In this document: positions 1 to 64,000 of the stretch, in pieces
Layout of the letters: every line of letters begins with the position of its first letter
Numbering within the stretch: the first letter of the stretch is position 1
Origin: Jatrophihabitans cynanchi
Lineage (GTDB): Bacteria; Actinomycetota; Actinomycetes; Mycobacteriales; Jatrophihabitantaceae
Assembly (NCBI RefSeq): GCF_027247405.1
Contig: NZ_CP097463.1
Location: forward strand, 2,480,001 to 2,544,000
Length of the DNA: 64,000 nucleotides
Direction: 5' to 3'
The notes under the pieces: generated by a model
Told to the model about the DNA's origin: nothing
Database searches by the model: none
What the model saw: the letters and a program-made list of their open reading frames with translations, nothing else
Program-made: the position numbers and the translations under genes

Positions 1-523
1 TGACCAGCGCCAGCTCGAGCTGCGCGCCGACCCCGATGAGGAAGTAGAAGCGCGCGCCGCTGACCTTGGCGCCACGCTCGGTGTCGATCGCCCTGAGCGC
101 CGCGCCGATCTCGGTGTGGTCACGCGGCTCGGCGACCTCGGGCACGATCCCGACCGTCTCCAGGGTCACGAAGTCGTCCTCGCCACCGGGCGGCACGCCG
201 TCCTCGACGACGTTCGGCACCGCGAGTTGGGCCGCCCGCAGCGCCGCGTCGGCGGCGGCCTGGTCGGCCTCGGCCGCCTTCACCTGCGCCGCGAGATCCC
301 TCGCCCGCGCGAGCAGGTGAGCGCGCTCGTCCGCACCGGCCTTCGCGACCGATCTGCTGGCCGCCTTCTGCTCGGCACGCAACGCATCCGCCCGGGCCAC
401 CGCGGCACGCCGGGCGTCGTCGGCGGCGAGCAGCGCGTCGACCACGCCCTCATCCGCGCCGCGGACCCGCTGGGACGCGCGCACCAGGTCGGGGTCGTCG
501 CGCAGCACTCTGAGGTCGATCAC
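1..523 (-). CDS. serS: Seryl-tRNA synthetase, N-terminal part (runs off the left edge)
   Basis: Charges tRNA-Ser with serine in the cytoplasm. About 174 N-terminal codons lie in the window, and the catalytic domain is beyond the left edge. The start is a GTG at 523 giving [15 protein letters not shown], the usual SerRS opening. Residues about 30-100 are Ala/Arg/Glu-rich and read as the two-helix coiled-coil arm that binds the tRNA. They are followed by [15 protein letters not shown] and the PRDHTEIG segment that leads into the catalytic core. The gene is divergent from the phosphate transporter gene at 614. Identity is firm from the N-terminal signature; completeness of the catalytic part cannot be judged here. 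Confidence 0.93.
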
Positions 524-552
524 AGTGACCAGGCTATCGGCCGGGCCAATCT

Positions 553-591
553 GTTCATCTGCCGTTCACCTGGACGTCGGAGACGTTCACC
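553..591 (+). promoter_or_regulatory. PHO-box-like direct repeats upstream of pit
   Basis: Three copies of GTTCAYC lie at 553-559 (GTTCATC), 564-570 (GTTCACC) and 585-591 (GTTCACC). The start-to-start spacing is 11 and 21 bases. Actinobacterial PhoP binds 11-bp direct repeat units with the core GTTCACC, so two adjacent units plus a third about two units on fit this well. The repeats end 22 bases before the GTG start of a phosphate transporter gene, the expected target. A weak -10-like TAGCGT lies at 601-606. PhoP control is an inference from motif and position. Confidence 0.65.
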
Positions 592-613
592 TGATCGCCC
601 TAGCGTGCCAGGC

Positions 614-1759
614 GTGGACATCTCCTTCCTGGTGATCGTCGTGATCGTGACGGCCCTGGTGTTCGACTTCACCAACGGCTTCCACGACACCGCCAACGCG
701 ATGGCGACCTCGATCGCGACCGGCGCGTTGCAGCCGAAGGTGGCCGTCGCGATCTGCGCGGTGCTGAACCTGGCCGGAGCGTTCTTGTCGACCGCGGTCG
801 CCAAGACCATCTCCGGCGGCCTGGTCGACGAGACCCGGGTGACACCGGCGATCATCTTCGGCGGCCTGGTCGGCGCGATCGTGTGGAACCTGGTCACGTG
901 GCTGGCCGGGCTGCCGTCGTCGTCGTCGCATGCCTTGTTCGGCGGCCTGATCGGCGCGGTCTTCGTCGCCGCCGGCTCGGGCGCCGTGCACTTCGACGCG
1001 GTCGTCTCGAAGATCCTGCTGCCCGCGCTCGCGTCGCCGCTGGTGGCCGGCCTGGTCGCCTTGCTGGCGACGTCCGCCGTCTACCGGATCATCCGGCGCA
1101 CCCGCCGCAGCACCGTGCAGCGCGGCTTCCGCGCCGGGCAGACCGTGTCCGCATCGCTGGTCTCGCTGGCGCACGGCACGGGTGACGCGCAGAAGACGAT
1201 GGGCGTCATCACCCTGGTGCTGATCTCGGCCGGCGCGTTGCCTGCCGACTCCGGCCCCCCGTTGTGGGTGATCGTGACGGCCGGGCTGGCGATCGCGGCC
1301 GGCACCTACGCGGGCGGCTGGCGGATCATCCGGACGATGGGCAAGGGGCTCACTGACATCGAGGCGCCGCAGGGCTTCGCCGCCGAGACGTCCTCGACCG
1401 CCGTGCTGCTCGCCTCGTCGCACCTGGGCTTCGCGCTGTCGACCACGCACGTGTGCGCAGGCGGCATCCTCGGGGCCGGGCTGGGCCGCCGGCGCGCGCA
1501 GGTGCGCTGGACGCTGGCCGGACGGATGGCGATGGCCTGGCTGGTCACGCTGCCCATGGCCGCGCTGGTCGGCGGCGTGGCGGCGAAGGTGGCGTCCACC
1601 GGGAACGCAGGCGTCGCCGTGGTGGCGGCGCTGGCTCTCCTCGCCGTCGCTGCGATCTACCGACACTCGCGCCGTCAGCCGGTGACTGCGGACAACGTCA
1701 ACGGGGTACCGGAACCCGCCGTCGAGCTGGCCGCTTCGGTGCCGGCCGTCGCCGCCTGA
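614..1759 (+). CDS. pit: PiT-family inorganic phosphate transporter
   Basis: Low-affinity inorganic (metal-)phosphate symporter of the cytoplasmic membrane, 381 residues. The GTG at 614 was chosen because it opens directly into the first membrane segment (VDISFLVIVVIVTALVF) followed by the PiT signature DFTNGFHDTANAMA. The second inverted half carries SLAHGTGDAQKTMG and later SSTAVLLASSHLGFALSTTH. Around ten hydrophobic segments are visible. It is preceded by PHO-box-like repeats, which suggests induction or repression through PhoP. A small membrane-protein gene follows 11 bases after the stop, so the two are probably one transcript. An open frame extends upstream to 116 but runs antisense through serS and is not the true N-terminus. 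Confidence 0.93.
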   Translation: MDISFLVIVVIVTALVFDFTNGFHDTANAMATSIATGALQPKVAVAICAVLNLAGAFLSTAVAKTISGGLVDETRVTPAIIFGGLVGAIVWNLVTWLAGLPSSSSHALFGGLIGAVFVAAGSGAVHFDAVVSKILLPALASPLVAGLVALLATSAVYRIIRRTRRSTVQRGFRAGQTVSASLVSLAHGTGDAQKTMGVITLVLISAGALPADSGPPLWVIVTAGLAIAAGTYAGGWRIIRTMGKGLTDIEAPQGFAAETSSTAVLLASSHLGFALSTTHVCAGGILGAGLGRRRAQVRWTLAGRMAMAWLVTLPMAALVGGVAAKVASTGNAGVAVVAALALLAVAAIYRHSRRQPVTADNVNGVPEPAVELAASVPAVAA

Positions 1760-1770
1760 AGGGAGCAGCA

Positions 1771-2043
1771 ATGATCCACTGGGCAGACCTGGCGAAGGTG
1801 GCATGGGTGAGTCTGGCCTTCGGCGTGGGCATCGCCGTGGTGTTCGCGCTCGGAGTCGTCGGCGCGGCTCAAGCCGATACGGCTCGGGCCGGTACGGGCC
1901 GGGCCGGTACGGGCCGGGCCGGTACGGGCCGGGCCGGTACGGGCCGGGTACGCGGCTATGTGGTCGCGGGCTCGTGCTTCACCGCGTGCGCGGCGGCCGC
2001 ACTGTTCGGCATCTACCTGATCGTCCCGCAGTTCCACCGGTAG
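1771..2043 (+). CDS. Small membrane protein with AGTGR repeats, downstream of pit
   Basis: A 90-residue protein of unknown function. Hydrophobic segments at about residues 13-35 and 63-86 flank a hydrophilic linker made of four perfect AGTGR repeats (residues about 40-59). The linker is encoded by four 15-bp copies of CGGGCCGGTACGGGC at 1885-1944. The start ATG follows GGGAGCAGCA, giving a GGAG ribosome site. It lies 11 bases after pit, and such small two-helix genes often follow pit in actinobacteria, so a helper role in phosphate uptake is possible but unproven. The C-terminus (QFHR) and stop codon are the first unit of a 17-bp tandem repeat that continues past the gene. Confidence 0.75.
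   Translation: MIHWADLAKVAWVSLAFGVGIAVVFALGVVGAAQADTARAGTGRAGTGRAGTGRAGTGRVRGYVVAGSCFTACAAAALFGIYLIVPQFHR
1885..1944 (+). repeat. 15-bp in-frame tandem repeat, four copies
   Basis: Four consecutive identical copies of CGGGCCGGTACGGGC, with further partial similarity on both sides. The unit length is a multiple of three, so copy-number changes would only lengthen or shorten the AGTGR linker of the small membrane protein without shifting the frame. Confidence 0.9.
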
Positions 2044-2094
2044 CCCAGTTCCACCGGTAGCTCAGTTCCACCGCTAGCCCAGTTCCACCGCTCG
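2029..2094 (+). repeat. 17-bp tandem repeat spanning the stop codon
   Basis: Units CAGTTCCACCGGTAGCC (2029-2045), CAGTTCCACCGGTAGCT (2046-2062), CAGTTCCACCGCTAGCC (2063-2079) and a partial CAGTTCCACCGCTCG (2080-2094). The TAG in the first unit is the stop codon of the preceding gene, and each full unit carries a TAG. On the opposite strand the third unit reads GGGCTAGCGGTGGAACT, which resembles the repeat at the end of msrA (33734-33777). Confidence 0.9.
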
Positions 2095-2175
2095 TCGGCG
2101 TGCAGTATGCCGAGATAGTGGGTCAGAGCCGACCCGACCCCGCGGCGAGTGCGAACCGCGCCCGCGGTGCCACGC

Positions 2176-3501
2176 TCACTGCTCGGGGACGGGCTCGTGG
2201 TACAGGTGACAGGACACCTCCACGGACGTACCGGCCACGGGCAGCAGCCGGGGCACCGCGCGCGGTACGAACTCCATCCGCACCGCGCCGCCGTCCACGC
2301 CCATGCCCACGACGCCGGTCCACAGCGGCTCGTCCGGGTCGCGGCGCCGCTCCTGCTCGAGCAGGTCGAGCAGGTCCTCGGCCGGACCGCGCCCCGGCTT
2401 GACCAGCGCCACCTGCGGTGCGGGCTCCTCGATCGTCAGGTCGCCGGCGATCGCCGACTCGTCGGCGTACTGATCCGGTGGGACTTCCGTCCAGCGCTGC
2501 TCGAGGATCATCGGCAGGTCGCGCGCCTGCCACCCGCACGGGGCGAAGGCCTGCGAGCAGCGCGGATGGAACGGGCAGCCGGCCGGCGGGTCGGACGCGT
2601 CGGGCACCTCGCCGCGGGGCAGGTCGCGGGCCACGCCGCGGGACGGATCCGGATCGGGCACCGCGCGCAGCAGCGCCTTGGTGTACGGGTGCCTCGGCTC
2701 TTCGAAGATCTGCTCGGTGGGGCCGATCTCGACGATCTTGCCGAGGTACATGATCGCGATCCGGTCGCAGAAGAACCGGGCGCTGGCCAGGTCGTGCGTG
2801 ATGTAGATGTAGGTCAGCCCGAGGTCGCGCTTGAGCTCGTCGAGCAGGCCGAGGATCTTCGCGCGCACGCTCATGTCCAGCATCGAGATCGGCTCGTCGG
2901 CGACGAGCAGCTCCGGGCCGAGCGCGATCGCGCGGGCGATCACAGCACGCTGCTTCTGGCCGCCGGACAGCTCGGCCGGGTACTTGTCGATGAACCGGCC
3001 GGCCGGAGCGAGGCCGACCCGCTCCAGTGCGGTGGCCACGGCAGCTCGCCGCTCCCCCTTGCCCGGGAACAGCCCGTGGATGCGCAACGCGTCGGCGATC
3101 GCGCCGCCGACGGTCATCGACGGGTTGAACGACGCGCCCGGGTCCTGGAAGACCATCTGCAGGTTGCGGCGCAGCGGGCGCATCGTCGACTCGGACAGCC
3201 CGACCAGCTCCCGGCCGCGGTACCGGATGCTGCCGCCTGTCGGGCGGACCAGCCCGAGCAGCGCGCGCCCGAGCGTCGACTTGCCCGAACCGGATTCGCC
3301 GACCAGGCCGAGCACCTCGCCCGGCGCGAGGTCGAGGTTCACCCCGTCGACCGCCTTGACCGAGCCGGCCGAGCCGCCGACCAGCCGAGAGAGCGAGTTG
3401 GTGCGCAGCGCGAAGTGCACGTTCAGGTCGCGGATCGCGACGATCGGCTCGCCCGCCGGCAGCGGAGCGCCCGCGGACGTCACGTCAGGCTTCGTCGGCA
3501 A
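2176..3501 (-). CDS. dppF: Peptide-type ABC transporter ATP-binding protein (DppF/OppF-like) with C-terminal extension
   Basis: Second ATPase of the peptide/nickel ABC importer, 441 residues. It shows Walker A GESGSGKST near residue 70, signature LSGGQKQR, Walker B LLVADEPISMLD and the family's C-terminal Cys region CPFHPRCSQAFAPC. Members are usually about 320-350 residues. Here roughly 100 residues follow the Cys region (rich in Pro, Asp and Glu, ending EPVPEQ) with no domain that I recognise. The ATG at 3501 overlaps the end of the dppD-like gene by 17 bases, so the two are translationally coupled. This is the last gene of the five-gene transporter operon. The substrate cannot be read from the sequence. 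Confidence 0.9.
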   Translation of the reverse strand: MPTKPDVTSAGAPLPAGEPIVAIRDLNVHFALRTNSLSRLVGGSAGSVKAVDGVNLDLAPGEVLGLVGESGSGKSTLGRALLGLVRPTGGSIRYRGRELVGLSESTMRPLRRNLQMVFQDPGASFNPSMTVGGAIADALRIHGLFPGKGERRAAVATALERVGLAPAGRFIDKYPAELSGGQKQRAVIARAIALGPELLVADEPISMLDMSVRAKILGLLDELKRDLGLTYIYITHDLASARFFCDRIAIMYLGKIVEIGPTEQIFEEPRHPYTKALLRAVPDPDPSRGVARDLPRGEVPDASDPPAGCPFHPRCSQAFAPCGWQARDLPMILEQRWTEVPPDQYADESAIAGDLTIEEPAPQVALVKPGRGPAEDLLDLLEQERRRDPDEPLWTGVVGMGVDGGAVRMEFVPRAVPRLLPVAGTSVEVSCHLYHEPVPEQ

Positions 3502-4501
3502 CGGACACCTCCTCGCGTTGCAGTGGCCGGCGTTGCTCGTCGGTCAGCTCGTCGGCGAGCAGCCAGCACTCGGCCAGCTGCGCGTCGCGCTGCACCAGCG
3601 GCGGAAACGTCAGGCAGACGTTCATCGCGTGCGAGCAGCGTGGGTGGAACCGGCAGCCGGCGGGCGGGTCGACGAGGTCCGGCGGGGCACCCGGGATGGA
3701 CACCAGCTCCTGCGTGCTCAGCGAGATCGTCGAGGACAGCAGCGCCCGGGTGTACGGATGCTGCGGGTTGGCGAACACCTCGCGCACCGGACCCTGCTCG
3801 ACGATGCGCCCGGCGTACATCACCGCGACCCGATCGCACGCCTCGGCGACGATGCCGAGGTTGTGCGTGATCAGCAAGATGGCCGGCGCGTACGTCTCGC
3901 GGATGTCGGCGAGGATGCGCAGGATCTGGGCCTCGACCAGCACGTCCAGTGCGGTCGTCGGCTCGTCGGCGATGATGAACTTCGGACGCAACGCGAGCGC
4001 CAGCGCGATCATGATCCGCTGGCGCATGCCGCCGGAGAACTCGTGCGGGTAGTTGCGGTAGCGCGTCGGCGGGATCCCGAGTGAACGCAGCGCGTCGAGC
4101 GCGCGGTTGCGCCGATCGTGCCGTGACAGCGAGCGCTCGTGCGTCTTGATCGCTTCCTCGAAGTGCTCGCTCACGCGCATCAACGGGTCCAGCCGGGTCA
4201 TCGGCTCCTGGAAGATCAGCCCCATGCCGGCACCGCGCAGCCGCTCGCGCTGCTTGCGCGGCAGTGCGAGGATCTCGGTGCCGTCGAACCGGATCTGCCC
4301 GTCGATCGCGGCGCCGCGCGGGAGCAGGCCCATCAGGCCGCGTCCGAGCGTCGACTTGCCGCAGCCGGACTCGCCGACCAGGCCGAGCACTTCGCCCGGC
4401 CGCAGCGCGAACGAGACGCCGTCGACGGCGCGGACCGGACCGGCCGGCCCGGCGTACCAGACCCGCAGGTCGCGGACGTCCATCACGTGCTCAGCGCTCA
4501 C
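3485..4501 (-). CDS. dppD: Peptide-type ABC transporter ATP-binding protein (DppD/OppD-like)
   Basis: First ATPase of the importer, 338 residues from a GTG at 4501. That start overlaps the end of the upstream permease gene by 11 bases and gives VSAEHVMDVRDLRVWY. A longer open frame to 4537 exists, but the extra residues look non-native. Walker A is GESGCGKST, the signature FSGGMRQR, Walker B FIIADEPTTALD, then the H-loop TH and the C-terminal CRFHPRCSHAMNVC typical of the Opp/Dpp ATPases, which here looks like a Cys cluster. It acts with the DppF-like partner on the inner face of the two permeases. Confidence 0.9.
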   Translation of the reverse strand: MSAEHVMDVRDLRVWYAGPAGPVRAVDGVSFALRPGEVLGLVGESGCGKSTLGRGLMGLLPRGAAIDGQIRFDGTEILALPRKQRERLRGAGMGLIFQEPMTRLDPLMRVSEHFEEAIKTHERSLSRHDRRNRALDALRSLGIPPTRYRNYPHEFSGGMRQRIMIALALALRPKFIIADEPTTALDVLVEAQILRILADIRETYAPAILLITHNLGIVAEACDRVAVMYAGRIVEQGPVREVFANPQHPYTRALLSSTISLSTQELVSIPGAPPDLVDPPAGCRFHPRCSHAMNVCLTFPPLVQRDAQLAECWLLADELTDEQRRPLQREEVSVADEA

Positions 4502-5507
4502 GGTAGCTCCCCGCTTCCAGGGCGGGCAGCTCGACATCGGTGACCTTCGCGGTGCGGAGCAACGGGTTCAGCACGTCGTTGAGGGACTCGCCCACGAGCG
4601 TCACGCCGACCACGATCAGGACGATCGCCAGTCCCGGGTAGAGCGAGGTCCACCACTGCCCGTTCCCGGCGTCGCTCACCGCCTTGCTCAGCTCGTAACC
4701 CCACTCGGCCCCGGCGGACGGTTCGATGCCGTAGCCGAGGAAGCCCAGCCCGGCGAGGGTGAGGATCGCGTCGCCGGCGTTGAGCGTGGCGATCACCGGC
4801 ACGCTCTGCACCACGTTGCCGAACAGGTACCGCGTCATCAGCACCCGAGGTGGCGCGCCGATGGCACGCGCCGCCTCGACGTACGGCTCCTCGCGCGCGG
4901 CTACGGTCGCGTTACGCACCACGCGGAAGTACTGCGGCACGTAGACGACGGTGATCGAGATGGCCGCGGACAAGATGCCGCCGCCCTGGGTGTTCTGCCC
5001 GTGATTGATCGAGATCGACACGATGATCGCGAGCAGCAATGACGGGAAGGCGAACAGCGAGTCGGTGATCAGCACGAGCACCCGGTCCAGCCAGCCGCCG
5101 AGGTAACCGGAGACCAGACCGAGCGGCACCCCGATCACGATCGAGAGCACCACCGCGAGGATGATCACCTCGAGCGCGGTGCGAGCGCCGTAGATCACCT
5201 GCGACAGCACGTCCTCGCCGCCGGACGCGACGCCGAACCAGTGCTGCCCCGACGGCGGCGAGAGCCGGATGAAGAACTTGCCGTTCGCGGAAGCGTCGTT
5301 GAAGCCGTACGGCGCGAGCAGCGGCGCGAAGATCGCGACGACGGCGAAGAACAGCACGATGACGATGCCGGCGACCAGCATGCCGCGCTGGAAGCCGGAC
5401 GTGGCCCGCATCGCGTCCATGCCGGGGATCCGGCTGTGCCGCCGGCCGCTCGGCGCGACCGCGACGGCGACCTCGGTGCTCTCGAGTTCGGGCAAGTTGA
5501 TGCTCAT
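4491..5507 (-). CDS. dppC: Peptide-type ABC transporter permease (DppC-like)
   Basis: Inner-membrane permease, 338 residues, about six membrane segments. The first, near residues 42-66, follows a cytoplasmic N-terminus, as in DppC/OppC. The EAA loop that contacts the ATPases reads EAARAIGAPPRVLMTRYLF. The ATG at 5507 is separated by only two bases from the stop of the dppB-like gene, so the two are co-translated. The periplasm-facing loop after helix 1 (ANGKFFIRLSPPSGQHWFG) is the usual OppC_N-to-BPD transition (PxxxHWFG). Confidence 0.92.
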   Translation of the reverse strand: MSINLPELESTEVAVAVAPSGRRHSRIPGMDAMRATSGFQRGMLVAGIVIVLFFAVVAIFAPLLAPYGFNDASANGKFFIRLSPPSGQHWFGVASGGEDVLSQVIYGARTALEVIILAVVLSIVIGVPLGLVSGYLGGWLDRVLVLITDSLFAFPSLLLAIIVSISINHGQNTQGGGILSAAISITVVYVPQYFRVVRNATVAAREEPYVEAARAIGAPPRVLMTRYLFGNVVQSVPVIATLNAGDAILTLAGLGFLGYGIEPSAGAEWGYELSKAVSDAGNGQWWTSLYPGLAIVLIVVGVTLVGESLNDVLNPLLRTAKVTDVELPALEAGSYRER

Positions 5508-5509
5508 GC

Positions 5510-6553
5510 TCAGTACCTCACCCGCGGGTCGATCAGCGCGGCGATGACGTCGATCACGAAGCTGATCAGCGCGACGATCACCGCCGCCGCAGTGACGATG
5601 CCCTGTACCGCGACGAAGTCACGCCGGTTCAGGAAGTAGGCGAGCTTGTAGCCGAGCCCCTGCCACTCGAAGGTGGTCTCGGTGAGCACCGCGCCGCCGA
5701 GCAGCGCCGCGATCTGCAGGCCCATCACGGTGACGACCGGGATGAGCGCGTTGCGGAACGCGTGCTTGCGTACCACCCTGCCCTCGTGCACGCCGCGGGC
5801 ACGCGCGGCTTCGACGTAGTCCGAGCGCAGTGTCTGCAGCAGGTTGACGCGCACCAGGCGCAGGAACACGCCTGCGACGAGCAACCCGAGTGTGATCGCC
5901 GGCAGCACCGCGTGCTTGATGACGTCCCAGAAGTAGGACGGATCGCCGTACAGGATCGCGTTGATCGCGTAGATGTGCGTGTTCGGCGAAACGCTGTTCA
6001 GCAGCGGCTCGATCTGCCCGCCGGCGCGGCCGTTGGCCGGCAGCCAGCCGAGCTTGATCGCGAACAGCAGCTTGAGCAGCAGGCCGAGGAAGAACACCGG
6101 CACCGCGTACGCCAGGACCGCGAACAGCCGCAGGCCCACGTCCGGCAGCCGGTCGCGGTAGCGGGCCGCGACCCGCCCGAGCGGGATGCCGACGGCCAGC
6201 GCGACGATCACTGCCCAGAACGACAGCTCGAGGGTGGCCGCGCCGTTGACGATGAGGATGTGGCTGATCGGGGTGTTCTCGGTCAGCGCCTTGCCGAAGT
6301 TCCCGTGCGCGACGCTGGTGATGTAGTGCCAGTACTGCTCCAGCAGGGGCTTGTCCAGCCCGGCCGCGTGCTCCCGCTTGGCGATCTCGGCGTCGGACAG
6401 GTGGCCGGCGAAGGCGGACTTGATGGGGTCGCCGATACCGCGGACGGTGAAGAAGACGACGGTGACGAGGATCCACACCATCGGGATCACCAGCAGTAAC
6501 CGGGTGATCAGGTAGGTGCGCAGTGATCCGGACGAACTCTTGGTGGTGGCCAC
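5510..6553 (-). CDS. dppB: Peptide-type ABC transporter permease (DppB-like)
   Basis: Inner-membrane permease, 347 residues. The N-terminal helix is YLITRLLLVIPMVWILVTVV, followed by the long extracytoplasmic segment characteristic of DppB/OppB and then five more helices. The EAA loop reads EAARARGVHEGRVVRKHAFRN. It pairs with the DppC-like protein. The gap to the dppA-like gene upstream (87 bases) contains a strong hairpin at 6588-6620, so this gene is probably expressed at a lower level than the binding protein. Confidence 0.92.
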   Translation of the reverse strand: MATTKSSSGSLRTYLITRLLLVIPMVWILVTVVFFTVRGIGDPIKSAFAGHLSDAEIAKREHAAGLDKPLLEQYWHYITSVAHGNFGKALTENTPISHILIVNGAATLELSFWAVIVALAVGIPLGRVAARYRDRLPDVGLRLFAVLAYAVPVFFLGLLLKLLFAIKLGWLPANGRAGGQIEPLLNSVSPNTHIYAINAILYGDPSYFWDVIKHAVLPAITLGLLVAGVFLRLVRVNLLQTLRSDYVEAARARGVHEGRVVRKHAFRNALIPVVTVMGLQIAALLGGAVLTETTFEWQGLGYKLAYFLNRRDFVAVQGIVTAAAVIVALISFVIDVIAALIDPRVRY

Positions 6554-6587
6554 CTCGGATGCGGGCCCTTCGTGCGAACCTCAGCAG

Positions 6588-6620
6588 GCGCCGGGCACGC
6601 CGTTCTGGCGTGCCCGGCGC
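6588..6620 (-). terminator. Hairpin between dppA-like and dppB-like genes
   Basis: A perfect 14-bp stem (GCGCCGGGCACGCC at 6588-6601, its complement at 6607-6620) with loop GTTCT. It lies 21 bases past the stop of the binding-protein gene and 35 bases before the permease start. There is no clear U-tract. The position suits a partial terminator or mRNA stabiliser that raises the ratio of binding protein to permease, as in many ABC importer operons. Confidence 0.75.
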
Positions 6621-6640
6621 ACTGCCCGGGCGGAGCGGTG

Positions 6641-8296
6641 TCAGCTCTTGCTGAACAGCCACATCCGGAACTGATAGGTGGGGTCCAGGGTGTCCTGGAC
6701 ACCGCTGATCCCCTTGCCGGTCACGGCAACCTGCTTGCCCGAGAGCAGCGGCAGCAGCGGCAGGGTGCCGGTGGCCAGCTTCTCCTGGATCTGCTTGAAC
6801 GCATCCGTGCGCTCGGCGCCGGCCTTGGTCTCCTCCTGGGTCAGGAGCGGCAGCACGCCGTCCTTGTCACACGGCCGGTTCTGGGCACCCGGGTCGCAGT
6901 AGTGCGCGTGGACGAAGTTGTTCTCGGCGAGGAACGGGCCGAGGTAGTTGTCGCCGTCCACGAAGTCCGGGAACCAGCCGAGCTGGTAGATCGAGTAGGT
7001 GTCCTTCACCCGCTCGGCGTTGTAGGTCGTCCAGGCCGTGCCGTTGATCTTAACCTTGAACAGCCCGGTCGACTCGAGTTGGCGCTTGATCTCGTTCCAC
7101 TCGTCCGCCGAGGTCGGTCCGTAGTGGTCGGTGGTGTAGTCGATGTTCAGGTTCACCGGAGTGGTGACGCCGGCGGCCGTGAGCGTCTGCTTGGCCTTGT
7201 CCTTGTTCGGCGCGTCGCCGTAGGTGTCCTTAAACGGCTCGGTCGCATCGGCGATACCTTGCGGGATCATCGAATAGGCGGGCTGGTAGGTGCCCTTGTA
7301 GACGTTCGTCGCCAGGTCATTGCGGTCGACCGAGTACGCGATCGCCTGCCGGATGGCCAGCTTCTGCGCGTCGTTGTTGCCGGGCATCGTCTTGAAGTTG
7401 AACACCATGTAGCGCAGTTCGCCGCCGGAGCCGGTCAGCACCTTGACGTTGCTGTCCTTGCTCAGGCTCTCGACGTCGGTCGGGGCGAGACTGCGCCACG
7501 CGATGTCGATCGCACCGCTCTGCACGTCGAGCTTGAGGTTGTTCGACTCGGTGTAGTACTTCAGCGTGATGTCGCTGGCCTTGGCCTTGTTGGGGCCGGT
7601 GTAGTTCGGGTTCGCCTTGAGCTGCACCAGCGAGTTCTTGTTGTAGCTGCCGAGCATGAACGGCCCGGAACCGACGACCTTGTCGTCCGAGAGCAGCTTG
7701 TCGGCCGGGAACACCTTGCTGTCGACGATCGGCCCGGCGGAGGTCCCGAGCACGAACGGCCAGGTCTGGTCGTTCGGGTTCTTGAGCGTGAAGACGACCG
7801 TGCTGGCGTCCTTGGCCTCGACCTTGGTCATGTTGCCGATCAGCGAGGCGGGACCGTTAGGGTCGTTGATCTTGTTGATGCGGTTGAAGGAGAACACCAC
7901 GTCATCGGCCGTCAGTGGATCGCCGTTGGAGAACTTCAGCCCCTGCTTGAGCGTGCACGTGTACTCGGTCGGCGAGGAGAAGCCGCACTTGTCGGCAGCA
8001 TCGGGCGCGGGCGCCTTGCCGCCCGCGGGGACGTTCATCAGGAACTGGTAGATGTTGTCCTCGAGCAGCAGCGAGCCGTTGTCGTACGAGCCCGCCGGGT
8101 CGAGAGCGACGACCTGGTCGGTCGTGCCGATGGTGATCGCCTTGCTGCCCGTCGCGGACGAACTCCCGCTGCCGCCCGGCGCCGGGCTGGAGTTGTCGCT
8201 CTTCTTCTTCCCCGCGCCGCACGCGCCGAGCGACACGGCTAACGCTGCGGCCGCAGCCACGGCGAGTAGCCGGGTTGTTCGAGATGAGTTCAGCAT
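6641..8296 (-). CDS. dppA: Peptide-type ABC transporter substrate-binding lipoprotein (DppA/OppA-like)
   Basis: Extracytoplasmic solute-binding protein of the SBP_bac_5 family, 551 residues. The ATG at 8296 gives a lipoprotein signal peptide (RTTRLLAVAAAAALAVSLGAC) whose lipobox LGAC places the lipidated Cys near residue 26, followed by a Ser/Gly-rich linker. A GAGAGAGGA ribosome site lies a few bases upstream. Family features include QGLKFSNGDPLTADDVVFSF, the strand AIRQAIAYSVDRN, and GWFPDFVDGDNYLGPF near the C-terminus. It is the first gene of the operon. An open frame runs further upstream to 8809 but overlaps the divergent metallopeptidase gene and is not used. Confidence 0.92.
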   Translation of the reverse strand: MLNSSRTTRLLAVAAAAALAVSLGACGAGKKKSDNSSPAPGGSGSSSATGSKAITIGTTDQVVALDPAGSYDNGSLLLEDNIYQFLMNVPAGGKAPAPDAADKCGFSSPTEYTCTLKQGLKFSNGDPLTADDVVFSFNRINKINDPNGPASLIGNMTKVEAKDASTVVFTLKNPNDQTWPFVLGTSAGPIVDSKVFPADKLLSDDKVVGSGPFMLGSYNKNSLVQLKANPNYTGPNKAKASDITLKYYTESNNLKLDVQSGAIDIAWRSLAPTDVESLSKDSNVKVLTGSGGELRYMVFNFKTMPGNNDAQKLAIRQAIAYSVDRNDLATNVYKGTYQPAYSMIPQGIADATEPFKDTYGDAPNKDKAKQTLTAAGVTTPVNLNIDYTTDHYGPTSADEWNEIKRQLESTGLFKVKINGTAWTTYNAERVKDTYSIYQLGWFPDFVDGDNYLGPFLAENNFVHAHYCDPGAQNRPCDKDGVLPLLTQEETKAGAERTDAFKQIQEKLATGTLPLLPLLSGKQVAVTGKGISGVQDTLDPTYQFRMWLFSKS

Positions 8297-8398
8297 GTCG
8301 TCCTCTCTCTCGCGGGCCTCGTCGCCCGCACTGGCTTCAGGTGACCGCAGCCACAAGCGGTGGCCGAGCCTAGTCCATCCTGAGGGCAGACTTGCCTG

Positions 8399-8746
8399 GT
8401 GATAACGGTTTCCAGGTATCGATTCGGTCAACTCGTCGACGACGCCCTCGACACCCTGCCGGACGAACTGCTGCGGCTGCTGGACAATGTGGTCATCCAG
8501 ATCGCGGACCGGGACCCGGATGATCCGCACCTTTTGGGTGTCTATCACGGCATCGCCCTCACCGAGCGCACACACGACTACACGTTCGCGCTGCCGGACA
8601 CCATCACCATCTTCCGGGAGGCCATCCTCGCGATCTGCGCGACGCAGGACGAGGTCGCACACGAGGTCGCGGTGACCGTGGTGCACGAGATCGGGCACCA
8701 CTTCGGTATCTCCGAGGCCCGCTTGCACGAGCTCGGCTGGGGCTGA
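8399..8746 (+). CDS. Minimal zincin metallopeptidase family protein
   Basis: A 115-residue cytoplasmic protein of the zincin_1 family (DUF1025). The metal site is HEIGHHFGIS at about residues 96-105, with HExxH giving two zinc ligands. The N-terminal block RFGQLVDDALDTLPDEL is diagnostic of the family, as is the central GVYHGIALTER. The start is the GTG at 8399. The length matches the family. The role of these proteins is unknown. A homologue sits between serS and pheA in mycobacteria, so its position here is conserved apart from the interposed transporter operon. Confidence 0.88.
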   Translation: MITVSRYRFGQLVDDALDTLPDELLRLLDNVVIQIADRDPDDPHLLGVYHGIALTERTHDYTFALPDTITIFREAILAICATQDEVAHEVAVTVVHEIGHHFGISEARLHELGWG

Positions 8747-8799
8747 GACAGCTTCACCCCCGAATCCGCTCGCTACGCTCGTGCCGCTGGAGGTTGCTG

Positions 8800-9030
8800 A
8801 TGGGATCACCTCAGGCTTTGAGCGAAGCCGAACGCCGCGTTCTCGCCGCCTGGGCGGCCGACTGCGCAGAGCGCGTGCGGGGCCTCCGGCCGGTCAGGAT
8901 TCGCAAGGCCGGCTGCCCTGGCTGCCCTCGAACCGGACGCGCGGCGGTGGCGGCTGGTTGCGCATCCGGCCACCGCTGGCGGGCATGCGGTCACCGTAGG
9001 CGCAGCGCGCCTCGTAGGCTGGGCCGGTGA
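8800..9030 (+). pseudogene. Probable remnant of an Imm-5-like 'putative immunity protein' gene
   Basis: The first 26 codons read MGSPQALSEAERRVLAAWAADC followed by AERV, closely resembling the N-terminus of the Imm-5-like putative immunity proteins (the motif AAWAADCAER recalls that family). A good ribosome site TGGAGG lies at 8788-8793. After residue 27 the frame stops resembling the family and turns into Arg/Cys-rich sequence (KAGCPGCPRTGR). Another frame shows Ala-rich text ending GHAVTVGAARL, which could be the shifted remainder. The product would be 76 residues, against well over 100 in intact members. I read it as a frameshifted or deleted gene; expression of the short form cannot be excluded. 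Confidence 0.5.
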
Positions 9031-9088
9031 GCTCACCCCGCAAACCTGCGCCGTACCCAACACTCCGCACGTTCGCGGGGACCCCGAG

Positions 9089-9406
9089 GTGACCGATCGG
9101 CTGCCGATCAAGATGCTGCACGACCGCGTGCTGGTGAAGGAGCCGCGGGACGAGGGCGAGCGGCGCTCGTCCGGGGGCATCCTGATCCCGGCGACCGCTT
9201 CGGTGGCCAAGCGGCTGATCTGGGCCGAGGTGCTCGCGGTCGGCAACCACGTGCGCGCCGTCGAGGTCGGTGACCGCGTCCTGTTCAGCCCGGACGACCA
9301 CCACGAGGTCGAGATCGCCGGCGACCAGTACCTGCTGCTGCGCGAGCGTGACCTGCATGCGGTCGCGGCCGAGCGCAACGACGCGAACACCGGCCTTTAC
9401 CTGTAG
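9089..9406 (+). CDS. GroES-like (Cpn10 family) protein
   Basis: A 105-residue protein with the Cpn10 fold signature: IKMLHDRVLVKEP at the N-terminus, then RSSGGILIPATA (the mobile-loop region), GDRVLFSPDDHHEVEIAG and YLLLRERDLHAV. Unlike a canonical groES it is not followed by groEL, has a shortened roof-loop region and a C-terminal tail ERNDANTGLYL. The start is the GTG at 9089; an ATG eight codons later is possible. A CIRCE element was not seen. It could be a second, specialised co-chaperonin or a stand-alone relative. The main groES would lie elsewhere. Confidence 0.8.
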   Translation: MTDRLPIKMLHDRVLVKEPRDEGERRSSGGILIPATASVAKRLIWAEVLAVGNHVRAVEVGDRVLFSPDDHHEVEIAGDQYLLLRERDLHAVAAERNDANTGLYL

Positions 9407-9485
9407 CCAGCCCGGCGCCGCGCTTCACTGCGCAAAGGAACAGGTCGGACCGGTCAGCAGGCGAGCCCCGTCGAACACGTAGCGC

Positions 9486-10409
9486 TCAGGACGCGCCCGT
9501 CCCGCGGACCCGGTCCAACCAGGCCCGGGAGTCGGTGAAGTCGCCGTCGGTGCGCCCGCCCGGCACCGGGCCCTGGACGCCGTCGCGGCGCGGGTACGAG
9601 CCGAGGTAGCGCACGTCGGCGCACACCCGGCGCAGCGCGGCGATCGCGTCGCCCACCCGCTCGTCGCAGATGTGCCCCTCGCAGTCGATGGAGAAGCAGT
9701 ACTGGCCGATCCGTCCCTTGGTCGGCCGGGACTCGATGCGGGTCAGGTTGACGGCGCGGGAGGCGAACTCGGTCAGGATCTCCAGCAGCGCGCCCGAGTG
9801 GTCCGCGCGCAGGTAGGCGACCAGCGTGGTGCGGTCGTTGCCGGTGCGTGCCGGCGGGGCGGCCGGGCGGGTGAGCAGCACGAACCTGGTGACCGCGCCG
9901 GGGTTGTCGGCGATGTCGCGCGCGAGCGCGGTCAGGCCGAACAGTCCTGCGGCAACCGGCGCGCTGATCGCGGCGTCGAACTCGCCGGCGGCCGTTGCCT
10001 GCGCTCCGCCGGCCGTCGAGCCCACCATCGCCACCTGGGCGCCGGGCAGGTTAGCCTGCAGCCACCGGCGAACCTGCGCCTCGGCGTGCGGGTGCGTGGC
10101 CACGGTGCGGACGTCGGCCAGCGCCGTCCCGTCCCGGGCGAGCAGGTCGAAGCTGACCGGCAGGTACGCCTCGGCCGCGATCACCAGCGGTTCGCCGCCC
10201 GCCAGTTCGTCCAGTGTCGCCGGCACCGCGCCCTCGACCGAGTTCTCCAGCGGCACCAGCGCGCCGTCCGCCGCGCCGGAACGCACCGCGTCGATCGCCG
10301 AGGTGACGGTGGCCATCGGTTGCAGCGTCGCGCCCGCGGCCGCGTCCAGCCCGAGCAGCGCGGCGTGCGCGAAGGTCCCCTCGGGGCCCAGGAAGGCGAG
10401 CGTGCTCAT
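9486..10409 (-). CDS. pheA: Prephenate dehydratase
   Basis: Converts prephenate to phenylpyruvate in phenylalanine synthesis; 307 residues, cytoplasmic. The N-terminus LAFLGPEGTFAH and the catalytic motif TRF (in NPGAVTRFVLL) mark the dehydratase domain (about residues 1-185). A C-terminal ACT domain (about 200-280) contains GALLEILTEFASRAVNLT and ESRP, the Phe-binding feedback element. The ATG at 10409 has the ribosome site GGGAGGAC. Immediately upstream is a large nested inverted repeat (10427-10496). hppD and the aromatic aminotransferase are 2-5 kb away, giving an aromatic amino-acid neighbourhood. Confidence 0.95.
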   Translation of the reverse strand: MSTLAFLGPEGTFAHAALLGLDAAAGATLQPMATVTSAIDAVRSGAADGALVPLENSVEGAVPATLDELAGGEPLVIAAEAYLPVSFDLLARDGTALADVRTVATHPHAEAQVRRWLQANLPGAQVAMVGSTAGGAQATAAGEFDAAISAPVAAGLFGLTALARDIADNPGAVTRFVLLTRPAAPPARTGNDRTTLVAYLRADHSGALLEILTEFASRAVNLTRIESRPTKGRIGQYCFSIDCEGHICDERVGDAIAALRRVCADVRYLGSYPRRDGVQGPVPGGRTDGDFTDSRAWLDRVRGTGAS

Positions 10410-10426
10410 GGCCGCCGTCCTCCCCC

Positions 10427-10496
10427 GTTGAGTGGCGGGTTAGCGGCTGAGTGGCGGGTTACAGGTCGCCACTCAACGCGAAAGCCGCCACTCAAC
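10427..10496. repeat. Nested inverted repeat with four GTTGAGTGGCGG-type copies
   Basis: Two direct copies, GTTGAGTGGCGG (10427-10438) and GCTGAGTGGCGG (10446-10457), are followed by two inverted copies, TCGCCACTCAAC (10466-10477) and CCGCCACTCAAC (10485-10496). Copies 1 and 4 pair perfectly over 12 bp and copies 2 and 3 nearly so, giving one long stem with an internal loop. It fills the gap between the DUF4446 gene and pheA, both on the minus strand. It could be a terminator for the first, a leader structure for pheA, or a REP-like mobile palindrome. Confidence 0.8.
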
Positions 10497-10515
10497 GAGA
10501 ACGGGAGCATGGTGG

Positions 10516-11064
10516 TCAGCCGGCTTTGCGGGCGAGCAGCCCGCCGCGCTGCTTCTGCAGGGCGGACGTGACGGCCTGCGCCTCCTCGGGCGAGAGCTCG
10601 TGCTCGCCCTTGCCCGCGGCGACGCCCTTCGCGTACACCCGGGTATCGCTCTGCCCGGCGAGCGCGCTGATCGTCACCCCGTCGCCGCGCTCGTCCAGCA
10701 GTGCGAGTGAGAAGGACATCCGCCCGGACACGCCGGGGAACGCGTCGTAGCGCACCAGCGCCACGTGCTGCAGCACGCCCGCGACGTCGGCGGCACCGGC
10801 CTGCGCCGCGGCGAGCGCCTCCTCGCGGGCACTGGCCGTGAACTCGCGCAGCTCGGCCAGTTCCTGCAGCGCTGCGGTGGTCAGCTCGGCGTGCCGGCTG
10901 GTGGCCTCGAGCAGTGACTCCTGCCCCTGCTCACCCCGGGTACCCCGCGCGAGCAGCGTCGTCGCCCGGCGCACCTTGGCAAGCGTCCGCAGCGCGCAGT
11001 ACGCCGCGACGAGGGCGACGTAGGCCATGATCAGCGCGAAAACCGCGACGTAGGTGGTGGACAT
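10516..11064 (-). CDS. DUF4446 family membrane-anchored protein
   Basis: A 182-residue protein with an N-terminal membrane helix (residues about 4-25, VAVFALIMAYVALVAAYCAL), then a basic segment and a predicted coiled coil (about 45-90, LLEATSRHAELTTAALQEL). The C-terminal conserved block VALVRYDAFPGVSGRMSFSL with ALLDERGDGVTISAL is the DUF4446 hallmark. The function is unknown. The ATG at 11064 was chosen; a GTG two codons upstream (11070) is also possible. It is probably co-transcribed into pheA, subject to the palindromic element between them. Confidence 0.85.
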   Translation of the reverse strand: MSTTYVAVFALIMAYVALVAAYCALRTLAKVRRATTLLARGTRGEQGQESLLEATSRHAELTTAALQELAELREFTASAREEALAAAQAGAADVAGVLQHVALVRYDAFPGVSGRMSFSLALLDERGDGVTISALAGQSDTRVYAKGVAAGKGEHELSPEEAQAVTSALQKQRGGLLARKAG

Positions 11065-11124
11065 CCTCACCAGGCTAGGGGCGGCGAGCCCGGATGCCCG
11101 GACGACACGGCAGGATGGACGCCC

Positions 11125-11727
11125 GTGACCTTTCTAGCAGCCGCGGCGATCGCGTTCGGCGTGATCGTGCTGGTCGAACTGCCGGACAAGACGCTGGTCG
11201 CGACGCTGGTGCTGTCGACGCGGTACCGCCCGCGTCCGGTTCTCGTGGGGGTTGCCGCGGCCTTCGCCGTGCAGTGCGCGATCGCGGCCACGGCCGGCAG
11301 CGTGATCACCCTGCTGCCGCGCCGGGCGGTCGAGGCCGTGGTGGCGGCACTGTTCGCGATCGGGGCGGTGCTGCTGATCCGCGAGTCGCTGGAGCCGGAC
11401 GACGACGACGTCGAGTTGGCCGAACACCGCGAGTCGCGGCCGTTCTGGCGAATCGTGTTGACCTGTTTCGGCGTGCTGTTCGCGGCCGAGTGGGGCGACG
11501 CCAGCCAGATCGCGACGGCCGGGCTGGTGGCGCGCAAGGACGGCCTGCAGCATGCGGTGGCGACCGGGGTGGGCGCGTTCGCCGCGCTGGTCGCGGTGGC
11601 CGCGCTGGCGACCGTCATCGGCAAGGTGCTGGTGCGCCGGCTTCGGCTGCACCTGGTGCATCGGGTGGCCGGCGTGCTGTTCGCCGGGTTCGCCCTCATC
11701 GCGCTGGTGGCGGCGATCCGCGGCTGA
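11125..11727 (+). CDS. TMEM165/Gdt1 family (UPF0016) membrane cation exporter
   Basis: A 200-residue integral membrane protein with about six helices. The two family signatures of the E-x-G-D-(K/R)-(T/S) type appear as ELPDKT (about residues 18-23) and EWGDAS (about 125-130). They are arranged as an internal duplication around an acidic loop (EPDDDDVELAEH). Characterised relatives export Mn2+ or exchange Ca2+/Mn2+ for protons. The first motif has Pro in place of Gly. The start is the GTG at 11125. It is divergent from the DUF4446 gene. Substrate assignment here is inference from family. Confidence 0.85.
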   Translation: MTFLAAAAIAFGVIVLVELPDKTLVATLVLSTRYRPRPVLVGVAAAFAVQCAIAATAGSVITLLPRRAVEAVVAALFAIGAVLLIRESLEPDDDDVELAEHRESRPFWRIVLTCFGVLFAAEWGDASQIATAGLVARKDGLQHAVATGVGAFAALVAVAALATVIGKVLVRRLRLHLVHRVAGVLFAGFALIALVAAIRG

Positions 11728-11746
11728 CCGCCACGCCACGGGTTAG

Positions 11747-13045
<1,299 letters not shown>

Positions 13046-13103
13046 TCTCGGCGCGGCAGCTAGCGCCCATCGCTCCGTGGCGGGCTACTGGGATGCTGTA
13101 CGT

Positions 13104-14795
13104 GTGACTAGCTTCGCCGGACTGGACCTGCGCCCGGAACTGCAGCAGGCGCTCGACTCGCTGGGGTACGAGGAGCCGACGCCGATCCAGCGTGAGGCGA
13201 TCCCGCAGTTGCTGGCCGGCCACGACCTCATCGGCCAGGCCGCGACCGGCACCGGCAAGACCGCCGCCTTCGCGCTGCCGATCCTGAACGTGCACACCCC
13301 CGGCGGGCGGGATCCGTACGCGCTGATCCTGGTGCCGACCCGCGAGCTGGCGATCCAGGTGTCTGAGGCGATCCACCGGTACGGCCGCGACCTGGGTGCC
13401 CGGGTGCTGCCCGTCTACGGCGGCCAGCCGATCACCCGGCAGATCCGCGCGCTCGAGTCCGGGATCGACGTCGTCGTCGCCACCCCCGGCCGCGCCATCG
13501 ACCACCTGGCCCGCAAGACGCTGCGCACCGACAACCTGCGCATCGTGGTGCTGGACGAGGCCGACGAGATGCTGGACATGGGCTTCGCCGAGGACATCGA
13601 GGCGATTCTGCAAGAGATCCCGGCACAGCGGCAGACCGTGCTGTTCTCCGCGACCCTGCCGGCGCGCATCAACGGGCTGGTCAAGCGCTACCTCACCGAC
13701 CCGGTCAAGGTGAAGATCCACCGCGAGGAGAAGGGCGGCGCAGCCAAGCGGGTGCGCCAGGTGGCCTACCTCGCCCCCCGCGCGCACAAGCCGTCCGCCC
13801 TCGGCCGGCTGCTGGACATCGAGCAACCCGCCGCCGCGATCGTCTTCTGCCGCACCCGCGAGGAGGTCGACTCGCTCAGCCAGAGCATGACGGCGCGCGG
13901 CTACCGGGCTGAGGCGCTGCACGGCGGCATGACCCAGGACCACCGCGACCGGGTGATGCAGCGGGTGCGCAGCGGCGCGGCCGAACTGCTCGTCGCCACC
14001 GACGTCGCCGCCCGCGGGCTGGACATCGACCACCTCACCCACGTCGTCAACTACGACGTGCCGTCGGCACCGGACGCGTACGTGCACCGCATCGGACGGG
14101 TCGGGCGCGCCGGGCGCGAAGGCGTGGCCATCACGCTCGTCGAGCCGCGCCAGCACCGGCTGCTCAAGACGATCGAGAAGGCCACCAAGCAGGCCATCGC
14201 GGTCGAGAAGCTGCCCACCGTGGCCGATCTGCGGGCGCGCCGGCTGGAGCTGACCCGCGCCGCGCTGCACGAGGCGCTGGAAGAGGACGACGTCGAGCAG
14301 TTCCGCGTGGTCGTCGACACGCTCACCGACGAGTTCGACCTGATGCAGGTCGCGCTGGCGGCGGTCAAGCTCGCGCACGAGGCCAGCGGGCCGGTCGACG
14401 CGGACGACGAGATCCCCGACGTCACGGTCCCGCGCGACGGGGACCGCCCGGCCGAGCGAGGTCGCGACGGGGGCAAGGGCAGCCACGCCGCGAAGGGGTC
14501 GCCCCGTGCGGTGTCGGGCGGTGAGTCCACCCGCATCTTCGTCAGCCTCGGGCACGCCGCCAAGATCCGTCCCCAGGACCTCGTCGGCGCGATCGCGAAC
14601 GAGACCAGCCTGTCCGGCCGGCAGATCGGCGCCATCGAGATCACCCACAAGTTCTCCATCGTCGAGATCCCCGAGCAGTCCGTCGACGAAGTCGTCGCGG
14701 CACTGCAGGCGACCTTGATCAAGGGTCGCAAGGCGAAGGTGGAGCGGTACAAGCCGCGTACCGAACGACCAGAACGATCAGGAGCGAACAGGTGA
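13104..14795 (+). CDS. deaD: DEAD-box RNA helicase (DeaD/CsdA type) with DbpA-like RNA-binding domain
   Basis: ATP-dependent RNA helicase, 563 residues from a GTG at 13104. Motifs in order: PTPIQ (Q motif), ATGTGKT, PTREL, TPGR, DEAD, SAT, ARGLD and HRIGRVGRAG. After a charged low-complexity linker (about residues 440-480) a C-terminal DbpA-type RNA-binding domain begins at TRIFVSLGHAAKIRPQDLVG. Likely roles are ribosome assembly and mRNA unwinding at low temperature. The downstream aminotransferase start (GTG at 14792) overlaps its stop by four bases, so the two are translationally coupled even though their functions look unrelated. Confidence 0.93.
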   Translation: MTSFAGLDLRPELQQALDSLGYEEPTPIQREAIPQLLAGHDLIGQAATGTGKTAAFALPILNVHTPGGRDPYALILVPTRELAIQVSEAIHRYGRDLGARVLPVYGGQPITRQIRALESGIDVVVATPGRAIDHLARKTLRTDNLRIVVLDEADEMLDMGFAEDIEAILQEIPAQRQTVLFSATLPARINGLVKRYLTDPVKVKIHREEKGGAAKRVRQVAYLAPRAHKPSALGRLLDIEQPAAAIVFCRTREEVDSLSQSMTARGYRAEALHGGMTQDHRDRVMQRVRSGAAELLVATDVAARGLDIDHLTHVVNYDVPSAPDAYVHRIGRVGRAGREGVAITLVEPRQHRLLKTIEKATKQAIAVEKLPTVADLRARRLELTRAALHEALEEDDVEQFRVVVDTLTDEFDLMQVALAAVKLAHEASGPVDADDEIPDVTVPRDGDRPAERGRDGGKGSHAAKGSPRAVSGGESTRIFVSLGHAAKIRPQDLVGAIANETSLSGRQIGAIEITHKFSIVEIPEQSVDEVVAALQATLIKGRKAKVERYKPRTERPERSGANR

Positions 14796-15859
14796 GCGTG
14801 CAGCTGCGACCCGTCCTCGGCACCCTGCCGCCGTACGTCCCCGGACGGACCGTGCCGGGTGCGATCAAGCTGGCCAGCAACGAGACGCCGTACCCGCTGC
14901 TGCCGCACGTGGTCGAGCGCATCGCCGCGGCCGCCGCCGCCGCGAACCGCTACCCGGACAACGGCTCGGCCGAGCTGACCGCCGCGCTGGCCGCGAAGTT
15001 CGGTGTCGCCGCGGAGCGGGTCGCGGTGGGCTGCGGCTCGGTGTCGCTGTGCACCCAGCTCGTGCAGGCCGTCGCCGATGCCGACGACGAGGTGATCTAC
15101 GGCTGGCGCTCGTTCGAGGCGTACCCGATCATCACCGCGGTCAGCGGCGCGTCGTCGGTGCAGGTGCCGCTGCGGGCGCACGTCCACGACCTGGACGCGA
15201 TGGCCGAGGCGATCACCGGCAAGACCCGGCTGGTGTTCGTCTGCAACCCGAACAACCCCACCGCGACCGCGGTGCGCCGCGACGAGCTGGTCGCGTTCCT
15301 GGGCCGGGTGCCGGCGAACGTGGTCGTCGCGCTGGACGAGGCGTACCGCGAGTTCGTCACCGACCCGCAGGTGCCGGACGGCACCACGCTGCTCGACGAG
15401 CACCCGAACGTGGTGGTGCTGCGCACCTTCTCCAAGGCGTACGGGCTGGCCGGGCTGCGGGTCGGCTACGCCGTCGCGGCCGACCCGGCGATCGCGGGCG
15501 CGCTGCGGCAGACCCAGGTGCCGTTCGCGGTGACGACGGTCGCGCAGCAGGCCGCGCTGGCCTGCCTCGAGCCCGAGGCCGAGGCGCAGCTGATGAAGCG
15601 CGTGGACGAGATCGTCCACGAGCGCGACCGGGTGCACCGCGAGCTGATCGCGATGGGGTACGACGTGCCGCCGACCCAGGCGAACTTCGTCTGGTTCCCG
15701 CTCGGTGACGCCACCACCGACTGGGCCGCGCACTGCGAACAGCGGCAGGTGATCGTCCGCGCGTTCGCGGGCGCCGGCGTCCGGGTGACGATCAGCAATG
15801 CCGAGGAGAACGACCGTTTCCTCGCCGCCGCGCGCGAGCTCGCCCCGACGCCACACTGA
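14792..15859 (+). CDS. pat: Aromatic amino-acid aminotransferase (Pat/HisC family)
   Basis: PLP-dependent class I/II aminotransferase, 355 residues. IKLASNETPYP, the motif AVGCGSVSLCTQLVQ, CNPNNPT and the PLP lysine in TFSKAYGLAGLR are all present. The text resembles mycobacterial Pat (phenylalanine aminotransferase) more than true histidinol-phosphate HisC, though automated annotation would likely say hisC. Nearby pheA and hppD favour an aromatic role: phenylpyruvate or hydroxyphenylpyruvate transamination. The GTG start overlaps the helicase stop (GTGA). No other his genes are near. The substrate preference remains inference. Confidence 0.87.
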   Translation: MSVQLRPVLGTLPPYVPGRTVPGAIKLASNETPYPLLPHVVERIAAAAAAANRYPDNGSAELTAALAAKFGVAAERVAVGCGSVSLCTQLVQAVADADDEVIYGWRSFEAYPIITAVSGASSVQVPLRAHVHDLDAMAEAITGKTRLVFVCNPNNPTATAVRRDELVAFLGRVPANVVVALDEAYREFVTDPQVPDGTTLLDEHPNVVVLRTFSKAYGLAGLRVGYAVAADPAIAGALRQTQVPFAVTTVAQQAALACLEPEAEAQLMKRVDEIVHERDRVHRELIAMGYDVPPTQANFVWFPLGDATTDWAAHCEQRQVIVRAFAGAGVRVTISNAEENDRFLAAARELAPTPH

Positions 15860-15905
15860 CCCGATTCGTAGGGTGAGGCGCTGATCGGCTGGTAGGAATG
15901 CGCGC

Positions 15906-18014
15906 ATGAGCATTCGCGTTCGGCTCCTGCTCGCGAGCGCGCTGATGCTCTTCCTCGAGCTGGCGCTCATCCGGTGGCTGGGCGCGAACATCGTCCACCT
16001 GTCGTACTTCTCCAACTTCGTGCTGATGGGCTCGTTCCTGGGGATCGGCCTCGGGTTCCTCCGCGCCGCGGGGCGCGACCGCGGTCCCCGGCCGATGCCG
16101 CTGCACGCCCTGGTCGTCCTGCTCGGGCTGGTCGCGTTCGTCAGCGCCTACCCGGTCACGGTCGACAAGACGAGCAACAAGCTGATCTTCTTCACCACCG
16201 GCACGACGACCGGACCGCCGATCTGGATGACGCTGCCCGCCGTCTTCCTGGCCGTCGCGGGCGTTCTCTCCGGCCCGGGTGAGATCGTCGGCTCGTGCTT
16301 CGGCCGCCTGGAGCGGCTCGAGGCCTACCGGCTCGACCTGCTCGGCAGCCTGCTGGGCATCCTCGCCTTCACCGGACTGTCCTTCCTCGGCGCACCGCCG
16401 CTGGTGTGGTTCACGATCGTCGGCGTGCTGTTCATCGCGCTGCTCGGGCGGCCGGCGACGTCGGTGAGCGTGACGCTGCTGCTCGCGCTGCTGGTGATGT
16501 TCGTGTACCCGCTGCGCCACGACACCGGTGACTTCTGGTCGCCCTACTACAAGGTCTCGACCGCGCTCGTGGTCGACCAGGGCCAGCGGACGTGGAGCGT
16601 CGACGTCAACGGCATCCCGCACCAGCGGCTGACCTCTGCGGCGCTGCGCTCGTCGGAGGAGCCGTGGTACCTGCAGACCTACCGGCAGATCCCGCACCGG
16701 CCGGGCAACGTCCTGATCGTCGGCGCCGGGACCGGGACCGACGTGGCGATCGCCCTCGCCCAAGGCGCCACGCACATCGACGCCGTGGAGATCGACCCGA
16801 CGCTGCTGCGGTTCGGCCGCCAGCACAATCCCGATCACGCGTACCAGGACCCACGCGTGCGCACCCACGTCGACGACGGTCGCGCGTTCCTGGAGAGCAC
16901 CGGCACGAAGTTCGACCTGATCATCTTCGCCCTCCCGGACTCGTTGACCCTCGTGTCCGGCGCCAGCTCGTTGCGCCTGGAGAGTTACCTGTTCACCAGG
17001 CAGGCCGTTCAGGCGGTCCGCTCGCACCTCGCGCCCGGCGGCGCGTTCTCGATGTACAACTTCTACCGAGAGCAGTGGCTGGTCGACCGGCTGGCCGGCA
17101 CGCTCGAGGACGTCTTCGGTCACGCGCCGTGCGTGTACGAGGACCGCGCCGCTACCGCACTGGCGGTGATGACGGCCGGGTTGACGCCCGAGGACCAGAC
17201 GTGCGCCAGGCCCTGGGCGCGCACGGCCGCGACGCCCCCGCCGGCCACCGACGACCAACCGTTCCTGTACCTGCGCGAGAGCACGATCCCGTCCCTGTAT
17301 CGGACGGCACTGGTCCTGATCGTGCTCGGCAGCATCCTGGCGATCGGATTCGTCCTGGCCCTGAACGCGGCGGGCGGTGGCGCCGGGGGCGCCCGCCGGC
17401 TGCGCGAGCAGGCGCGGGGCCTGTGGTCCTATCGCGACCTGTTCCTGCTCGGCGCGGCGTTCCTGCTGATCGAGACCAAGAGCGTGACCGGGTTCGCCCT
17501 GCTGTTCGGCACGACCTGGGTCGTCAACTCCCTCGTGTTCGGCGGCGTCCTGCTCGCGGTCCTCGCCGCGGTCGAGGTGACCAGCCGGACCAGGACCCCA
17601 CCCCTGATCGCGATGTACGCGCTGCTCCTGGGTGGGCTGGCCCTGAGCTGGCTGGTTCCGGCGAGCTGGCTGCTCTCGCTCGGCGTGCTGCCCAGGGCGG
17701 TGGCGGCGATCGCGGTCAGCTTCCTGCCGATCTTCGCGGCCAACATCATCTTCGCCAAGCGCTTCTCGGCAACCGCCGATGCGCCGCTCGCGTTCGGCAC
17801 CAATCTGCTGGGTGCGATCGTGGGCGGCTGCCTGGAGTACTTCTCGCTGGTGTTCGGCTATCGGGCGCTGCTGATCCTGGCGGCCGCGCTGTACGTCGGC
17901 GCCTACCTGGTCATGCCGCGAGCGGCGGTCGCCGGCCGGTCACTCGGCGGCCGGCTGCGGCGGCGCGGGGTGCCTGGTGCGGCGGTAGCCGTAGACACCG
18001 CCGGCGCCGAGTAG
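15906..18014 (+). CDS. Membrane-embedded spermidine/spermine-synthase-like protein
   Basis: A 702-residue protein that flanks a soluble methyltransferase-fold domain with membrane helices: about 6-7 before residue 215 and about 6-8 after residue 455. The soluble domain (about 225-445) has the nucleotide-binding GAGTGTDVAIALAQGA, the acidic end VEIDPTLLR and DDGRAFLES, then FDLIIFALPDS, as in spermidine synthases. The usual catalytic Asp region appears as LPDS. No speE partner (adometDC) is adjacent, so polyamine synthesis is doubtful and the substrate is unknown. The last 75 bases overlap, antisense, the end of the DUF4349 gene. Confidence 0.8.
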   Translation: MSIRVRLLLASALMLFLELALIRWLGANIVHLSYFSNFVLMGSFLGIGLGFLRAAGRDRGPRPMPLHALVVLLGLVAFVSAYPVTVDKTSNKLIFFTTGTTTGPPIWMTLPAVFLAVAGVLSGPGEIVGSCFGRLERLEAYRLDLLGSLLGILAFTGLSFLGAPPLVWFTIVGVLFIALLGRPATSVSVTLLLALLVMFVYPLRHDTGDFWSPYYKVSTALVVDQGQRTWSVDVNGIPHQRLTSAALRSSEEPWYLQTYRQIPHRPGNVLIVGAGTGTDVAIALAQGATHIDAVEIDPTLLRFGRQHNPDHAYQDPRVRTHVDDGRAFLESTGTKFDLIIFALPDSLTLVSGASSLRLESYLFTRQAVQAVRSHLAPGGAFSMYNFYREQWLVDRLAGTLEDVFGHAPCVYEDRAATALAVMTAGLTPEDQTCARPWARTAATPPPATDDQPFLYLRESTIPSLYRTALVLIVLGSILAIGFVLALNAAGGGAGGARRLREQARGLWSYRDLFLLGAAFLLIETKSVTGFALLFGTTWVVNSLVFGGVLLAVLAAVEVTSRTRTPPLIAMYALLLGGLALSWLVPASWLLSLGVLPRAVAAIAVSFLPIFAANIIFAKRFSATADAPLAFGTNLLGAIVGGCLEYFSLVFGYRALLILAAALYVGAYLVMPRAAVAGRSLGGRLRRRGVPGAAVAVDTAGAE

Positions 18015-18833
18015 CGCGAGGACGACCAGGAACGGCAGCGCGGCGCCGAAACCGGTCGCGAGCCCGCCGGCGGCCGAGGTGAACGCGTCCCACCCGCGCT
18101 GCAGGCCGCCCAGGAAGCCGGTGCGCGCATGGTGCGCTGCAGCGGGCGTTGCCGCGGCCGTGCTCAGCGACAGATCGATCGTGGCCAGCGCGGTCTGGTG
18201 CGCGAGCGCCCGCTGCTGCGCCAGCAGGGCCTCCAGGTCCGACTGGCGCTGCGCCAGTTCGTTGTCGATCACGATCATGTCGCTGACCTTGCTCGCGCGG
18301 GAGTACAGCGCGTTGAGCTGGTCGATCGCCAGCTGCGCGCTGCGCACCCGGGAATCGACATCGGCCACCTGCTGGGTGACGTCCTCGGTGCTCATGTGCC
18401 GGTCGAGCTCCTTGCCGAGGCCGGCCAGGTCGTCCAGTGCGGCCGTGGTGTCCGCCGGCCGTACCTTGATGGTCACCGTCGCCGCGGCGTGCGCACCGCC
18501 GCTGCGTTGCTCCGCGTACACGTCCCCGCCGTAGCGGCGCGCGATCACGCCGGCCTGATCGGCCCGCGCGGCCACCTCGTCGGCGTGCTGGACGCTGACG
18601 CTGATGTCCGCCTTGACGATCTTGGACTGCGCATCGGCGACGTCCGGCGCCTTGGCCGCGCCGCCGCCGGCCGGGTTCGCCCGTTCGCCGGCCGCGTCGG
18701 CCGCACGTGCCGGTGCCGCCTTTGCCGCGCCGCCACTCACGAGGGACCGCCCGTCCGATGAGGACGATCCGGAGCACCCGGCCAGCAGGGTGGCAGTGGC
18801 CAGCGCCAGGCCGGCAAGCACGATCGGTCGCAT
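17940..18833 (-). CDS. DUF4349 lipoprotein
   Basis: A 297-residue predicted lipoprotein: signal IVLAGLALATATLLAGC with lipobox LAGC (Cys about residue 19), then an Ala/Gly-rich linker. The DUF4349 domain begins at SKIVKADISVSVQ. It contains a long coiled-coil region (about 140-215, VADVDSRVRSAQLAIDQLNA), and a C-terminal membrane helix (about 262-285, PFLVVLALLGAGGVYGY) with a basic tail. So it is anchored at both ends. The function is unknown. The 3' end overlaps the convergent membrane gene by 75 coding bases. Confidence 0.87.
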   Translation of the reverse strand: MRPIVLAGLALATATLLAGCSGSSSSDGRSLVSGGAAKAAPARAADAAGERANPAGGGAAKAPDVADAQSKIVKADISVSVQHADEVAARADQAGVIARRYGGDVYAEQRSGGAHAAATVTIKVRPADTTAALDDLAGLGKELDRHMSTEDVTQQVADVDSRVRSAQLAIDQLNALYSRASKVSDMIVIDNELAQRQSDLEALLAQQRALAHQTALATIDLSLSTAAATPAAAHHARTGFLGGLQRGWDAFTSAAGGLATGFGAALPFLVVLALLGAGGVYGYRRTRHPAPPQPAAE

Positions 18834-18918
18834 GGTCCGCTCCAGTCAGCTCGGGTTCCTGACTGTCTGGACGAGGCGGCGGGCACGTGCGGTTCTGCGG
18901 CGCGACCGCCGGGACTGC

Positions 18919-20373
<1,455 letters not shown>

Positions 20374-20399
20374 ATCGTCTCAGTTGCCCGCACGTGACT

Positions 20400-20439
20400 G
20401 CGGCCCGGCACGGCGGAACGACCCGCCGTGCCGGGCCGC
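20400..20439 (-). terminator. Strong hairpin terminator after the subtilase gene
   Basis: A perfect 17-bp stem (GCGGCCCGGCACGGCGG at 20400-20416, its complement at 20423-20439) with loop AACGAC. It lies 20 bases beyond the stop of the minus-strand subtilase gene and just upstream of the malic enzyme start. There is no U-tract, as is common in actinobacterial terminators. Confidence 0.8.
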
Positions 20440-20459
20440 GACGGACCCGAGTGGTTGGC

Positions 20460-23400
20460 TCAGTGCGCCACCACGTGCCGCATCACGCTGTGCGCGGGCA
20501 GGTGGCGGGAGTTGCCGGCGTACCGCCACTGGTACCACGCGGAGGCGAACTGGCGGATCTGCGCGCTCGCCCGCCCTTGGGTACCGGTGATGCGCGTGGC
20601 CACCTTCACCCACGCGTGGTTGCGGTTGGCCCGCATCCAGAGCGTCACCTTCGCGTGCACCGGCTGGTGCGTCGTGGTGTCGACCACGCGCACCGTCAGC
20701 GTCGCGTGTCCGCCTGGGTGCACGTGCCGCGAGCCGCCGATGCCGACGTGCGTCCGGTCGAACGCCGGCCGCACCGGTGCCGAGGACGCCGAGTACGCGC
20801 TCGTGCCCGCCGAGGTCAGCGCCGCCACCTGGAACACGTAGCGCGCGCCGTTGGTCAGGCCGGTGATCGTCGCCGACGTGGCCGTCCGGTTGTGGTACGC
20901 CGCCGACGCCGACCGCCAGGTGTGCCCGTTGTTGCTGGAGTACCTGATGTCGTACCCGGTGATCGGGCCGGCGCCGGTCCAGCTGGGTGCCGTCCAGCTC
21001 AGCCGGACCGACCGGTTGCCGGGCGTGCCGCGCACGTGGGTCGGCGCCGACGCCTTGGCCGGGCCGAGGTCGACGACCTGGGCTCGGTTGCCGGTGGCGT
21101 TGTGCAGGTGCAGCACGAGCGCCTTGGTGTGTGCGTTGCGCACGTCGGCGTCGATCGACACCCCGGCCTGGTCGAGGTACAGCGGGTCGGAGACCGCCAC
21201 CCGCGGCTTGGCGACGTCGAAGGCCACCGGGCCCACGTCGTCGACGTCGCCGTTGCTGAGCGGTGCCGCGTACGCGCTGAACGTGCCGACCGTGTAGCTG
21301 ATCGGGAACTTCTTCGGGTTGCCGGTGACGCCGATCGCCGCCGGCCAAACCGGCAGGGTCACCACGTCGGTGTCGAACACGTTGCTGTCGACATCGCCCA
21401 GGTTGAAGTTCACCGGCTCGGCGTCGATCGCATCCCCGGTGTTGAGGTCGATCAGCCAGGCCAGCAGCACGTCGGTGCCGGGCGCGTTCTGTGCGTACAC
21501 CTCGTAGTCCGGCACGTCGTCACCGTCGACGTCGATGTCCACGTACGGGATCGTCGCGTTGCCGATGGTGGCGTTGTCGCCGTAGGTCGCGACGCCGAAG
21601 TACAACCAGCCGTTCTCCAGCGTGCCGTCGTCCGGGCTCCGCGAGCTGCCTGCGCCGACATACTTGATGTCGCCGCCCCTGGCCGTCTCGTTGACCGTGC
21701 AGTCCGAGACGCCGTCGGCGCCGCAGGCGGGCAGCCGCCCGCTCGTGGCGCCGAGATCCATCACCGACACCAGCGAGTCGTACGCCTCCGAGGTGGTCGG
21801 GTCGCCCTGGCGCACCCCGGTGCCGGTCAGCTTCAGCGCAGCCTTGCCGGCGTGGAAGCTGCCTGTGGCAGTCATGCTGGACACCGGCTTGGCGGCGGCG
21901 TACACCGGCACCCGCAGCGTGTCGTGCCCGGCCTGGTCGATCAGCAGCCGGCCCGACGCGTCGGACAGGTACTGGCGGGCCAGCCCGGCCTGCTCGCTCG
22001 CCATGGTCGGGTCGATCGTGTGCCGCAGCGCGTCGGCGGTGACCGTCACGGTGACCGTGGCGTTCGTCGAAGCACCGGCCGCGATCGTGACCGAACTCGG
22101 CGAGACCGAGTAGCTCACCCCGGGCTGCTGGATCGCCGCGCCGTACGACAGCGACAGCGTCGCCGACGACGCACCGGTGTTCTCGACCTTGATCGTGTGG
22201 GTCCTGGTGACGGTCGTCCCGGCCGGCGCCTCGATCACGCCGAACGAGGCGCTGACGGCGCCTTCCATGCCCGCGTCGACGTCGTAGGCGAGGATCTCGG
22301 TGTTCACCGCGTCCAGGGCGTCGACCCGGCCGGCTCCGTCCCGGGCGGGACCGTAGATGTGACCGCTCTGGTTCGCACCGGTGTAGATGTCGTGCGAGGC
22401 GGTGTTCATGATCGCCGCCTTGACCTGCTCGGTCGTCCAGCTCGGGTGCTGCGCCCGGACCAGGGCGGCGATACCCGCGGTGTGCGGGGTCGCCATCGAG
22501 GTGCCCGAGATCGACAGCACCTCGTCGCCCGTGCCCATGCCGGCCGAGGAGATCGTGTCTCCGGGGGCCGTCACGTCCGGCTTGACCACGCCGATGGAGC
22601 CGTGCGTGCCGCGCGAGCTGAACGAGGACAGCAGGTCGGTGATGCTGGGGTCGGTCGAGGGCTGGTTGTTCAGCAGCGTCTTGGTGAACGTGACGTTCAG
22701 GGTGCCCGCGCCGGCTGCGGACTGCAGCCGCGCGGTCTCGGTCTTGGTCAGCTGGAACACCGGGATGTCCTTGTCGCCGGTGATGCCGGCGCCGAACACC
22801 GGGACGTCGCCGGTGAAGATCGCGCCGATCGCGCCGGCGGCCTTGACGTTCGCCGACCGTCCGACCGAGCCGCACTTGCGGGTGGCGTCGTCGGAGTCCC
22901 AGGTCAGCCAGGCGATCTTGCCGGCCACCTTGGCCGCGTCGGCACTCGAGAGCGCGGCGCATCCGTCCGCGTTGGCCGGCGACAGCTCGACCACGTCACC
23001 GGTCACGTCAGGGGCGTTGGCCCAGTCGTAGGCGACCGACACCTGGCCCACCGCGGTGCCGGCGACGCCGCCGGGCGCGTTAACGGTGATGCCGGACAGC
23101 AGTTGGTACGCGTCCACCGAGCTGGCCACGGCCAGCGAGCGCACCGCGTTGCCGGGCGCGCCGCCGGTGTCGGTCAGGTCGCCGTTGTTGCCCATCGCGA
23201 TGACCGGCAGCACTCCGTTGGCCGCGAGCTGGTCGACGACCGCGTTCTCCGGGTCGTCCGGCGTCGCGTAGTCGCCGCCGAGGGACAGGTTGACGATGTC
23301 GAGGTGGTCGGAGAAGTCACCGTTGCCGTCCGGGTCCAGCGCCATGTCCAGCGCCGGGATGACCTCGTCGGTCGAGCCCTCGCAGCCGAACACCTTCAGC

Positions 23401-24404
23401 GAGTACAGGATCGCACCCGGTGCCATGCCGGGGCCGATCTTCATGCCGTCGAGGTCGGAGCCGGTCAGCGCGGTGTAGTCGCCGGTGAACGTCGATCCGT
23501 CGGCGTTCTCACCGTAGCCCGCGACTGTGCCGGCCACGTGGGTGCCGTGCTCGTTGCAGTCCAGTGGGTTGGCGTCCGGGTGCGGCACCGGCTGGTAGGT
23601 GTCCGAGGTCGGGTCGGCGTCGTAGTTGTCGCCGACGAAGTCCCAACCGCCGCCGACCTTGGCCTGCGCGAGGGGCGGCAGCGCGGCGCGCCAGTCGTAC
23701 AGCCCGCCGGCGCTCGCGTGCGTCTCGGCCGCCTTGTACGCGGCCGTGGTGCCGGGCCCGCCGAAGTCGGCGTGCGTGTAGTCCAGGCCGGTGTCGATGA
23801 TGCCGACCGTGACGCCGGCGCCGAGCTGATGGACGTTCGTCCACGTGTTCAGCACCTTCGTCAGCTGGGCCGCGCTGGCGTTCGAGGCGGTCTTGGGCAC
23901 GATCTTGGAGATCTTGACGACGTCGCTGCGGGCGGCGATCGCGCGCAGCGCAGCGGCGTCAGCGGTCACGCCGATGCCGGGAACGGCGTTGCTGACCTGG
24001 AAGAGCTGGCGGGCGCTGCCGTCCTTGGCCCGGACGGCGGCGAGTACCGCGCTCGCGTCCTTCTTGACCTGGCTGCGGCGCGACAGCGCCGCGGACTTGG
24101 CCTTGGACCGCTTTGTCGAGGCGGCGCCGGGAACGGCGCGGTAGGTGTGCGCGGAGGTCGCGGCCGCCCCGGATCCGGCGAGCTGCACGAACACGGTCTG
24201 GCGTCCGGTGGCGTGCTGCAGCGCGCCCATCTTGGCGGCTCCCGGAATCGAGAGGCCGTGCTTGACCGTGGGCGCGGCGTGCGCGCCTGTCGGCGTGGCG
24301 TGTGGAGCCGACGGCTGCGCGTCGGCCGCGCCTGCGACCACTCCGGCGACGAGCAGTGCCACGGCCGTTCCGGCCGTCACCGCACTCGACCTGCGATACC
24401 TCAT
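20460..24404 (-). CDS. Secreted S8 (subtilisin-family) serine protease with PA and FN3 domains
   Basis: Extracellular protease, 1,314 residues. The signal peptide follows MRYRRSSAV (cleavage near ADA-QPSA). An inhibitor-I9-like propeptide spans about 70-185. The catalytic triad is visible: Asp in GIIDTGLDYTH (about 204), His in CNEHGTHVAGT (about 286) and Ser in SGTSMATPHTAG (about 636). A protease-associated insert lies at about 460-575. C-terminal to the peptidase are beta-rich domains, a DIDVDGDDVPDYE segment resembling a calcium-binding loop, a fibronectin type III domain (about 1105-1200, VRGTPGNRSVRLSWTAP) and a final Ig-like/cell-adhesion-like domain. The ATG at 24404 was chosen over 24419 because of the GGGACAGG site upstream. 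Confidence 0.93.
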   Translation of the reverse strand: MRYRRSSAVTAGTAVALLVAGVVAGAADAQPSAPHATPTGAHAAPTVKHGLSIPGAAKMGALQHATGRQTVFVQLAGSGAAATSAHTYRAVPGAASTKRSKAKSAALSRRSQVKKDASAVLAAVRAKDGSARQLFQVSNAVPGIGVTADAAALRAIAARSDVVKISKIVPKTASNASAAQLTKVLNTWTNVHQLGAGVTVGIIDTGLDYTHADFGGPGTTAAYKAAETHASAGGLYDWRAALPPLAQAKVGGGWDFVGDNYDADPTSDTYQPVPHPDANPLDCNEHGTHVAGTVAGYGENADGSTFTGDYTALTGSDLDGMKIGPGMAPGAILYSLKVFGCEGSTDEVIPALDMALDPDGNGDFSDHLDIVNLSLGGDYATPDDPENAVVDQLAANGVLPVIAMGNNGDLTDTGGAPGNAVRSLAVASSVDAYQLLSGITVNAPGGVAGTAVGQVSVAYDWANAPDVTGDVVELSPANADGCAALSSADAAKVAGKIAWLTWDSDDATRKCGSVGRSANVKAAGAIGAIFTGDVPVFGAGITGDKDIPVFQLTKTETARLQSAAGAGTLNVTFTKTLLNNQPSTDPSITDLLSSFSSRGTHGSIGVVKPDVTAPGDTISSAGMGTGDEVLSISGTSMATPHTAGIAALVRAQHPSWTTEQVKAAIMNTASHDIYTGANQSGHIYGPARDGAGRVDALDAVNTEILAYDVDAGMEGAVSASFGVIEAPAGTTVTRTHTIKVENTGASSATLSLSYGAAIQQPGVSYSVSPSSVTIAAGASTNATVTVTVTADALRHTIDPTMASEQAGLARQYLSDASGRLLIDQAGHDTLRVPVYAAAKPVSSMTATGSFHAGKAALKLTGTGVRQGDPTTSEAYDSLVSVMDLGATSGRLPACGADGVSDCTVNETARGGDIKYVGAGSSRSPDDGTLENGWLYFGVATYGDNATIGNATIPYVDIDVDGDDVPDYEVYAQNAPGTDVLLAWLIDLNTGDAIDAEPVNFNLGDVDSNVFDTDVVTLPVWPAAIGVTGNPKKFPISYTVGTFSAYAAPLSNGDVDDVGPVAFDVAKPRVAVSDPLYLDQAGVSIDADVRNAHTKALVLHLHNATGNRAQVVDLGPAKASAPTHVRGTPGNRSVRLSWTAPSWTGAGPITGYDIRYSSNNGHTWRSASAAYHNRTATSATITGLTNGARYVFQVAALTSAGTSAYSASSAPVRPAFDRTHVGIGGSRHVHPGGHATLTVRVVDTTTHQPVHAKVTLWMRANRNHAWVKVATRITGTQGRASAQIRQFASAWYQWRYAGNSRHLPAHSVMRHVVAH

Positions 24405-24631
24405 AGGACCTGTCCCCATCCCTGCGCCGCCGTCGAACTCGGGATCTCCGAGCGACCGAACGCGCGCATGGGCGGAGACGCTAACGCTCAGCGGACGCTT
24501 ATGCCAGGCTTAGGCGCGAAATCGGCGGATTGATCGACCGCGCCTCTCCGGCCAGGACGCGCAGCCGGACCGGCGTGGTGCAAGGATGAGTGGCGCTCGC
24601 CGTTCGCACGTCACAACGAGGTGACCACGCC
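24405..24631. other. Divergent promoter region between subtilase and glutamate dehydrogenase genes
   Basis: 227 bases with no gene. They must hold the promoters of two divergent genes. On the plus side a strong ribosome site GAGGTGA (24618-24624) precedes the dehydrogenase ATG. No clear -10/-35 pair or operator palindrome was recognised. Confidence 0.6.
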
Positions 24632-27600
24632 ATGACCGAGACCCGTCCGGGCACCCCTGCGCCCAGCGGAGTCGATGCCGATACCTTCGCGCGCCGTTTC
24701 CTGGCCCACGCCGGCAGCCAGTTGCCCGGCCGGGACGACGACGAGCTGGAGATCCTCGCGAACGAGAACCTCGCCTTCGGCGCGGTGCGGCGGCCGGGTG
24801 AGACGTTGCTGCGGCTGCGTGAGCTGGACGCGGACACCAGCGCGATCGAGATCGTCACCTCGGACGCCGCGTTCCTGGTCGACTCGGTCCGGGCCGAGCT
24901 GCAGCGCTGCGGCCGGCCCGCCGAGCGGGTGCTGCACCCCCAGGTCGTCGTGCGGCGTGACTCCGACGGCGCGCTCATCGAAGTGCTGGACATCGACGAC
25001 AACGCCGATGTGCCGCCAGGTGCACTGGTCGAGTCGTGGATGTACATCGAGCTGGACGCGGTGCCCGCCGAGGAGCAGCCGGTCCTGGCCGACGACGTGC
25101 GCCGGGTCCTGGCCGACGTGCACCACGCGCTCGACGACGCGCCCGCGATGTACGCCCGGCTGCGGCAGTTGGCGGACGCGCTGAGCGCCGACCCGGGCGA
25201 GTTCGACCGCGAGACCAGCGCCGAGGCCGGCGCGCTGCTGCGCTGGCTCGCCGACGGCAACTACATGATCTTGGGGCACGCCGCCTACTCGGCCAACGAG
25301 CTGGCCAGCCCGCGTGCCCAGGCGCAGGACGACGACGCCGAGGGGGTGCTGCGCGGGGCCGCCCGGATCTCGCCGCTCGAACTGCTGCCCGCGTACCGCA
25401 GCGGCGCCCCGCTGGTGATCTTCAAGTCCCCGCTGGTGTCGACGGTGCGCCGCTCGGTCCGCTACGACTGCGTCACCGTCGTGACGCAGGGTGACGGCAA
25501 GCAGATGATCCACGTGTTCCTCGGGTTGATCACGAACGCCGAGGACGGCCTGGTGGGCCGCGTGCCGGTGGTCCGCCGGCGCATCGCCGAGATCCTGCTG
25601 CGCTCCGGGGTGCGGGCCGACAGCCACACCGGCCGCCAGCTGCTCGCCGCGTTGCGCACCCTGCCGCGCGACGAACTGCTCGAGGCGCCGACCGGCGACC
25701 TGCTGCGGCTGGCCCAGCTGGTGGTGAACCGCGCCGAGCAGAAGACGGTCGGCGTGTTCGCCCGGATCCACCTCAACCGCGACTTCGTCAGCGTGCTGGT
25801 GTACTTCCCGGCCGATCGGTTCGGGCCGGAGACGCGGCGCCGGGTCACCGAGGTGATCTCCCGAAACTGGCCGGGCGAGATCATCGGCCGCGACGACCGG
25901 ATCGTCGAGCTGGACCTGGCCCGGATGCAGTTCCTCATCGCGGTCCGGCCCGGCACGCAGCCGCCGTCGCCGGACCGGCCCGCCGTCGAGGTCGAGGTGG
26001 CCGCGGTGACCCGGCGCTGGAGCGACGACCTGCGCGACCTGCTGGTGGCGCAGCGGGGTGAGGAGGCCGCCGAGCGGCTGATCCGGATGTTCACCGGTGC
26101 CTTGCCCGAGGGGTACAAGGAGGACTTCGACGCGGCGGCGGGCGCGCGTGACCTGATCACGTTGGACGAGCTGCCGCGCGAGGACGGGCTGGCCTTCCAG
26201 CTCTACACGCCCACCGACGAGGACGAGGACGCCGACCGGCGGCTCAAGGTGTTCCGCACCGGCCAGGCCGTCACCCTCGCCCGGGCCCTGCCGATCTTCA
26301 CCCAGATGGGGATCGAGGTGCTCGACGAGCGGCCCTACGAGATCGCACTGCGCGACGCCCAGGACGTCTGGATCTACGACTTCGGCCTGCGGCTGCCCGC
26401 CGGCGTCGACTTCGACGAGGAGCGCTCGACCGCGGTGATCGACGCGCTGCGGCTGCTGTGGCGCGAACAGATCGAGCAGGACGGGTTCAACGCGCTGGTG
26501 GTGCGCACCGGGATGTCGTGGTGGCAGGCCAACATCCTGCGCGCCTACGCCAAGTACCTGCGCCAGGCCGGGACCACCTTCAGCCAGGGCTACATCGAGC
26601 AGGCGCTCGTCGAGCACGCGGCGCTGGCAGAGGGCATCGTCGAGCTGTTCGAGGCGCGCTTCGACCCCGGGCGTGAGGGTCAGGCGACCGAGCCGCTGGT
26701 CGAGCGCATCGAGGCGCAGCTGGCCGAGGTGGCCAGCCTGGACCAGGACCACATCCTGCGCTCGCTGCTCGCGCTCGTCCGCGGCACGCTGCGAACCAAC
26801 GCCTACCGGCTGGACGACGACGGCAACCGGCGCACCGCGCTGGCGATGAAGCTCGACCCGCGCGAGATCCCGGACCTGCCCGAACCCCGGCCCCGGTTCG
26901 AGATCTGGGTCTACTCCCCGCGCGTCGAGGGCGTGCACCTGCGTTTCGGCGCCGTCGCCCGCGGCGGGCTGCGCTGGTCGGACCGGCGCGAGGACTTCCG
27001 CACCGAGGTGCTCGGCCTGGTCAAGGCACAGATGGTCAAGAACGCGGTCATCGTCCCAACCGGCTCCAAGGGCGGCTTCGTCCCCAAGCAACTGCCCGAT
27101 CCCGCCGACCGCGATGCATGGCTGGCCGAGGGGATCGCCTGCTACCGCATGTTCATCTCCTGCCTGCTGGACGTGACCGACAACTACGTCACCGACGCCT
27201 CGGGCGCGCAGACGATCGTGCCGCCGCCGCAGACCCGGCGCTACGACGGCGACGACCCGTACCTGGTGGTCGCGGCCGACAAGGGCACCGCCACGTTCAG
27301 CGACATCGCGAACGGGATCTCGGCCGACTACGGCTTCTGGCTCGGCGACGCGTTCGCCAGCGGCGGCTCGGTCGGCTACGACCACAAGGCGATGGGCATC
27401 ACCGCGCGCGGCGCGTGGGAGTCGGTGAAGTACCACTTCCGCGAGCTGGGGCTGGACACCCAGACGCAGGACTTCACCGTTGTCGGCATCGGAGACATGT
27501 CCGGCGACGTGTTCGGTAACGGCATGTTGCTGTCCGAGCACATCCGGCTGGTCGCTGCCTTCGATCACCGGCACGTCTTCCTCGATCCCGACCCGGACGC

Positions 27601-29374
27601 CGCGAGCTCGTTCGCCGAGCGCCGCCGGCTCTACGGGATGCCGCGCTCGTCCTGGGCCGACTACGACACCTCGCTCATCTCCGCGGGCGGCGGGGTGTAC
27701 CCGCGCACCCTCAAGGCGATCCCGATCAGCCCGCAGGTCGCCGCGCGGCTCGGGCTGCCGGCCACGACCAGCAAGCTCACCCCCACCGACCTGATCCACG
27801 CGATCCTGCTCGCGCCGGTGGACCTGCTCTGGAACGGCGGCATCGGCACGTACGTCAAGGCATCGACCGAGCCGCAGACGGCGGCCGGTGACAAGGCGAA
27901 CGACGCGCTGCGGGCCAACGGCGCCGAACTGCGCGCCCGCGTCGTCGGCGAGGGCGGCAACCTCGGCTTCACCCAGTTGGGCCGCATCGAGTACGCGCGG
28001 GCGGGAGGGCAGATCAACACCGATGCGATCGACAACTCCGCCGGGGTGGACACGTCCGATCACGAGGTGAACCTGAAGATCCTGCTGAACCGGTCCGTCG
28101 CGGCGGGGACGATCACCGTCGCCGAGCGCAACGACCTGCTCGCGTCCGTCACCGAGGACGTCGCGGCACACGTGCTGCGCGACAACTACGAGCAGAACGT
28201 GCTGCTGGGCATGGCGCGCAAGCTGAGCCCGGCGTTGATCAGCGTGCACCAGCGGTTCATCCAGGCGCTCGAGACCGCCGGCGAGCTGGACCGCACGCTG
28301 GAGTTCCTGCCGTCGGACAAGGAGATCGCCGCGCGCGAGGCCGAGGGCATCGGCCTGGTCTCGCCGGAGAACTCGGTACTCGTCGCGTACTCGAAGATGA
28401 CCCTCACCCGCAAGCTGGAGTCCTCGACGCTGCCGGACGAACCCTGGTTCCGCCGTGCCCTGGCCGGCTACTTCCCGCCGGCGATCGCCTCCCGCTTCGC
28501 CGACGAGTTGGACAAGCACCCGTTGCAGCGCGAGATCATCACCACCGTCGTCGTCAACGACATGATCAACCGCAGCGGGACGACGTTCGTTCACCGGGCG
28601 ATCGAGGAGACCGGTGGCGACGCCGCCGAGATCACCCGCGCGTACAGCGTGGTCCGCGAGGTGTTCGGCCTCGGTGAGCTGTGGGCGGAGCTGGAGAGCC
28701 TGGACAACAAGGTCCCGACCGATGCGCAGCACGCCGGGTACCAGGAGATCCGCCGCCTCGTCGACCGGGCGACGCGCTGGCTGGTCGACGTCCGGTTCCC
28801 GATCTCGGACGTCGCGGCCGAGATCGACCGGTTCGGCCCCACGCTGCGCGAGCTCGGCCCGCGCATCGCCGAGCTGGTGCGCGGCGCCGAGCTGGCCGAC
28901 ATCCACGGCGAGACGGCACGGCTGGTCGAGCTGGGCCTGCCGACCGAGCTGGCGACGACGCTTGCGCAGCTGCTCAGCACGTTCCTGCTGCTGGACGTGG
29001 TCGAGATCGCCAACGCCAGCGAGCACTCACCGGCCGAGATCGCCGAGTTGCACTTCGCGCTGTCGGACCAGTTCTACGTCGACGAGATGCTGACCGCGGT
29101 GACCGCGTTGCCGCGAGATGACCGCTGGACGACCCTGGCACGCGCGGCGATGCGGCACGACGTGTACGCGGCGCTGTCGGCGATCACCACGGCAGTGCTG
29201 CGCGGCACCGACGACGCGCTGAGCGCCGATGACCGGACGCAGGTGTGGAGCGAGGCGAACATCGAACGCGTCGAGCGGGCGCGTTCGACCGTGCGCGCCG
29301 CGCTCGACCGGGACACGATCGACCTGGCGACGTTGTCGGTGGCACTGCGTGTGATGCGCGGCCTGCCCACCTGA
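24632..29374 (+). CDS. gdh2: NAD-specific glutamate dehydrogenase, large (GDH-180 type)
   Basis: Interconverts glutamate and 2-oxoglutarate with NAD, in the catabolic direction; 1,580 residues, typical for this class. The N-terminal region (about 1-690) contains the ACT-like regulatory domains. The catalytic core shows RFGAVARGGLRWSDRREDFRT, then KGGFVPKQLP and AADKGTATFSDIAN. The NAD domain contains VGIGDMSGDVFGNGMLL, VGEGGNLGFTQLGRIEYA and GGQINTDAIDNSAGVDTSDHE. The start is the ATG at 24632, eight bases after GAGGTGA. In mycobacteria this enzyme is inhibited by unphosphorylated GarA; a GarA homologue is not in this window, although FHA proteins are. Confidence 0.96.
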   Translation: MTETRPGTPAPSGVDADTFARRFLAHAGSQLPGRDDDELEILANENLAFGAVRRPGETLLRLRELDADTSAIEIVTSDAAFLVDSVRAELQRCGRPAERVLHPQVVVRRDSDGALIEVLDIDDNADVPPGALVESWMYIELDAVPAEEQPVLADDVRRVLADVHHALDDAPAMYARLRQLADALSADPGEFDRETSAEAGALLRWLADGNYMILGHAAYSANELASPRAQAQDDDAEGVLRGAARISPLELLPAYRSGAPLVIFKSPLVSTVRRSVRYDCVTVVTQGDGKQMIHVFLGLITNAEDGLVGRVPVVRRRIAEILLRSGVRADSHTGRQLLAALRTLPRDELLEAPTGDLLRLAQLVVNRAEQKTVGVFARIHLNRDFVSVLVYFPADRFGPETRRRVTEVISRNWPGEIIGRDDRIVELDLARMQFLIAVRPGTQPPSPDRPAVEVEVAAVTRRWSDDLRDLLVAQRGEEAAERLIRMFTGALPEGYKEDFDAAAGARDLITLDELPREDGLAFQLYTPTDEDEDADRRLKVFRTGQAVTLARALPIFTQMGIEVLDERPYEIALRDAQDVWIYDFGLRLPAGVDFDEERSTAVIDALRLLWREQIEQDGFNALVVRTGMSWWQANILRAYAKYLRQAGTTFSQGYIEQALVEHAALAEGIVELFEARFDPGREGQATEPLVERIEAQLAEVASLDQDHILRSLLALVRGTLRTNAYRLDDDGNRRTALAMKLDPREIPDLPEPRPRFEIWVYSPRVEGVHLRFGAVARGGLRWSDRREDFRTEVLGLVKAQMVKNAVIVPTGSKGGFVPKQLPDPADRDAWLAEGIACYRMFISCLLDVTDNYVTDASGAQTIVPPPQTRRYDGDDPYLVVAADKGTATFSDIANGISADYGFWLGDAFASGGSVGYDHKAMGITARGAWESVKYHFRELGLDTQTQDFTVVGIGDMSGDVFGNGMLLSEHIRLVAAFDHRHVFLDPDPDAASSFAERRRLYGMPRSSWADYDTSLISAGGGVYPRTLKAIPISPQVAARLGLPATTSKLTPTDLIHAILLAPVDLLWNGGIGTYVKASTEPQTAAGDKANDALRANGAELRARVVGEGGNLGFTQLGRIEYARAGGQINTDAIDNSAGVDTSDHEVNLKILLNRSVAAGTITVAERNDLLASVTEDVAAHVLRDNYEQNVLLGMARKLSPALISVHQRFIQALETAGELDRTLEFLPSDKEIAAREAEGIGLVSPENSVLVAYSKMTLTRKLESSTLPDEPWFRRALAGYFPPAIASRFADELDKHPLQREIITTVVVNDMINRSGTTFVHRAIEETGGDAAEITRAYSVVREVFGLGELWAELESLDNKVPTDAQHAGYQEIRRLVDRATRWLVDVRFPISDVAAEIDRFGPTLRELGPRIAELVRGAELADIHGETARLVELGLPTELATTLAQLLSTFLLLDVVEIANASEHSPAEIAELHFALSDQFYVDEMLTAVTALPRDDRWTTLARAAMRHDVYAALSAITTAVLRGTDDALSADDRTQVWSEANIERVERARSTVRAALDRDTIDLATLSVALRVMRGLPT

Positions 29375-29479
29375 TCGCTGCCGCTTCCCCCCTGCTGCGA
29401 CGGAAAATCGGCGCGAATTCTGGTAACAGGGTGGGGGGAGCGAAGCAAAGCGGGGCGGGAGGGCCCGGTTGGATCGGCC

Positions 29480-29513
29480 CGACGTGATCAAGAAAGCGAC
29501 GTGATCAAGAAAT
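29480..29513. repeat. 17-bp tandem duplication covering a stop codon
   Basis: Units CGACGTGATCAAGAAAG (29480-29496) and CGACGTGATCAAGAAAT (29497-29513), then a 5-base start of a third. The TGATCA of the second unit contains the stop codon (29505-29507, minus strand) of the ATP-binding protein gene, so the last codons and stop are duplicated just downstream of it. Confidence 0.9.
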
Positions 29514-29996
29514 CGACGCGACGCGGTGCACCGGCACGTGCGCCCAGACCCGCTTGCCGGAACGCAGCGGCACAACGCCCCAGTCGTCGGACACCGCGGC
29601 CACGATCTGCAGCCCACGGCCGGACGGTTCGGTGCTGCCGGGCGTACGCGGGCGCGGCGGTTCGGTGCTGGCGTCGGTGACCTCCACCGTCACCCCGTCC
29701 GGATCGAGCTCCCAGCGGACGGCGAGCGGGCCGTCGTCCGCCCTCGGCGTGTGCCGGACGGCGTTGCCGACGAGCTCGCTGAGGACCAGCACCACCTCGT
29801 CGATGGACTCCGGTTCGATGCCGCGCTCGGCGAGGTCGGCGCCGACCCTGCGGCGCACCAGCCCCGCGCTGGTCGGCTCGTGCCGGACCTCAATGGCGGA
29901 CACCGCTCGCCTGCTCTCCTCCGACCGCAATTCCCCCGGACCTGTCGTTGATACCCGAGCCGCGCCGCCGGTTAACCGCCCGGGCTGTTCGCTCAC
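29505..29996 (-). CDS. Anti-sigma-factor-type ATP-binding protein (HATPase_c)
   Basis: A 163-residue protein related to RsbW/SpoIIAB-like serine kinases. The N box LVLSELVGNAVRHTP and the G boxes SGRGLQIVAAVSDDWG are intact, and no histidine-kinase dimer domain is present. Actinobacteria have many of these as anti-sigma switches. The GTG at 29996 was chosen because it overlaps the stop of the upstream phosphodiesterase gene as GTGA; an internal GTG at 29903 is the alternative. No anti-anti-sigma or sigma gene is adjacent, so the partner is unknown. Confidence 0.85.
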   Translation of the reverse strand: MSEQPGRLTGGAARVSTTGPGELRSEESRRAVSAIEVRHEPTSAGLVRRRVGADLAERGIEPESIDEVVLVLSELVGNAVRHTPRADDGPLAVRWELDPDGVTVEVTDASTEPPRPRTPGSTEPSGRGLQIVAAVSDDWGVVPLRSGKRVWAHVPVHRVASIS

Positions 29997-30886
29997 ACCC
30001 CGTCCACCTGGGCGATCACCTCGGCGGGGCGGTTGGTGATGATCGTGTCGACCCCCAGGCGCAGCACGTGCTCGACGTCGGCGGGATCGTCGACCGTCCA
30101 GACGTAGACCCGGTGCCCGCGGGCGTGCGCCCGGGCGACGAAGCCCGGATCGGCGCGCAGCAGGTGCAGGCCGGGTCCGGCGATCGGGACGCCGGCCGGC
30201 AGCATCCCCTCGCGGCGCACCGGATACAGCCGCTCCATCAGCAGCACCGTGGGGATGTCCGGCGCGAGCAGCTTGACCCGGCGCAGCGCGGTGGGCGCGA
30301 AACTCATCACGGTCACCGGGTTGCTCAGGTCGGCCGGTTCGCGCAGCGACTCCCCGGGTCCGGCTCGCCCGGCCCAGCCGAAGCGGCGCAGCAGCTCGAC
30401 GAGCTCCTTCTCGACCAGCCCGCCGTAGCGGGTCGGGTGCTTGGTCTCGATCAGCAGCCCCACCCGGCGGTCGGCGTCGCGGACCAGTTCGAGCAGCCGC
30501 TCCAGCGTGAGCACGCCGCCGGACAGCGTCACCAGGTCGGGCGCGACACCGGACAGGTACGGCGCCGCGTTCACCAGGTCGTCGGCCGAGGCGGGCAGGT
30601 CGCCGTGCCATGACGAGAAGTCCAGCGCGCTGAGTGCTGCCAGGTCGAACTCGCTGACCACACCGCGGCCGTCCGAGGTCCGGTTCACCGTGCGGTCGTG
30701 CACGCAGACCAGGTGCCCGTCCCGGGTGAGCCGCACGTCGCACTCCAGCGCGTCCGCCCCGGACTCGATCGCGCTGAGGTAGGCAGCCAGGGTGTGCTCG
30801 GCCACGTCGAGTGACGCGCCGCGGTGGGCGACGATCAGCGGCCGGTCCGGCGGCTCGATCGCGGCGCGGGCTGCGCGGGGTCTCAC
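29993..30886 (-). CDS. glpQ: Glycerophosphodiester phosphodiesterase family protein
   Basis: Hydrolyses glycerophosphodiesters to sn-glycerol 3-phosphate and an alcohol; 297 residues. It has the GDPD signature VAHRGASLDVAEHTLAAY, the metal residues in ESGADALECDVRLTRDG, the catalytic VCVHDRTVNRTSDG, IETKHPTRYGG and the C-terminal VYVWTVDDPADVEHVLRLGVD. No signal peptide is visible, so it is probably cytoplasmic. The start is the GTG at 30886. It is translationally coupled to the ATP-binding protein downstream. Confidence 0.92.
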   Translation of the reverse strand: MRPRAARAAIEPPDRPLIVAHRGASLDVAEHTLAAYLSAIESGADALECDVRLTRDGHLVCVHDRTVNRTSDGRGVVSEFDLAALSALDFSSWHGDLPASADDLVNAAPYLSGVAPDLVTLSGGVLTLERLLELVRDADRRVGLLIETKHPTRYGGLVEKELVELLRRFGWAGRAGPGESLREPADLSNPVTVMSFAPTALRRVKLLAPDIPTVLLMERLYPVRREGMLPAGVPIAGPGLHLLRADPGFVARAHARGHRVYVWTVDDPADVEHVLRLGVDTIITNRPAEVIAQVDGV

Positions 30887-30908
30887 CCGTCCATCGTGCC
30901 CGAAGCGC

Positions 30909-31268
30909 TCAGAGCACCTGCGGCGGCGCTCCGGTCTCGCTCACCATCGCGCGGCCGGCCTGTGCCCAGGCGTGCATGCCGCCGGCGATGTTCACCGCGT
31001 CGTAGCCGTTCTTGACCAGCCAGGCGGTCACCTGTCCGGAGCGGCCGCCCACGGCACACACGACGTGCACCCGCCGGTCCGTCGGGATGCGGTCCGGCTC
31101 GTAGTGGACGGTGGTGGGGACGCTGTTCATCGGGACGTGGACCGCGCCGGGGATGTGCCCGGCCTGCCACTCGTAGGGCTCGCGCACGTCCAGCACCGTG
31201 CCGTCCGCGGTCAGGTCTTCAGGCAGGTCGGCAACCGACGCGGACGGGGGCGCGGAGAAGAAGCTCAC
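30909..31268 (-). CDS. Single-domain rhodanese-like sulfurtransferase
   Basis: A 119-residue rhodanese domain. LDVREPYEWQAGHIPGAVHV is the family start, and the persulfide cysteine is Cys71 in VCAVGGRSGQ. The C-terminal NIAGGMHAW is also diagnostic. The start is the GTG at 31268. The gene lies 22 bases upstream of the phosphodiesterase gene on the same strand and downstream of the Fpg/Nei gene by 32 bases, so the four minus-strand genes from 32185 to 29505 look like one transcription unit. The sulfur acceptor is unknown. Confidence 0.88.
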   Translation of the reverse strand: MSFFSAPPSASVADLPEDLTADGTVLDVREPYEWQAGHIPGAVHVPMNSVPTTVHYEPDRIPTDRRVHVVCAVGGRSGQVTAWLVKNGYDAVNIAGGMHAWAQAGRAMVSETGAPPQVL

Positions 31269-31300
31269 CGCCCCAGTCTGCCGCAGCGGCTCGGGGTGGC

Positions 31301-32185
31301 TCAGCGCAGCAGGCGGGACATGCGGCGGTCGGCCAGTTCGCGGCCCTCGGTCTGGCAGGTCGGGCAGTACTGGAACGAGCGGTCGGCGAAGGAGACGGTG
31401 CCGATCGAGTCGCCGCAGACCGGGCAGGGCAGCCCGCCGCGCGCGTGCACCTGCAGCCCGCTGCGCTTCTCCCCCTTCAGGGTGGCCGCCCGCTGCCCGA
31501 CCGACCGCTCCACCGCGGCGGTCAACACCGACCCGATCGCGTCGTGCAGCCGGGTGATCTCGGCGTCGGTGAGCTTGGCCGCGAGCTTGAACGGCGAGAG
31601 CCGGGCGGCATGCAGGATCTCATCGGAGTAGGCGTTGCCGATGCCGGCGATCACGGACTGGTGGGTGATCGCGCGCTTGAGCTGGGCGCGCTCGCCGGCC
31701 AGTAGGCCGGCCAGCTGGTCGCGGGTGAGTGACAGCGCGTCCGGCCCGAGCTGGGCGATGCCGGGGACCTGCCGCGGGTCGGTGACCAGGTAGATCGCCA
31801 GCCGCTTCTGGGTGCCCGCCTCGGTCAGGTCGAAACCCGAGCTCGGCCCGGCCGGGAACTCAGGCGCCAGGTGCAGCCGGAACGCGAGCGGTCCGCGTCC
31901 GGGCTTCGGCGGCGCCGGGCTGAGCTGCTCGCGCCACTGCAGCCAGCCGGCGCGAGACAGGTGGGTGATCAGGTGCAGGCGGTCCGACCCGTCCCCGACG
32001 TCCAGCGAGAGGAACTTGCCGTACCGCGAGGCGCCGCTCACCACGGCCCCGTTCAGCGCGGACAGCGGTGGATCGAACGTCTTCACCGCGCTGAACGACG
32101 CGACGTCGGTGCGCACCACTGCGCGTCCGGCGGCCCGCTCGCGCAGGAAGCTCGCGAGCGCCTCGACCTCGGGCAACTCAGGCAC
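31301..32185 (-). CDS. Fpg/Nei-family DNA glycosylase/AP lyase
   Basis: Base-excision repair enzyme, 294 residues. The start is a GTG giving PELPEVEALASFL, so the catalytic Pro and Glu follow the processed initiator. The helix-two-turn-helix is represented by HQSVIAGIGNAYSDEILHAA. The C-terminal zinc finger is CPVCG then CPTCQ (about residues 253-278). Actinobacteria have several paralogues; this one is not obviously MutM or Nei. The finger has Phe-Gln (RSFQYCPTC) rather than the usual Thr/Arg-rich tip, so substrate range is uncertain. Confidence 0.88.
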   Translation of the reverse strand: MPELPEVEALASFLRERAAGRAVVRTDVASFSAVKTFDPPLSALNGAVVSGASRYGKFLSLDVGDGSDRLHLITHLSRAGWLQWREQLSPAPPKPGRGPLAFRLHLAPEFPAGPSSGFDLTEAGTQKRLAIYLVTDPRQVPGIAQLGPDALSLTRDQLAGLLAGERAQLKRAITHQSVIAGIGNAYSDEILHAARLSPFKLAAKLTDAEITRLHDAIGSVLTAAVERSVGQRAATLKGEKRSGLQVHARGGLPCPVCGDSIGTVSFADRSFQYCPTCQTEGRELADRRMSRLLR

Positions 32186-32259
32186 GCGTCCAGATTACGG
32201 TGCGCCCGGACCGCGGCGTGGTGCTTGCCGTGTGCCACCGGCACCGACAGCATCACCGT

Positions 32260-32970
32260 GTGCAGGCATACGCCGTGACCGCCGATGGGCTGAGCGTGGT
32301 GCGCGGCGGGGTCGAGGTGCTGCGGGGGATCAGCGTCGAGATCGCCACGGGCGGCGTGACCGGCCTGCTCGGGCCGAGCGGGTCGGGCAAGACCACGTTG
32401 CTGCGCTGCATCCTCGGGCTGCAGCGGATCGCGCGGGGCACCGTGTGCGTACTCGGCCGGCCGAACGGGGACCCGGCGTTGCGCACCGAGGTCGGCTACG
32501 CCACCCAGGAGGCCTCCGTCTACGACGACCTCACGGTCGCGCAGAACCTGCGCTACTTCGCCGCGCTGCTCGGCACTCCTGCCGCGGACGTGGTTCGCGT
32601 GATCGAGGCGGTACAGCTGGGCGGCTACGCCGATCGGCTCGCCGGACGGCTCTCCGGCGGGCAGCGTTCGCGGGTCAGCCTGGCGGTCGCGATGCTCGGG
32701 ACGCCCCGGCTGCTGGTGCTGGACGAGCCGACCGTCGGGCTGGACCCGCTGCTACGCGAGGACCTCTGGACCCTGTTCCATCGCGTGGCCGCGGACGGCG
32801 TCAGCGTGCTGGTGTCCAGTCACGTGATGGACGAGGCGGACCGGTGCGACCGGTTGCTGCTGCTGCGCGAAGGAGCGGTGCTCGCCCACGACACCCCGGC
32901 AGCGCTGAAGGACCGCACCGGCACCGGTTCGATGGAGGCCGCGTTCCTCACCCTGGTGCGCTCCGGGTGA
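32260..32970 (+). CDS. ABC-2 type exporter ATP-binding protein
   Basis: ATPase of a drug/lipid-type ABC exporter, 236 residues. Walker A GPSGSGKTT, Q-loop region VGYATQEASVYDD, signature LSGGQRSRVS, Walker B LLVLDEPTVGLD and H-loop SSHVMDEADRC are present. The GTG at 32260 was chosen, giving VQAYAVTADGLSVV; GTG at 32275 is possible. The permease gene overlaps its stop as GTGA (32967-32970). It is divergent from the Fpg/Nei gene, with 74 bases between. The cargo is unknown. Confidence 0.91.
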   Translation: MQAYAVTADGLSVVRGGVEVLRGISVEIATGGVTGLLGPSGSGKTTLLRCILGLQRIARGTVCVLGRPNGDPALRTEVGYATQEASVYDDLTVAQNLRYFAALLGTPAADVVRVIEAVQLGGYADRLAGRLSGGQRSRVSLAVAMLGTPRLLVLDEPTVGLDPLLREDLWTLFHRVAADGVSVLVSSHVMDEADRCDRLLLLREGAVLAHDTPAALKDRTGTGSMEAAFLTLVRSG

Positions 32971-33725
32971 GCCTCGGGACGACCGCCGTGGGGCGTAGCG
33001 CGGTGCGGACCGGGGCCACGGCCGGCAGGGTGCTGCGGCAGCTGCGGCACGACCCGCGCAGCGTGGTGCTGATGATCGTGGTGCCGTCGCTGCTCATGGT
33101 GCTGCTGCGTTACATGTACGACTCGCGCGCGGTGTTCGACCGCATCGCGCCCGCCCTGCTCGGGTTCTTTCCGTTCCTGATGATGTTCCTGATCACCTCG
33201 ATCACGATGTTGCGCGAGCGGCGTGGCGGAACGCTGGAGCGGCTGTTGACCACGCCGATCGGGCGGCTCGATCTCATTGCCGGGTACGGCGTCGCGTTCT
33301 CGCTGTTGGCCCTGGTCGAGGTTCTCGTCGCGGTGCTCGTCAGCGTGTGGCTGGGGCTGTCGATTGCCGGCTCGTTGCTCTGGTTGCTGGTTGTCGCGGT
33401 CCTCAACGCACTGCTCGGCGTCGCCCTCGGCTTGCTGGCGAGCGCGTTCGCGCGCACCGAGTTCCAGGCGCTGCAGTTCATGCCGGTCCTCGTGCTGCCG
33501 CAGTTGCTGCTGTGCGGGCTGTTCCAGCCGCGCGGGCAGATGGCGAGCGTGCTGCGCTGGCTCTCGGACGTGATGCCGCTGTCGTACGCGGTCGATGCGC
33601 TGCAAACGGTGACGAGCGCGAGCTCGCTGAGCGGGACGTACTGGCGGGACGCGGCCGTCGTCGGCGGGTGCGTGGCGCTCGGCCTGGTGCTGGCCGCCGT
33701 GACGCTGCGCCGCCGCTCTGCCTGA
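32967..33725 (+). CDS. ABC-2 type exporter permease
   Basis: A 252-residue membrane protein with six predicted helices, ABC2_membrane family. Typical elements are RQLRHDPRSVVLMIVVPSLL at the start, SITMLRERRGGTLERLLTTP (the elbow motif of this family) and FQALQFMPVLVLPQLLLCGL. The GTG at 32967 overlaps the ATPase stop by four bases. Both subunits would form a homodimeric-type exporter in the cytoplasmic membrane. The gene ends 34 bases before the convergent msrA stop, with a tandem repeat in between. Confidence 0.9.
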   Translation: MSLGTTAVGRSAVRTGATAGRVLRQLRHDPRSVVLMIVVPSLLMVLLRYMYDSRAVFDRIAPALLGFFPFLMMFLITSITMLRERRGGTLERLLTTPIGRLDLIAGYGVAFSLLALVEVLVAVLVSVWLGLSIAGSLLWLLVVAVLNALLGVALGLLASAFARTEFQALQFMPVLVLPQLLLCGLFQPRGQMASVLRWLSDVMPLSYAVDALQTVTSASSLSGTYWRDAAVVGGCVALGLVLAAVTLRRRSA

Positions 33726-33733
33726 CGGGGAAG

Positions 33734-33777
33734 CCAGGGCTAGCGGGGGAAGTCCAGGGCTAGCGGGGGAAGTCCAA
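33734..33777. repeat. 20-bp tandem repeat spanning the msrA stop codon
   Basis: Two identical copies of CCAGGGCTAGCGGGGGAAGT (33734-33753 and 33754-33773) plus a partial third. The CTA at 33760-33762 is the msrA stop codon on the minus strand, so the last codons of msrA (LDFPR) and its stop are copied again just downstream. The core GGGCTAGCGGGGGAAGT matches GGGCTAGCGGTGGAACT of the 2029-2094 repeat at 15 of 17 positions. Confidence 0.9.
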
Positions 33778-34398
33778 GCCGGTTGCCGCGTGGCAGCGGT
33801 ACCCGTTCGGGTTCTTGGCCAGGTACTGCTGGTGGTAGCCCTCGGCGTAGTAGAACGGGCCGAGCGGGGCGATCTCCGTGCCGACCCGGTCGAAGCCGCG
33901 CGCCTGCAGGAACGCCGAATAGGTCGCCTTCGCCTCCTCGGCCACGGCGCGCTGCTCCTCGCTCGTGTAGTAGATCGCCGAGCGGTACTGGGTACCGATG
34001 TCGTTGCCCTGGCGCATGCCCTGTGTCGGGTCGTGCACCTCGAAGAAGCGGGCAACCAGTTCACCGAACTCGACCAGGGCGGGGTCGTAGGCCACCAGCA
34101 CCGACTCGGTGTGACCGGTGCGCCCGGTGCAGACCTCCTCGTAGGTGGGGTGCGGGCTGAAGCCGCCGGCGTACCCGACGGCAGTGGTCCAGACCCCCTC
34201 GGTCTGCCAGAAGATCTCCTCGGCGCCCCAGAAGCAGCCGAGCCCGAACACCACCGTGCGGATCCCGTCCGGGAACGGCGGCTGGATCGGTCGGCCGTTG
34301 ACGTGGTGCGTCGCGGGCACGGTGAACGGGTAGTCGGCCCGGCCCCGCAGCGCGTGCTCGGGGCTGATCAGGTCGGTCTTGGGATGCGAGAAGAGCAT
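33760..34398 (-). CDS. msrA: Peptide methionine (S)-S-oxide reductase
   Basis: Repairs oxidised methionine; 212 residues. The catalytic cysteine is Cys55 in FGLGCFWGAEEIFW. TAVGYAGG, EVCTGRTGHTESVLVAYDP and the C-terminal YHQQYLAKNP(N)GY are family hallmarks. An N-terminal extension (about 40 residues, HPKTDLISPEHALRGR) is the form common in actinobacteria. The start is ATG at 34398. The resolving cysteine is probably in YRCHAATG near the C-terminus. The stop codon lies within the 20-bp tandem repeat. Confidence 0.96.
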   Translation of the reverse strand: MLFSHPKTDLISPEHALRGRADYPFTVPATHHVNGRPIQPPFPDGIRTVVFGLGCFWGAEEIFWQTEGVWTTAVGYAGGFSPHPTYEEVCTGRTGHTESVLVAYDPALVEFGELVARFFEVHDPTQGMRQGNDIGTQYRSAIYYTSEEQRAVAEEAKATYSAFLQARGFDRVGTEIAPLGPFYYAEGYHQQYLAKNPNGYRCHAATGLDFPR

Positions 34399-34474
34399 GA
34401 CCTCAGGCTACGAGCGCGCGCCGATCGCGGCCACCGTGACGCGATAGCGATCAGGACGACGTAATCTGGCAGCT

Positions 34475-34849
34475 ATGACGCAGTGGGGTCTGGACACCCT
34501 CTTCAATCCCGCCAAGAGGCACATGGATGAGGAGAAGCGTCGGCTGCAGTCGACCCGCGAGGAGGTCGGCGACAGTTCAGGTGGGAAGCGGATCGACCTC
34601 GAGTCCGGCAAGGTCCGGATCCGGCGCGACGATCGGGGCGTCCCGCGCGAGGAGGAGGATTCGGCCGCCGAACTGGTGGACGGTGCTGCTGCCGCCGCTG
34701 CCGAGGACGCCGCTGCCGAGGACACCGCACCCGAGCACTCCGCTCCCGACGCGACCGCCGCCGGCGCGGTCGAGCCGGGTTCGCCGGTGACGATCGCCGG
34801 ATCGGCCGCCGAGCGGGCGGCCGCGCGTCGGCGCCGCGCGGCCAAGTAG
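34475..34849 (+). CDS. DUF6191-like small charged protein
   Basis: A 124-residue hydrophilic protein. The N-terminal half LFNPAKRHMDEEKRRLQ followed by RIDLESGKVRIRR resembles the DUF6191 pattern (a PxKRH element, then a D-L-x-x-G-x-V-x-I strand), but it lacks the membrane helix of longer members. The C-terminal half is an Ala/Glu low-complexity stretch ending in a basic tail (RAAARRRRAAK). The function is unknown. It is divergent from msrA (76 bases between starts) and followed by the hairpin cluster at 34891-35024. Confidence 0.6.
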   Translation: MTQWGLDTLFNPAKRHMDEEKRRLQSTREEVGDSSGGKRIDLESGKVRIRRDDRGVPREEEDSAAELVDGAAAAAAEDAAAEDTAPEHSAPDATAAGAVEPGSPVTIAGSAAERAAARRRRAAK

Positions 34850-34890
34850 CCGGCGCCCGCTCGATCGCGAAGCCCGGTTAAATCGCGAAA

Positions 34891-34919
34891 CCCCCAGTGG
34901 GCGGGGGTTCCACTGGGGG
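34891..34919. terminator. Hairpin 1 of a three-hairpin series
   Basis: A 10-bp perfect stem, CCCCCAGTGG (34891-34900) with CCACTGGGGG (34910-34919), and loop GCGGGGGTT. It is 42 bases past the stop of the DUF6191-like gene, so it probably terminates that transcript. It shares the G-rich loop with the next two hairpins. Confidence 0.75.
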
Positions 34920-34943
34920 CTTCATCGCGATCTCGGACCAGTT

Positions 34944-34966
34944 CCGGTGAGCGGGGGTTCCACCGG
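34944..34966. repeat. Hairpin 2, loop conserved with hairpin 1
   Basis: Stem CCGGTG (34944-34949) with CACCGG (34961-34966). The loop AGCGGGGGTTC matches hairpin 1 (GGCGGGGGTTC) while the stem sequence differs. Confidence 0.7.
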
Positions 34967-34996
34967 CGTTCGGACGTTGATCATTTTCGTCCTCGT

Positions 34997-35024
34997 GATC
35001 GGTTAGCGGGGGGGTTCACCGATC
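34997..35024. repeat. Hairpin 3, loop conserved with hairpins 1 and 2
   Basis: Stem GATCGGT (34997-35003) with ACCGATC (35018-35024). The loop TAGCGGGGGGGTTC again contains AGCG, a G run and TTC. It is the third of three hairpins within 134 bases. Confidence 0.7.
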
Positions 35025-35216
35025 GGTCGGACTGTTCAGTTATCGGCTCGGTGGCCGCGGACTTGAGTCGAAGATCGAACTGAAGTTCCGCGCTTCTCGA
35101 ACCCGCGTCATGGACGCAAACAGAACTATGCCGTGAAGTGTGTGTGAAGTCAAGTTGAGTTCCAAACTATTTAGCTTACATCGATGTAACTTGATCGGGC
35201 CGCGACACGGCGGCGG
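35025..35216. other. AT-richer intergenic stretch with a 14-bp palindrome
   Basis: No gene seen. The segment from about 35090 to 35195 is visibly less GC-rich than the rest of the window and contains the perfect palindrome TTACATCGATGTAA (35176-35189), flanked by CAAGTT (35154-35159) and AACTTG (35188-35193) arms. It lies between two convergent gene ends, so it is not an obvious promoter for either neighbour. Confidence 0.6.
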
Positions 35217-36605
35217 TCAGCTGGCGGACTCGCCGAGCGTGAGCGTCACCGTCGTGCTGTTCCCGCCCCGGGAGTAGGTGAGCTTGACCTGCTGGCCCGG
35301 AGCGTGGGAGCGGACCGCGGCCACCAGCGCGTCGGCCTCGTCGATGCGCTGCCCGGCCAGGGCGGTGACCACGTCGCCGACTCGCAGCCCGGCCTTGTCC
35401 GCCGGGGATCCGCTGGTGACGCTGCGAATGACCGCCCCACTGCCCTGCGTCGCGCTCCCGCCGACGCTGACCCCGAGCACCGCGTGGGTGGCCTTGCCGG
35501 TCGAGATGAGCTCGGTCGCGATCCGGCTCGCCTCGTCCGACGGGATGGCGAAGCCGATGCCGATGTTGCCCGACGAGCTCTGCTGCCCGGGCAGCTGCAG
35601 GCCGCCGCTGGACTGGTCGGTCGCGATCGCGGCGTTGATGCCGACCACGTCCCCGTTGAGATTCACCAGCGGACCACCGGAGTTCCCGGGGTTGATCGCG
35701 GCGTCGGTCTGCACCGCGTTGAACACGGCCTGATCGTTGCTGCTGTCCCCGGTCGTGACGGGGCGCGCGGTGTTGCTGACGATCCCGGCGGTGACCGTGT
35801 CGGACAGCCCGAGCGGGGCCCCCACGGCCACCACGGTCTGACCGACCTGCAGCGCGGACGAGCTGGCGAACGTCGCCGCGGTCAGGCCGGTCAGCTTCAC
35901 CTTGAGCACGGCCAGATCGTCGGACGGATCGGTTCCGACGACCGTCGCGGGGACGGTGCGCCCGTCGGCCAGGGTGACCTTGATGGTGCCGTTGCCACCG
36001 GTGGCCGTCGCGATCACATGATTGTTGGTGAGGATGTAACCGTCCTGGCGGATGATCACGCCAGAACCGGTGTCACTCTCCTGGGGCGATGTGACGTTGA
36101 TCGTGACCACGCTGGGGCCGATCTTCGCGGCGGCCGCGGTGACGGTGCCGTCGACCTTGGCCGCCGGCGCCGGCTGCGTGCTGAACGCCAGCCCCGCCGA
36201 GGGTGCCGTCGTCGCGTTGTCCCGGACGAGGGCAACCGTCCCGGCCCCGACGCCACCGCCGATCAGCGCGGCGATCACGGCGGCGGCCAGCACGGTGCGC
36301 CGCCCGGCCGCGGGACGCTGCGCCTGCTGCGGGCCGGCAGGGTGCGGTCCGGCAGGGTGCAGCTGGCCGGTCTCGGGTGCCTCGCCCGCCGGTCCGAACG
36401 CGCCGAGCGGCTGCTGCGCGTAGAGCGGGTACTGCGGCTCGGCCGGCTGGTACGGCTGGTATGGCTGATACGGCTGGTACGCCGCCCCGGACGGCTGCTG
36501 TGGGCCGGCCTGCTGTGGGCCTGCCTGCCGTGGTGCTGTGTCCGGCTGCTGAGGGTCGTTCGCGTTCGGCTGGTTCGGCTGGTTCGGCTGGTTCGGCTCG
36601 GTCAT
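35217..36605 (-). CDS. HtrA/DegP-type membrane-anchored serine protease with PDZ domain
   Basis: Envelope quality-control protease, 462 residues. The cytoplasmic N-terminus is low-complexity: NQP repeats (residues about 5-13) and YQP repeats (about 43-53). One membrane helix at about 104-124 (VLAAAVIAALIGGGVGAG) follows. The trypsin-like domain has the triad His196 (LTNNHVIA), Asp (SDDLAVLK, about 229) and Ser309 (GNSGGPL). A C-terminal PDZ domain (about 370-460) contains AGLRVGDVVTALAGQRIDEAD. The ATG start is at 36605. It resembles mycobacterial PepD/HtrA-type proteases. Confidence 0.93.
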   Translation of the reverse strand: MTEPNQPNQPNQPNANDPQQPDTAPRQAGPQQAGPQQPSGAAYQPYQPYQPYQPAEPQYPLYAQQPLGAFGPAGEAPETGQLHPAGPHPAGPQQAQRPAAGRRTVLAAAVIAALIGGGVGAGTVALVRDNATTAPSAGLAFSTQPAPAAKVDGTVTAAAAKIGPSVVTINVTSPQESDTGSGVIIRQDGYILTNNHVIATATGGNGTIKVTLADGRTVPATVVGTDPSDDLAVLKVKLTGLTAATFASSSALQVGQTVVAVGAPLGLSDTVTAGIVSNTARPVTTGDSSNDQAVFNAVQTDAAINPGNSGGPLVNLNGDVVGINAAIATDQSSGGLQLPGQQSSSGNIGIGFAIPSDEASRIATELISTGKATHAVLGVSVGGSATQGSGAVIRSVTSGSPADKAGLRVGDVVTALAGQRIDEADALVAAVRSHAPGQQVKLTYSRGGNSTTVTLTLGESAS

Positions 36606-36660
36606 GCCGTCCAGGGTCGGCTGCGGCTCTGTGCGCTACCTGTGACCAAGCCGTGCGTTG

Positions 36661-36719
36661 CCGAGGGCTGGTGCCGAGAGCTGGTGCCGAGGGCTGGTGC
36701 CGAGGGCTGGTGCCGAGGG
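36661..36719. repeat. 13-bp tandem repeat next to a stop codon
   Basis: Four full copies of CTGGTGCCGAGGG (36668-36719, one copy with a single change to GAGAG) preceded by a partial copy. The stop codon of the minus-strand gene at 36720 starts the next unit (CTAGG). The 13-bp period is out of frame and lies between that gene and the HtrA start, so it is in the HtrA leader region. Confidence 0.9.
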
Positions 36720-37013
36720 CTAGGCGGGCTCCGCGACGTCCTGCTCCCACCCGCCGCCGTGGGTGCGCTGGATCAGGTCGTTCACGATCGGTCCGATCAC
36801 CTGCGGGAAGCCGGCCAGTTGTACCCCGATGCTGTACCGGTCGGTGGTCACGCCGCTGGCCGGGTCGGACTCGTCCAGCGTCATCCGCTCGCTGAGCGTG
36901 AGCATCTGGAACGCGATGCCCCGCGCGTTCAAGAACGCGGTGACGCGCTGCACCTCCGCGTCGTCGACCGTCTGCAGGAACACCTGACCGCTGAGCCACC
37001 CCGTCATGTCCAT
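36720..37013 (-). CDS. Conserved-looking hypothetical protein, 97 residues
   Basis: I do not recognise the family. The protein is soluble and acidic, with an N-terminal segment VFLQTVDDAEVQRVTAFLN, the middle TLDESDPASGVTTDRYSIGVQ, and GPIVNDLIQRTHGGGWEQDV near the end. The two adjacent ATGs at 37013 and 37007 are both possible starts. It follows the secreted nuclease gene after a 70-base gap containing a long inverted repeat (37017-37079), and its own 3' end is followed by 13-bp tandem repeats. Codon use looks like the neighbours, so it is likely real. Confidence 0.6.
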   Translation of the reverse strand: MDMTGWLSGQVFLQTVDDAEVQRVTAFLNARGIAFQMLTLSERMTLDESDPASGVTTDRYSIGVQLAGFPQVIGPIVNDLIQRTHGGGWEQDVAEPA

Positions 37014-37016
37014 GGA

Positions 37017-37079
37017 CCCGATTGTGCAACCCGCCGCGCCCCAGGCCCGCAGCGAGTTGCAGCGAGTTGCACAATCGGG
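37017..37079 (-). repeat. 14-bp inverted repeat with nested 10-bp direct repeat
   Basis: CCCGATTGTGCAAC (37017-37030) pairs perfectly with GTTGCACAATCGGG (37066-37079). The spacer carries AGCGAGTTGC twice in tandem (37051-37070), the second copy running into the right arm. It starts 4 bases after the nuclease stop and ends 3 bases before the ATG of the 97-residue gene, so it may act as a terminator or as a leader structure controlling that gene. Confidence 0.75.
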
Positions 37080-37083
37080 CAGG

Positions 37084-39504
37084 TCAGGGCGTGAAGGCCA
37101 GCACCTGCGGGTCGTGATCGCTCGTCTGGTTCGTGTACTCGGCGTTGACGTGCACCACCTGGTAGTTAATGCCGCGCACCGCCCGGGTGACCAGGATGTG
37201 GTCGAGCACCTGCGAGATGCCGTTGTACACGTAGGTGTACTGCTGGTCGGCCGGCAGCGTGGTGATCAGGTCGGTCAGGCTCGCCGGCCCCGTCCCGGCC
37301 GCGTTCCCGGTCCGCAGCACGGCCAGCGCGGCGCTGAACTGGTAGTCGTTCAGGTCACCGAGCACGACCACCTCCGCCTTCTTTTCCACGTCCAGCAGCG
37401 ACCGGACGAATTGGTGCACGACCAGCGCCTGCCCGGCGCGCTGCACCGTCGAGGACTGCTCGGGGTACTGGAAGCGCCCGTCGGCGTTCTGGTCGCCCAG
37501 CTTGGAGTCGAAGTGGTTGGCGATCACGATGACCCGCTGGCCGCGGAAGCTGAACTCCCCGGCCAGGGGCTTGCGGCTGTCCGTCCAGACCGGGTTGGTC
37601 GGGTCGATCCGCCCCGGCGACAGGCTCAGCGCCGCCTTGCCGTGCGACTTGACCGCCTGGGTGCCGGTGGTGGAGCGGTCGACGGACGTGCTGCCGGTGT
37701 CGACGAAGCTCACCCGGCTCGGGTCGTACAGGAACGCGACCCGGATGTTGCCGCCGGGCTGCCCGCCGTCCTTGTCGTTGACCGGGTCGATCTCGCGCCA
37801 CTGGTAGGACGGCCCGCCGGCGGCACTGATCGCGGCGGTCAGCTTGGCCAGCGTCTGGTCGGCGGCCACGGTGCCGTCGTCGCGCGAGCCGGTGTTGTCC
37901 TGCACCTCCTCCAGCGCCACGATGTCCGGCGCGGCCAGGTTCGTGACCACGCCCTGCGCCAGCGCCTGGTACTTGGCCGCCGAGTCGCCCTGGGCGAGGT
38001 TCTCGACGTTGTACGTGGCGATGGACAGCTGGCGGGTCCCGGCGGGCTGGGCGACGACGGGCGCCGGGTGGTTGCGCTGCGGTGTGCCGACTGTGGTCGC
38101 GTCCAGGGCGTAGCCGCCGAAGGAGGACCAGTCGATCGGGCCCACCGTCGCGCCGGCCAGCACGTCGCCGACGTCCAGCCCGAGATCGGCGCCGTTCGCG
38201 GTGACCACCTCGAGCCGGCCGGACGGGGTCGCGTTCTCGGCGAGAACCTCGGTGCCGCCGCGGTAGGTGCGGTTCTGGTCGGGCTTGGTGGTGACGTACT
38301 GCTCGCCGTACTTGTTGGACGGGCCCACGACGCGCGCGTTGTCGACCTCCACGCGCATGCCCTCGAGCGACTCGTAGAAGTCGAGCGCGGAGCGATCCGG
38401 CGTGATCGGGGTGTCCTCGATGTTGCCGCCGCCGAGGTCCGGTGCGTAGGTGTCCGGGACGGTGGCCGGGGTGAGCACGACCGGGGCCGGCAGCGGGTTG
38501 CCGTGCGAGAGCACGATCGCAGTCGCGGTGCCGATCTCGGTGGTGCTCAGGTTGGAGGTCGTGCTGACCGTCTCGCCGCTGGACAGCGGATAGTAGTCGC
38601 TCACCTTGCCGCTGACCAGCACCGAGTCACCGACCGCGACCGGCGGTGCCGAGCCGGTGTAGACGAAGATGCCCTCACTGGTGGCCGCGTCACTGTCGGG
38701 CGCCGGGTCCTGCACCCAGTAGCCCTTGCTCGAGCCGCTGGTGCGCAGCCCGGTGACGATTCCGGGCACGTTGGTCACGGAGTCGCCGGCGTGCGGCGAC
38801 ACCCACTCGCCGCTCTGGATGTCGTGGATGCGCAGCGGGCCGGGCTCACCGGTGCCCGTCCCGCCACCGCCGGCCTCGTTCGCCGCGCCGGGCGTCGGGT
38901 CGGCGGCGGTGAAGTCGGTCCCGTTCTGGTCGGTGTCGGGACCGGAGCCACGCTGTACCGACGTGCTGTTGGACGGCCCTGGCGCGTCGGCATCGCCCTC
39001 GTGCACGACGGCCGAGCCGTACCCGACCAGGTCGACGACCGAGCCGTCGGCCGCGCAGGCGGGCACCGTCTTGCAGGTCAGCGCGGTCGGTGAGTTCACC
39101 AGCGCGACCGTGCCCGCGGCGCCGGACATGTTCGTGGTGCCGCTGGCCTGGGTCGGCGGCAGCGGGTCGCCACCGCCGCTCCCCGCACCCTCGCCGATCA
39201 GGTACAGCCCGCCCGGCGCGATCGAACCGGTCAGCGTGGTCACGGCCCAGCTCGAGCTCGCGCTGGCCGTCGCCGGCAGGTACTGCACCGACCACGACGA
39301 GAGGTCCACCGGCGCGGCGCTGCGGTTGGTCAGCTCGATGAAGTCGTTGTGCAGCGGGGCACCGGTGTTGCCGCCGCCGCCGTACACCTCGTTGAGGACG
39401 ACGGTGGCCGAGGAGGCCGAGGCGGGGACTGCGACAGCGAGCAGCCCGGCGGCGCCGACAAGGGTGGTTGCGGCGAGCAGCGCCGGTAGGCGAAGTGAGC
39501 GCAC
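37084..39504 (-). CDS. Secreted nuclease with lamin-tail domain and endonuclease/exonuclease/phosphatase domain
   Basis: An 806-residue exported protein. The GTG at 39504 has the ribosome site AAAGGA and begins a signal peptide (VRSLRLPALLAATTLVGAAG, cleavage near ASA). A lamin-tail domain spans about residues 30-165 (VVLNEVYGGGGN, NDFIELTNRSAAPVDLSSW). An OB-like/nuclease-associated region follows. The C-terminal EEP domain starts at LSIATYNVENL and contains PDIVALEEVQDN, VIVIANHFDSKLGD, VVLGDLNDY, LDHILVTRAV and SDHDPQVL, including catalytic Asp/His. It resembles extracellular ExeM-type DNases used for nutrient or biofilm DNA. Confidence 0.92.
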   Translation of the reverse strand: MRSLRLPALLAATTLVGAAGLLAVAVPASASSATVVLNEVYGGGGNTGAPLHNDFIELTNRSAAPVDLSSWSVQYLPATASASSSWAVTTLTGSIAPGGLYLIGEGAGSGGGDPLPPTQASGTTNMSGAAGTVALVNSPTALTCKTVPACAADGSVVDLVGYGSAVVHEGDADAPGPSNSTSVQRGSGPDTDQNGTDFTAADPTPGAANEAGGGGTGTGEPGPLRIHDIQSGEWVSPHAGDSVTNVPGIVTGLRTSGSSKGYWVQDPAPDSDAATSEGIFVYTGSAPPVAVGDSVLVSGKVSDYYPLSSGETVSTTSNLSTTEIGTATAIVLSHGNPLPAPVVLTPATVPDTYAPDLGGGNIEDTPITPDRSALDFYESLEGMRVEVDNARVVGPSNKYGEQYVTTKPDQNRTYRGGTEVLAENATPSGRLEVVTANGADLGLDVGDVLAGATVGPIDWSSFGGYALDATTVGTPQRNHPAPVVAQPAGTRQLSIATYNVENLAQGDSAAKYQALAQGVVTNLAAPDIVALEEVQDNTGSRDDGTVAADQTLAKLTAAISAAGGPSYQWREIDPVNDKDGGQPGGNIRVAFLYDPSRVSFVDTGSTSVDRSTTGTQAVKSHGKAALSLSPGRIDPTNPVWTDSRKPLAGEFSFRGQRVIVIANHFDSKLGDQNADGRFQYPEQSSTVQRAGQALVVHQFVRSLLDVEKKAEVVVLGDLNDYQFSAALAVLRTGNAAGTGPASLTDLITTLPADQQYTYVYNGISQVLDHILVTRAVRGINYQVVHVNAEYTNQTSDHDPQVLAFTP

Positions 39505-39666
39505 GGGGGGTCCTTTCGAGCGGTGACCGGATCGGCTTTGCGGGGTGATCCGCCGATATGACGTCGAGCAGAACGTAACGCGCAATTCCGGCGCCGACCA
39601 GCGTTCGCCCTCGCCGGAGCGGGGTCACCCTCGCCTTTCCGGGGGCGCGGTGAAAGGGTGACGGTC
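39505..39666. other. Divergent promoter region, nuclease / adenylate kinase
   Basis: 162 bases holding two divergent starts. AAAGGGTGACGGTC precedes the adk ATG at 39667 and AAAGGA precedes the nuclease GTG. No operator was recognised. Confidence 0.5.
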
Positions 39667-40236
39667 ATGAACGTGCTGCTGATCGGGCCGCCGGGTTCCG
39701 GCAAGGGCACCCAGGGCGAACGGCTCGCCGCGCGGCTGGGGCTGGAACACATCGCGGCCGGCGACCTGCTGCGTGCCGAGGTGCGGGCGGGCACGCCGCT
39801 CGGCCGGCAGGTGGTCGAGTTCATGCAGCGCGGTGACCTCGTGCCGGACGTGATCATCATCAGCCTGGTGATGCCGAAGGTGCTGGCCGCGGCGAGCGGG
39901 GCCGGTTACCTGCTGGACGGCTTCCCGCGTTCGGTGGAGCAGGCTCGCGAGGCGCGCGCTCTCGCCGAGCGGGTGGGCGCCTCACCGGACGCCGTGCTCT
40001 ACCTCGACGTGCCGCGCGAGGAGCTGATCCGCCGCATCCTGCATCGCGCCGAGATCGAGGGGCGCGCGGACGACAACCCGCAGACCGTGGCGAACCGCCT
40101 GCAGGTGTTCAACGACGCGACCGCGCCGCTGATCGACTACTACCGCGGCCGTGGGATCTTGCACGTGATCGACGCCGACAAGGACGCCGACGAGGTCACC
40201 GAGGCGATCATCGGCGTCCTGCAGGCTGCCGCCTGA
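39667..40236 (+). CDS. adk: Adenylate kinase, short form
   Basis: Phosphotransfer between ATP and AMP; 189 residues. The P-loop is IGPPGSGKGTQGERLA, the AMP-binding region is AAGDLLRAEVRAGTPLG, and DGFPRSVEQA and the reduced lid region HRAEIEGRADDNPQTVANRL follow. It lacks the zinc lid insert, like the 181-residue mycobacterial enzyme. The ATG at 39667 was preferred over GTG 39658 because of the AAAGGG spacing. It is not in the usual secY-adk-map context, so it may be a second adenylate kinase or a related NMP kinase. It converges on the acyl-CoA synthetase gene with a four-base gap. Confidence 0.85.
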   Translation: MNVLLIGPPGSGKGTQGERLAARLGLEHIAAGDLLRAEVRAGTPLGRQVVEFMQRGDLVPDVIIISLVMPKVLAAASGAGYLLDGFPRSVEQAREARALAERVGASPDAVLYLDVPREELIRRILHRAEIEGRADDNPQTVANRLQVFNDATAPLIDYYRGRGILHVIDADKDADEVTEAIIGVLQAAA

Positions 40237-40240
40237 TGCA

Positions 40241-41869
40241 CTACTGCAGCAGCCGCTTGAGCACCTTGCCCGCCGGATTGCGGGGCAGCTCGTCGAGGAA
40301 CACCACCTCGCGCGGCACCTTGTACCGGGCCAGGTTGGCCTTCACGAACTGCGTGATCGCGTCCTGGTCCAGCCCGCTCCCCGGCTCGCGGACCACGTAG
40401 GCGCGCAGCCGGGAGCCGAAGTCCGGGTCCGGCACCCCGATCACGGCGGCGTCGGTGACGTCCGGGTGCGAGGTCAGCAGCTCCTCGATCTCCAGTGGGA
40501 ACACGTTCTCGCCGCCGGAGACGATCATGTCGTCGTCGCGCCCGTCGACGAACAGCCGGCCGGCCGCGTCGACATGCCCGACGTCGCCGGTTGCCATCAG
40601 CCCGGCGATGGTCTGCTTGCTGCCGCCGCCGGTGTAGCCCTCGAACGCGATCGAGCTGCCCACGAAGATCCGGCCGGTGTGGCCGGCGGGCACCCCTGCG
40701 CCGTCGTCGTCAAGCAGCTTGACGATGGTGCCGAGCGGCGGGCGGCCGACGGTGCCCGGTGCGGCCCGCAGATCCTGCGGGGTGGCGATGCTCGCGTACG
40801 CGACCTCGGTCGAGCCGTACAGGTTGTAGACGATCTCGCCGAGCAGGTCCATCGCGCGCGCGGCGAGTTCCGGCGACAGCGCCGAACCCGAGACGGCGAC
40901 GACGCGCAGCGCGCTGAGGTCGTGGCGGGCGACCGCCGCGCCGTCGGCCAGCAACCTGGACAGCAGGACGGGCACGGTGATCAACGCGTCGCATCGCGTG
41001 CGCGCCAGCTCGTCCAGCGCCTCTGCCGCGTCGAACCGCCGGCTCATCACGAGCGTGTTCCCCAGGCCGAGTGCCAGCATCGCGCTGAGCAGGCCCCAGG
41101 CGTGGAATGCCGGCGCGGCAAGCAGCACCGGCCGGCCGGATCGCAACGGGATCTTGGACAGGTAGCCGCCGGGAATGACCAGGGAGAGGGCCAGCTCGCG
41201 CGGTGCGCCCTTCGGGGTGCCGGTGGTGCCGCTGGTGAGCAGCACGATGCGCTGCCTGCGGCCCGGACGCGGCGGAGGGCGGCCGCTCGCGCCGGCGCAG
41301 AGTCGATCCACGGTGAGCCCCGCTGTCGGGCCGTCCGTCCAGGCGATGACCGCGCCCAGGGGTGGTTCGTAGGCGGCCACGGCGGCGGCGAACTCGGCGT
41401 CGTGCACCAGCAGCGCCACCTGCTCGCGGGAGCACACGTCGGCCAGCTGGGGGCCGGCGAAGTCGGTGTTCAGCAGCAACGTGCGCGCACCGAGCCGGGC
41501 GCCGGCCAAGATCGCCAGGAACAGCCCGCGGTGGTTGCGGGCCAGGATGCCGAGGCTGTCGCCCGGGCGAAACCCCTTGTCGCGCAAGGCATTCGCGAGT
41601 TGGTTGGTACGCACGTCAAGCTCGCCGAAGGTGATCGAGCCGCGCTCGTCCGAGATCGCCACGGCACCGGGACGGGCCGCTGCCGCCAGCGTGACCGCGG
41701 CACCGGCGGGGCCGTACGCCTCGACGGCCCGCGCGCCGGCGAGCAACTTGTGCGGCGGCGTGAGGACGGCACCCGGACCGCGCGCGTGCAGCACGGTCGC
41801 GGCGTAGCGGGCCTCGGTGCCGGCGCGGACGAGCAGGTGGCGGGCGTCGCCGAGCAGGTCCACGGTCAC
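40241..41869 (-). CDS. AMP-dependent acyl-CoA synthetase/ligase
   Basis: Activates a carboxylic acid to the acyl-CoA through an acyl-AMP; 542 residues from GTG 41869 (GTG starts at 41908, 41899 and 41863 are also open). Motifs are LLTSGTTGTPKG (P-loop), YNLYGSTE, TGDVGHVDAAGRLFVDGR, the hinge DDDMIVSGGENVFPLEIE and the catalytic lysine in PRNPAGKVLKR. It looks like a fatty-acyl type (FadD) ligase; chain length cannot be told. It lies 58 bases after the lipoprotein gene on the same strand. Confidence 0.9.
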   Translation of the reverse strand: MTVDLLGDARHLLVRAGTEARYAATVLHARGPGAVLTPPHKLLAGARAVEAYGPAGAAVTLAAAARPGAVAISDERGSITFGELDVRTNQLANALRDKGFRPGDSLGILARNHRGLFLAILAGARLGARTLLLNTDFAGPQLADVCSREQVALLVHDAEFAAAVAAYEPPLGAVIAWTDGPTAGLTVDRLCAGASGRPPPRPGRRQRIVLLTSGTTGTPKGAPRELALSLVIPGGYLSKIPLRSGRPVLLAAPAFHAWGLLSAMLALGLGNTLVMSRRFDAAEALDELARTRCDALITVPVLLSRLLADGAAVARHDLSALRVVAVSGSALSPELAARAMDLLGEIVYNLYGSTEVAYASIATPQDLRAAPGTVGRPPLGTIVKLLDDDGAGVPAGHTGRIFVGSSIAFEGYTGGGSKQTIAGLMATGDVGHVDAAGRLFVDGRDDDMIVSGGENVFPLEIEELLTSHPDVTDAAVIGVPDPDFGSRLRAYVVREPGSGLDQDAITQFVKANLARYKVPREVVFLDELPRNPAGKVLKRLLQ

Positions 41870-41927
41870 CGGTGTACCAGGGGACGCACGTCGGCGCACC
41901 CGCAGCACGGCGCCCGGCGCGTCCGGG

Positions 41928-42374
41928 TCAGCCGTTGTGGCCGGGGCCGCGCCCGTGCCCGTGACCCTTCGGTTTCGGCTTGGCCTTCGGCTTGGGGGTG
42001 GTCGTCGGGGCGGGCTGGCGGATCACCGCCGATTTCCGGTCAACCGGTGCGACGACGGGCGACGGGCTCGCGGTGCGGGTGGCTGCAGTGGTCAGCTGTG
42101 CCCGCACCTTCGTGACCAGCGCGGCGATCTGCGCGGCTCGCGCCGGGCTGAGCGCACCGGCCGCCCGCAACGCGGTGAGGTCGCTGCTCAGGTCGGCCAG
42201 TGCGGCACGCGCCGCGGTCGGGTCGTGCCGCGCGGCGGCCCGGGCCACCGCGAGGACGTCGGTCTGCAGCTGGGTCCGGGCGCGGGCGGACAGCTCCGGT
42301 GCCGTCGGGCTCGGTGCCGAGGCGCACCCGGTCAGCACGGCGGCCAGGACGAGCGTGGCGAGGACGCGTCTCAT
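41928..42374 (-). CDS. Small lipoprotein coupled to a Ser/Thr kinase gene
   Basis: A 148-residue predicted lipoprotein. Signal RRVLATLVLAAVLTGC has the lipobox LTGC (Cys about residue 17). The mature part begins with a helical Ala-rich domain (about 28-98, ALADLSSDLTALRAAG). It ends in a Pro/Lys/Gly/His-rich tail (KPKPKGHGHGRGPGHNG) that could bind metal or wall polymer. The ATG at 42374 overlaps the kinase stop as ATGA, so its synthesis is tied to the kinase. I do not recognise the family. A role as an extracellular partner of the kinase is inference from the coupling alone. Confidence 0.75.
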   Translation of the reverse strand: MRRVLATLVLAAVLTGCASAPSPTAPELSARARTQLQTDVLAVARAAARHDPTAARAALADLSSDLTALRAAGALSPARAAQIAALVTKVRAQLTTAATRTASPSPVVAPVDRKSAVIRQPAPTTTPKPKAKPKPKGHGHGRGPGHNG

Positions 42375-43561
42375 CGGCCGACCGCCTTCTCCAGCTGGTC
42401 CAGATAGGTCCCGAGCGTCCCGCCGACCCTCGGGTACGCCGGCGCGGTGGGCGCGCCGTCCTGGGGCTGCCCGGTCTGCCCACTCGTCCCGGACGGCTGC
42501 GCGAGTACCAGCACGAGCGCGGCCACGCCGGCAGCGACCGCCAACGCGGCCGCCACGGCCCAGCCCAGCCGGCTGCGGCGTGCCGCCGGACGGTCGAGCA
42601 GCTTCGTCCCGCCCGAGCCCGCGGCGGGCGCGCTCAACAGCGCGGTGGGCGGGTCGGCCGCTGCCGGCGCGCTCGCCGGCACGGTACCGGTGGCCACCTC
42701 GATCACGGCGAGAGGTTCGCTCAGCGTTTCGGCGACCGCGGCCGCGGTCGGGCGTCCGGCCGGGTCGCGGGCGGTCATCGCGGCGAGCAGTTCGCACCAC
42801 CGCGCGCCGAACCGGGTGGGGATCACCGGGTCGCGGTGCAGCCGGGCCGCCGCGGCGGCGACGCCCACACCGGGGAAGGCGACCTCGCCGGTGAGGCATT
42901 CGAGCAGTACCAGGCCGAGCGCGTACACGTCGGTGGAGCTGTCGACCGGTTCGCCCATCGCCTGCTCCGGGCTCAGGTAGTTGGCGGTGCCGACGGTCAT
43001 ACCCGCCTGGGTGAGCCGGGTGCTGTCGACGAGCCGGGCCACCCCGAAGTCGGCGAGCCGCGGCGCGAACTCGCCGTCCGGCGTGGGCTCGAGCAGGATG
43101 TTGGCCGGTTTGACGTCGCGATGCACGACCCCGTTGGCATGCACGTAGGCCAGCGTCGCTGCCAGCCGCCCCGCCAGCGCGGCGGTCTGCGCCGGGTTCA
43201 GCGGGCCGGCCCGCAGCTGCGTGGCCAGGCTCGGCCCGGCGACGAGCTCCATCACCAGGTAGGGCCGCTCGGTGCCGCCGACGGCCGCCGTGGTCCCGGC
43301 GTCGAACAGGGTGACCAGGCCGGGGTGGTTCAGCGCGGCGAGCAGGGTGATCTCGCCCGAGTGCCGGCGCGGGTCGGCGGCATCGGCCGCGGCGGGGAAG
43401 AACAGCTTGATGGCCACGTCCCGGCCGAGCAGGGTGTCCTCGGCGCGCAGGACCTCTGACATCCCGCCGCGCCCGAGCACCGGCCCGAGCCGGTAGCGAC
43501 GGGCGAGCAGCACGCTGGCGTCGGCCGCGGGCGGGGCGGTCCGGGGTTGGGTGTCGACCAT
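42371..43561 (-). CDS. Transmembrane Ser/Thr protein kinase
   Basis: A 396-residue Hanks-type kinase. GRGGMSEVLRA is the Gly-rich loop, Lys52 sits in AIKLFF, HRDVKPANILL has catalytic Asp149, and DFGVARL has Asp171. The activation segment ends GTANYLSPEQA. One membrane helix lies at about 332-353, and a short extracytoplasmic tail (about 43 residues, GTSGQTGQPQDGAPT) lacks PASTA repeats. It differs from the PknB in the pbpA cluster. It overlaps the lipoprotein gene (ATGA). Targets are unknown. Confidence 0.92.
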   Translation of the reverse strand: MVDTQPRTAPPAADASVLLARRYRLGPVLGRGGMSEVLRAEDTLLGRDVAIKLFFPAAADAADPRRHSGEITLLAALNHPGLVTLFDAGTTAAVGGTERPYLVMELVAGPSLATQLRAGPLNPAQTAALAGRLAATLAYVHANGVVHRDVKPANILLEPTPDGEFAPRLADFGVARLVDSTRLTQAGMTVGTANYLSPEQAMGEPVDSSTDVYALGLVLLECLTGEVAFPGVGVAAAAARLHRDPVIPTRFGARWCELLAAMTARDPAGRPTAAAVAETLSEPLAVIEVATGTVPASAPAAADPPTALLSAPAAGSGGTKLLDRPAARRSRLGWAVAAALAVAAGVAALVLVLAQPSGTSGQTGQPQDGAPTAPAYPRVGGTLGTYLDQLEKAVGR

Positions 43562-43665
43562 GGTCCCATTGGGTTACCCGATCCGGGCGAGCGGCAATCG
43601 GACACTGCCGCACCTGTCCGGGCCAGGGCCGCCCGCCGTCGCGGCGCCGGCCGGCCCGCACCCGC

Positions 43666-45471
43666 TCAGTGCGCCCGTGGCCGGCGCACCGCGAGCAGCG
43701 CGGCGGCACCGGCGAGCAGCAGCACGAGCGCCGCCCCGGTCAGCACGCCGACATCGCTGCCGGTGTTCGCCAACGGGGCGGTGCCGGCTGCCGCGGCACT
43801 CCGGCCCGACGCTGCGCGGCCGGCTGTTGCGGTGACAGCCATGACGCCGCGCCCGGTCGTGGTCGGCGTGGCCGTCGCGGCGGTGTGCCGGCCCGGGTCC
43901 GTCCCGGCGCCGGACGGTGCGCTCGGGGCGGACGCTGCTGCGCCGTCGGACCCGCCGCTCGTGCCCGTCGATGGCGATGATCCGGTGCCGGGGTCGCTCG
44001 GGGTGCCCGGATCGCTCGGGGTGGCCCGGTCGGTCGGCGTTCCGGCGTCCGGCGCCGGATTCACCTGCAGGGTGAACGTCTGGGTGATCGCCGTGCCGCC
44101 CGGAACGGTCTGCGCGCGGAGGGTGATCGTGTGGGTGCCGGCGGCGGCCGCGGGCGGTGTGCCGGACAGCTGCCCGGTCGCCGTATCGATCGACAGCCAG
44201 GACGGCGCGTCGCTGCCGCCGAGCGTGTACTCGAAGTTCGCCGGGCAGCCGAGCGCGCTCACCTGGAAGCCGAACGGCGAACCGACGGTCGCGGTAGCCG
44301 CCGCCGGGCTCACGAAGGTGGGCTGGGCGACCCCCACGACGAGCGTCAGCGGATCGATGATCGAGCCGGCCACGTTCTCCGCCTCGACCAGCAACTGGTA
44401 CTGCTGCGGACCGGCAACGGGTCCGTCCGCGTGCAGGGTGACGGTGGTGGAGCCGTCGGCATCCTTGACGAGCCCGTAGATCTTCAGCCAGCCGGGTGCG
44501 TTCAGCAGCGACACCGACGGCGCGGGGTAGCCGACGGCGATCAGGCTGGGCAGGTAGGCGGACTGGGACAGGTCGCCGGTGTATCGGCAGCTCGGCGTGA
44601 TGATCGTCGGCAGTTGCGCGACGTCGGTGGTGAACGTGATCGACACCGAACCGTCGGCCCGGTTGCTCCCGGCGGTGATCGACTGGTCCGAGCCGAAGGG
44701 GTCCGCGTAGCTGGCGCCCGCGCCGCCGCCCCCGCCCGCGCCGGCTCCCGCGCCGTGGTCGCCGCTGCCGCCACCCTGGCCGCCTCCGTCGCAGGCGCCC
44801 TGCCCGCCGCCGCCTCCGCCGCCGACACCGGAACCGGACGGCGCGCTTTCGCCCGGCTGGCCCGCGGCGAGCCAGCTCAGGGTGCAGATTCCCAGCTGGC
44901 CGGCGGCGCCGCCGCGGCCCGTGTGCAGGCCGGCGTAGCCGAGGCCGGGTGTGCCCGCCCCGTTGGTCCCGCCGTCGCCGCCGGTCTCGACGACCCACAG
45001 CCCGCTGCCGCCGCCGCCACCCCCGCCGCCGCCTGCGACCAGCAGCGGGTACTCGTTGGGGCCGTCGGCGACGACGTAGCTGGCGCCTCCTCCGTTGCCG
45101 CCGCTGCCGGACAGCTGCGAGCCGTAGCCGCGCTGCCCGCCGCCGCCCTTGGCACCGACGACGACCTTGAGCCTCTGGACGCCGGCGAGCTGGACCCGCA
45201 CCCGCACGTCGGTGCCCGATCCGCCCGCGCCGCCGTGCGAGGAACCGCTGGACGAGTCGTCGCCGCCGAACCCGGCGCCGCCGACCCCCTTCAGATCGGC
45301 GTAGGCGGTGAGGGCGGGAACGTTCACGTAGTAGGTGCCCGCGCTGTCGAAGGTCACCGTCGGCTGCGTCGTCGTGTCGGCTGCGGCGGTCGACACCGGA
45401 AACACCGCCGACGCGAGCACGAGGAGGCTCCCGGCAGTCGCGAATACGGCTTTGCGTATGGGGATTCTCAC
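43666..45471 (-). CDS. Glycine-rich surface protein with Ig-like domains and LANTG sorting signal
   Basis: A 601-residue exported protein. Signal peptide residues 1-31 (ending STAAA). The glycine-rich domain at about 60-255 has GGGG runs and resembles a PE_PGRS or GRP-type fold. Two Ig-like (cadherin/He_PIG type) domains span about 290-485 (PTIITPSCRYTGDLSQSAY; TATVGSPFGFQVSALGCP; the second ends TQTFTLQVNP). A Ser/Thr/Pro linker follows. The end PLANTGSDVGVLTG plus a hydrophobic helix and a RRPRAH tail is a class-E-type (LAxTG) sortase signal, so it should be anchored to peptidoglycan. It is 104 bases before the kinase gene. Confidence 0.88.
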   Translation of the reverse strand: MRIPIRKAVFATAGSLLVLASAVFPVSTAAADTTTQPTVTFDSAGTYYVNVPALTAYADLKGVGGAGFGGDDSSSGSSHGGAGGSGTDVRVRVQLAGVQRLKVVVGAKGGGGQRGYGSQLSGSGGNGGGASYVVADGPNEYPLLVAGGGGGGGGGSGLWVVETGGDGGTNGAGTPGLGYAGLHTGRGGAAGQLGICTLSWLAAGQPGESAPSGSGVGGGGGGGQGACDGGGQGGGSGDHGAGAGAGGGGGAGASYADPFGSDQSITAGSNRADGSVSITFTTDVAQLPTIITPSCRYTGDLSQSAYLPSLIAVGYPAPSVSLLNAPGWLKIYGLVKDADGSTTVTLHADGPVAGPQQYQLLVEAENVAGSIIDPLTLVVGVAQPTFVSPAAATATVGSPFGFQVSALGCPANFEYTLGGSDAPSWLSIDTATGQLSGTPPAAAAGTHTITLRAQTVPGGTAITQTFTLQVNPAPDAGTPTDRATPSDPGTPSDPGTGSSPSTGTSGGSDGAAASAPSAPSGAGTDPGRHTAATATPTTTGRGVMAVTATAGRAASGRSAAAAGTAPLANTGSDVGVLTGAALVLLLAGAAALLAVRRPRAH

Positions 45472-45489
45472 GGGCGTTCCTTTGCGGTG

Positions 45490-46692
45490 TCAGTGGGCAA
45501 CGAGGGGGCGGCTGTAGGCGCGGGCGCCGTGCAGCCAGAGCGCGTACCCGGCGACGAGGGCGCCGGCCAGGGCGAGCGCGCCGGTGCGGCCGAGCAGCGC
45601 GACCAGCGGCGCGACGATCGCTGCGCCGAGCGCGATGCCGCCGATCGAGGCCGGGAAGGCGAAGCCGTAGGCGCGGGCGAAGACCTCGTCCGGCAACTGC
45701 TCCTGCAGCACGGTCTCGGCGCCCACCTCGACGATCAGCGATCCGGCACCGGAGGCCAGCGACGCGAGCAGCACCGCGACGGGTGAGGGCAACGACGCCA
45801 TGAGCGGCAGCGAAACCGCGACCGCGAGCAGGGCGAGCGAGAGCACCGCGCCCCGGCTGAACCGGCGCAGCGCCCGTGGCGCGATGCCGGTGCCGAGCAG
45901 CCCGCCGGCGCCGATCGCGGCGAGCAGCAGCCCGTACCCCGACTCGTGCCAGCCCAGCCGCACGCTGATTGCGACGAGCGCGACCGTCTGCATGCCGTAG
46001 CAGAGGCTGCACAGGATGTCGGCGCCGACCAGCCGGCTCGCGTCGGGTCGTCGCAGCAGTTCGCGCGCGCCGAGCGTCACGGCCGCCCACAGTCCGGGCT
46101 GCTGCTCGCTACCTGGCGTGGGCCGGAACGCGCTTCGATCGGGCACCGCAAGGACGAGTAGTGCGGACGCGGCGAACGTCAGCGCGTTGATCCCGAACGC
46201 CCACCCGGCGCCGGCCACGGCCAGCACCCCGGCCCCGAGCACCGGACCGGTGATGATGGCCAGCGGACCGATCGCGGCACGCAGCGCATTGGCCGCGGGC
46301 AACTGCTCACGGGGGAGCAGCCGCGGCAGGCTCGCCGCGACGCACGGCGGGTACGGGCTGGCCGCGGCGGTCGCGAACGCGGCCAGTGCCGGGACGAGCC
46401 ACACGGCCAGCCCGTAGTGGGCGACCGCGACCAGACCGAGCATCGCGCCGACCCGGGCGACGTCGCTGGCGATCATGACCAGGCGCCGGTCGAACCGGTC
46501 GCCGAGCAGGCCGGCCGCCGGGCCGAGCAGCACGATCGGGAGCACCCGCGCCACCGTGGTCGCGCTGAGCCAGCCGGCCGAGTGCGTGCGCTCGTAGACG
46601 AATGCGAGCAGTGCCGCGTTGTAGAGCCAGTCGCCGAGCTGCGACACGGCCAGCGCCGCCATCAGCCGGCGGAAGTTCGGGCTGTCCAGCAT
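45490..46692 (-). CDS. MFS transporter
   Basis: A 400-residue permease with about 12 helices. The N-terminus SPNFRRLMAALAVSQLGDWLY and the loop GLLGDRFDRRLVMIASDVAR (a variant of motif A) put it with the enterobactin-exporter/MFS_3-type group. The ATG at 46692 follows GAGGAG. On the mRNA that site falls within the right arm of an 8-bp hairpin (46700-46724). Substrate unknown. It is followed by the LANTG protein gene on the same strand after 18 bases, so the two may be co-transcribed. Confidence 0.88.
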   Translation of the reverse strand: MLDSPNFRRLMAALAVSQLGDWLYNAALLAFVYERTHSAGWLSATTVARVLPIVLLGPAAGLLGDRFDRRLVMIASDVARVGAMLGLVAVAHYGLAVWLVPALAAFATAAASPYPPCVAASLPRLLPREQLPAANALRAAIGPLAIITGPVLGAGVLAVAGAGWAFGINALTFAASALLVLAVPDRSAFRPTPGSEQQPGLWAAVTLGARELLRRPDASRLVGADILCSLCYGMQTVALVAISVRLGWHESGYGLLLAAIGAGGLLGTGIAPRALRRFSRGAVLSLALLAVAVSLPLMASLPSPVAVLLASLASGAGSLIVEVGAETVLQEQLPDEVFARAYGFAFPASIGGIALGAAIVAPLVALLGRTGALALAGALVAGYALWLHGARAYSRPLVAH

Positions 46693-46699
46693 GATCGCT

Positions 46700-46724
46700 C
46701 CTCGTGAGTAGGACGATCACGAGG
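46700..46724 (-). promoter_or_regulatory. Hairpin overlapping the MFS ribosome binding site
   Basis: CCTCGTGA (46700-46707) and TCACGAGG (46717-46724) are perfect inverted 8-mers with a 9-base loop. In the minus-strand mRNA the GAGG of the ribosome site GAGGAG is in the stem. It may be a translational switch or a DNA operator. No regulator gene is adjacent. Confidence 0.55.
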
Positions 46725-46807
46725 TTGGCGCTAAGGCGGTCCGGTCCACATGCGGCAGCCGCCCTAGATCACGACTCAGATTCTGCTGTCGCCGCGCGCC
46801 GCTTCGT

Positions 46808-46843
46808 CATGCGATTGAGGGGCGTCGGCACCGCAATCGCATG
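46808..46843 (-). terminator. Hairpin downstream of tRNA-Leu
   Basis: Perfect 10-bp arms CATGCGATTG (46808-46817) and CAATCGCATG (46834-46843) with a 16-base GC-rich spacer. It is 17 bases past the tRNA 3' end on the minus strand, so most likely its terminator. Confidence 0.65.
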
Positions 46844-46860
46844 CCGGATACGAGTTGTGT

Positions 46861-46942
46861 GGGCAAGGGGGGAGTTGAACCCCCACGTCCTTTCGGACAC
46901 ACGGACCTGAACCGTGCGCGTCTGCCATTCCGCCACTTGCCC
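46861..46942 (-). tRNA. tRNA-Leu(CAG)
   Basis: An 82-base tRNA on the minus strand. Acceptor arms GGGCAAG and CTTGCCC pair perfectly. The D loop contains GGCAGACGC, the anticodon loop TTCAGGT gives CAG between CACGG and CCGTG, a variable arm GTGTCCGAAAGGACGT is the long class II arm of tRNA-Leu, and the T arm is GGGGGTTCAACTCCCCC. The CCA is not encoded. It decodes CTG, a very common codon here. A leucine tRNA beside fhaA is also seen in mycobacteria. Confidence 0.95.
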
Positions 46943-47093
46943 GGCACGCGTGATCAGCTCACGCGTATGACAACGCGCAACGGTAGCACGCTCCTCAGGC
47001 CGCTTTTACCGGCCCGCTGGGGCCCGCCCGATAGACTGCCGCTGTCGCGTGAGTGCCCACGCGCTACAACCATGCCCCGCGAAGGAGGTACTC
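46943..47093. other. Divergent region between tRNA-Leu and fhaA
   Basis: Contains the inverted repeat ACGCGTGA (46946-46953) / TCACGCGT (46959-46966), only 4 bases upstream of the tRNA 5' end, and the strong GGAGG ribosome site of fhaA at 47084-47088. A -10-like TAGACT is at about 47032. The promoters themselves were not resolved. Confidence 0.5.
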
Positions 47094-48014
47094 GTGAGCT
47101 TGGCGCAGCGGTTCGAGCGCCGCCTCGAGGGCTTGGTGGGCGGCGCGTTCGCACGGGTCTTCAAGGGCCAGGTCGAACCGGTCGAGATCGGCTCCGCGTT
47201 GCAGCGCGAGGCGGCCGACCGAAAGAACGTCATGGGCAACGGGCAGGTGCTGTGCCCGAACCGGTACCGGGTCACCCTGTCGCCCTCGGATCACGAGCGG
47301 CTGGTGCCGTGGGAGACCCAGCTGACCAACTCGCTCGCCGAGTTGCTGCAGGACTCGCTGGACGAGAACCGCTGGACGACCATCGGCGACATCGAGGTCT
47401 ACCTCGCCCGCGACGACGAACTGCACACCGGCGTCTTCGGGGTGGCCTCGCGCATGGAGCCGCAGGCCCCGCCGCGCCGCCGCCCGTACGACTCGCTGTC
47501 GATGCCGGCCGTGCCCGGCCTGCCGCCGGGCGAGTACCCGCCCCCGCCGACCTACAGCGCGCCGCAACCCCCGGCATACAGCGCTCCGCAACCGCAGTCC
47601 TACGGCCCGCCGCCCGGTGCGTACGCGCCACCACCGGGTTACGCACCGCCGGCCCCGCAACCCGCGCCTCCTGGCAATCAGCAGTACGGTCCGCCGCAAG
47701 GCCCGCCGCCCGGGCAGCCGCGCCGGCCGGGAGCGTCCGTCACGGTCGATCAGACGCACCAGCGCTTCGAACTGCGGCACGGCAGCAACGTCATCGGCCG
47801 CGGCACCGACGCCGATCTGCAACTGCTCGACCAGGGCATCTCCCGCCGCCACCTGGACATCCAGTTCGACGGCAACTTCGCCACCGTCTACGACCTCGGC
47901 TCCACCAACGGCACCGCCGTGAACGGCCACGAGGTCGGCAGCCAGGTGCTGCGCCACGGCGACGTGATCCGCATCGGGCACACCCGGCTCGTGTTCCAGC
48001 AGGACACCCAGTGA
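47094..48014 (+). CDS. fhaA: FhaA: DUF3662 + FHA domain protein
   Basis: A 306-residue phosphothreonine-binding adaptor of the cell-envelope synthesis cluster. DUF3662 spans about 1-120 (SLAQRFERRLEGLVGGAFARVFKG). A Pro/Tyr/Gln-rich linker at about 125-215 follows, then an FHA domain at about 220-305 (GSNVIGRGTDADLQLLDQGISRRH with STNGT). The GTG at 47094 has the ribosome site GAAGGAGGT. In mycobacteria it binds phosphorylated MviN (MurJ) and the kinase PknB. FhaB follows 22 bases later. Confidence 0.95.
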   Translation: MSLAQRFERRLEGLVGGAFARVFKGQVEPVEIGSALQREAADRKNVMGNGQVLCPNRYRVTLSPSDHERLVPWETQLTNSLAELLQDSLDENRWTTIGDIEVYLARDDELHTGVFGVASRMEPQAPPRRRPYDSLSMPAVPGLPPGEYPPPPTYSAPQPPAYSAPQPQSYGPPPGAYAPPPGYAPPAPQPAPPGNQQYGPPQGPPPGQPRRPGASVTVDQTHQRFELRHGSNVIGRGTDADLQLLDQGISRRHLDIQFDGNFATVYDLGSTNGTAVNGHEVGSQVLRHGDVIRIGHTRLVFQQDTQ

Positions 48015-48036
48015 GCTGCCGGACAGCGAAGCGCGC

Positions 48037-48504
48037 ATGAACTCAGCCCTCGCGCTGCAGATCATGCGCTTCGGATTCCTCGCGCTGCTGTGGCTGTTCG
48101 TCTTCGGCGCGATCCGGGTGATCCGCAGTGACCTGCGCACCAGCGGCCAGCCGCGCATCGCCACCCCGCCGGCTCGCAAGGGCCGGGCGCGGTCGGTGGC
48201 GCCGCCGGCCGGCCGTGGCCCGTCGCAGTTGATCGTCACCGAGGGCAGCCTGCAGGGCACCCGCATCGGGCTCACCGGTGCGCCGGTGCTGATCGGCCGG
48301 GCGGACGACTCGACGCTGGTGCTCACCGATGACTACGCCAGCACCAGGCATGCGCGCATCACGATGCAGGACGGCATGTGGGTCGTCGAGGACCTCGGCT
48401 CCACGAACGGCACCTACCTCGGTCAGCGCAAGCTCGACGGCCCGGTGCCGATGGAGGTCGGCGTCCCGCTGCGCATCGGCAAGACCGTTCTGGAACTGCG
48501 TTAG
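48037..48504 (+). CDS. fhaB: FhaB: membrane-anchored FHA protein
   Basis: 155 residues. An N-terminal membrane helix lies at about 6-26 (ALQIMRFGFLALLWLFVFGA). A basic linker follows, then the FHA domain at about 63-155 (VLIGRADDSTLVLTDDYASTRH, DLGSTNGTYL). The stop is directly followed by the ATG of the phosphatase gene (TAGATG). In M. tuberculosis the homologue (FipA) associates with FtsZ and FtsQ. Confidence 0.95.
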   Translation: MNSALALQIMRFGFLALLWLFVFGAIRVIRSDLRTSGQPRIATPPARKGRARSVAPPAGRGPSQLIVTEGSLQGTRIGLTGAPVLIGRADDSTLVLTDDYASTRHARITMQDGMWVVEDLGSTNGTYLGQRKLDGPVPMEVGVPLRIGKTVLELR

Positions 48505-49971
48505 ATGGCGCTGATCCTGCGGTACGCCGTGCGTTCGGACCTCGGTCTGGTGCGCGGCAACAACGAGGACTCGGTGTACGCCGGCCCGCGGCTGCTCGCG
48601 GTGGCCGACGGCATGGGCGGGCACGCGGCGGGCGAGGTCGCCAGCAAGATCGTGATCGGCACGCTGGAGAGCCTGGACGAGGACCGCGCGCCGGGTGACG
48701 TGATGGCCGCGCTGCGCGATGCCGTGCTCGACGCGAACCAGCGGATCGCCGACGCCGTGCAGCAGGACCCCGCGCTGGACGGCATGGGCACCACGCTCAC
48801 CGCGCTGCGCTTCGTCGGTTCACGCGTCGGGCTGGTGCACGTGGGCGATTCGCGCGCCTACCTGCTGCGGGCCGACCTGCTCTCGCAGATCACCCACGAC
48901 GACACGTACGTGCAGTACCTGGTCGACATCGGCAAGCTGACGCCGGACGAGGCGAAGGACCACCCGCGCCGGTCGGTGATCCTCAAGGCATTGCGCGGCG
49001 CCGAAGTGGATCCCGACGTGTCGATCCGTGAGGCACGCCCGGGCGATCGGTACCTGCTGTGCAGCGACGGTCTGTCGGACGTGGTGTCGACCGAGACGAT
49101 CCTGGACACGCTGCGGGTGCCGGATCCGCAGGAGTGCGCGGACCGGCTGGTCGAACTCGCGTTGCGCGGCGGCGGACCGGACAACGTGACCGTGATCGTC
49201 GCCGATGCGGTCGAAGCGCGCGCGGGCGATGTCATCGACGACGTCCCGGTGATCGCGGGCGCGTTCGTGGACCCGTCCGCGGCGGACGTCCCCGGCACCG
49301 ACAGCCCGGCTGAGCGCGCCGCCCAGATGTCCCGCCCGAAGACGCCGTTGCCGGCTCCGCAGGCCGCGGTCAAGCGGCGCCCGCGCTGGCGGCTGATCGC
49401 GCTGCTCGTCGTGATCGCGGCCATGGTCATCGGTGTGCTGGCCGGTGTGTATGCCTGGACGCAGACCTACTACTTCGTGGGTCGGGACGGCACCGAGGTG
49501 GCGATCTTCCGCGGCGTGAACACCTCGTTCGGCCCGCTGAAGTTCTACGAGGTGGACGAGAACACCGACCTCAAACTCGCCGATCTCGACCCGTCCTCGC
49601 GTTCGCAGGTGAGCTCGGGCATCGCCGCGGGCAGCAAGGACGAGGCACGCAAGGTCATCACCCGGCTCGAGGCCGACCACATGCTGCCGCTGTGCTCGCA
49701 GTTGCAGCAGCCGACGATCACCCCCACCACGAGCCCGGCGGCGCCGCCGACCTCGCATGCCGCCTCCACACCGAAGTCGACGCCGAAGACGACGCCGAAG
49801 ACGACCCCGAAGACGACGCCGAAGACGACACCGAAGACGACACCCAAGACGACCCCGCACACCACGCCGACGCCGACGCCGACCTCGCCCACGGCCGCCA
49901 CCCCCACGGTGCCGACCTTTCCCGCACCGACGGTCAGCTACGGCCCGGACGACTGCCGGAGCGGATCGTGA
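48505..49971 (+). CDS. pstP: PP2C-family Ser/Thr phosphatase (PstP) with TPKT-repeat tail
   Basis: The only obvious phosphatase for the kinases of this cluster; 488 residues. The PP2C domain spans about 5-240: NNEDSVYAGPR, ADGMGGHAAGE, VGDSRAYLL, DHPRRSVILKALRG and DGLSDVVS. It contains the metal-binding Asp residues. A basic segment precedes one membrane helix at about 292-315. The extracytoplasmic part (about 320-488) ends in eight TPKT-type repeats (DNA period about 12 bp, 49775-49860) and a Pro/Thr-rich segment. The start is ATG 48505, right after the fhaB stop. Confidence 0.95.
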   Translation: MALILRYAVRSDLGLVRGNNEDSVYAGPRLLAVADGMGGHAAGEVASKIVIGTLESLDEDRAPGDVMAALRDAVLDANQRIADAVQQDPALDGMGTTLTALRFVGSRVGLVHVGDSRAYLLRADLLSQITHDDTYVQYLVDIGKLTPDEAKDHPRRSVILKALRGAEVDPDVSIREARPGDRYLLCSDGLSDVVSTETILDTLRVPDPQECADRLVELALRGGGPDNVTVIVADAVEARAGDVIDDVPVIAGAFVDPSAADVPGTDSPAERAAQMSRPKTPLPAPQAAVKRRPRWRLIALLVVIAAMVIGVLAGVYAWTQTYYFVGRDGTEVAIFRGVNTSFGPLKFYEVDENTDLKLADLDPSSRSQVSSGIAAGSKDEARKVITRLEADHMLPLCSQLQQPTITPTTSPAAPPTSHAASTPKSTPKTTPKTTPKTTPKTTPKTTPKTTPHTTPTPTPTSPTAATPTVPTFPAPTVSYGPDDCRSGS

Positions 49972-51398
49972 CCGTCCCGGCCGCGCTGAAGATCCCGACT
50001 CGCCGTGGCAGCGAGTTGCTGATGCTCGTGTTCGCCGTGCTGCTGGTCGTGGCGGCCGAGGCGGACGTCGAGGCCACGCGCGACGGGCACATCTCCAGCC
50101 GGTTGATCACCTACGCGGCCGTGCCGATCGTGGTCGGGCTCGTCACGCACCTGGTCATCCGCCGGGTCGCGCCGTACGCCGACCCGCTGCTGCTGCCGAT
50201 CGTCGTGCTGCTCAACGGCCTCGGGCTGGTGATGATCCATCGCCTGGATCTCGGGCTCAAGCAGCAGGCCGCCCAGAGCGGTGACACGTTCAACAATCCG
50301 GCCGCACCGACCCAGGTGGTGTGGACCGCGATCGGGGTGGCGCTGTTCATCGTCCTGATCGTGCTCATCCGCGATCACCGCGTGCTGCAGCGTTACGCGT
50401 ACACGCTCGCCCTCGCCGGATTGTTCTTCCTGGTCCTGCCCGCCGTCCTGCCCGCGAGCATGAGCGAGGTGAACGGCGCGCGCATCTGGATCCGGGTCGC
50501 CGGCTTCTCGATCCAGCCGGGCGAGTTCGCCAAGATCCTCTTGACGATCTTCGGTGCCGCCTACCTGGTCGCCAAGCGGGACGTGCTGTCGCTGGCCGGC
50601 AAGCGTGTCGGCTTCTCGATCCGGTCGCGGTTCATCGGCTTCGACCTGCCGCGCGGGCGTGACTTCGGGCCGCTGCTGCTCGCCTGGCTGCTGTGCATCG
50701 CGGTTCTGGTGCGCGGGCGCGACCTGGGCACGTCGCTGATGTTCTTCGGGCTGTTCGTGGTGCTGCTGTACGTCGCGACCGAGCGGGCCGGCTGGGTGGT
50801 GGTCGGCATCGCGCTGTTCGCGGTCGGCGCGTACCTGGCCTACCAGGTGTTCGGGACGGTGCAGACCCGCGTCGAGGTGTGGCTGCACCCGTTCGCGCCG
50901 CTCACCTCGGCCCAACTCGCGCAGGGGATCGATCCGGGCTATCAGTTGCGCCAATCGTTGTTCAGCCTGGGCACCGGCGGCATCTTCGGCAGCGGGCTGG
51001 GCAACGGCCACCCGGAACTCGTCCCGCTGCCCGCGACCGACTTCATCGTCTCCGCGTTCGGTGAGGAGATCGGGCTGTTCGGGCTGGTCGGCATCCTGGT
51101 GCTGTACGCGCTGTTCGTGGTTCGTGGCATCGCATCCGCGCTCGCGGTCCGGGACGCGTTCGGCAAGCTGCTCGCGATGGGCCTGTCGTTCCTGGTCGCG
51201 CTGCAGCTGTTCGTCGTGGTCGCCGGTGTCACCCGGCTGCTGCCCGAGACCGGGCTGACCACGCCGTTCCTGTCCTACGGCGGCTCGTCGCTGATCGGCA
51301 GCTACGCGCTGCTCGCGCTGCTGCTGCGCGTCTCGGACGCCGCGCGCCGGCCCGCCACCGTGCCGCCGGCCAAGGCGAAAGAGACGGTCCCGGCATGA
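49968..51398 (+). CDS. rodA: RodA/FtsW-type SEDS glycosyltransferase
   Basis: A 476-residue SEDS protein that polymerises peptidoglycan glycan strands; about ten helices. The GTG at 49968 overlaps the phosphatase stop by four bases. Conserved features include GARIWIRVAGFSIQPGEFAKI, RGRDLGTSLMFFG, the GSGLGNGHPELVPLPATDFIVSAF segment and GLTTPFLSYGGSSLIGS near the C-terminus. It is coupled to pbpA (ATGA overlap), and the two normally function as a polymerase-transpeptidase pair. Confidence 0.96.
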   Translation: MTVPAALKIPTRRGSELLMLVFAVLLVVAAEADVEATRDGHISSRLITYAAVPIVVGLVTHLVIRRVAPYADPLLLPIVVLLNGLGLVMIHRLDLGLKQQAAQSGDTFNNPAAPTQVVWTAIGVALFIVLIVLIRDHRVLQRYAYTLALAGLFFLVLPAVLPASMSEVNGARIWIRVAGFSIQPGEFAKILLTIFGAAYLVAKRDVLSLAGKRVGFSIRSRFIGFDLPRGRDFGPLLLAWLLCIAVLVRGRDLGTSLMFFGLFVVLLYVATERAGWVVVGIALFAVGAYLAYQVFGTVQTRVEVWLHPFAPLTSAQLAQGIDPGYQLRQSLFSLGTGGIFGSGLGNGHPELVPLPATDFIVSAFGEEIGLFGLVGILVLYALFVVRGIASALAVRDAFGKLLAMGLSFLVALQLFVVVAGVTRLLPETGLTTPFLSYGGSSLIGSYALLALLLRVSDAARRPATVPPAKAKETVPA

Positions 51399-52996
51399 AC
51401 CGGCCGATCCGCAGAGTGGCGATCGCGCTCGGGGTGCTGTTCGCGGCGATCTTCGTGAACCTCAACTTCGTCCAGGTGGTCAAGAGCGACGAGTACCGCA
51501 ACCACGTCGGCAACAAGCGGGTGCTGCTGAACGAGTACGCCAGCCCGCGTGGGCAGATCGTCGTCCAGGGCACCGCGATCGCGCTGAGCAAGCAGACCAG
51601 CGACGAGCTGAAGTACCTGCGCACCTACCCGCAGGGTGAGCTGTACGCGCCGGTCACCGGCTTCTACTCCTACGTCTACGGGCGAAGCGGGATCGAGGAG
51701 TCCGAGGACAAGGTGCTCTCCGGTGACGACCCGCGCCTGTTCGGCACTCAGCTGGGCAGCCTGCTGACGGGGCGCAACCCCAAGGGCGGCAGCATCCAGC
51801 TGACCCTGAACAAGGCAGCCCAGGCTGCGGCGTACAGCGCGATGAAGGGCGCGGACGGCAAGATGCGGCGCGGCGCTGTGGTCGCGCTCGATCCGACGAC
51901 CGGGGCGATCCTGGCCGCGGTGTCCACGCCGTCCTACGACCCGAACGAGCTCAGCTCGCACAACGCGAACACGATGGAACGCGCCTGGAGCAAACTCAAT
52001 GACAACCCGGCCAAGCCGATGCTCAACCGCGCCTTCAACGAGCTGTACGCGCCCGGCTCGGTGTTCAAGGTGATCGTCTCGGCCGCGGCGCTGTCCGATC
52101 CGGCGGCCAAGATCACGCCGGATACCAGGGTGCCGGCGCCCAACGGCTACTGGCCGTTCGACCCGAAGAAGACGAGCGCCTGCCCGAACGATCCGACGTC
52201 CTCGTGCGTGAAGAACTTCGACGGCGAGACGTGCGACAACGGCAAGACTGCGACGCTCGCGTTCGCGCTGGCCAAGTCGTGCAACACCGCGTTCGCCGCC
52301 CTGGCGGTCGACAAGCTGGGCGGGCAGCGGATCGCCGACCAGGCCAAGCTGTTCGGGTTCGGCGACCCGTACACCGGCGACCCGCCGGACCTGTGCCACC
52401 CGCCGGCGCTCAACGTGCCGCTGCCCGTGTGTACCTCGACGGTGGGCAGCACCGGCGATCTCACCGACAAGGGCAGCCTGTCGCACACCTCGTTCGGTCA
52501 GCAGGACGTGCGGATCACGCCGTTGCAGGCGGCGATGATCTCCGCGGCGGTCGCGAACAACGGCTCGCTGATGAAGCCGTACCTGGTCGCGAAGGAGCTC
52601 AGTCCGAACCTGTCGACGCTGAGCCAGACCGAGCCCACGCAATTGAGCCAGGCGCTGGACCCGGATCTGGACACCGACCTGCAGGAGATGATGGAAGGTG
52701 TCGTGACCGCGCCGGAGGGCACCGGTGGCGCGGCCCGGATCTCCGATATCCCCGGCGTGGTCGTGGGTGGCAAGACCGGTACCGCCGACACCGGCATCTT
52801 CGTGAACGGCAAGGAAACCCCGCCGCACGCATGGTTCTCCGGCTTCGCGCTGCAGAACGGCGCGCCGAAGATCGCGGTCGCCGTGATCATCGAGAACGGC
52901 GGAGTGAACGGTAACGAGACCACCGGCGGGCTGGCGGCGGCGCCGGTCGCGAAGGCGGTCATGGAGGCCTACCTCAAGTCAGGCGGGGGACACTAA
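51395..52996 (+). CDS. pbpA: Class B penicillin-binding protein (PbpA)
   Basis: D,D-transpeptidase partner of RodA; 533 residues. The N-terminal helix is residues about 6-28 (RVAIALGVLFAAIFVNLNFV). The transpeptidase domain has Ser222 in GSVFK, the SxN motif Ser295-Cys-Asn in AKSCNTAF, and Lys459-Thr-Gly in GGKTGTAD. The pedestal domain (about 40-200) carries the RGQI motif (SPRGQIVVQG). The ATG start overlaps the rodA stop. In mycobacteria PbpA is a target of PknB. Confidence 0.96.
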   Translation: MNRPIRRVAIALGVLFAAIFVNLNFVQVVKSDEYRNHVGNKRVLLNEYASPRGQIVVQGTAIALSKQTSDELKYLRTYPQGELYAPVTGFYSYVYGRSGIEESEDKVLSGDDPRLFGTQLGSLLTGRNPKGGSIQLTLNKAAQAAAYSAMKGADGKMRRGAVVALDPTTGAILAAVSTPSYDPNELSSHNANTMERAWSKLNDNPAKPMLNRAFNELYAPGSVFKVIVSAAALSDPAAKITPDTRVPAPNGYWPFDPKKTSACPNDPTSSCVKNFDGETCDNGKTATLAFALAKSCNTAFAALAVDKLGGQRIADQAKLFGFGDPYTGDPPDLCHPPALNVPLPVCTSTVGSTGDLTDKGSLSHTSFGQQDVRITPLQAAMISAAVANNGSLMKPYLVAKELSPNLSTLSQTEPTQLSQALDPDLDTDLQEMMEGVVTAPEGTGGAARISDIPGVVVGGKTGTADTGIFVNGKETPPHAWFSGFALQNGAPKIAVAVIIENGGVNGNETTGGLAAAPVAKAVMEAYLKSGGGH

Positions 52997-53021
52997 TGGC
53001 AAGCGATGAGAGGGACGAACG

Positions 53022-54863
53022 ATGACGCAGGGCCGACTGTTCGGCGGCCGGTACGAGCTCGGTGAGCTCATCGGCTACGGCGGCATGGCCGAGGTGCACC
53101 GTGGGCGCGACATCCGGCTCGGCCGGGACGTCGCGATCAAGGTGCTGCGCGCGGATCTCGCTCGCGACCCCTCGTTCCTCAACCGGTTCCGACGCGAGGC
53201 ACAGTCCGCGGCGGGCTTGAACCATCCGTCGATCGTGTCGGTCTACGACACCGGTGAGGACGCGGCCCCGGACGGCGGCAGCCAGCCGTACATCGTGATG
53301 GAGTTCGTCGAGGGACGCACGCTGCGTGACATCCTCAAGGCCGAGGGCAGGCTCCCGGCCCGGCGTGCCATGGAGATCACGGCCGACATCTGCGGCGCGC
53401 TGGACTTCAGCCACCGCAACGGGATCGTGCACCGCGACATCAAGCCGGCCAACGTGATGATCACGCACAGCGGCGCGGTCAAGGTGATGGACTTCGGCAT
53501 CGCGCGCGCCGTGGCCGACAGCGCGGCGACCGTGACGCAGACCGCCAACGTGATCGGCACCGCCCAGTACCTCTCGCCCGAGCAGGCACGCGGCGAGGCC
53601 GTCGACGCCCGCTCGGACGTCTACTCGACCGGCTGCCTGCTCTACGAGCTGGTGACGGGCGTCCCGCCGTTCCAAGGAGATTCCCCGGTCGCGGTCGCCT
53701 ATCAGCACGTGCGCGAGAACGCGATGGTCCCGTCGGCACGCAACCCCGAGGTGCCGCGCGCGCTGGACTCCATCGTGATGAAGGCGCTCGCGAAGAACCA
53801 GCTCAACCGCTACCAGTCCGCCGGGGAGATGCGCAGCGACCTGCAGCGGGCGCTGGCGAACCAGCCGGTGAACGCCGAGGCGGTGATGACCGACGCCGAG
53901 CGCACCCAGTTCATCGCACGCACCCCGCCGCCGGTCGCGGTCGCCCGGCACGACCTGGACGAGCCGATGCGCGAGGACGACCAGCGCCGGGCGGGGCTGA
54001 TCTGGCTGGCGGTGATCCTCGCCATGCTGCTGGTCATCGGTGGCGTCGCCGCGCTGATCTACTTCACCCGCAAGCAGGACAATAACGGACCCAAGACGGC
54101 GACCGTGCCCGCGGTGATCGGCCTGTCGCCCGCCGCGGCGGAGACCGCGTTGAAGGGCGCCGGCTTCACCGACATCGTCGCGGGAGCGCCCATCACCGAT
54201 CAGTCGCAGTGCCAGTCGCAAGTGCAGGCCGGCCAGGTCTGCACGGTCTCGCCGGCCGTCGGCGACTCCGCCAAGACGAACGTCAAGGTCAGCTACTCGA
54301 TCTACTCGATCAAGATGGTGACCATCCCGCCGGTGACCGACATGCAGTACAGCGAGGCCGCGCCCGTGCTCACCAAGCTCGGGCTCGTGCCGAAGGTCAA
54401 GCAGGTGTTCGACCGGCACCCGCAGGGCTACGTCGTCACCCAGGATCCGCCGCCGTACGGCAACCAGGTGCCGGTCGGCACCACGGTGACGCTCGGTGTC
54501 TCGACCGGCACGATCAAGCTGCCGGACGTGCGCACCAAGAACGTCGACGACGCCAAGACGCAGCTGAACCGGCTGCAGTTCACCGATGTCCGGGCCGACG
54601 ACACCAAGGTCACCCACGACAAGAAGCTCGAGAACACCGTGGCGGACATGAGCCCCAAGCCCGGGATCGCCTACCCGCCGGACACCACCATCCACCTGAC
54701 CGTCTACGTGTACGAGAAGCCGCCGCCGACCTGCACCACACCGCCGCCGCCGGGCACCGGGAGCAGCACGCCCGGCGGGACGGCCACTACGGGGGTGACC
54801 GGTACCCCGACCGGCCCGGGTGGCGCGTCGGGCACCGGCCTACCGCCCTGCACCACGCCGTGA
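53022..54863 (+). CDS. pknB: PknB: PASTA-domain Ser/Thr protein kinase
   Basis: A 613-residue receptor kinase. Kinase domain about 1-275: GYGGMAEVHRG, Lys40 (AIKVLR), HRDIKPANVM with Asp139, DFGIARA with Asp157, and GTAQYLSPEQA. One membrane helix at about 326-350 follows a juxtamembrane region with ERTQF. Outside are three PASTA domains (about 360-575; VPAVIGLSPAAAETALKGAG, IPPVTDMQYSEAAPVLTKLG, LPDVRTKNVDDAKTQLNRLQ) that should bind muropeptide/lipid II, and a Pro/Thr-rich tail. The usual neighbour pknA is absent here. Confidence 0.96.
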   Translation: MTQGRLFGGRYELGELIGYGGMAEVHRGRDIRLGRDVAIKVLRADLARDPSFLNRFRREAQSAAGLNHPSIVSVYDTGEDAAPDGGSQPYIVMEFVEGRTLRDILKAEGRLPARRAMEITADICGALDFSHRNGIVHRDIKPANVMITHSGAVKVMDFGIARAVADSAATVTQTANVIGTAQYLSPEQARGEAVDARSDVYSTGCLLYELVTGVPPFQGDSPVAVAYQHVRENAMVPSARNPEVPRALDSIVMKALAKNQLNRYQSAGEMRSDLQRALANQPVNAEAVMTDAERTQFIARTPPPVAVARHDLDEPMREDDQRRAGLIWLAVILAMLLVIGGVAALIYFTRKQDNNGPKTATVPAVIGLSPAAAETALKGAGFTDIVAGAPITDQSQCQSQVQAGQVCTVSPAVGDSAKTNVKVSYSIYSIKMVTIPPVTDMQYSEAAPVLTKLGLVPKVKQVFDRHPQGYVVTQDPPPYGNQVPVGTTVTLGVSTGTIKLPDVRTKNVDDAKTQLNRLQFTDVRADDTKVTHDKKLENTVADMSPKPGIAYPPDTTIHLTVYVYEKPPPTCTTPPPPGTGSSTPGGTATTGVTGTPTGPGGASGTGLPPCTTP

Positions 54864-54873
54864 CTGCGGCCCG

Positions 54874-54922
54874 CGATGCGGCCTGACGCCGCCGCTGATC
54901 GCAGTGGTGTCAGGCCGCATCG
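54874..54922. terminator. Bidirectional hairpin at the pknB / sensor-kinase junction
   Basis: Perfect 14-bp arms CGATGCGGCCTGAC (54874-54887) and GTCAGGCCGCATCG (54909-54922), spacer 21 bases. It terminates pknB from the left and the sensor kinase from the right. The right arm contains the last codons (DAA) and stop of the kinase, so the left arm is an inverted copy of that gene's end. Confidence 0.8.
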
Positions 54923-56313
54923 GCGGGAAGCACGACCAGGGCGAGCAGGCCACGCTGCCCGCTGGCTCGGTCGGTGAGCCGCACGCTGCCACCGTGTGCG
55001 CGTACCAGGTCGCGCACGATCGGCAGCCCCAGCCCGGTGCCGCCGGTCTCGCGGTCGCGCGCCTCCTCGATGCGGTAGAAGCGGTCGAACACCCGCTCAC
55101 GTTCGGCCGGTGCGATGCCGGGTCCGTCGTCGGCGACGGACAGGCGCACGACCCGCCGCCCGGCCAGGTTGCCGAGCCGCACCTCGACGGCGACCTCGGT
55201 GTCGGCGTAGCGGACCGCGTTGTCCAGCAGGTTGATCAGCACGCGATGCAGGCCGTCCGGGTCGCCCTGCACGGTCACGTCGTGATCCACCGACGCGTGC
55301 ACCGGGACGCGCGCATGCTCGTAGCCGTCGACCACGGTGGACACCAGATCGTCCAGCCGGACGGGCTCGCGGCGCGGGCTGCGTGCCTCGTCCATCCGGG
55401 CCAGCGCGAGCAGGTCCTCGACCAGCCGGTTCAGCCGCTCGACGTCGAGCATCACGTCGTCGACCACGCCGGACCAGTCGCTCGCCGGGCCCATCCGCTG
55501 CGCGACCTCCAGCTGCACGCGCAGCGAGGCCAGCGGTGAGCGCAGCTCGTGCGCGGCGTCGCCGATGAAGGTGCGCTGGCGCGCGGTGGCCGCGTCGATG
55601 CGGTCGAGCATCGCGTTCAGCGTGACGGCGAGGCGGTGGATCTCGTCGTGCGCACCGGGAACCGGCAGCCGCTGATCGGCCAGCCCGGCCGCGGTGATGT
55701 CGGCCGCCCCGTGCCGCAGCGCGGCGACCGGACGCAGCGTCAGCGCGACCACCGCGTAGGTCGCGAGCCCCATCAGCAGCACGGCGATCGGGCCGCCGAT
55801 GAGCGCGGCCCGGCCCAGGATGCGCAGGCTGTCGTCGACCCGCGAGATGTCGCTGACGACCAGCACGGTCTTGCCCCCGACGTTCTGCGCAAGCACCCGC
55901 AGCCGGGCGTCGGAGGTGGTGCTGTCGATGTCCAGCCGCGCACCCTTGCGTGCCTCGCGGAGCTGGCGGGCATCGAGCACCGGAGTGGTGCGATCCGCGC
56001 CCGGCGAGGCCGCGATGACCACGTCCTGCGCGTTGACCACCTGCACCGCGGTGATGCCGCCGGTCGTGGGCAGCACGCTGGTGGGGTTCTTCCCGCTGCG
56101 GAACTGCCGGGCAATGTCGGACGCCGTCTTCTGCGCGGACGAGTCCAGCACCCGTACCAGGGCGTACCGCTGCAACACCAGCAGCAGCACCGCGCCGGTC
56201 GCGACCGCGAGCGAGAACAGCGCGGTGGCCAGCAGGGTGAGCCGCGCGCGCAGCGACTGCCGCGCCCACCAGCGGGCGGGCCAGCCCAGCCCGGACCAGC
56301 CGCGCCCGGCCAT
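54910..56313 (-). CDS. Sensor histidine kinase
   Basis: A 467-residue kinase with two membrane helices (about 25-49 and 170-193) around a 120-residue sensor domain that has no recognised family. A HAMP domain spans about 190-245, HisKA with His255 in DAAHELRSPLASL, and the ATPase has the N box LLDNAVRYAD, the G1 box ADDGPGIAP and GGTGLGLPIV. It looks like the MprB/TcrY-type trans-membrane kinases. The ATG at 56313 overlaps the response-regulator stop (TGATG). The signal sensed is unknown. Confidence 0.93.
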   Translation of the reverse strand: MAGRGWSGLGWPARWWARQSLRARLTLLATALFSLAVATGAVLLLVLQRYALVRVLDSSAQKTASDIARQFRSGKNPTSVLPTTGGITAVQVVNAQDVVIAASPGADRTTPVLDARQLREARKGARLDIDSTTSDARLRVLAQNVGGKTVLVVSDISRVDDSLRILGRAALIGGPIAVLLMGLATYAVVALTLRPVAALRHGAADITAAGLADQRLPVPGAHDEIHRLAVTLNAMLDRIDAATARQRTFIGDAAHELRSPLASLRVQLEVAQRMGPASDWSGVVDDVMLDVERLNRLVEDLLALARMDEARSPRREPVRLDDLVSTVVDGYEHARVPVHASVDHDVTVQGDPDGLHRVLINLLDNAVRYADTEVAVEVRLGNLAGRRVVRLSVADDGPGIAPAERERVFDRFYRIEEARDRETGGTGLGLPIVRDLVRAHGGSVRLTDRASGQRGLLALVVLPADAA

Positions 56314-57002
56314 CAGCTACTCGCGGTGCCGGTCTCCGTGGTGAGGCGATAGCCCGCCCCGCGCACCGTCTGCACGCTCTGCCGGCCGAACGGCGTGTCG
56401 ATCTTGCGCCGCAGGTAGCCCACGTACACCTCGACGACGTTGGCGTCCCCGTCGTAGTTGGCGTCCCACACGTGATGCAGGATGTCCGCCTTGCTGACCG
56501 CGTCGCCGGCGCGGCGCATCAGGAACTCCAGCAACGAGAACTCGCGCGGGGTCAGCTCGATCGACACATCGCCGCGCTTGACGGTGTGCGCCGCGGGGTC
56601 CAGCACCAGGTCGTCGACGGTGAGCGAGGCAGGCCGCGGCGTGACCCCGCGGCGCAGCAACGCCCGCAGCCGGGCGAGCAGCACGACGAAGGAGAACGGC
56701 TTGGTCAGGTAGTCGTCGGCGCCCAGGTCGAGCGCGTCGGCCTCGTCGTACTCGCCGTCCTTCGCGGTGAGCATCAGGATCGGCACCCAGTTCTCGGCCG
56801 CGCGCAGCTGCTCGATGATCCGGTACCCGGACAAGCCGGGGAGCATGATGTCCAGCACCACCGCGTCGTACGTGCTCTCCTGCGCCATGTGCAGGCCGTC
56901 CGGCCCGGTGTGTGCGAGATCCACGGTGAAGCCCTCGTTGGCGAGTCCGCGCTGCAGTGCGGAGGCCAACCGGACCTCGTCCTCGACGATCAGTAGCCGC
57001 AC
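56313..57002 (-). CDS. OmpR-family response regulator
   Basis: A 229-residue DNA-binding regulator. The receiver domain has EDE at residues 7-9, phospho-acceptor Asp51 (AVVLDIMLPG), Thr in LMLTAKDG and Lys101 in YLTKPF. The C-terminal winged helix spans about 130-225 (ELTPREFSLLEFLM, VDTPFGRQSVQTVRGAGYRL in variant form). It is the upstream gene of the two-component pair. Divergent is an RseB-like gene, whose start region may be a target. Confidence 0.95.
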   Translation of the reverse strand: MRLLIVEDEVRLASALQRGLANEGFTVDLAHTGPDGLHMAQESTYDAVVLDIMLPGLSGYRIIEQLRAAENWVPILMLTAKDGEYDEADALDLGADDYLTKPFSFVVLLARLRALLRRGVTPRPASLTVDDLVLDPAAHTVKRGDVSIELTPREFSLLEFLMRRAGDAVSKADILHHVWDANYDGDANVVEVYVGYLRRKIDTPFGRQSVQTVRGAGYRLTTETGTASS

Positions 57003-57107
57003 GGGTTCTCCTTCATCGACGACACCGGCCAGCCTGCCACTGTGGCCCCGCCCACGAGCGGCGACACCTCAGCCCGGTCACAGTGCCTCATCCTCATCCT
57101 TGATGAA

Positions 57108-58196
57108 GTGACGATCGCGTCTTTCGCCCGGCGACACCCCGCGTTGCGGTGGGTCGTCCCGACGACGATCCTCGCCATCGCTGCCACGTCGACCGTAGCG
57201 GTGTTCAGCCTCAGCCGCTCGGACGATCGCCTTCCGGAAGCGACCGCCGATTCGCTGGTGCGCGGCATCGAGGCGGCCCGCGACACCGGGTTCTCCGGGA
57301 CCGTCCTCGCGCAGACCTCGCTGGACCTGCCGGTGTCGGCCGCCGCGTCCGGCAGTGGATCCCCGACGCTGCTCGAGGCCGGCTCGCACACGATGCGCTA
57401 CTGGTACGGCGGTGCCCAGCGGCAGCGGGTCGCACTGCTCGCGGCCACCAGCGAGACCGACGTGTTCCACTCCGGCCGCGACGTCTGGCAGTGGGACAGC
57501 CAGACCCGCGTGGCCACCCACTCGCTGCTCGCCCCGGCCGCGACCGCCGCGATCGGCGCGCCGATCTCGCCGGCGCCGTTGACCCTCGCGACCCTCACCC
57601 CGCAGCAGCTGACCGAGCGCACACTGGCCGCCATCGACGAGCAGACCGAGATCATCTCCAGGCTCGGGCCGCAGATCGCCGATCGGCCGACATACGAGCT
57701 GATCCTGCGGCCGGCGGACGACGCGCAGACCCGCATCGGCGCCGTCCACATCGACGTGGACGCCGCGCGCAACGTCCCGCTCGGCGTGCAGGTCTACGCC
57801 CGCGGTCTGCTGCAGCCGTCCATCGACGTCGCGTTCACCAGCGTCACCTACAAGATGCCCGCGGCCGACTACTTCGCCTTCACGCCGCCGGCCGGGGCGA
57901 CGGTGCTGCGCGGCCCGCAGCAACAGATCGTCGCGGCGGCTCCCGGCGCGGCGGTCGCCCAGGCCGCGATCGGCGACACCGGCTGGGCGGCGATCACCGA
58001 GTACCGCGCGGTCGGCGGCCCCTCTGCCGTCGTGCCGCGGGACATGCAGTCGACGATGAGCACAGTCTCCGGGGACTGGGGCTCGGGCGCGCTGCTCGAC
58101 ACCCCGCTGCTGTGCCTGCTCGTCACGGCGGACGGCCGGGTGCTCGCCGGCTCGGTGGAGCCCGCCGTGCTGTACGCCGCGGCCGCGCACAGCTGA
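57108..58196 (+). CDS. MucB/RseB- or LolA-like exported protein
   Basis: A 362-residue protein from the GTG at 57108 (VTIASFARRHPALRW). One uncleaved membrane helix is at about 10-34 (ALRWVVPTTILAIAATSTVAV). The rest is extracytoplasmic, beta-rich and related to outer-membrane-lipoprotein-sorting/sigma-E-regulatory proteins: SGTVLAQTSLDLPV, TMRYWYGGAQRQRVALLAA, then DVWQWDSQTRVATH. Later it has YELILRPADDAQTRIGAVHIDVD and PLGVQVYARG. It is divergent from a two-component system. No sigma-factor gene is adjacent, so a lipid- or stress-sensing role is inference. Confidence 0.6.
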   Translation: MTIASFARRHPALRWVVPTTILAIAATSTVAVFSLSRSDDRLPEATADSLVRGIEAARDTGFSGTVLAQTSLDLPVSAAASGSGSPTLLEAGSHTMRYWYGGAQRQRVALLAATSETDVFHSGRDVWQWDSQTRVATHSLLAPAATAAIGAPISPAPLTLATLTPQQLTERTLAAIDEQTEIISRLGPQIADRPTYELILRPADDAQTRIGAVHIDVDAARNVPLGVQVYARGLLQPSIDVAFTSVTYKMPAADYFAFTPPAGATVLRGPQQQIVAAAPGAAVAQAAIGDTGWAAITEYRAVGGPSAVVPRDMQSTMSTVSGDWGSGALLDTPLLCLLVTADGRVLAGSVEPAVLYAAAAHS

Positions 58197-58206
58197 TCGG
58201 TCCGGG

Positions 58207-58452
58207 CTACTGCAGGTAGCCCTCCACCTCGTTCACGCTGCGTTCGCGTGCCGTGTCCGGGTTCTCGCCGGTGTCCTCGCGGGCGCGGCGCTGGCGCAGC
58301 AGGTCCCACGCCTGATCGAGCTGGTTCTCCAGGGCCTGCAGCCGGGTCCGATCGGCGCCGTCGAGTCCGTGGCCGCTCGCGCGCAGCCGCTTCTCCTCGG
58401 CGACCAGCTCGTGGATGTGTTCGAGGATGCCTTTGTCGGTGCCGTCGTCCAT
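58207..58452 (-). CDS. DUF2630 family protein
   Basis: An 81-residue, highly charged, helical protein. ILEHIHELVAEEKRLRA at the N-terminus, RLQALENQLDQAWDLLRQRRA in the middle and the ending VNEVEGYLQ are the DUF2630 pattern. The function is unknown. It lies 6 bases downstream of the DHA2 exporter gene on the same strand, so it is likely co-transcribed. Confidence 0.9.
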   Translation of the reverse strand: MDDGTDKGILEHIHELVAEEKRLRASGHGLDGADRTRLQALENQLDQAWDLLRQRRAREDTGENPDTARERSVNEVEGYLQ

Positions 58453-58458
58453 TTTCGG

Positions 58459-59859
58459 TTACAGCCTTTCGCTTTTAGGTCGGACGCTGAGCGCGACGGC
58501 GAGTGCAGCCAGGACGAGCAGGCCCACGCAGCACAGTGCCACCACCCGGTAACCGTGCACCATGACCGGCACCTGGCGGTAGGCCTCTCCGCGCAACCCG
58601 GCCAGCGGCGGCAGCACCGCCACCGCCAGCAGCCCGCCGGCGCGCGCGATCGCGTTGTTCACCCCGGACGCGATGCCGACGTCGTCACCGGGCGCGGCGG
58701 CCATCACCGTGGCCGTCAACGGCGCGACCAGCGTGACCAGGCCGAGTCCGAACAGGACGACGCCGGGCAGCACGTCGAGCAGGTAGTTGCGGTGCTGCGC
58801 GTCGATGCGCAGCGTCAGCAGCAGGCCGGCCGCCGCGAGCAGTGGTCCGGCGATCAGCTGTGCCCGCGGGCCGATCCGGGTGGCGAGGGCGCCGCTGCGC
58901 GCGGACAGCACGAGCAGCAGGATCGTGATCGGCAGCGTCGCGAGGCCGGCCGCCAGCGCGCCGTAGCCGCCGGAGACCTGCAGGTGCAGCACCAGCACGA
59001 ACAGCACCGCCCCGAGCGCTGCGTAGGTCAGCAGCGTCATGGCGTTCGTCCCGCTGAAGGTGCGGTCGGCGAACAGGCGCAGCGGCACGAGCGGCTCGCG
59101 CGCCCGCCGTTCGACGAGCACGAACACGACGAGCAGCGCCGCGCCCGCCGCACACGTCCCGACCGTCACGGCGGACCAGCCCGCGGTGCCGGCGTGCGTG
59201 CTGCCGAAGGTCAGCAGTGCGAGGGCGCCTGCGACCAGGGCGGTGCCGGCGACGTCCGGGGTGTGGGACGTACGGGTCGAGCGGGTCTCCGGCACGAACC
59301 GCAGCCCGAGGAACACCACGAGCGCGGCGAGCGGCAGGTTGATCAGGAACGCCCACCGCCACGAGTGGTACTGCACCAGCCAGCCGCCGAGCAGCGGCCC
59401 GATCGCGGTGCTGACTCCGGAGAGCCCGGACCAGGCGCCGACCGCGATAGCGCGGTCCTCGGCGATGAAGCTCGCGGAGATGATCGCCAGGCTGCCCGGG
59501 GTCATCAGCGCGCCGCCGACACCCTGTACCGCGCGGGCGGCGATCAGCACGCCCGCGTTCGGGGCGAGCGCGCAGGCCAGTGAGGCCAGGGCGAACCACG
59601 TCGCGCCGATCAGGAAGATGCGACGCCGGCCGAGCCGGTCACCGAGCGAGCCGCCGAGCAGGATCAGACTGGCCAGCGCCAGCGTGTACGCGTTCAGCAC
59701 CCACTGCAGCGCGGTGAAACCGGCGTGCAGATCCTGGCCGATGTGCTTGGCCGCGACGTTGACGATCGTGCTGTCCAGGAACGCCATTCCGGATCCGAGG
59801 ACGGTTGCGGCCAGGACCGCGCGCCCGCGCGCCGTCTCCAACCGGACCAGTTGGCTCAT
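58459..59859 (-). CDS. DHA2-family MFS drug exporter (EmrB/QacA type)
   Basis: A 466-residue, 14-helix permease. The N-terminal VLAATVLGSGMAFLDSTIVNVA is the DHA2 motif D1 region; LGDRLGRRRIFLIG is motif A; ARAVQGVGGALMTPGSLAII is motif C (antiporter). The ATG at 59859 was chosen, giving MSQLVRLETARGR; an in-frame upstream extension to 59913 has no support. Proton-driven export of a toxic compound is the family role. No TetR regulator is adjacent. Confidence 0.92.
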   Translation of the reverse strand: MSQLVRLETARGRAVLAATVLGSGMAFLDSTIVNVAAKHIGQDLHAGFTALQWVLNAYTLALASLILLGGSLGDRLGRRRIFLIGATWFALASLACALAPNAGVLIAARAVQGVGGALMTPGSLAIISASFIAEDRAIAVGAWSGLSGVSTAIGPLLGGWLVQYHSWRWAFLINLPLAALVVFLGLRFVPETRSTRTSHTPDVAGTALVAGALALLTFGSTHAGTAGWSAVTVGTCAAGAALLVVFVLVERRAREPLVPLRLFADRTFSGTNAMTLLTYAALGAVLFVLVLHLQVSGGYGALAAGLATLPITILLLVLSARSGALATRIGPRAQLIAGPLLAAAGLLLTLRIDAQHRNYLLDVLPGVVLFGLGLVTLVAPLTATVMAAAPGDDVGIASGVNNAIARAGGLLAVAVLPPLAGLRGEAYRQVPVMVHGYRVVALCCVGLLVLAALAVALSVRPKSERL

Positions 59860-60073
59860 GGGCACAGTCTGCCGGGCCTCGAATTCGCCGTTCGGGACTT
59901 GCGGGAAAGGCACCTTGCCTTGCTAGGCTGTTGCCGGTTGCCGCGATGGCTCGTACGCGAGGCAGGTAACCGGTTGATCGTCCTTCTCTCGGCTGTCGGG
60001 AAATGGTGTTCGCCCGGTGGTGACCTCGGAACCCGCAAGGTGCGGTTTCCTAGCAGCAATAGGAGAAGTTGAC
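59860..60073 (+). promoter_or_regulatory. Promoter and leader of the cold-shock gene
   Basis: 214 bases, divergent from the DHA2 exporter. A -10-like TAGGCT is at about 59922, implying a leader of about 140 bases, as is usual for cspA mRNAs whose 5' regions fold differently in the cold. The ribosome site AGGAGAAG is at 60061-60068. Promoter assignment is tentative. Confidence 0.4.
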
Positions 60074-60277
60074 GTGGCTCAGGGCGTAGTCAAGTGGTTC
60101 AACAGCGAGAAGGGCTTCGGCTTCATCGCTCCCGACGGTGGCGCTCCGGACGTGTTCGTCCACTACTCGGCCATCCAGTCCGACGGCTACCGCTCGCTGG
60201 ATGAGAACCAGCGGGTGGAGTTCGACGTGACCCAGGGCCAGAAGGGCCCGCAGGCGGAGAACGTCCGCCCGGTCTGA
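60074..60277 (+). CDS. cspA: Cold-shock protein (CspA family)
   Basis: A 67-residue single-stranded nucleic-acid-binding protein. [15 protein letters not shown] contains RNP1 (KGFGFI), and DVFVHYSAI contains RNP2 (VFVHY). The GTG at 60074 is preceded by AGGAGAAG with six bases between. The ending ENVRPV is typical. It is followed by a strong terminator hairpin. Confidence 0.96.
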
Positions 60278-60292
60278 CACCCGGTACCAAGC

Positions 60293-60323
60293 GAAGGGGC
60301 CCTGCCGCCGGCAGGGCCCCTTC
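60293..60323 (+). terminator. Terminator of the cold-shock gene
   Basis: A perfect 14-bp stem GAAGGGGCCCTGCC (60293-60306) with its complement at 60310-60323, loop GCC, 15 bases after the cspA stop. Followed by GTCATC rather than a pure U-tract. Confidence 0.85.
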
Positions 60324-60352
60324 GTCATCTGCTGGTGAGGCGCGTGCCGCTG

Positions 60353-61132
60353 TTACTGCGAGTCGCGCCAGGCGAGCCAGGACTTGAGCTGACCGAGGTC
60401 GTGCCCCTCGTTGCCGACGCCGACGGTGAACAGCGTCGCGCCCGCCTCGAGCAGCGGCCCCGCGACTTCGGCCGGTTCGCCGGAGGCTCCGGTACCGACC
60501 GACACCTCGATCTCGGCCGGGTCACGCCCGATGTCGGCGCAGTGCTTCCGCAGGACCGCCAGTTTCCGGGTGAGCGTCTCGGCGTCGCTGAAGGAGTGCC
60601 AGATGTTGGCGTGCCGGGCGACCATGCGCAGCGTCTTGCGCTCGCCGCCGCCGCCGATGAGCACCGGGAGCTTGCGTCGGGGCGGCGGGTTGAGCTTGCC
60701 GAGCCGCTCCTCGATCCGGGGCAGCGCTTCGGCCAGCACGTCCAGCCGCTGCCCGGCGGTGCCGAACTCGTAGCCGTACTCGGTGTAGTCGCGCTCGAAC
60801 CAGCCCGACCCGATGCCGAGGATCAGCCGGCCGTCGCTGATGTTGTCGACGGTGCGGGCCATGTCGGCGAGCAGGTCCGGGTTGCGGTAGCTGTTGCAGC
60901 TCACCAGCGCCCCGATCTCGATCCGGCTGGTCTGCTCGGCCCAGGCGCCGAGCATCGTCCAGCACTCGTAGTGCTTGCCGTCGGGGTCGCCGTAGAGCGG
61001 GTAGAAGTGGTCCCAGTTGAACACGATGTCGGTGCCGAGGTCCTCGGCCTCCCGGACCCGGTCACGCAGCGTGGCGTAGTCGGCGTGCTGGGGTTGTAGC
61101 TGCAGGGCGATTTGGATCGCTGGATTCGTCAC
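60353..61132 (-). CDS. F420-dependent LLM-class oxidoreductase
   Basis: A 259-residue luciferase-like TIM-barrel protein. The N-terminus AIQIALQLQPQHADY and the segment AEDLGTDIVFNWDHFYPLYG are followed by RTVDNISDGRLILGIGSGW, as in the F420-dependent subfamily. The GTG at 61132 gives VTNPAIQIALQ; a TTG at 61141 is also open. F420 (not FMN) is inferred from family and from actinobacterial context. The substrate is unknown. Confidence 0.85.
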   Translation of the reverse strand: MTNPAIQIALQLQPQHADYATLRDRVREAEDLGTDIVFNWDHFYPLYGDPDGKHYECWTMLGAWAEQTSRIEIGALVSCNSYRNPDLLADMARTVDNISDGRLILGIGSGWFERDYTEYGYEFGTAGQRLDVLAEALPRIEERLGKLNPPPRRKLPVLIGGGGERKTLRMVARHANIWHSFSDAETLTRKLAVLRKHCADIGRDPAEIEVSVGTGASGEPAEVAGPLLEAGATLFTVGVGNEGHDLGQLKSWLAWRDSQ

Positions 61133-61184
61133 GTCCGGCAACGCTACTTGGCCGCAGCAGCGGGCCGCGCGCGAATTGCCCGGC

Positions 61185-63086
61185 TCAGCCGAGCAGGACC
61201 AGCTCCAGCTCGGTGGTGTCGCCGCCGGCGCGGACCTGGACGGGGACGCCCCAGTCCTGCCGGGCGAGGTAGCACGCGGGGTGTTCGCCTCCCGCGTCGT
61301 CGCAGGACGCGGCCTGCGCGGTCAGGTGCAGGACCCCGTCGCCCTCGGCGAGGACCAGGTCGCGGGCCAGCTCGGCCGAGTCGCCCGCGCCGTCCAGCAG
61401 CAGCGACGGCGGCGAGGCGCTGACGCTGAGCCGGGTGGACGGGCCGTACCGTTCGTCCAGCTTGCGCCCGGGCGCCGGCCGGAACACGACGCGCAGCCGG
61501 ACCGGGCCGGCCGCTACCGGGGTCGGCGGGCGAGCCGTCCGCAGCGCCTTGCCGTCGACCTGCGCGCCGTCGACCTGCGCGCCGCGGAGCTGGGCCGCAG
61601 TCAGCGCCGGCAGGCGCACCAGCCGGTGCGCGGCCGACTCCACCACCACCAGGTCACCGCCGGCCAGCACCGCACCGGACGGTTCGGCGAGCCCGCCGGC
61701 GAGCGTGCTCACCTGGCCGGTTGCGGGGTCGTAGCGGCGGACGGCTCCGTTGTAGGTGTCCAGCACCGCGACGCTGCCGTCGGCCAGCACGGTGACGCCG
61801 AGCGGGTGCTGCAGGCGGGCCTGCGCCGCCGGGCCGTCGACGTGCCCGAACTCGAACAGCCCCGCGCCGACGGCGGTGTGCAGCTCGCCGTCCTGCAGGT
61901 AGCGCAGCGCGGACGTCTCCGAGTCGACGAACCACAGTCGATCGGCGGCGCCGGCAACACCGGCGGGGGCGACGGCGAGGCCGGAGGGCTGGGCCAGCCA
62001 GCCGTCTGCCGCCGGGCCGTCGCGCAGGCCCTCCACGGTGGTGCCCGCGAGCACCTCGGTGCTGCCGGTGCGCGGGTCGAAGGCCAGCAACAGGTGGACG
62101 CCTGCCGCGGCGATGACGACCCGCTCGATGGCCGGCCACCAGCTGACGTCCCACGGCGAGAGCATCGGCGGGATCGGGCCGGTCACCGTCCGCGTCCCGG
62201 CCAGGGCTGCGGCCAGGTCGATCGTCGCGACCACCTCGGCGGCCGCGGGCGTCCCGGTCGCGTCGGCCGCCTCGAGCCGGACCCCACGCAACACGTGGTT
62301 GGCGGTGTCGGCCACCAGCACGTCGTAGCGGGCGAGTCCGGGCGGCAGCAAGGTGAGGCCGTTCGGCTCTGCGAAGCGGGCCATCTCGGCCGGGCCGTCC
62401 ACCCGGCCGCGGGTGCCGGTGCCGATACGGGCCAGGACGGTCTCGCCGTCGGTGGCCAGCTCGAGGAGCGAATGATGGCCGGCGTCGGCGACGAGCACGC
62501 TGTCGCGCTCGCGGCCGGTGCGGGCGGCGGGAAGGACGATCGCCTTGGCCGGGAAGCGCAGCGCGGACGGTGCGGCCGACGCGGTGACCGCCGGGGCGAC
62601 GCCGCGGCGCAGCGTGCCGGCGGCCTCGTGCTCGGCCGCGAGCAGCTCGATCGTCGCCGCCAGCGCGCTGACCTGGCCCTCACCCGCGGCCTGGGCGACC
62701 AGGTAGCCCTGCGGGTCGATCAGCGCGAGCGTCGGCCAGGCCTTGACCGCGTACTGCTGCCAGAGGTGCAGTTCGGGGTCGTTCACGACGACGTGCTCGA
62801 CCTCGTATCGCTCCATCGCGGCGCGGACGGTGCGCGGATCGCGTTCGTGGGCGAACTTGGCCGAGTGGACGCCCACCACGGTGAGGATGTCGCCGAAGCG
62901 CGCCTCGAGCGGGCGCAGCTCGTCCAGCACGTGCAGGCAGTTGGCGCAGCAGGACGTCCAGAAGTCCAGCAACACGAAACGCCCGCGTTGGGACGCGAGC
63001 GTTGTCGGGGTGCCGCCCAGCCAGTCCGCGCCCGCGCCGGGAAGTTCCGGAGCGCGGACGCGGGGCGGGCGGGCGGCGGCAGTCAC
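61185..63086 (-). CDS. Thioredoxin-like / NHL-repeat protein (NHLRC2-like)
   Basis: A 633-residue protein. An N-terminal thioredoxin-like domain (about 30-150) has LLDFWTSCCANCLHVLDEL, where CCANC replaces CxxC, and KAWPTLALIDPQGY. The central part (about 165-490) is an NHL-type beta-propeller: LVADAGHHSLLELATDG, EPNGLTLLPPG and LAQPSGLAVAPAGVAGAAD repeats. The final domain (about 520-633) is beta-rich, ending TTELELVLLG. The start is the GTG at 63086. It may be cytoplasmic, since no signal peptide is visible. Human NHLRC2 has the same order; function in bacteria is unknown. Confidence 0.87.
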   Translation of the reverse strand: MTAAARPPRVRAPELPGAGADWLGGTPTTLASQRGRFVLLDFWTSCCANCLHVLDELRPLEARFGDILTVVGVHSAKFAHERDPRTVRAAMERYEVEHVVVNDPELHLWQQYAVKAWPTLALIDPQGYLVAQAAGEGQVSALAATIELLAAEHEAAGTLRRGVAPAVTASAAPSALRFPAKAIVLPAARTGRERDSVLVADAGHHSLLELATDGETVLARIGTGTRGRVDGPAEMARFAEPNGLTLLPPGLARYDVLVADTANHVLRGVRLEAADATGTPAAAEVVATIDLAAALAGTRTVTGPIPPMLSPWDVSWWPAIERVVIAAAGVHLLLAFDPRTGSTEVLAGTTVEGLRDGPAADGWLAQPSGLAVAPAGVAGAADRLWFVDSETSALRYLQDGELHTAVGAGLFEFGHVDGPAAQARLQHPLGVTVLADGSVAVLDTYNGAVRRYDPATGQVSTLAGGLAEPSGAVLAGGDLVVVESAAHRLVRLPALTAAQLRGAQVDGAQVDGKALRTARPPTPVAAGPVRLRVVFRPAPGRKLDERYGPSTRLSVSASPPSLLLDGAGDSAELARDLVLAEGDGVLHLTAQAASCDDAGGEHPACYLARQDWGVPVQVRAGGDTTELELVLLG

Positions 63087-63129
63087 CTCAGCGCAACGGC
63101 GGGTGGCTGCGGGCTGTTCCGCAGATCGG

Positions 63130-63267
63130 TCAGCGGTTGTAGTCGCGGCTGGCCGCGGCGATGAGCTCCTGCCGGACGGCCGGCGAGGCGGTGCGCAGGG
63201 CGCGGTCGAACTCGCGGGCGTTGCGGCGGGCGCGAATGCGGGCGGTGAACTTGCTGGTGGTGGACAT
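63130..63267 (-). CDS. Small protein, 45 residues
   Basis: Opens MSTTSKFTARIRARRNAREF and ends AAASRDYNR; basic and helical. The ATG at 63267 has a very good ribosome site (CGGAGG, six bases upstream), and the length and composition match a widespread family of tiny actinobacterial proteins with an ARxRARRNAREFDRAL core and an SPAVRQELIAAA end. The function is unknown. It is encoded 43 bases upstream of the NHLRC2-like gene, probably in the same transcript. A TATAGT box lies upstream on the minus strand at 63299-63304. Confidence 0.8.
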   Translation of the reverse strand: MSTTSKFTARIRARRNAREFDRALRTASPAVRQELIAAASRDYNR

Positions 63268-63278
63268 CGTTGGCCTCC

Positions 63279-63311
63279 GTGGCGGTTGCTTTACGTGAAC
63301 TATACCGCCAC
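63279..63311 (-). promoter_or_regulatory. Inverted repeat at the promoter of the 45-residue gene
   Basis: GTGGCGGT (63279-63286) and ACCGCCAC (63304-63311) are perfect inverted 8-mers. The minus-strand -10-like TATAGT (63299-63304) falls between them, so a bound regulator would block RNA polymerase. No -35 was convincing. Confidence 0.4.
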
Positions 63312-63361
63312 AACCGAGGAATCGAAGCCAATATGCCGCTCAGTGGCTAAGGTCACGAACC

Positions 63362-64000
63362 CTAAAGCAGTGCCAACCCTGGATCTGTTAGGACCTGAGC
63401 CACATCGGACAGGAACTGCGAACCCTGCTGGCCGTCCACCAGCCGGTGGTCGAAGGACACCGCCAGCTGGGTGACCCAACGCGGCTCGATCCGTTCGCCG
63501 GGCTGAGTGCGGTCACCGTCGGTCACCACCCACGGCATCCGCCGCACCGCGCCGAACGCGACGATGCCGGCCTCGCCCGGGTTGATGATCGGCGTGCCGG
63601 TGTCCACGCCGAACACGCCCACGTTGGTGATCGTGATCGTGCCGCCTGCCATGTCCGCCGGCGGCGTCTTGCCCGAGCGGGCCACCTCGGTGAGCCGGCC
63701 GATCGCGCCGGCCAGTTCGCGCAGCGACATCGTGTCGGCGTCCTTGATGTTCGGCACGATCAGGCCGCGTCCGGTGGCGGCGGCGATGCCCAGGTTGACG
63801 TAGTGCTTGAGGACGATCTCGCCGGCGGCCTCGTCCCAGGTCGCGTTGATCTCCGGGGTGCGCCGGGCGGCCAGGATCACCGCCTTGGCGACGAACAGCA
63901 GCGGCGAGACCTTGACGTCCCGGAACTCGCGCCGGGCCGCGACCCGATCGCGCAACTGCATCATCTCGGTCACGTCGACGGTGACGAACTCGGTGACGTG
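63362..64000 (-). CDS. Dihydrolipoamide acyltransferase (E2), C-terminal part (runs off the right edge)
   Basis: The last 212 codons of a 2-oxoacid dehydrogenase E2 component. The text begins [13 protein letters not shown] and has [60 protein letters not shown] and the active site [16 protein letters not shown] with catalytic His and Asp (HRxxDG). It ends [10 protein letters not shown]. The lipoyl and peripheral-subunit-binding domains would be beyond the window. Pyruvate or branched-chain specificity cannot be decided from this part. Confidence 0.92.

Follow-up and report, generated by a model that had tools for sequence, protein, structure and literature searches.

The window, a stretch of 64,000 nucleotides of the Jatrophihabitans cynanchi genome (positions 2480001-2544000 of its single 4,515,412-bp contig), contains a palindromic element in the 106-bp gap between a DUF4446 gene and pheA, both on the minus strand (Table 1). 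The original prediction described this element as two direct and two inverted copies of a short unit. All four were found, two of them exact and two with one mismatch each, and the naming of the flanking genes was borne out by Pfam. The fold of the element is far more stable than expected from dinucleotide shuffles (z = -8.1; 0 of 200 shuffles equally good), and an Rfam search of the window returned a tRNA only. Within the window alone, the 12-mer unit with two mismatches allowed gave 9 matches against 10.7 expected, which is no excess. A link had also been drawn through GGTTAGCGG to a third hairpin at 35001-35009. The match is real (2 in the window against 0.25 expected, a number reached by 3 of 100 shuffles), but neither a tolerant model nor the other scans of the window found an element there, and the link looks like coincidence.

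Table 1. Features at the locus (window positions) and the two enclosed nuclease-like genes (genome positions, last two rows)
Feature	Position	Strand	Remarks
Subfamily-A element, complete, 72 bp (two direct + two inverted units)	10426..10497		
Unit 1, GTTGAGTGGCGG	10427..10438	+	exact
Unit 2, GCTGAGTGGCGG	10446..10457	+	1 mismatch
Unit 3, GTTGAGTGGCGA on - strand	10466..10477	-	1 mismatch
Unit 4, GTTGAGTGGCGG on - strand	10485..10496	-	exact
DUF4446 gene, upstream; stop codon 18 bp from element	10516..11064	-	PF14584 E 7.9e-30
pheA (prephenate dehydratase with ACT domain); ATG 16 bp from element	9486..10409	-	PF00800 E 2.1e-46, PF01842
Nuclease-like gene between A copies	1,828,542-1,829,662		
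Nuclease-like gene between B copies	3,112,535-3,113,590		

The unit is not unique in the genome: a genome-wide search found GTTGAGTGGCG 63 times (32 + 31 occurrences, against 2 + 1 for a reversed control), and all 63 sites lie inside elements. A similarity search combined with a core-pattern search identified 37 elements in the 4.5-Mb genome, which share a design of two direct and two inverted units of about 19 bp with the core AGTGGCG and rigid spacing; every one of the 37 has exactly 2+2 units. Subfamily A consists of 24 copies, including that of the window, with GTTGAGTGGCG units at 19-bp spacing, and subfamily B of 13 copies with units CCGAGTGGCGA or similar at 20-bp spacing. A pattern of two direct cores plus one inverted core occurs 36 times on the forward and 35 times on the reverse strand, against 0 + 0 in the control. 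As the B copies were gathered by a pattern requiring three exact cores, a search for one exact direct pair was the fairer test for orphans. It returned 37 forward and 35 reverse pairs, all within elements (72 of 74 halves exact, the other 2 with one mismatch each), and no orphan half-elements, although it would miss a copy damaged in both halves. The 37 copies were also used to build a covariance model, which gave 77 strand matches over the whole genome at E<=0.01, three above the 74 expected from 37 elements on two strands. The tolerant model, applied to 864 kb of the genome (the window and two spaced 400-kb samples), recovered the window copy alone (next match E 0.27), and no decayed copies were found there. 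Among unlinked copies there is no near-identical pair (best 94%), and therefore no sign, in these alignments, of recent movement.

The copies are strongly constrained at their cores and variable between them. The positions of the four cores differ in 2 of 1036 cells over the 37 copies, while the sequence outside the cores has a mean pairwise identity of 69% (A) and 56% (B), and that between units one of 63% and 56%, respectively. The central 10 bases are 64% identical in A (25% composition baseline) and 40% in B (31% baseline). Paired positions beside the cores covary both in J. cynanchi and in a second genome of the family, G003, the score being reached by 0 of 500 shuffles in either, although the covarying J. 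cynanchi pairs 4/71 and 24/51 merely separate A from B. At the seven core positions themselves no compensatory change was seen in J. cynanchi, and one was seen, in one copy, in G003. Since the cores are invariant with hardly any compensatory change, sequence-specific recognition fits better than a mere requirement for a hairpin.

Each of the column pairs 14/59 and 33/40 of the A alignment holds a G-G or C-C mismatch in 19 of 24 copies. Covarying changes preserve this mismatch, and it looks as though the inner palindrome were able to flip. A simple orientation meaning of these mismatches does not fit the free combination of inner and outer orientations (5, 5, 4 and 2 of the 16 classifiable among the 24 A copies). 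Outside the elements, the left flank is mostly pyrimidine-rich and the right flank purine-rich when the 37 copies are compared by eye. No direct repeat resembling a target-site duplication was evident by eye on either side of the 24 A or the 13 B copies, and a DDE-type MITE was set aside on this ground.

With a crude codon-usage gene caller, 34 of the 37 J. cynanchi copies were called intergenic, 32 of them in tandem or convergent gaps (22 tandem, 10 convergent and 2 divergent, with 3 copies inside an ORF near its 3' end), and 16 of the 22 tandem copies lie no more than 20 bp from the upstream stop codon. Together with the very stable fold and the covariation beside the cores, this placement would suit elements retained as hairpins, between cistrons or at 3' ends, that stop transcription or shield the ends of mRNAs. 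We nevertheless consider this explanation improbable, as compensatory change is nearly missing from the cores and no U-tract was seen by eye in the flanks of any of the 37 copies. Moreover, only 16 bp separate the window element from the start of pheA, a short space in which to fit a promoter behind a terminator, and the hairpin explanation does not account for the gene enclosed by elements that is described below. In G003, 5 of 28 copies occupy divergent gaps (18 tandem, 4 convergent, 1 undetermined), and therefore the near-absence of divergent gaps in J. cynanchi is not general. A pure terminator was rejected for the lack of a visible U-tract, the divergent G003 copies, the 16 bp to pheA and the unexplained gene.

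In 60 listed relatives, among which there is no genome of the same genus, the exact core pattern was not found; this negative is misleading, because cores differ by genus. The covariance model matches 8 of 24 genomes of the family, J. cynanchi included, and at the level of the order 9 of 200 genomes at E<=1e-5, namely those eight and, weakly, G533 from another family; as a limited number of candidates was scored in each genome, its counts per genome are lower bounds. The model is also incomplete, being negative in G010 despite GAATGG elements there: a geometry scan of 400 kb of that genome gave seven matches, of which three are clear 2+2 GAATGG elements and the rest appear by eye to be G+C-rich noise. 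Related genera present the same layout with cores of their own (GACTGG, GAATGG, CGGTGG). By eye, the core is GACTGGCGA in G003, in arrays of mostly about 3+3 units, GAGTGGC in G016, CGGTGGCC in G004, GAGTGGTCAC and GAGTGGTGCG in G007 and G013, and GAGTGACGG in G012, where the inner palindrome differs; G009 has GAGTGGCTTG or GAGTGGCTAG and, in addition, a second element type. In G003, all 27 scorable arrays (of 29 loci; L266 and L290 lack a centre under the exact pattern) have an inner gap of 8 bp, and 25 of the 27 have a first spacing of 19/19; the other two lack one exact core and so read 39. Two of 28 G003 loci chosen by score are orthologous in position to J. cynanchi elements, and it would seem that some positions are shared by the two genomes while the core has changed throughout.

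One of the arrays in G003, with core GACTGGCGA, lies in the DUF4446-pheA gap itself. This location, the same in both genomes, is what could be said for the original suggestion that the palindrome is a leader element regulating pheA. However, the same gene pair lies about 22 bp apart in G006 and G007, with no element between, and the other 36 J. cynanchi copies adjoin other genes. We give a leader function the least credence of the explanations weighed here, and an attenuator of pheA was discarded on the same two grounds.

Farther afield, GAGTGGC palindromes are not generally enriched over a reversed control in 394 genomes (20 against 13 in J. cynanchi itself), and a class-wide meaning of the core was rejected. 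A pattern scan of genome contigs returned 86 stretches; among the 80 of them that were examined, most of the single matches look like chance or other repeats. In Agrococcus (L100, L107, L108, L111, L166, L167 and L174) there are multi-unit arrays of direct and inverted GAGTGGCG with a 20-bp period that resemble those of G003, and no relative of the nuclease-like protein described below was seen in the 8-kb loci. On a contig binned as a Thermoleophilia MAG, a copy (L149 2777-2838) looks orthologous by its flanks to the J. cynanchi element at 775574. As the exact pattern matches nowhere else in that bin, the contig was probably misbinned and strayed in from a near relative. In G533, L294 holds at about 1500-1565 a palindrome headed by GTTGAGTGGTGG whose inner hairpin is a different one, a possible distant relative. 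Aeromicrobium flavum (L110, L114, L123, L143) has a dispersed repeat of another make, with repeated hairpins of CCGAGTGGCGCA and GCCCGCCACTCGG units and a short internal T-rich stretch. Also noticed were several hairpins of short tandem GAGTGGCG-type repeats with a period of about 9-10 bp in the Anaerolineae MAG SLGK01 (e.g. L106, L127, L144) and in the Flavobacteriales MAG JAHBUK01 (L104, L132, L140, L165). The exact pattern found no elements in viral contigs.

In two places in the J. cynanchi genome, a pair of elements about 1 kb apart encloses one gene (Table 1). The two genes are paralogs with 51% identity, and A copies enclose one while B copies enclose the other; the A-flanked paralog is closer to a member from G003 (57% identity) than to its B-flanked counterpart. 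Profile searches identified six strong members of this gene family in five genomes (J. cynanchi twice, G003, G004, G009 and G012), all six between two elements. As the member loci were fetched for holding an element, only the second, opposite element is an independent result. By size and ORF lists there is one gene between the enclosing elements, and in 2 of the 6 members its 3' end reaches a few bases into one of them. In an AbiE type IV toxin-antitoxin pair, by comparison, an AbiEii (DUF1814) toxin gene would stand beside the AbiEi-like gene. The enclosing copies are very alike and have the same orientation in 4 of the 6 sandwiches (L359, L360, L356 and L357, by eye), and each enclosing pair in J. 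cynanchi is more alike (95.8% and 94.4%) than any other pair of its subfamily. On contig 239 of G009, two elements with about 1 kb between them (L245 508-580 and 1501-1573) enclose an alpha/beta hydrolase gene instead, so that 6 of the 7 single-gene sandwiches noticed hold the nuclease-like protein. The G012 sandwich (L357 3234-3307 and 4190-4263) has an outer unit of GTTGAGTGACG type and an inner palindrome ATGATCAGAGACGG, and its gene belongs to the same family.

No further member was found in 864 kb of the J. cynanchi genome (the window and spaced samples; best E 0.047, two profiles) or in 400 kb of G010, and none was seen in the fetched stretches of G007, G013, G016 and G010, a small part of each genome. 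In 280 kb of G003 there is one remote relative (E 2e-9; L371 12924-13940), which is longer and has no element in its 20-kb stretch; therefore, it is the close members only that are bound to elements. The L371 protein combines a start that looks winged-helix-like by eye with a DUF559-like end, and is perhaps a free-living form of the family.

The enclosed protein is about 280 residues long (range about 265-300); its first part is AbiEi-like and its second part putatively Vsr/DUF559-like. AbiEi profiles match the first part in all six members (best E 4e-10), the match running from 43 to 154 of the 184 profile positions and from 82 to 212 of 280 protein residues. It begins about where we take the winged helix of AbiEi to end, and the protein thus has no recognisable DNA-binding domain. 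Eight positions are invariant in the six members (E177, D210, E221, N/Q223, H227, R232, D236 and R239), and the second part carries the motif D-x(n)-E-x-N/Q-G-x2-H-x(n)-R-x(n)-D-x2-R. We take the invariant E, D, E-x-N/Q, H, R, D and R residues to be a nuclease active-site motif, and DUF559 and MTES_1575 are Vsr-like families of PD-(D/E)XK nucleases. The DUF559 match is below threshold (best 19.6 bits against a cut-off of 20.6, E 8e-4; 2 of 6 members), and that to MTES_1575 is weak (E 0.006) and below the Pfam cut-off. The shared motif and the weak Pfam matches liken the second part to these nucleases, and its sequence makes it a putative Vsr/DUF559-like PD-(D/E)XK nuclease. Unlike them, the enclosed protein stays below the Pfam cut-offs, is joined to an AbiEi-like part and, in all six close members found, sits between palindromic elements. 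No relative was found in the PDB at E<=10 or among viral proteins, and the 4 members tested had no NCBIfam match. Literature searches found no paper with AbiEi and DUF559 together, and nothing relevant-looking among the top matches listed for the sequence words.

The palindrome had been likened to REP/BIME elements, with an associated transposase to be looked for. The likeness holds in the broad sense of a dispersed, mostly intergenic palindromic repeat, here of 37 copies, but the transposase was not found: Y1_Tnp (PF01797) has 0 matches at E<=0.01 in the J. cynanchi genome, while a control search detected the domain in 6 of 14 genomes, and a different gene takes its place. The 37 copies also lack a GTAG tag, both ends of the element being paired. 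A classical REP/BIME mobilised by a RAYT, that is, by a Y1 transposase, would account for intergenic palindromic repeats with inverted units, yet with no Y1_Tnp and no tag it is very improbable. In the GTAG/CGTC REPs described by Di Nocera in 2013 (PMC3733652), as in our elements, extragenic palindromes are repeated mostly between tandem or convergent genes; the differences, as far as that account goes, are that ours have no unpaired GTAG or CGTC at one end, a larger multi-unit design and a flanked gene. The phyla listed in that paper do not include Actinobacteria, a word absent from its main text.

The closer parallel lies in REPINs and their RAYTs, for which the text of Bertels and Rainey 2011 (PMC3116915) describes three flavours of REPIN and three RAYTs, each RAYT having a cluster of one flavour next to it. 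Common to both systems, on that description, are short palindromes with conserved ends, a variable spacer and compensatory changes, and several flavours in a genome, each clustered beside its own enzyme gene. In J. cynanchi this linkage takes the form of A copies around one paralog and B copies around the other, with a different class of enzyme: an AbiEi/DUF559-like protein instead of a Y1/HUH tyrosine transposase. Our elements further differ from the published ones in having 2+2 (J. cynanchi) or mostly about 3+3 (G003) units at 17-, 19- or 20-bp spacing, in that no singlets were found in J. cynanchi, and in numbering 37 against the many hundreds of copies of that paper. Given repeats that enclose one uncommon gene family, subfamilies matched to paralogs and no Y1 transposase, we infer a REPIN-like system with an unrelated, nuclease-like partner.

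The same protein also admits a different reading, in which the elements are host-level binding sites, serving as a four-site operator or to structure the chromosome, and the protein between them acts as a repressor or organiser, not as a mobilising enzyme. In the account of AbiEi antitoxins in PMC7319586, Rv2827c, a member of the AbiEi family, binds its own promoter at four 23-bp inverted repeats, and our protein matches AbiEi profiles. It is on account of such inverted-repeat arrays being bound by AbiEi-type proteins, and of finding neither orphan nor decayed copies, that we retain this reading as a serious, if unlikely, alternative. The rigid unit spacing, the variable spacers between invariant cores and an inner/outer asymmetry whose orientation has by eye no evident tie to gene direction point the same way, and host-level selection would explain invariant cores and a lack of decayed copies no less well than spreading elements would. 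On the other hand, the elements stand on both sides of the gene, not at its promoter alone, and the nuclease-like motif is invariant. The published AbiEi systems, as described there, also differ in that our sandwich has no second gene inside, our protein has a nuclease-like C-terminal part and no recognisable winged-helix N-terminus, and our sites are dispersed over the genome. With dnaA at 2.44 Mb, the elements are not strongly patterned along the chromosome in their distance from it (KS p 0.057; one arm carries 22 of the 37), and a site organising the origin or terminus was rejected on that basis.

We therefore favor, as the probable explanation, a REPIN-like population of elements whose units are recognised by a cognate, non-RAYT, AbiEi/nuclease-like protein that spreads or homes the copies. 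This reading builds on a repeat family of rigid geometry, with invariant cores, variable spacers and lineage-specific core sequences, on the sandwiches, and on the match of two subfamilies to two paralogs. The window element would be one member of this population of short non-coding palindromes, and its four units would serve as recognition sites for a protein of about 280 residues encoded elsewhere in the genome, by a gene that has copies of its own element subfamily on either side. Most likely this protein would bind paired units, either in duplex form or extruded as a hairpin, and may nick or cleave at the bound units, after which element copies could be copied or homed into intergenic DNA. 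Lying between two direct element copies, the gene itself may be copied or homed likewise. Transcribed copies would form strong hairpins and perhaps affect mRNA ends as a side effect.

More tentatively, and at somewhat less than an even chance, the system may represent a new "repeat plus enzyme" class, selfish or domesticated, in which multi-unit nested palindromes of an actinobacterial lineage are spread and maintained by an AbiEi-like/Vsr-like nuclease recognising a lineage-specific core of its own, while core and enzyme co-evolve in each genus (GAGTGGCG, GACTGGCGA, GAATGGGC, CGGTGGCC). The nuclease would then nick the extruded hairpin or home into element copies, and its gene would be carried between two direct copies of its own target. 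The REP and REPIN families with which we compared the elements are either linked to tyrosine (HUH) transposases or lack a known enzyme. If the proposal is true, a REPIN-like life style would have arisen independently with another class of enzyme at its centre, and a single purified protein and a DNA of 72 bp would allow a test of what moves and maintains bacterial palindromic repeats.
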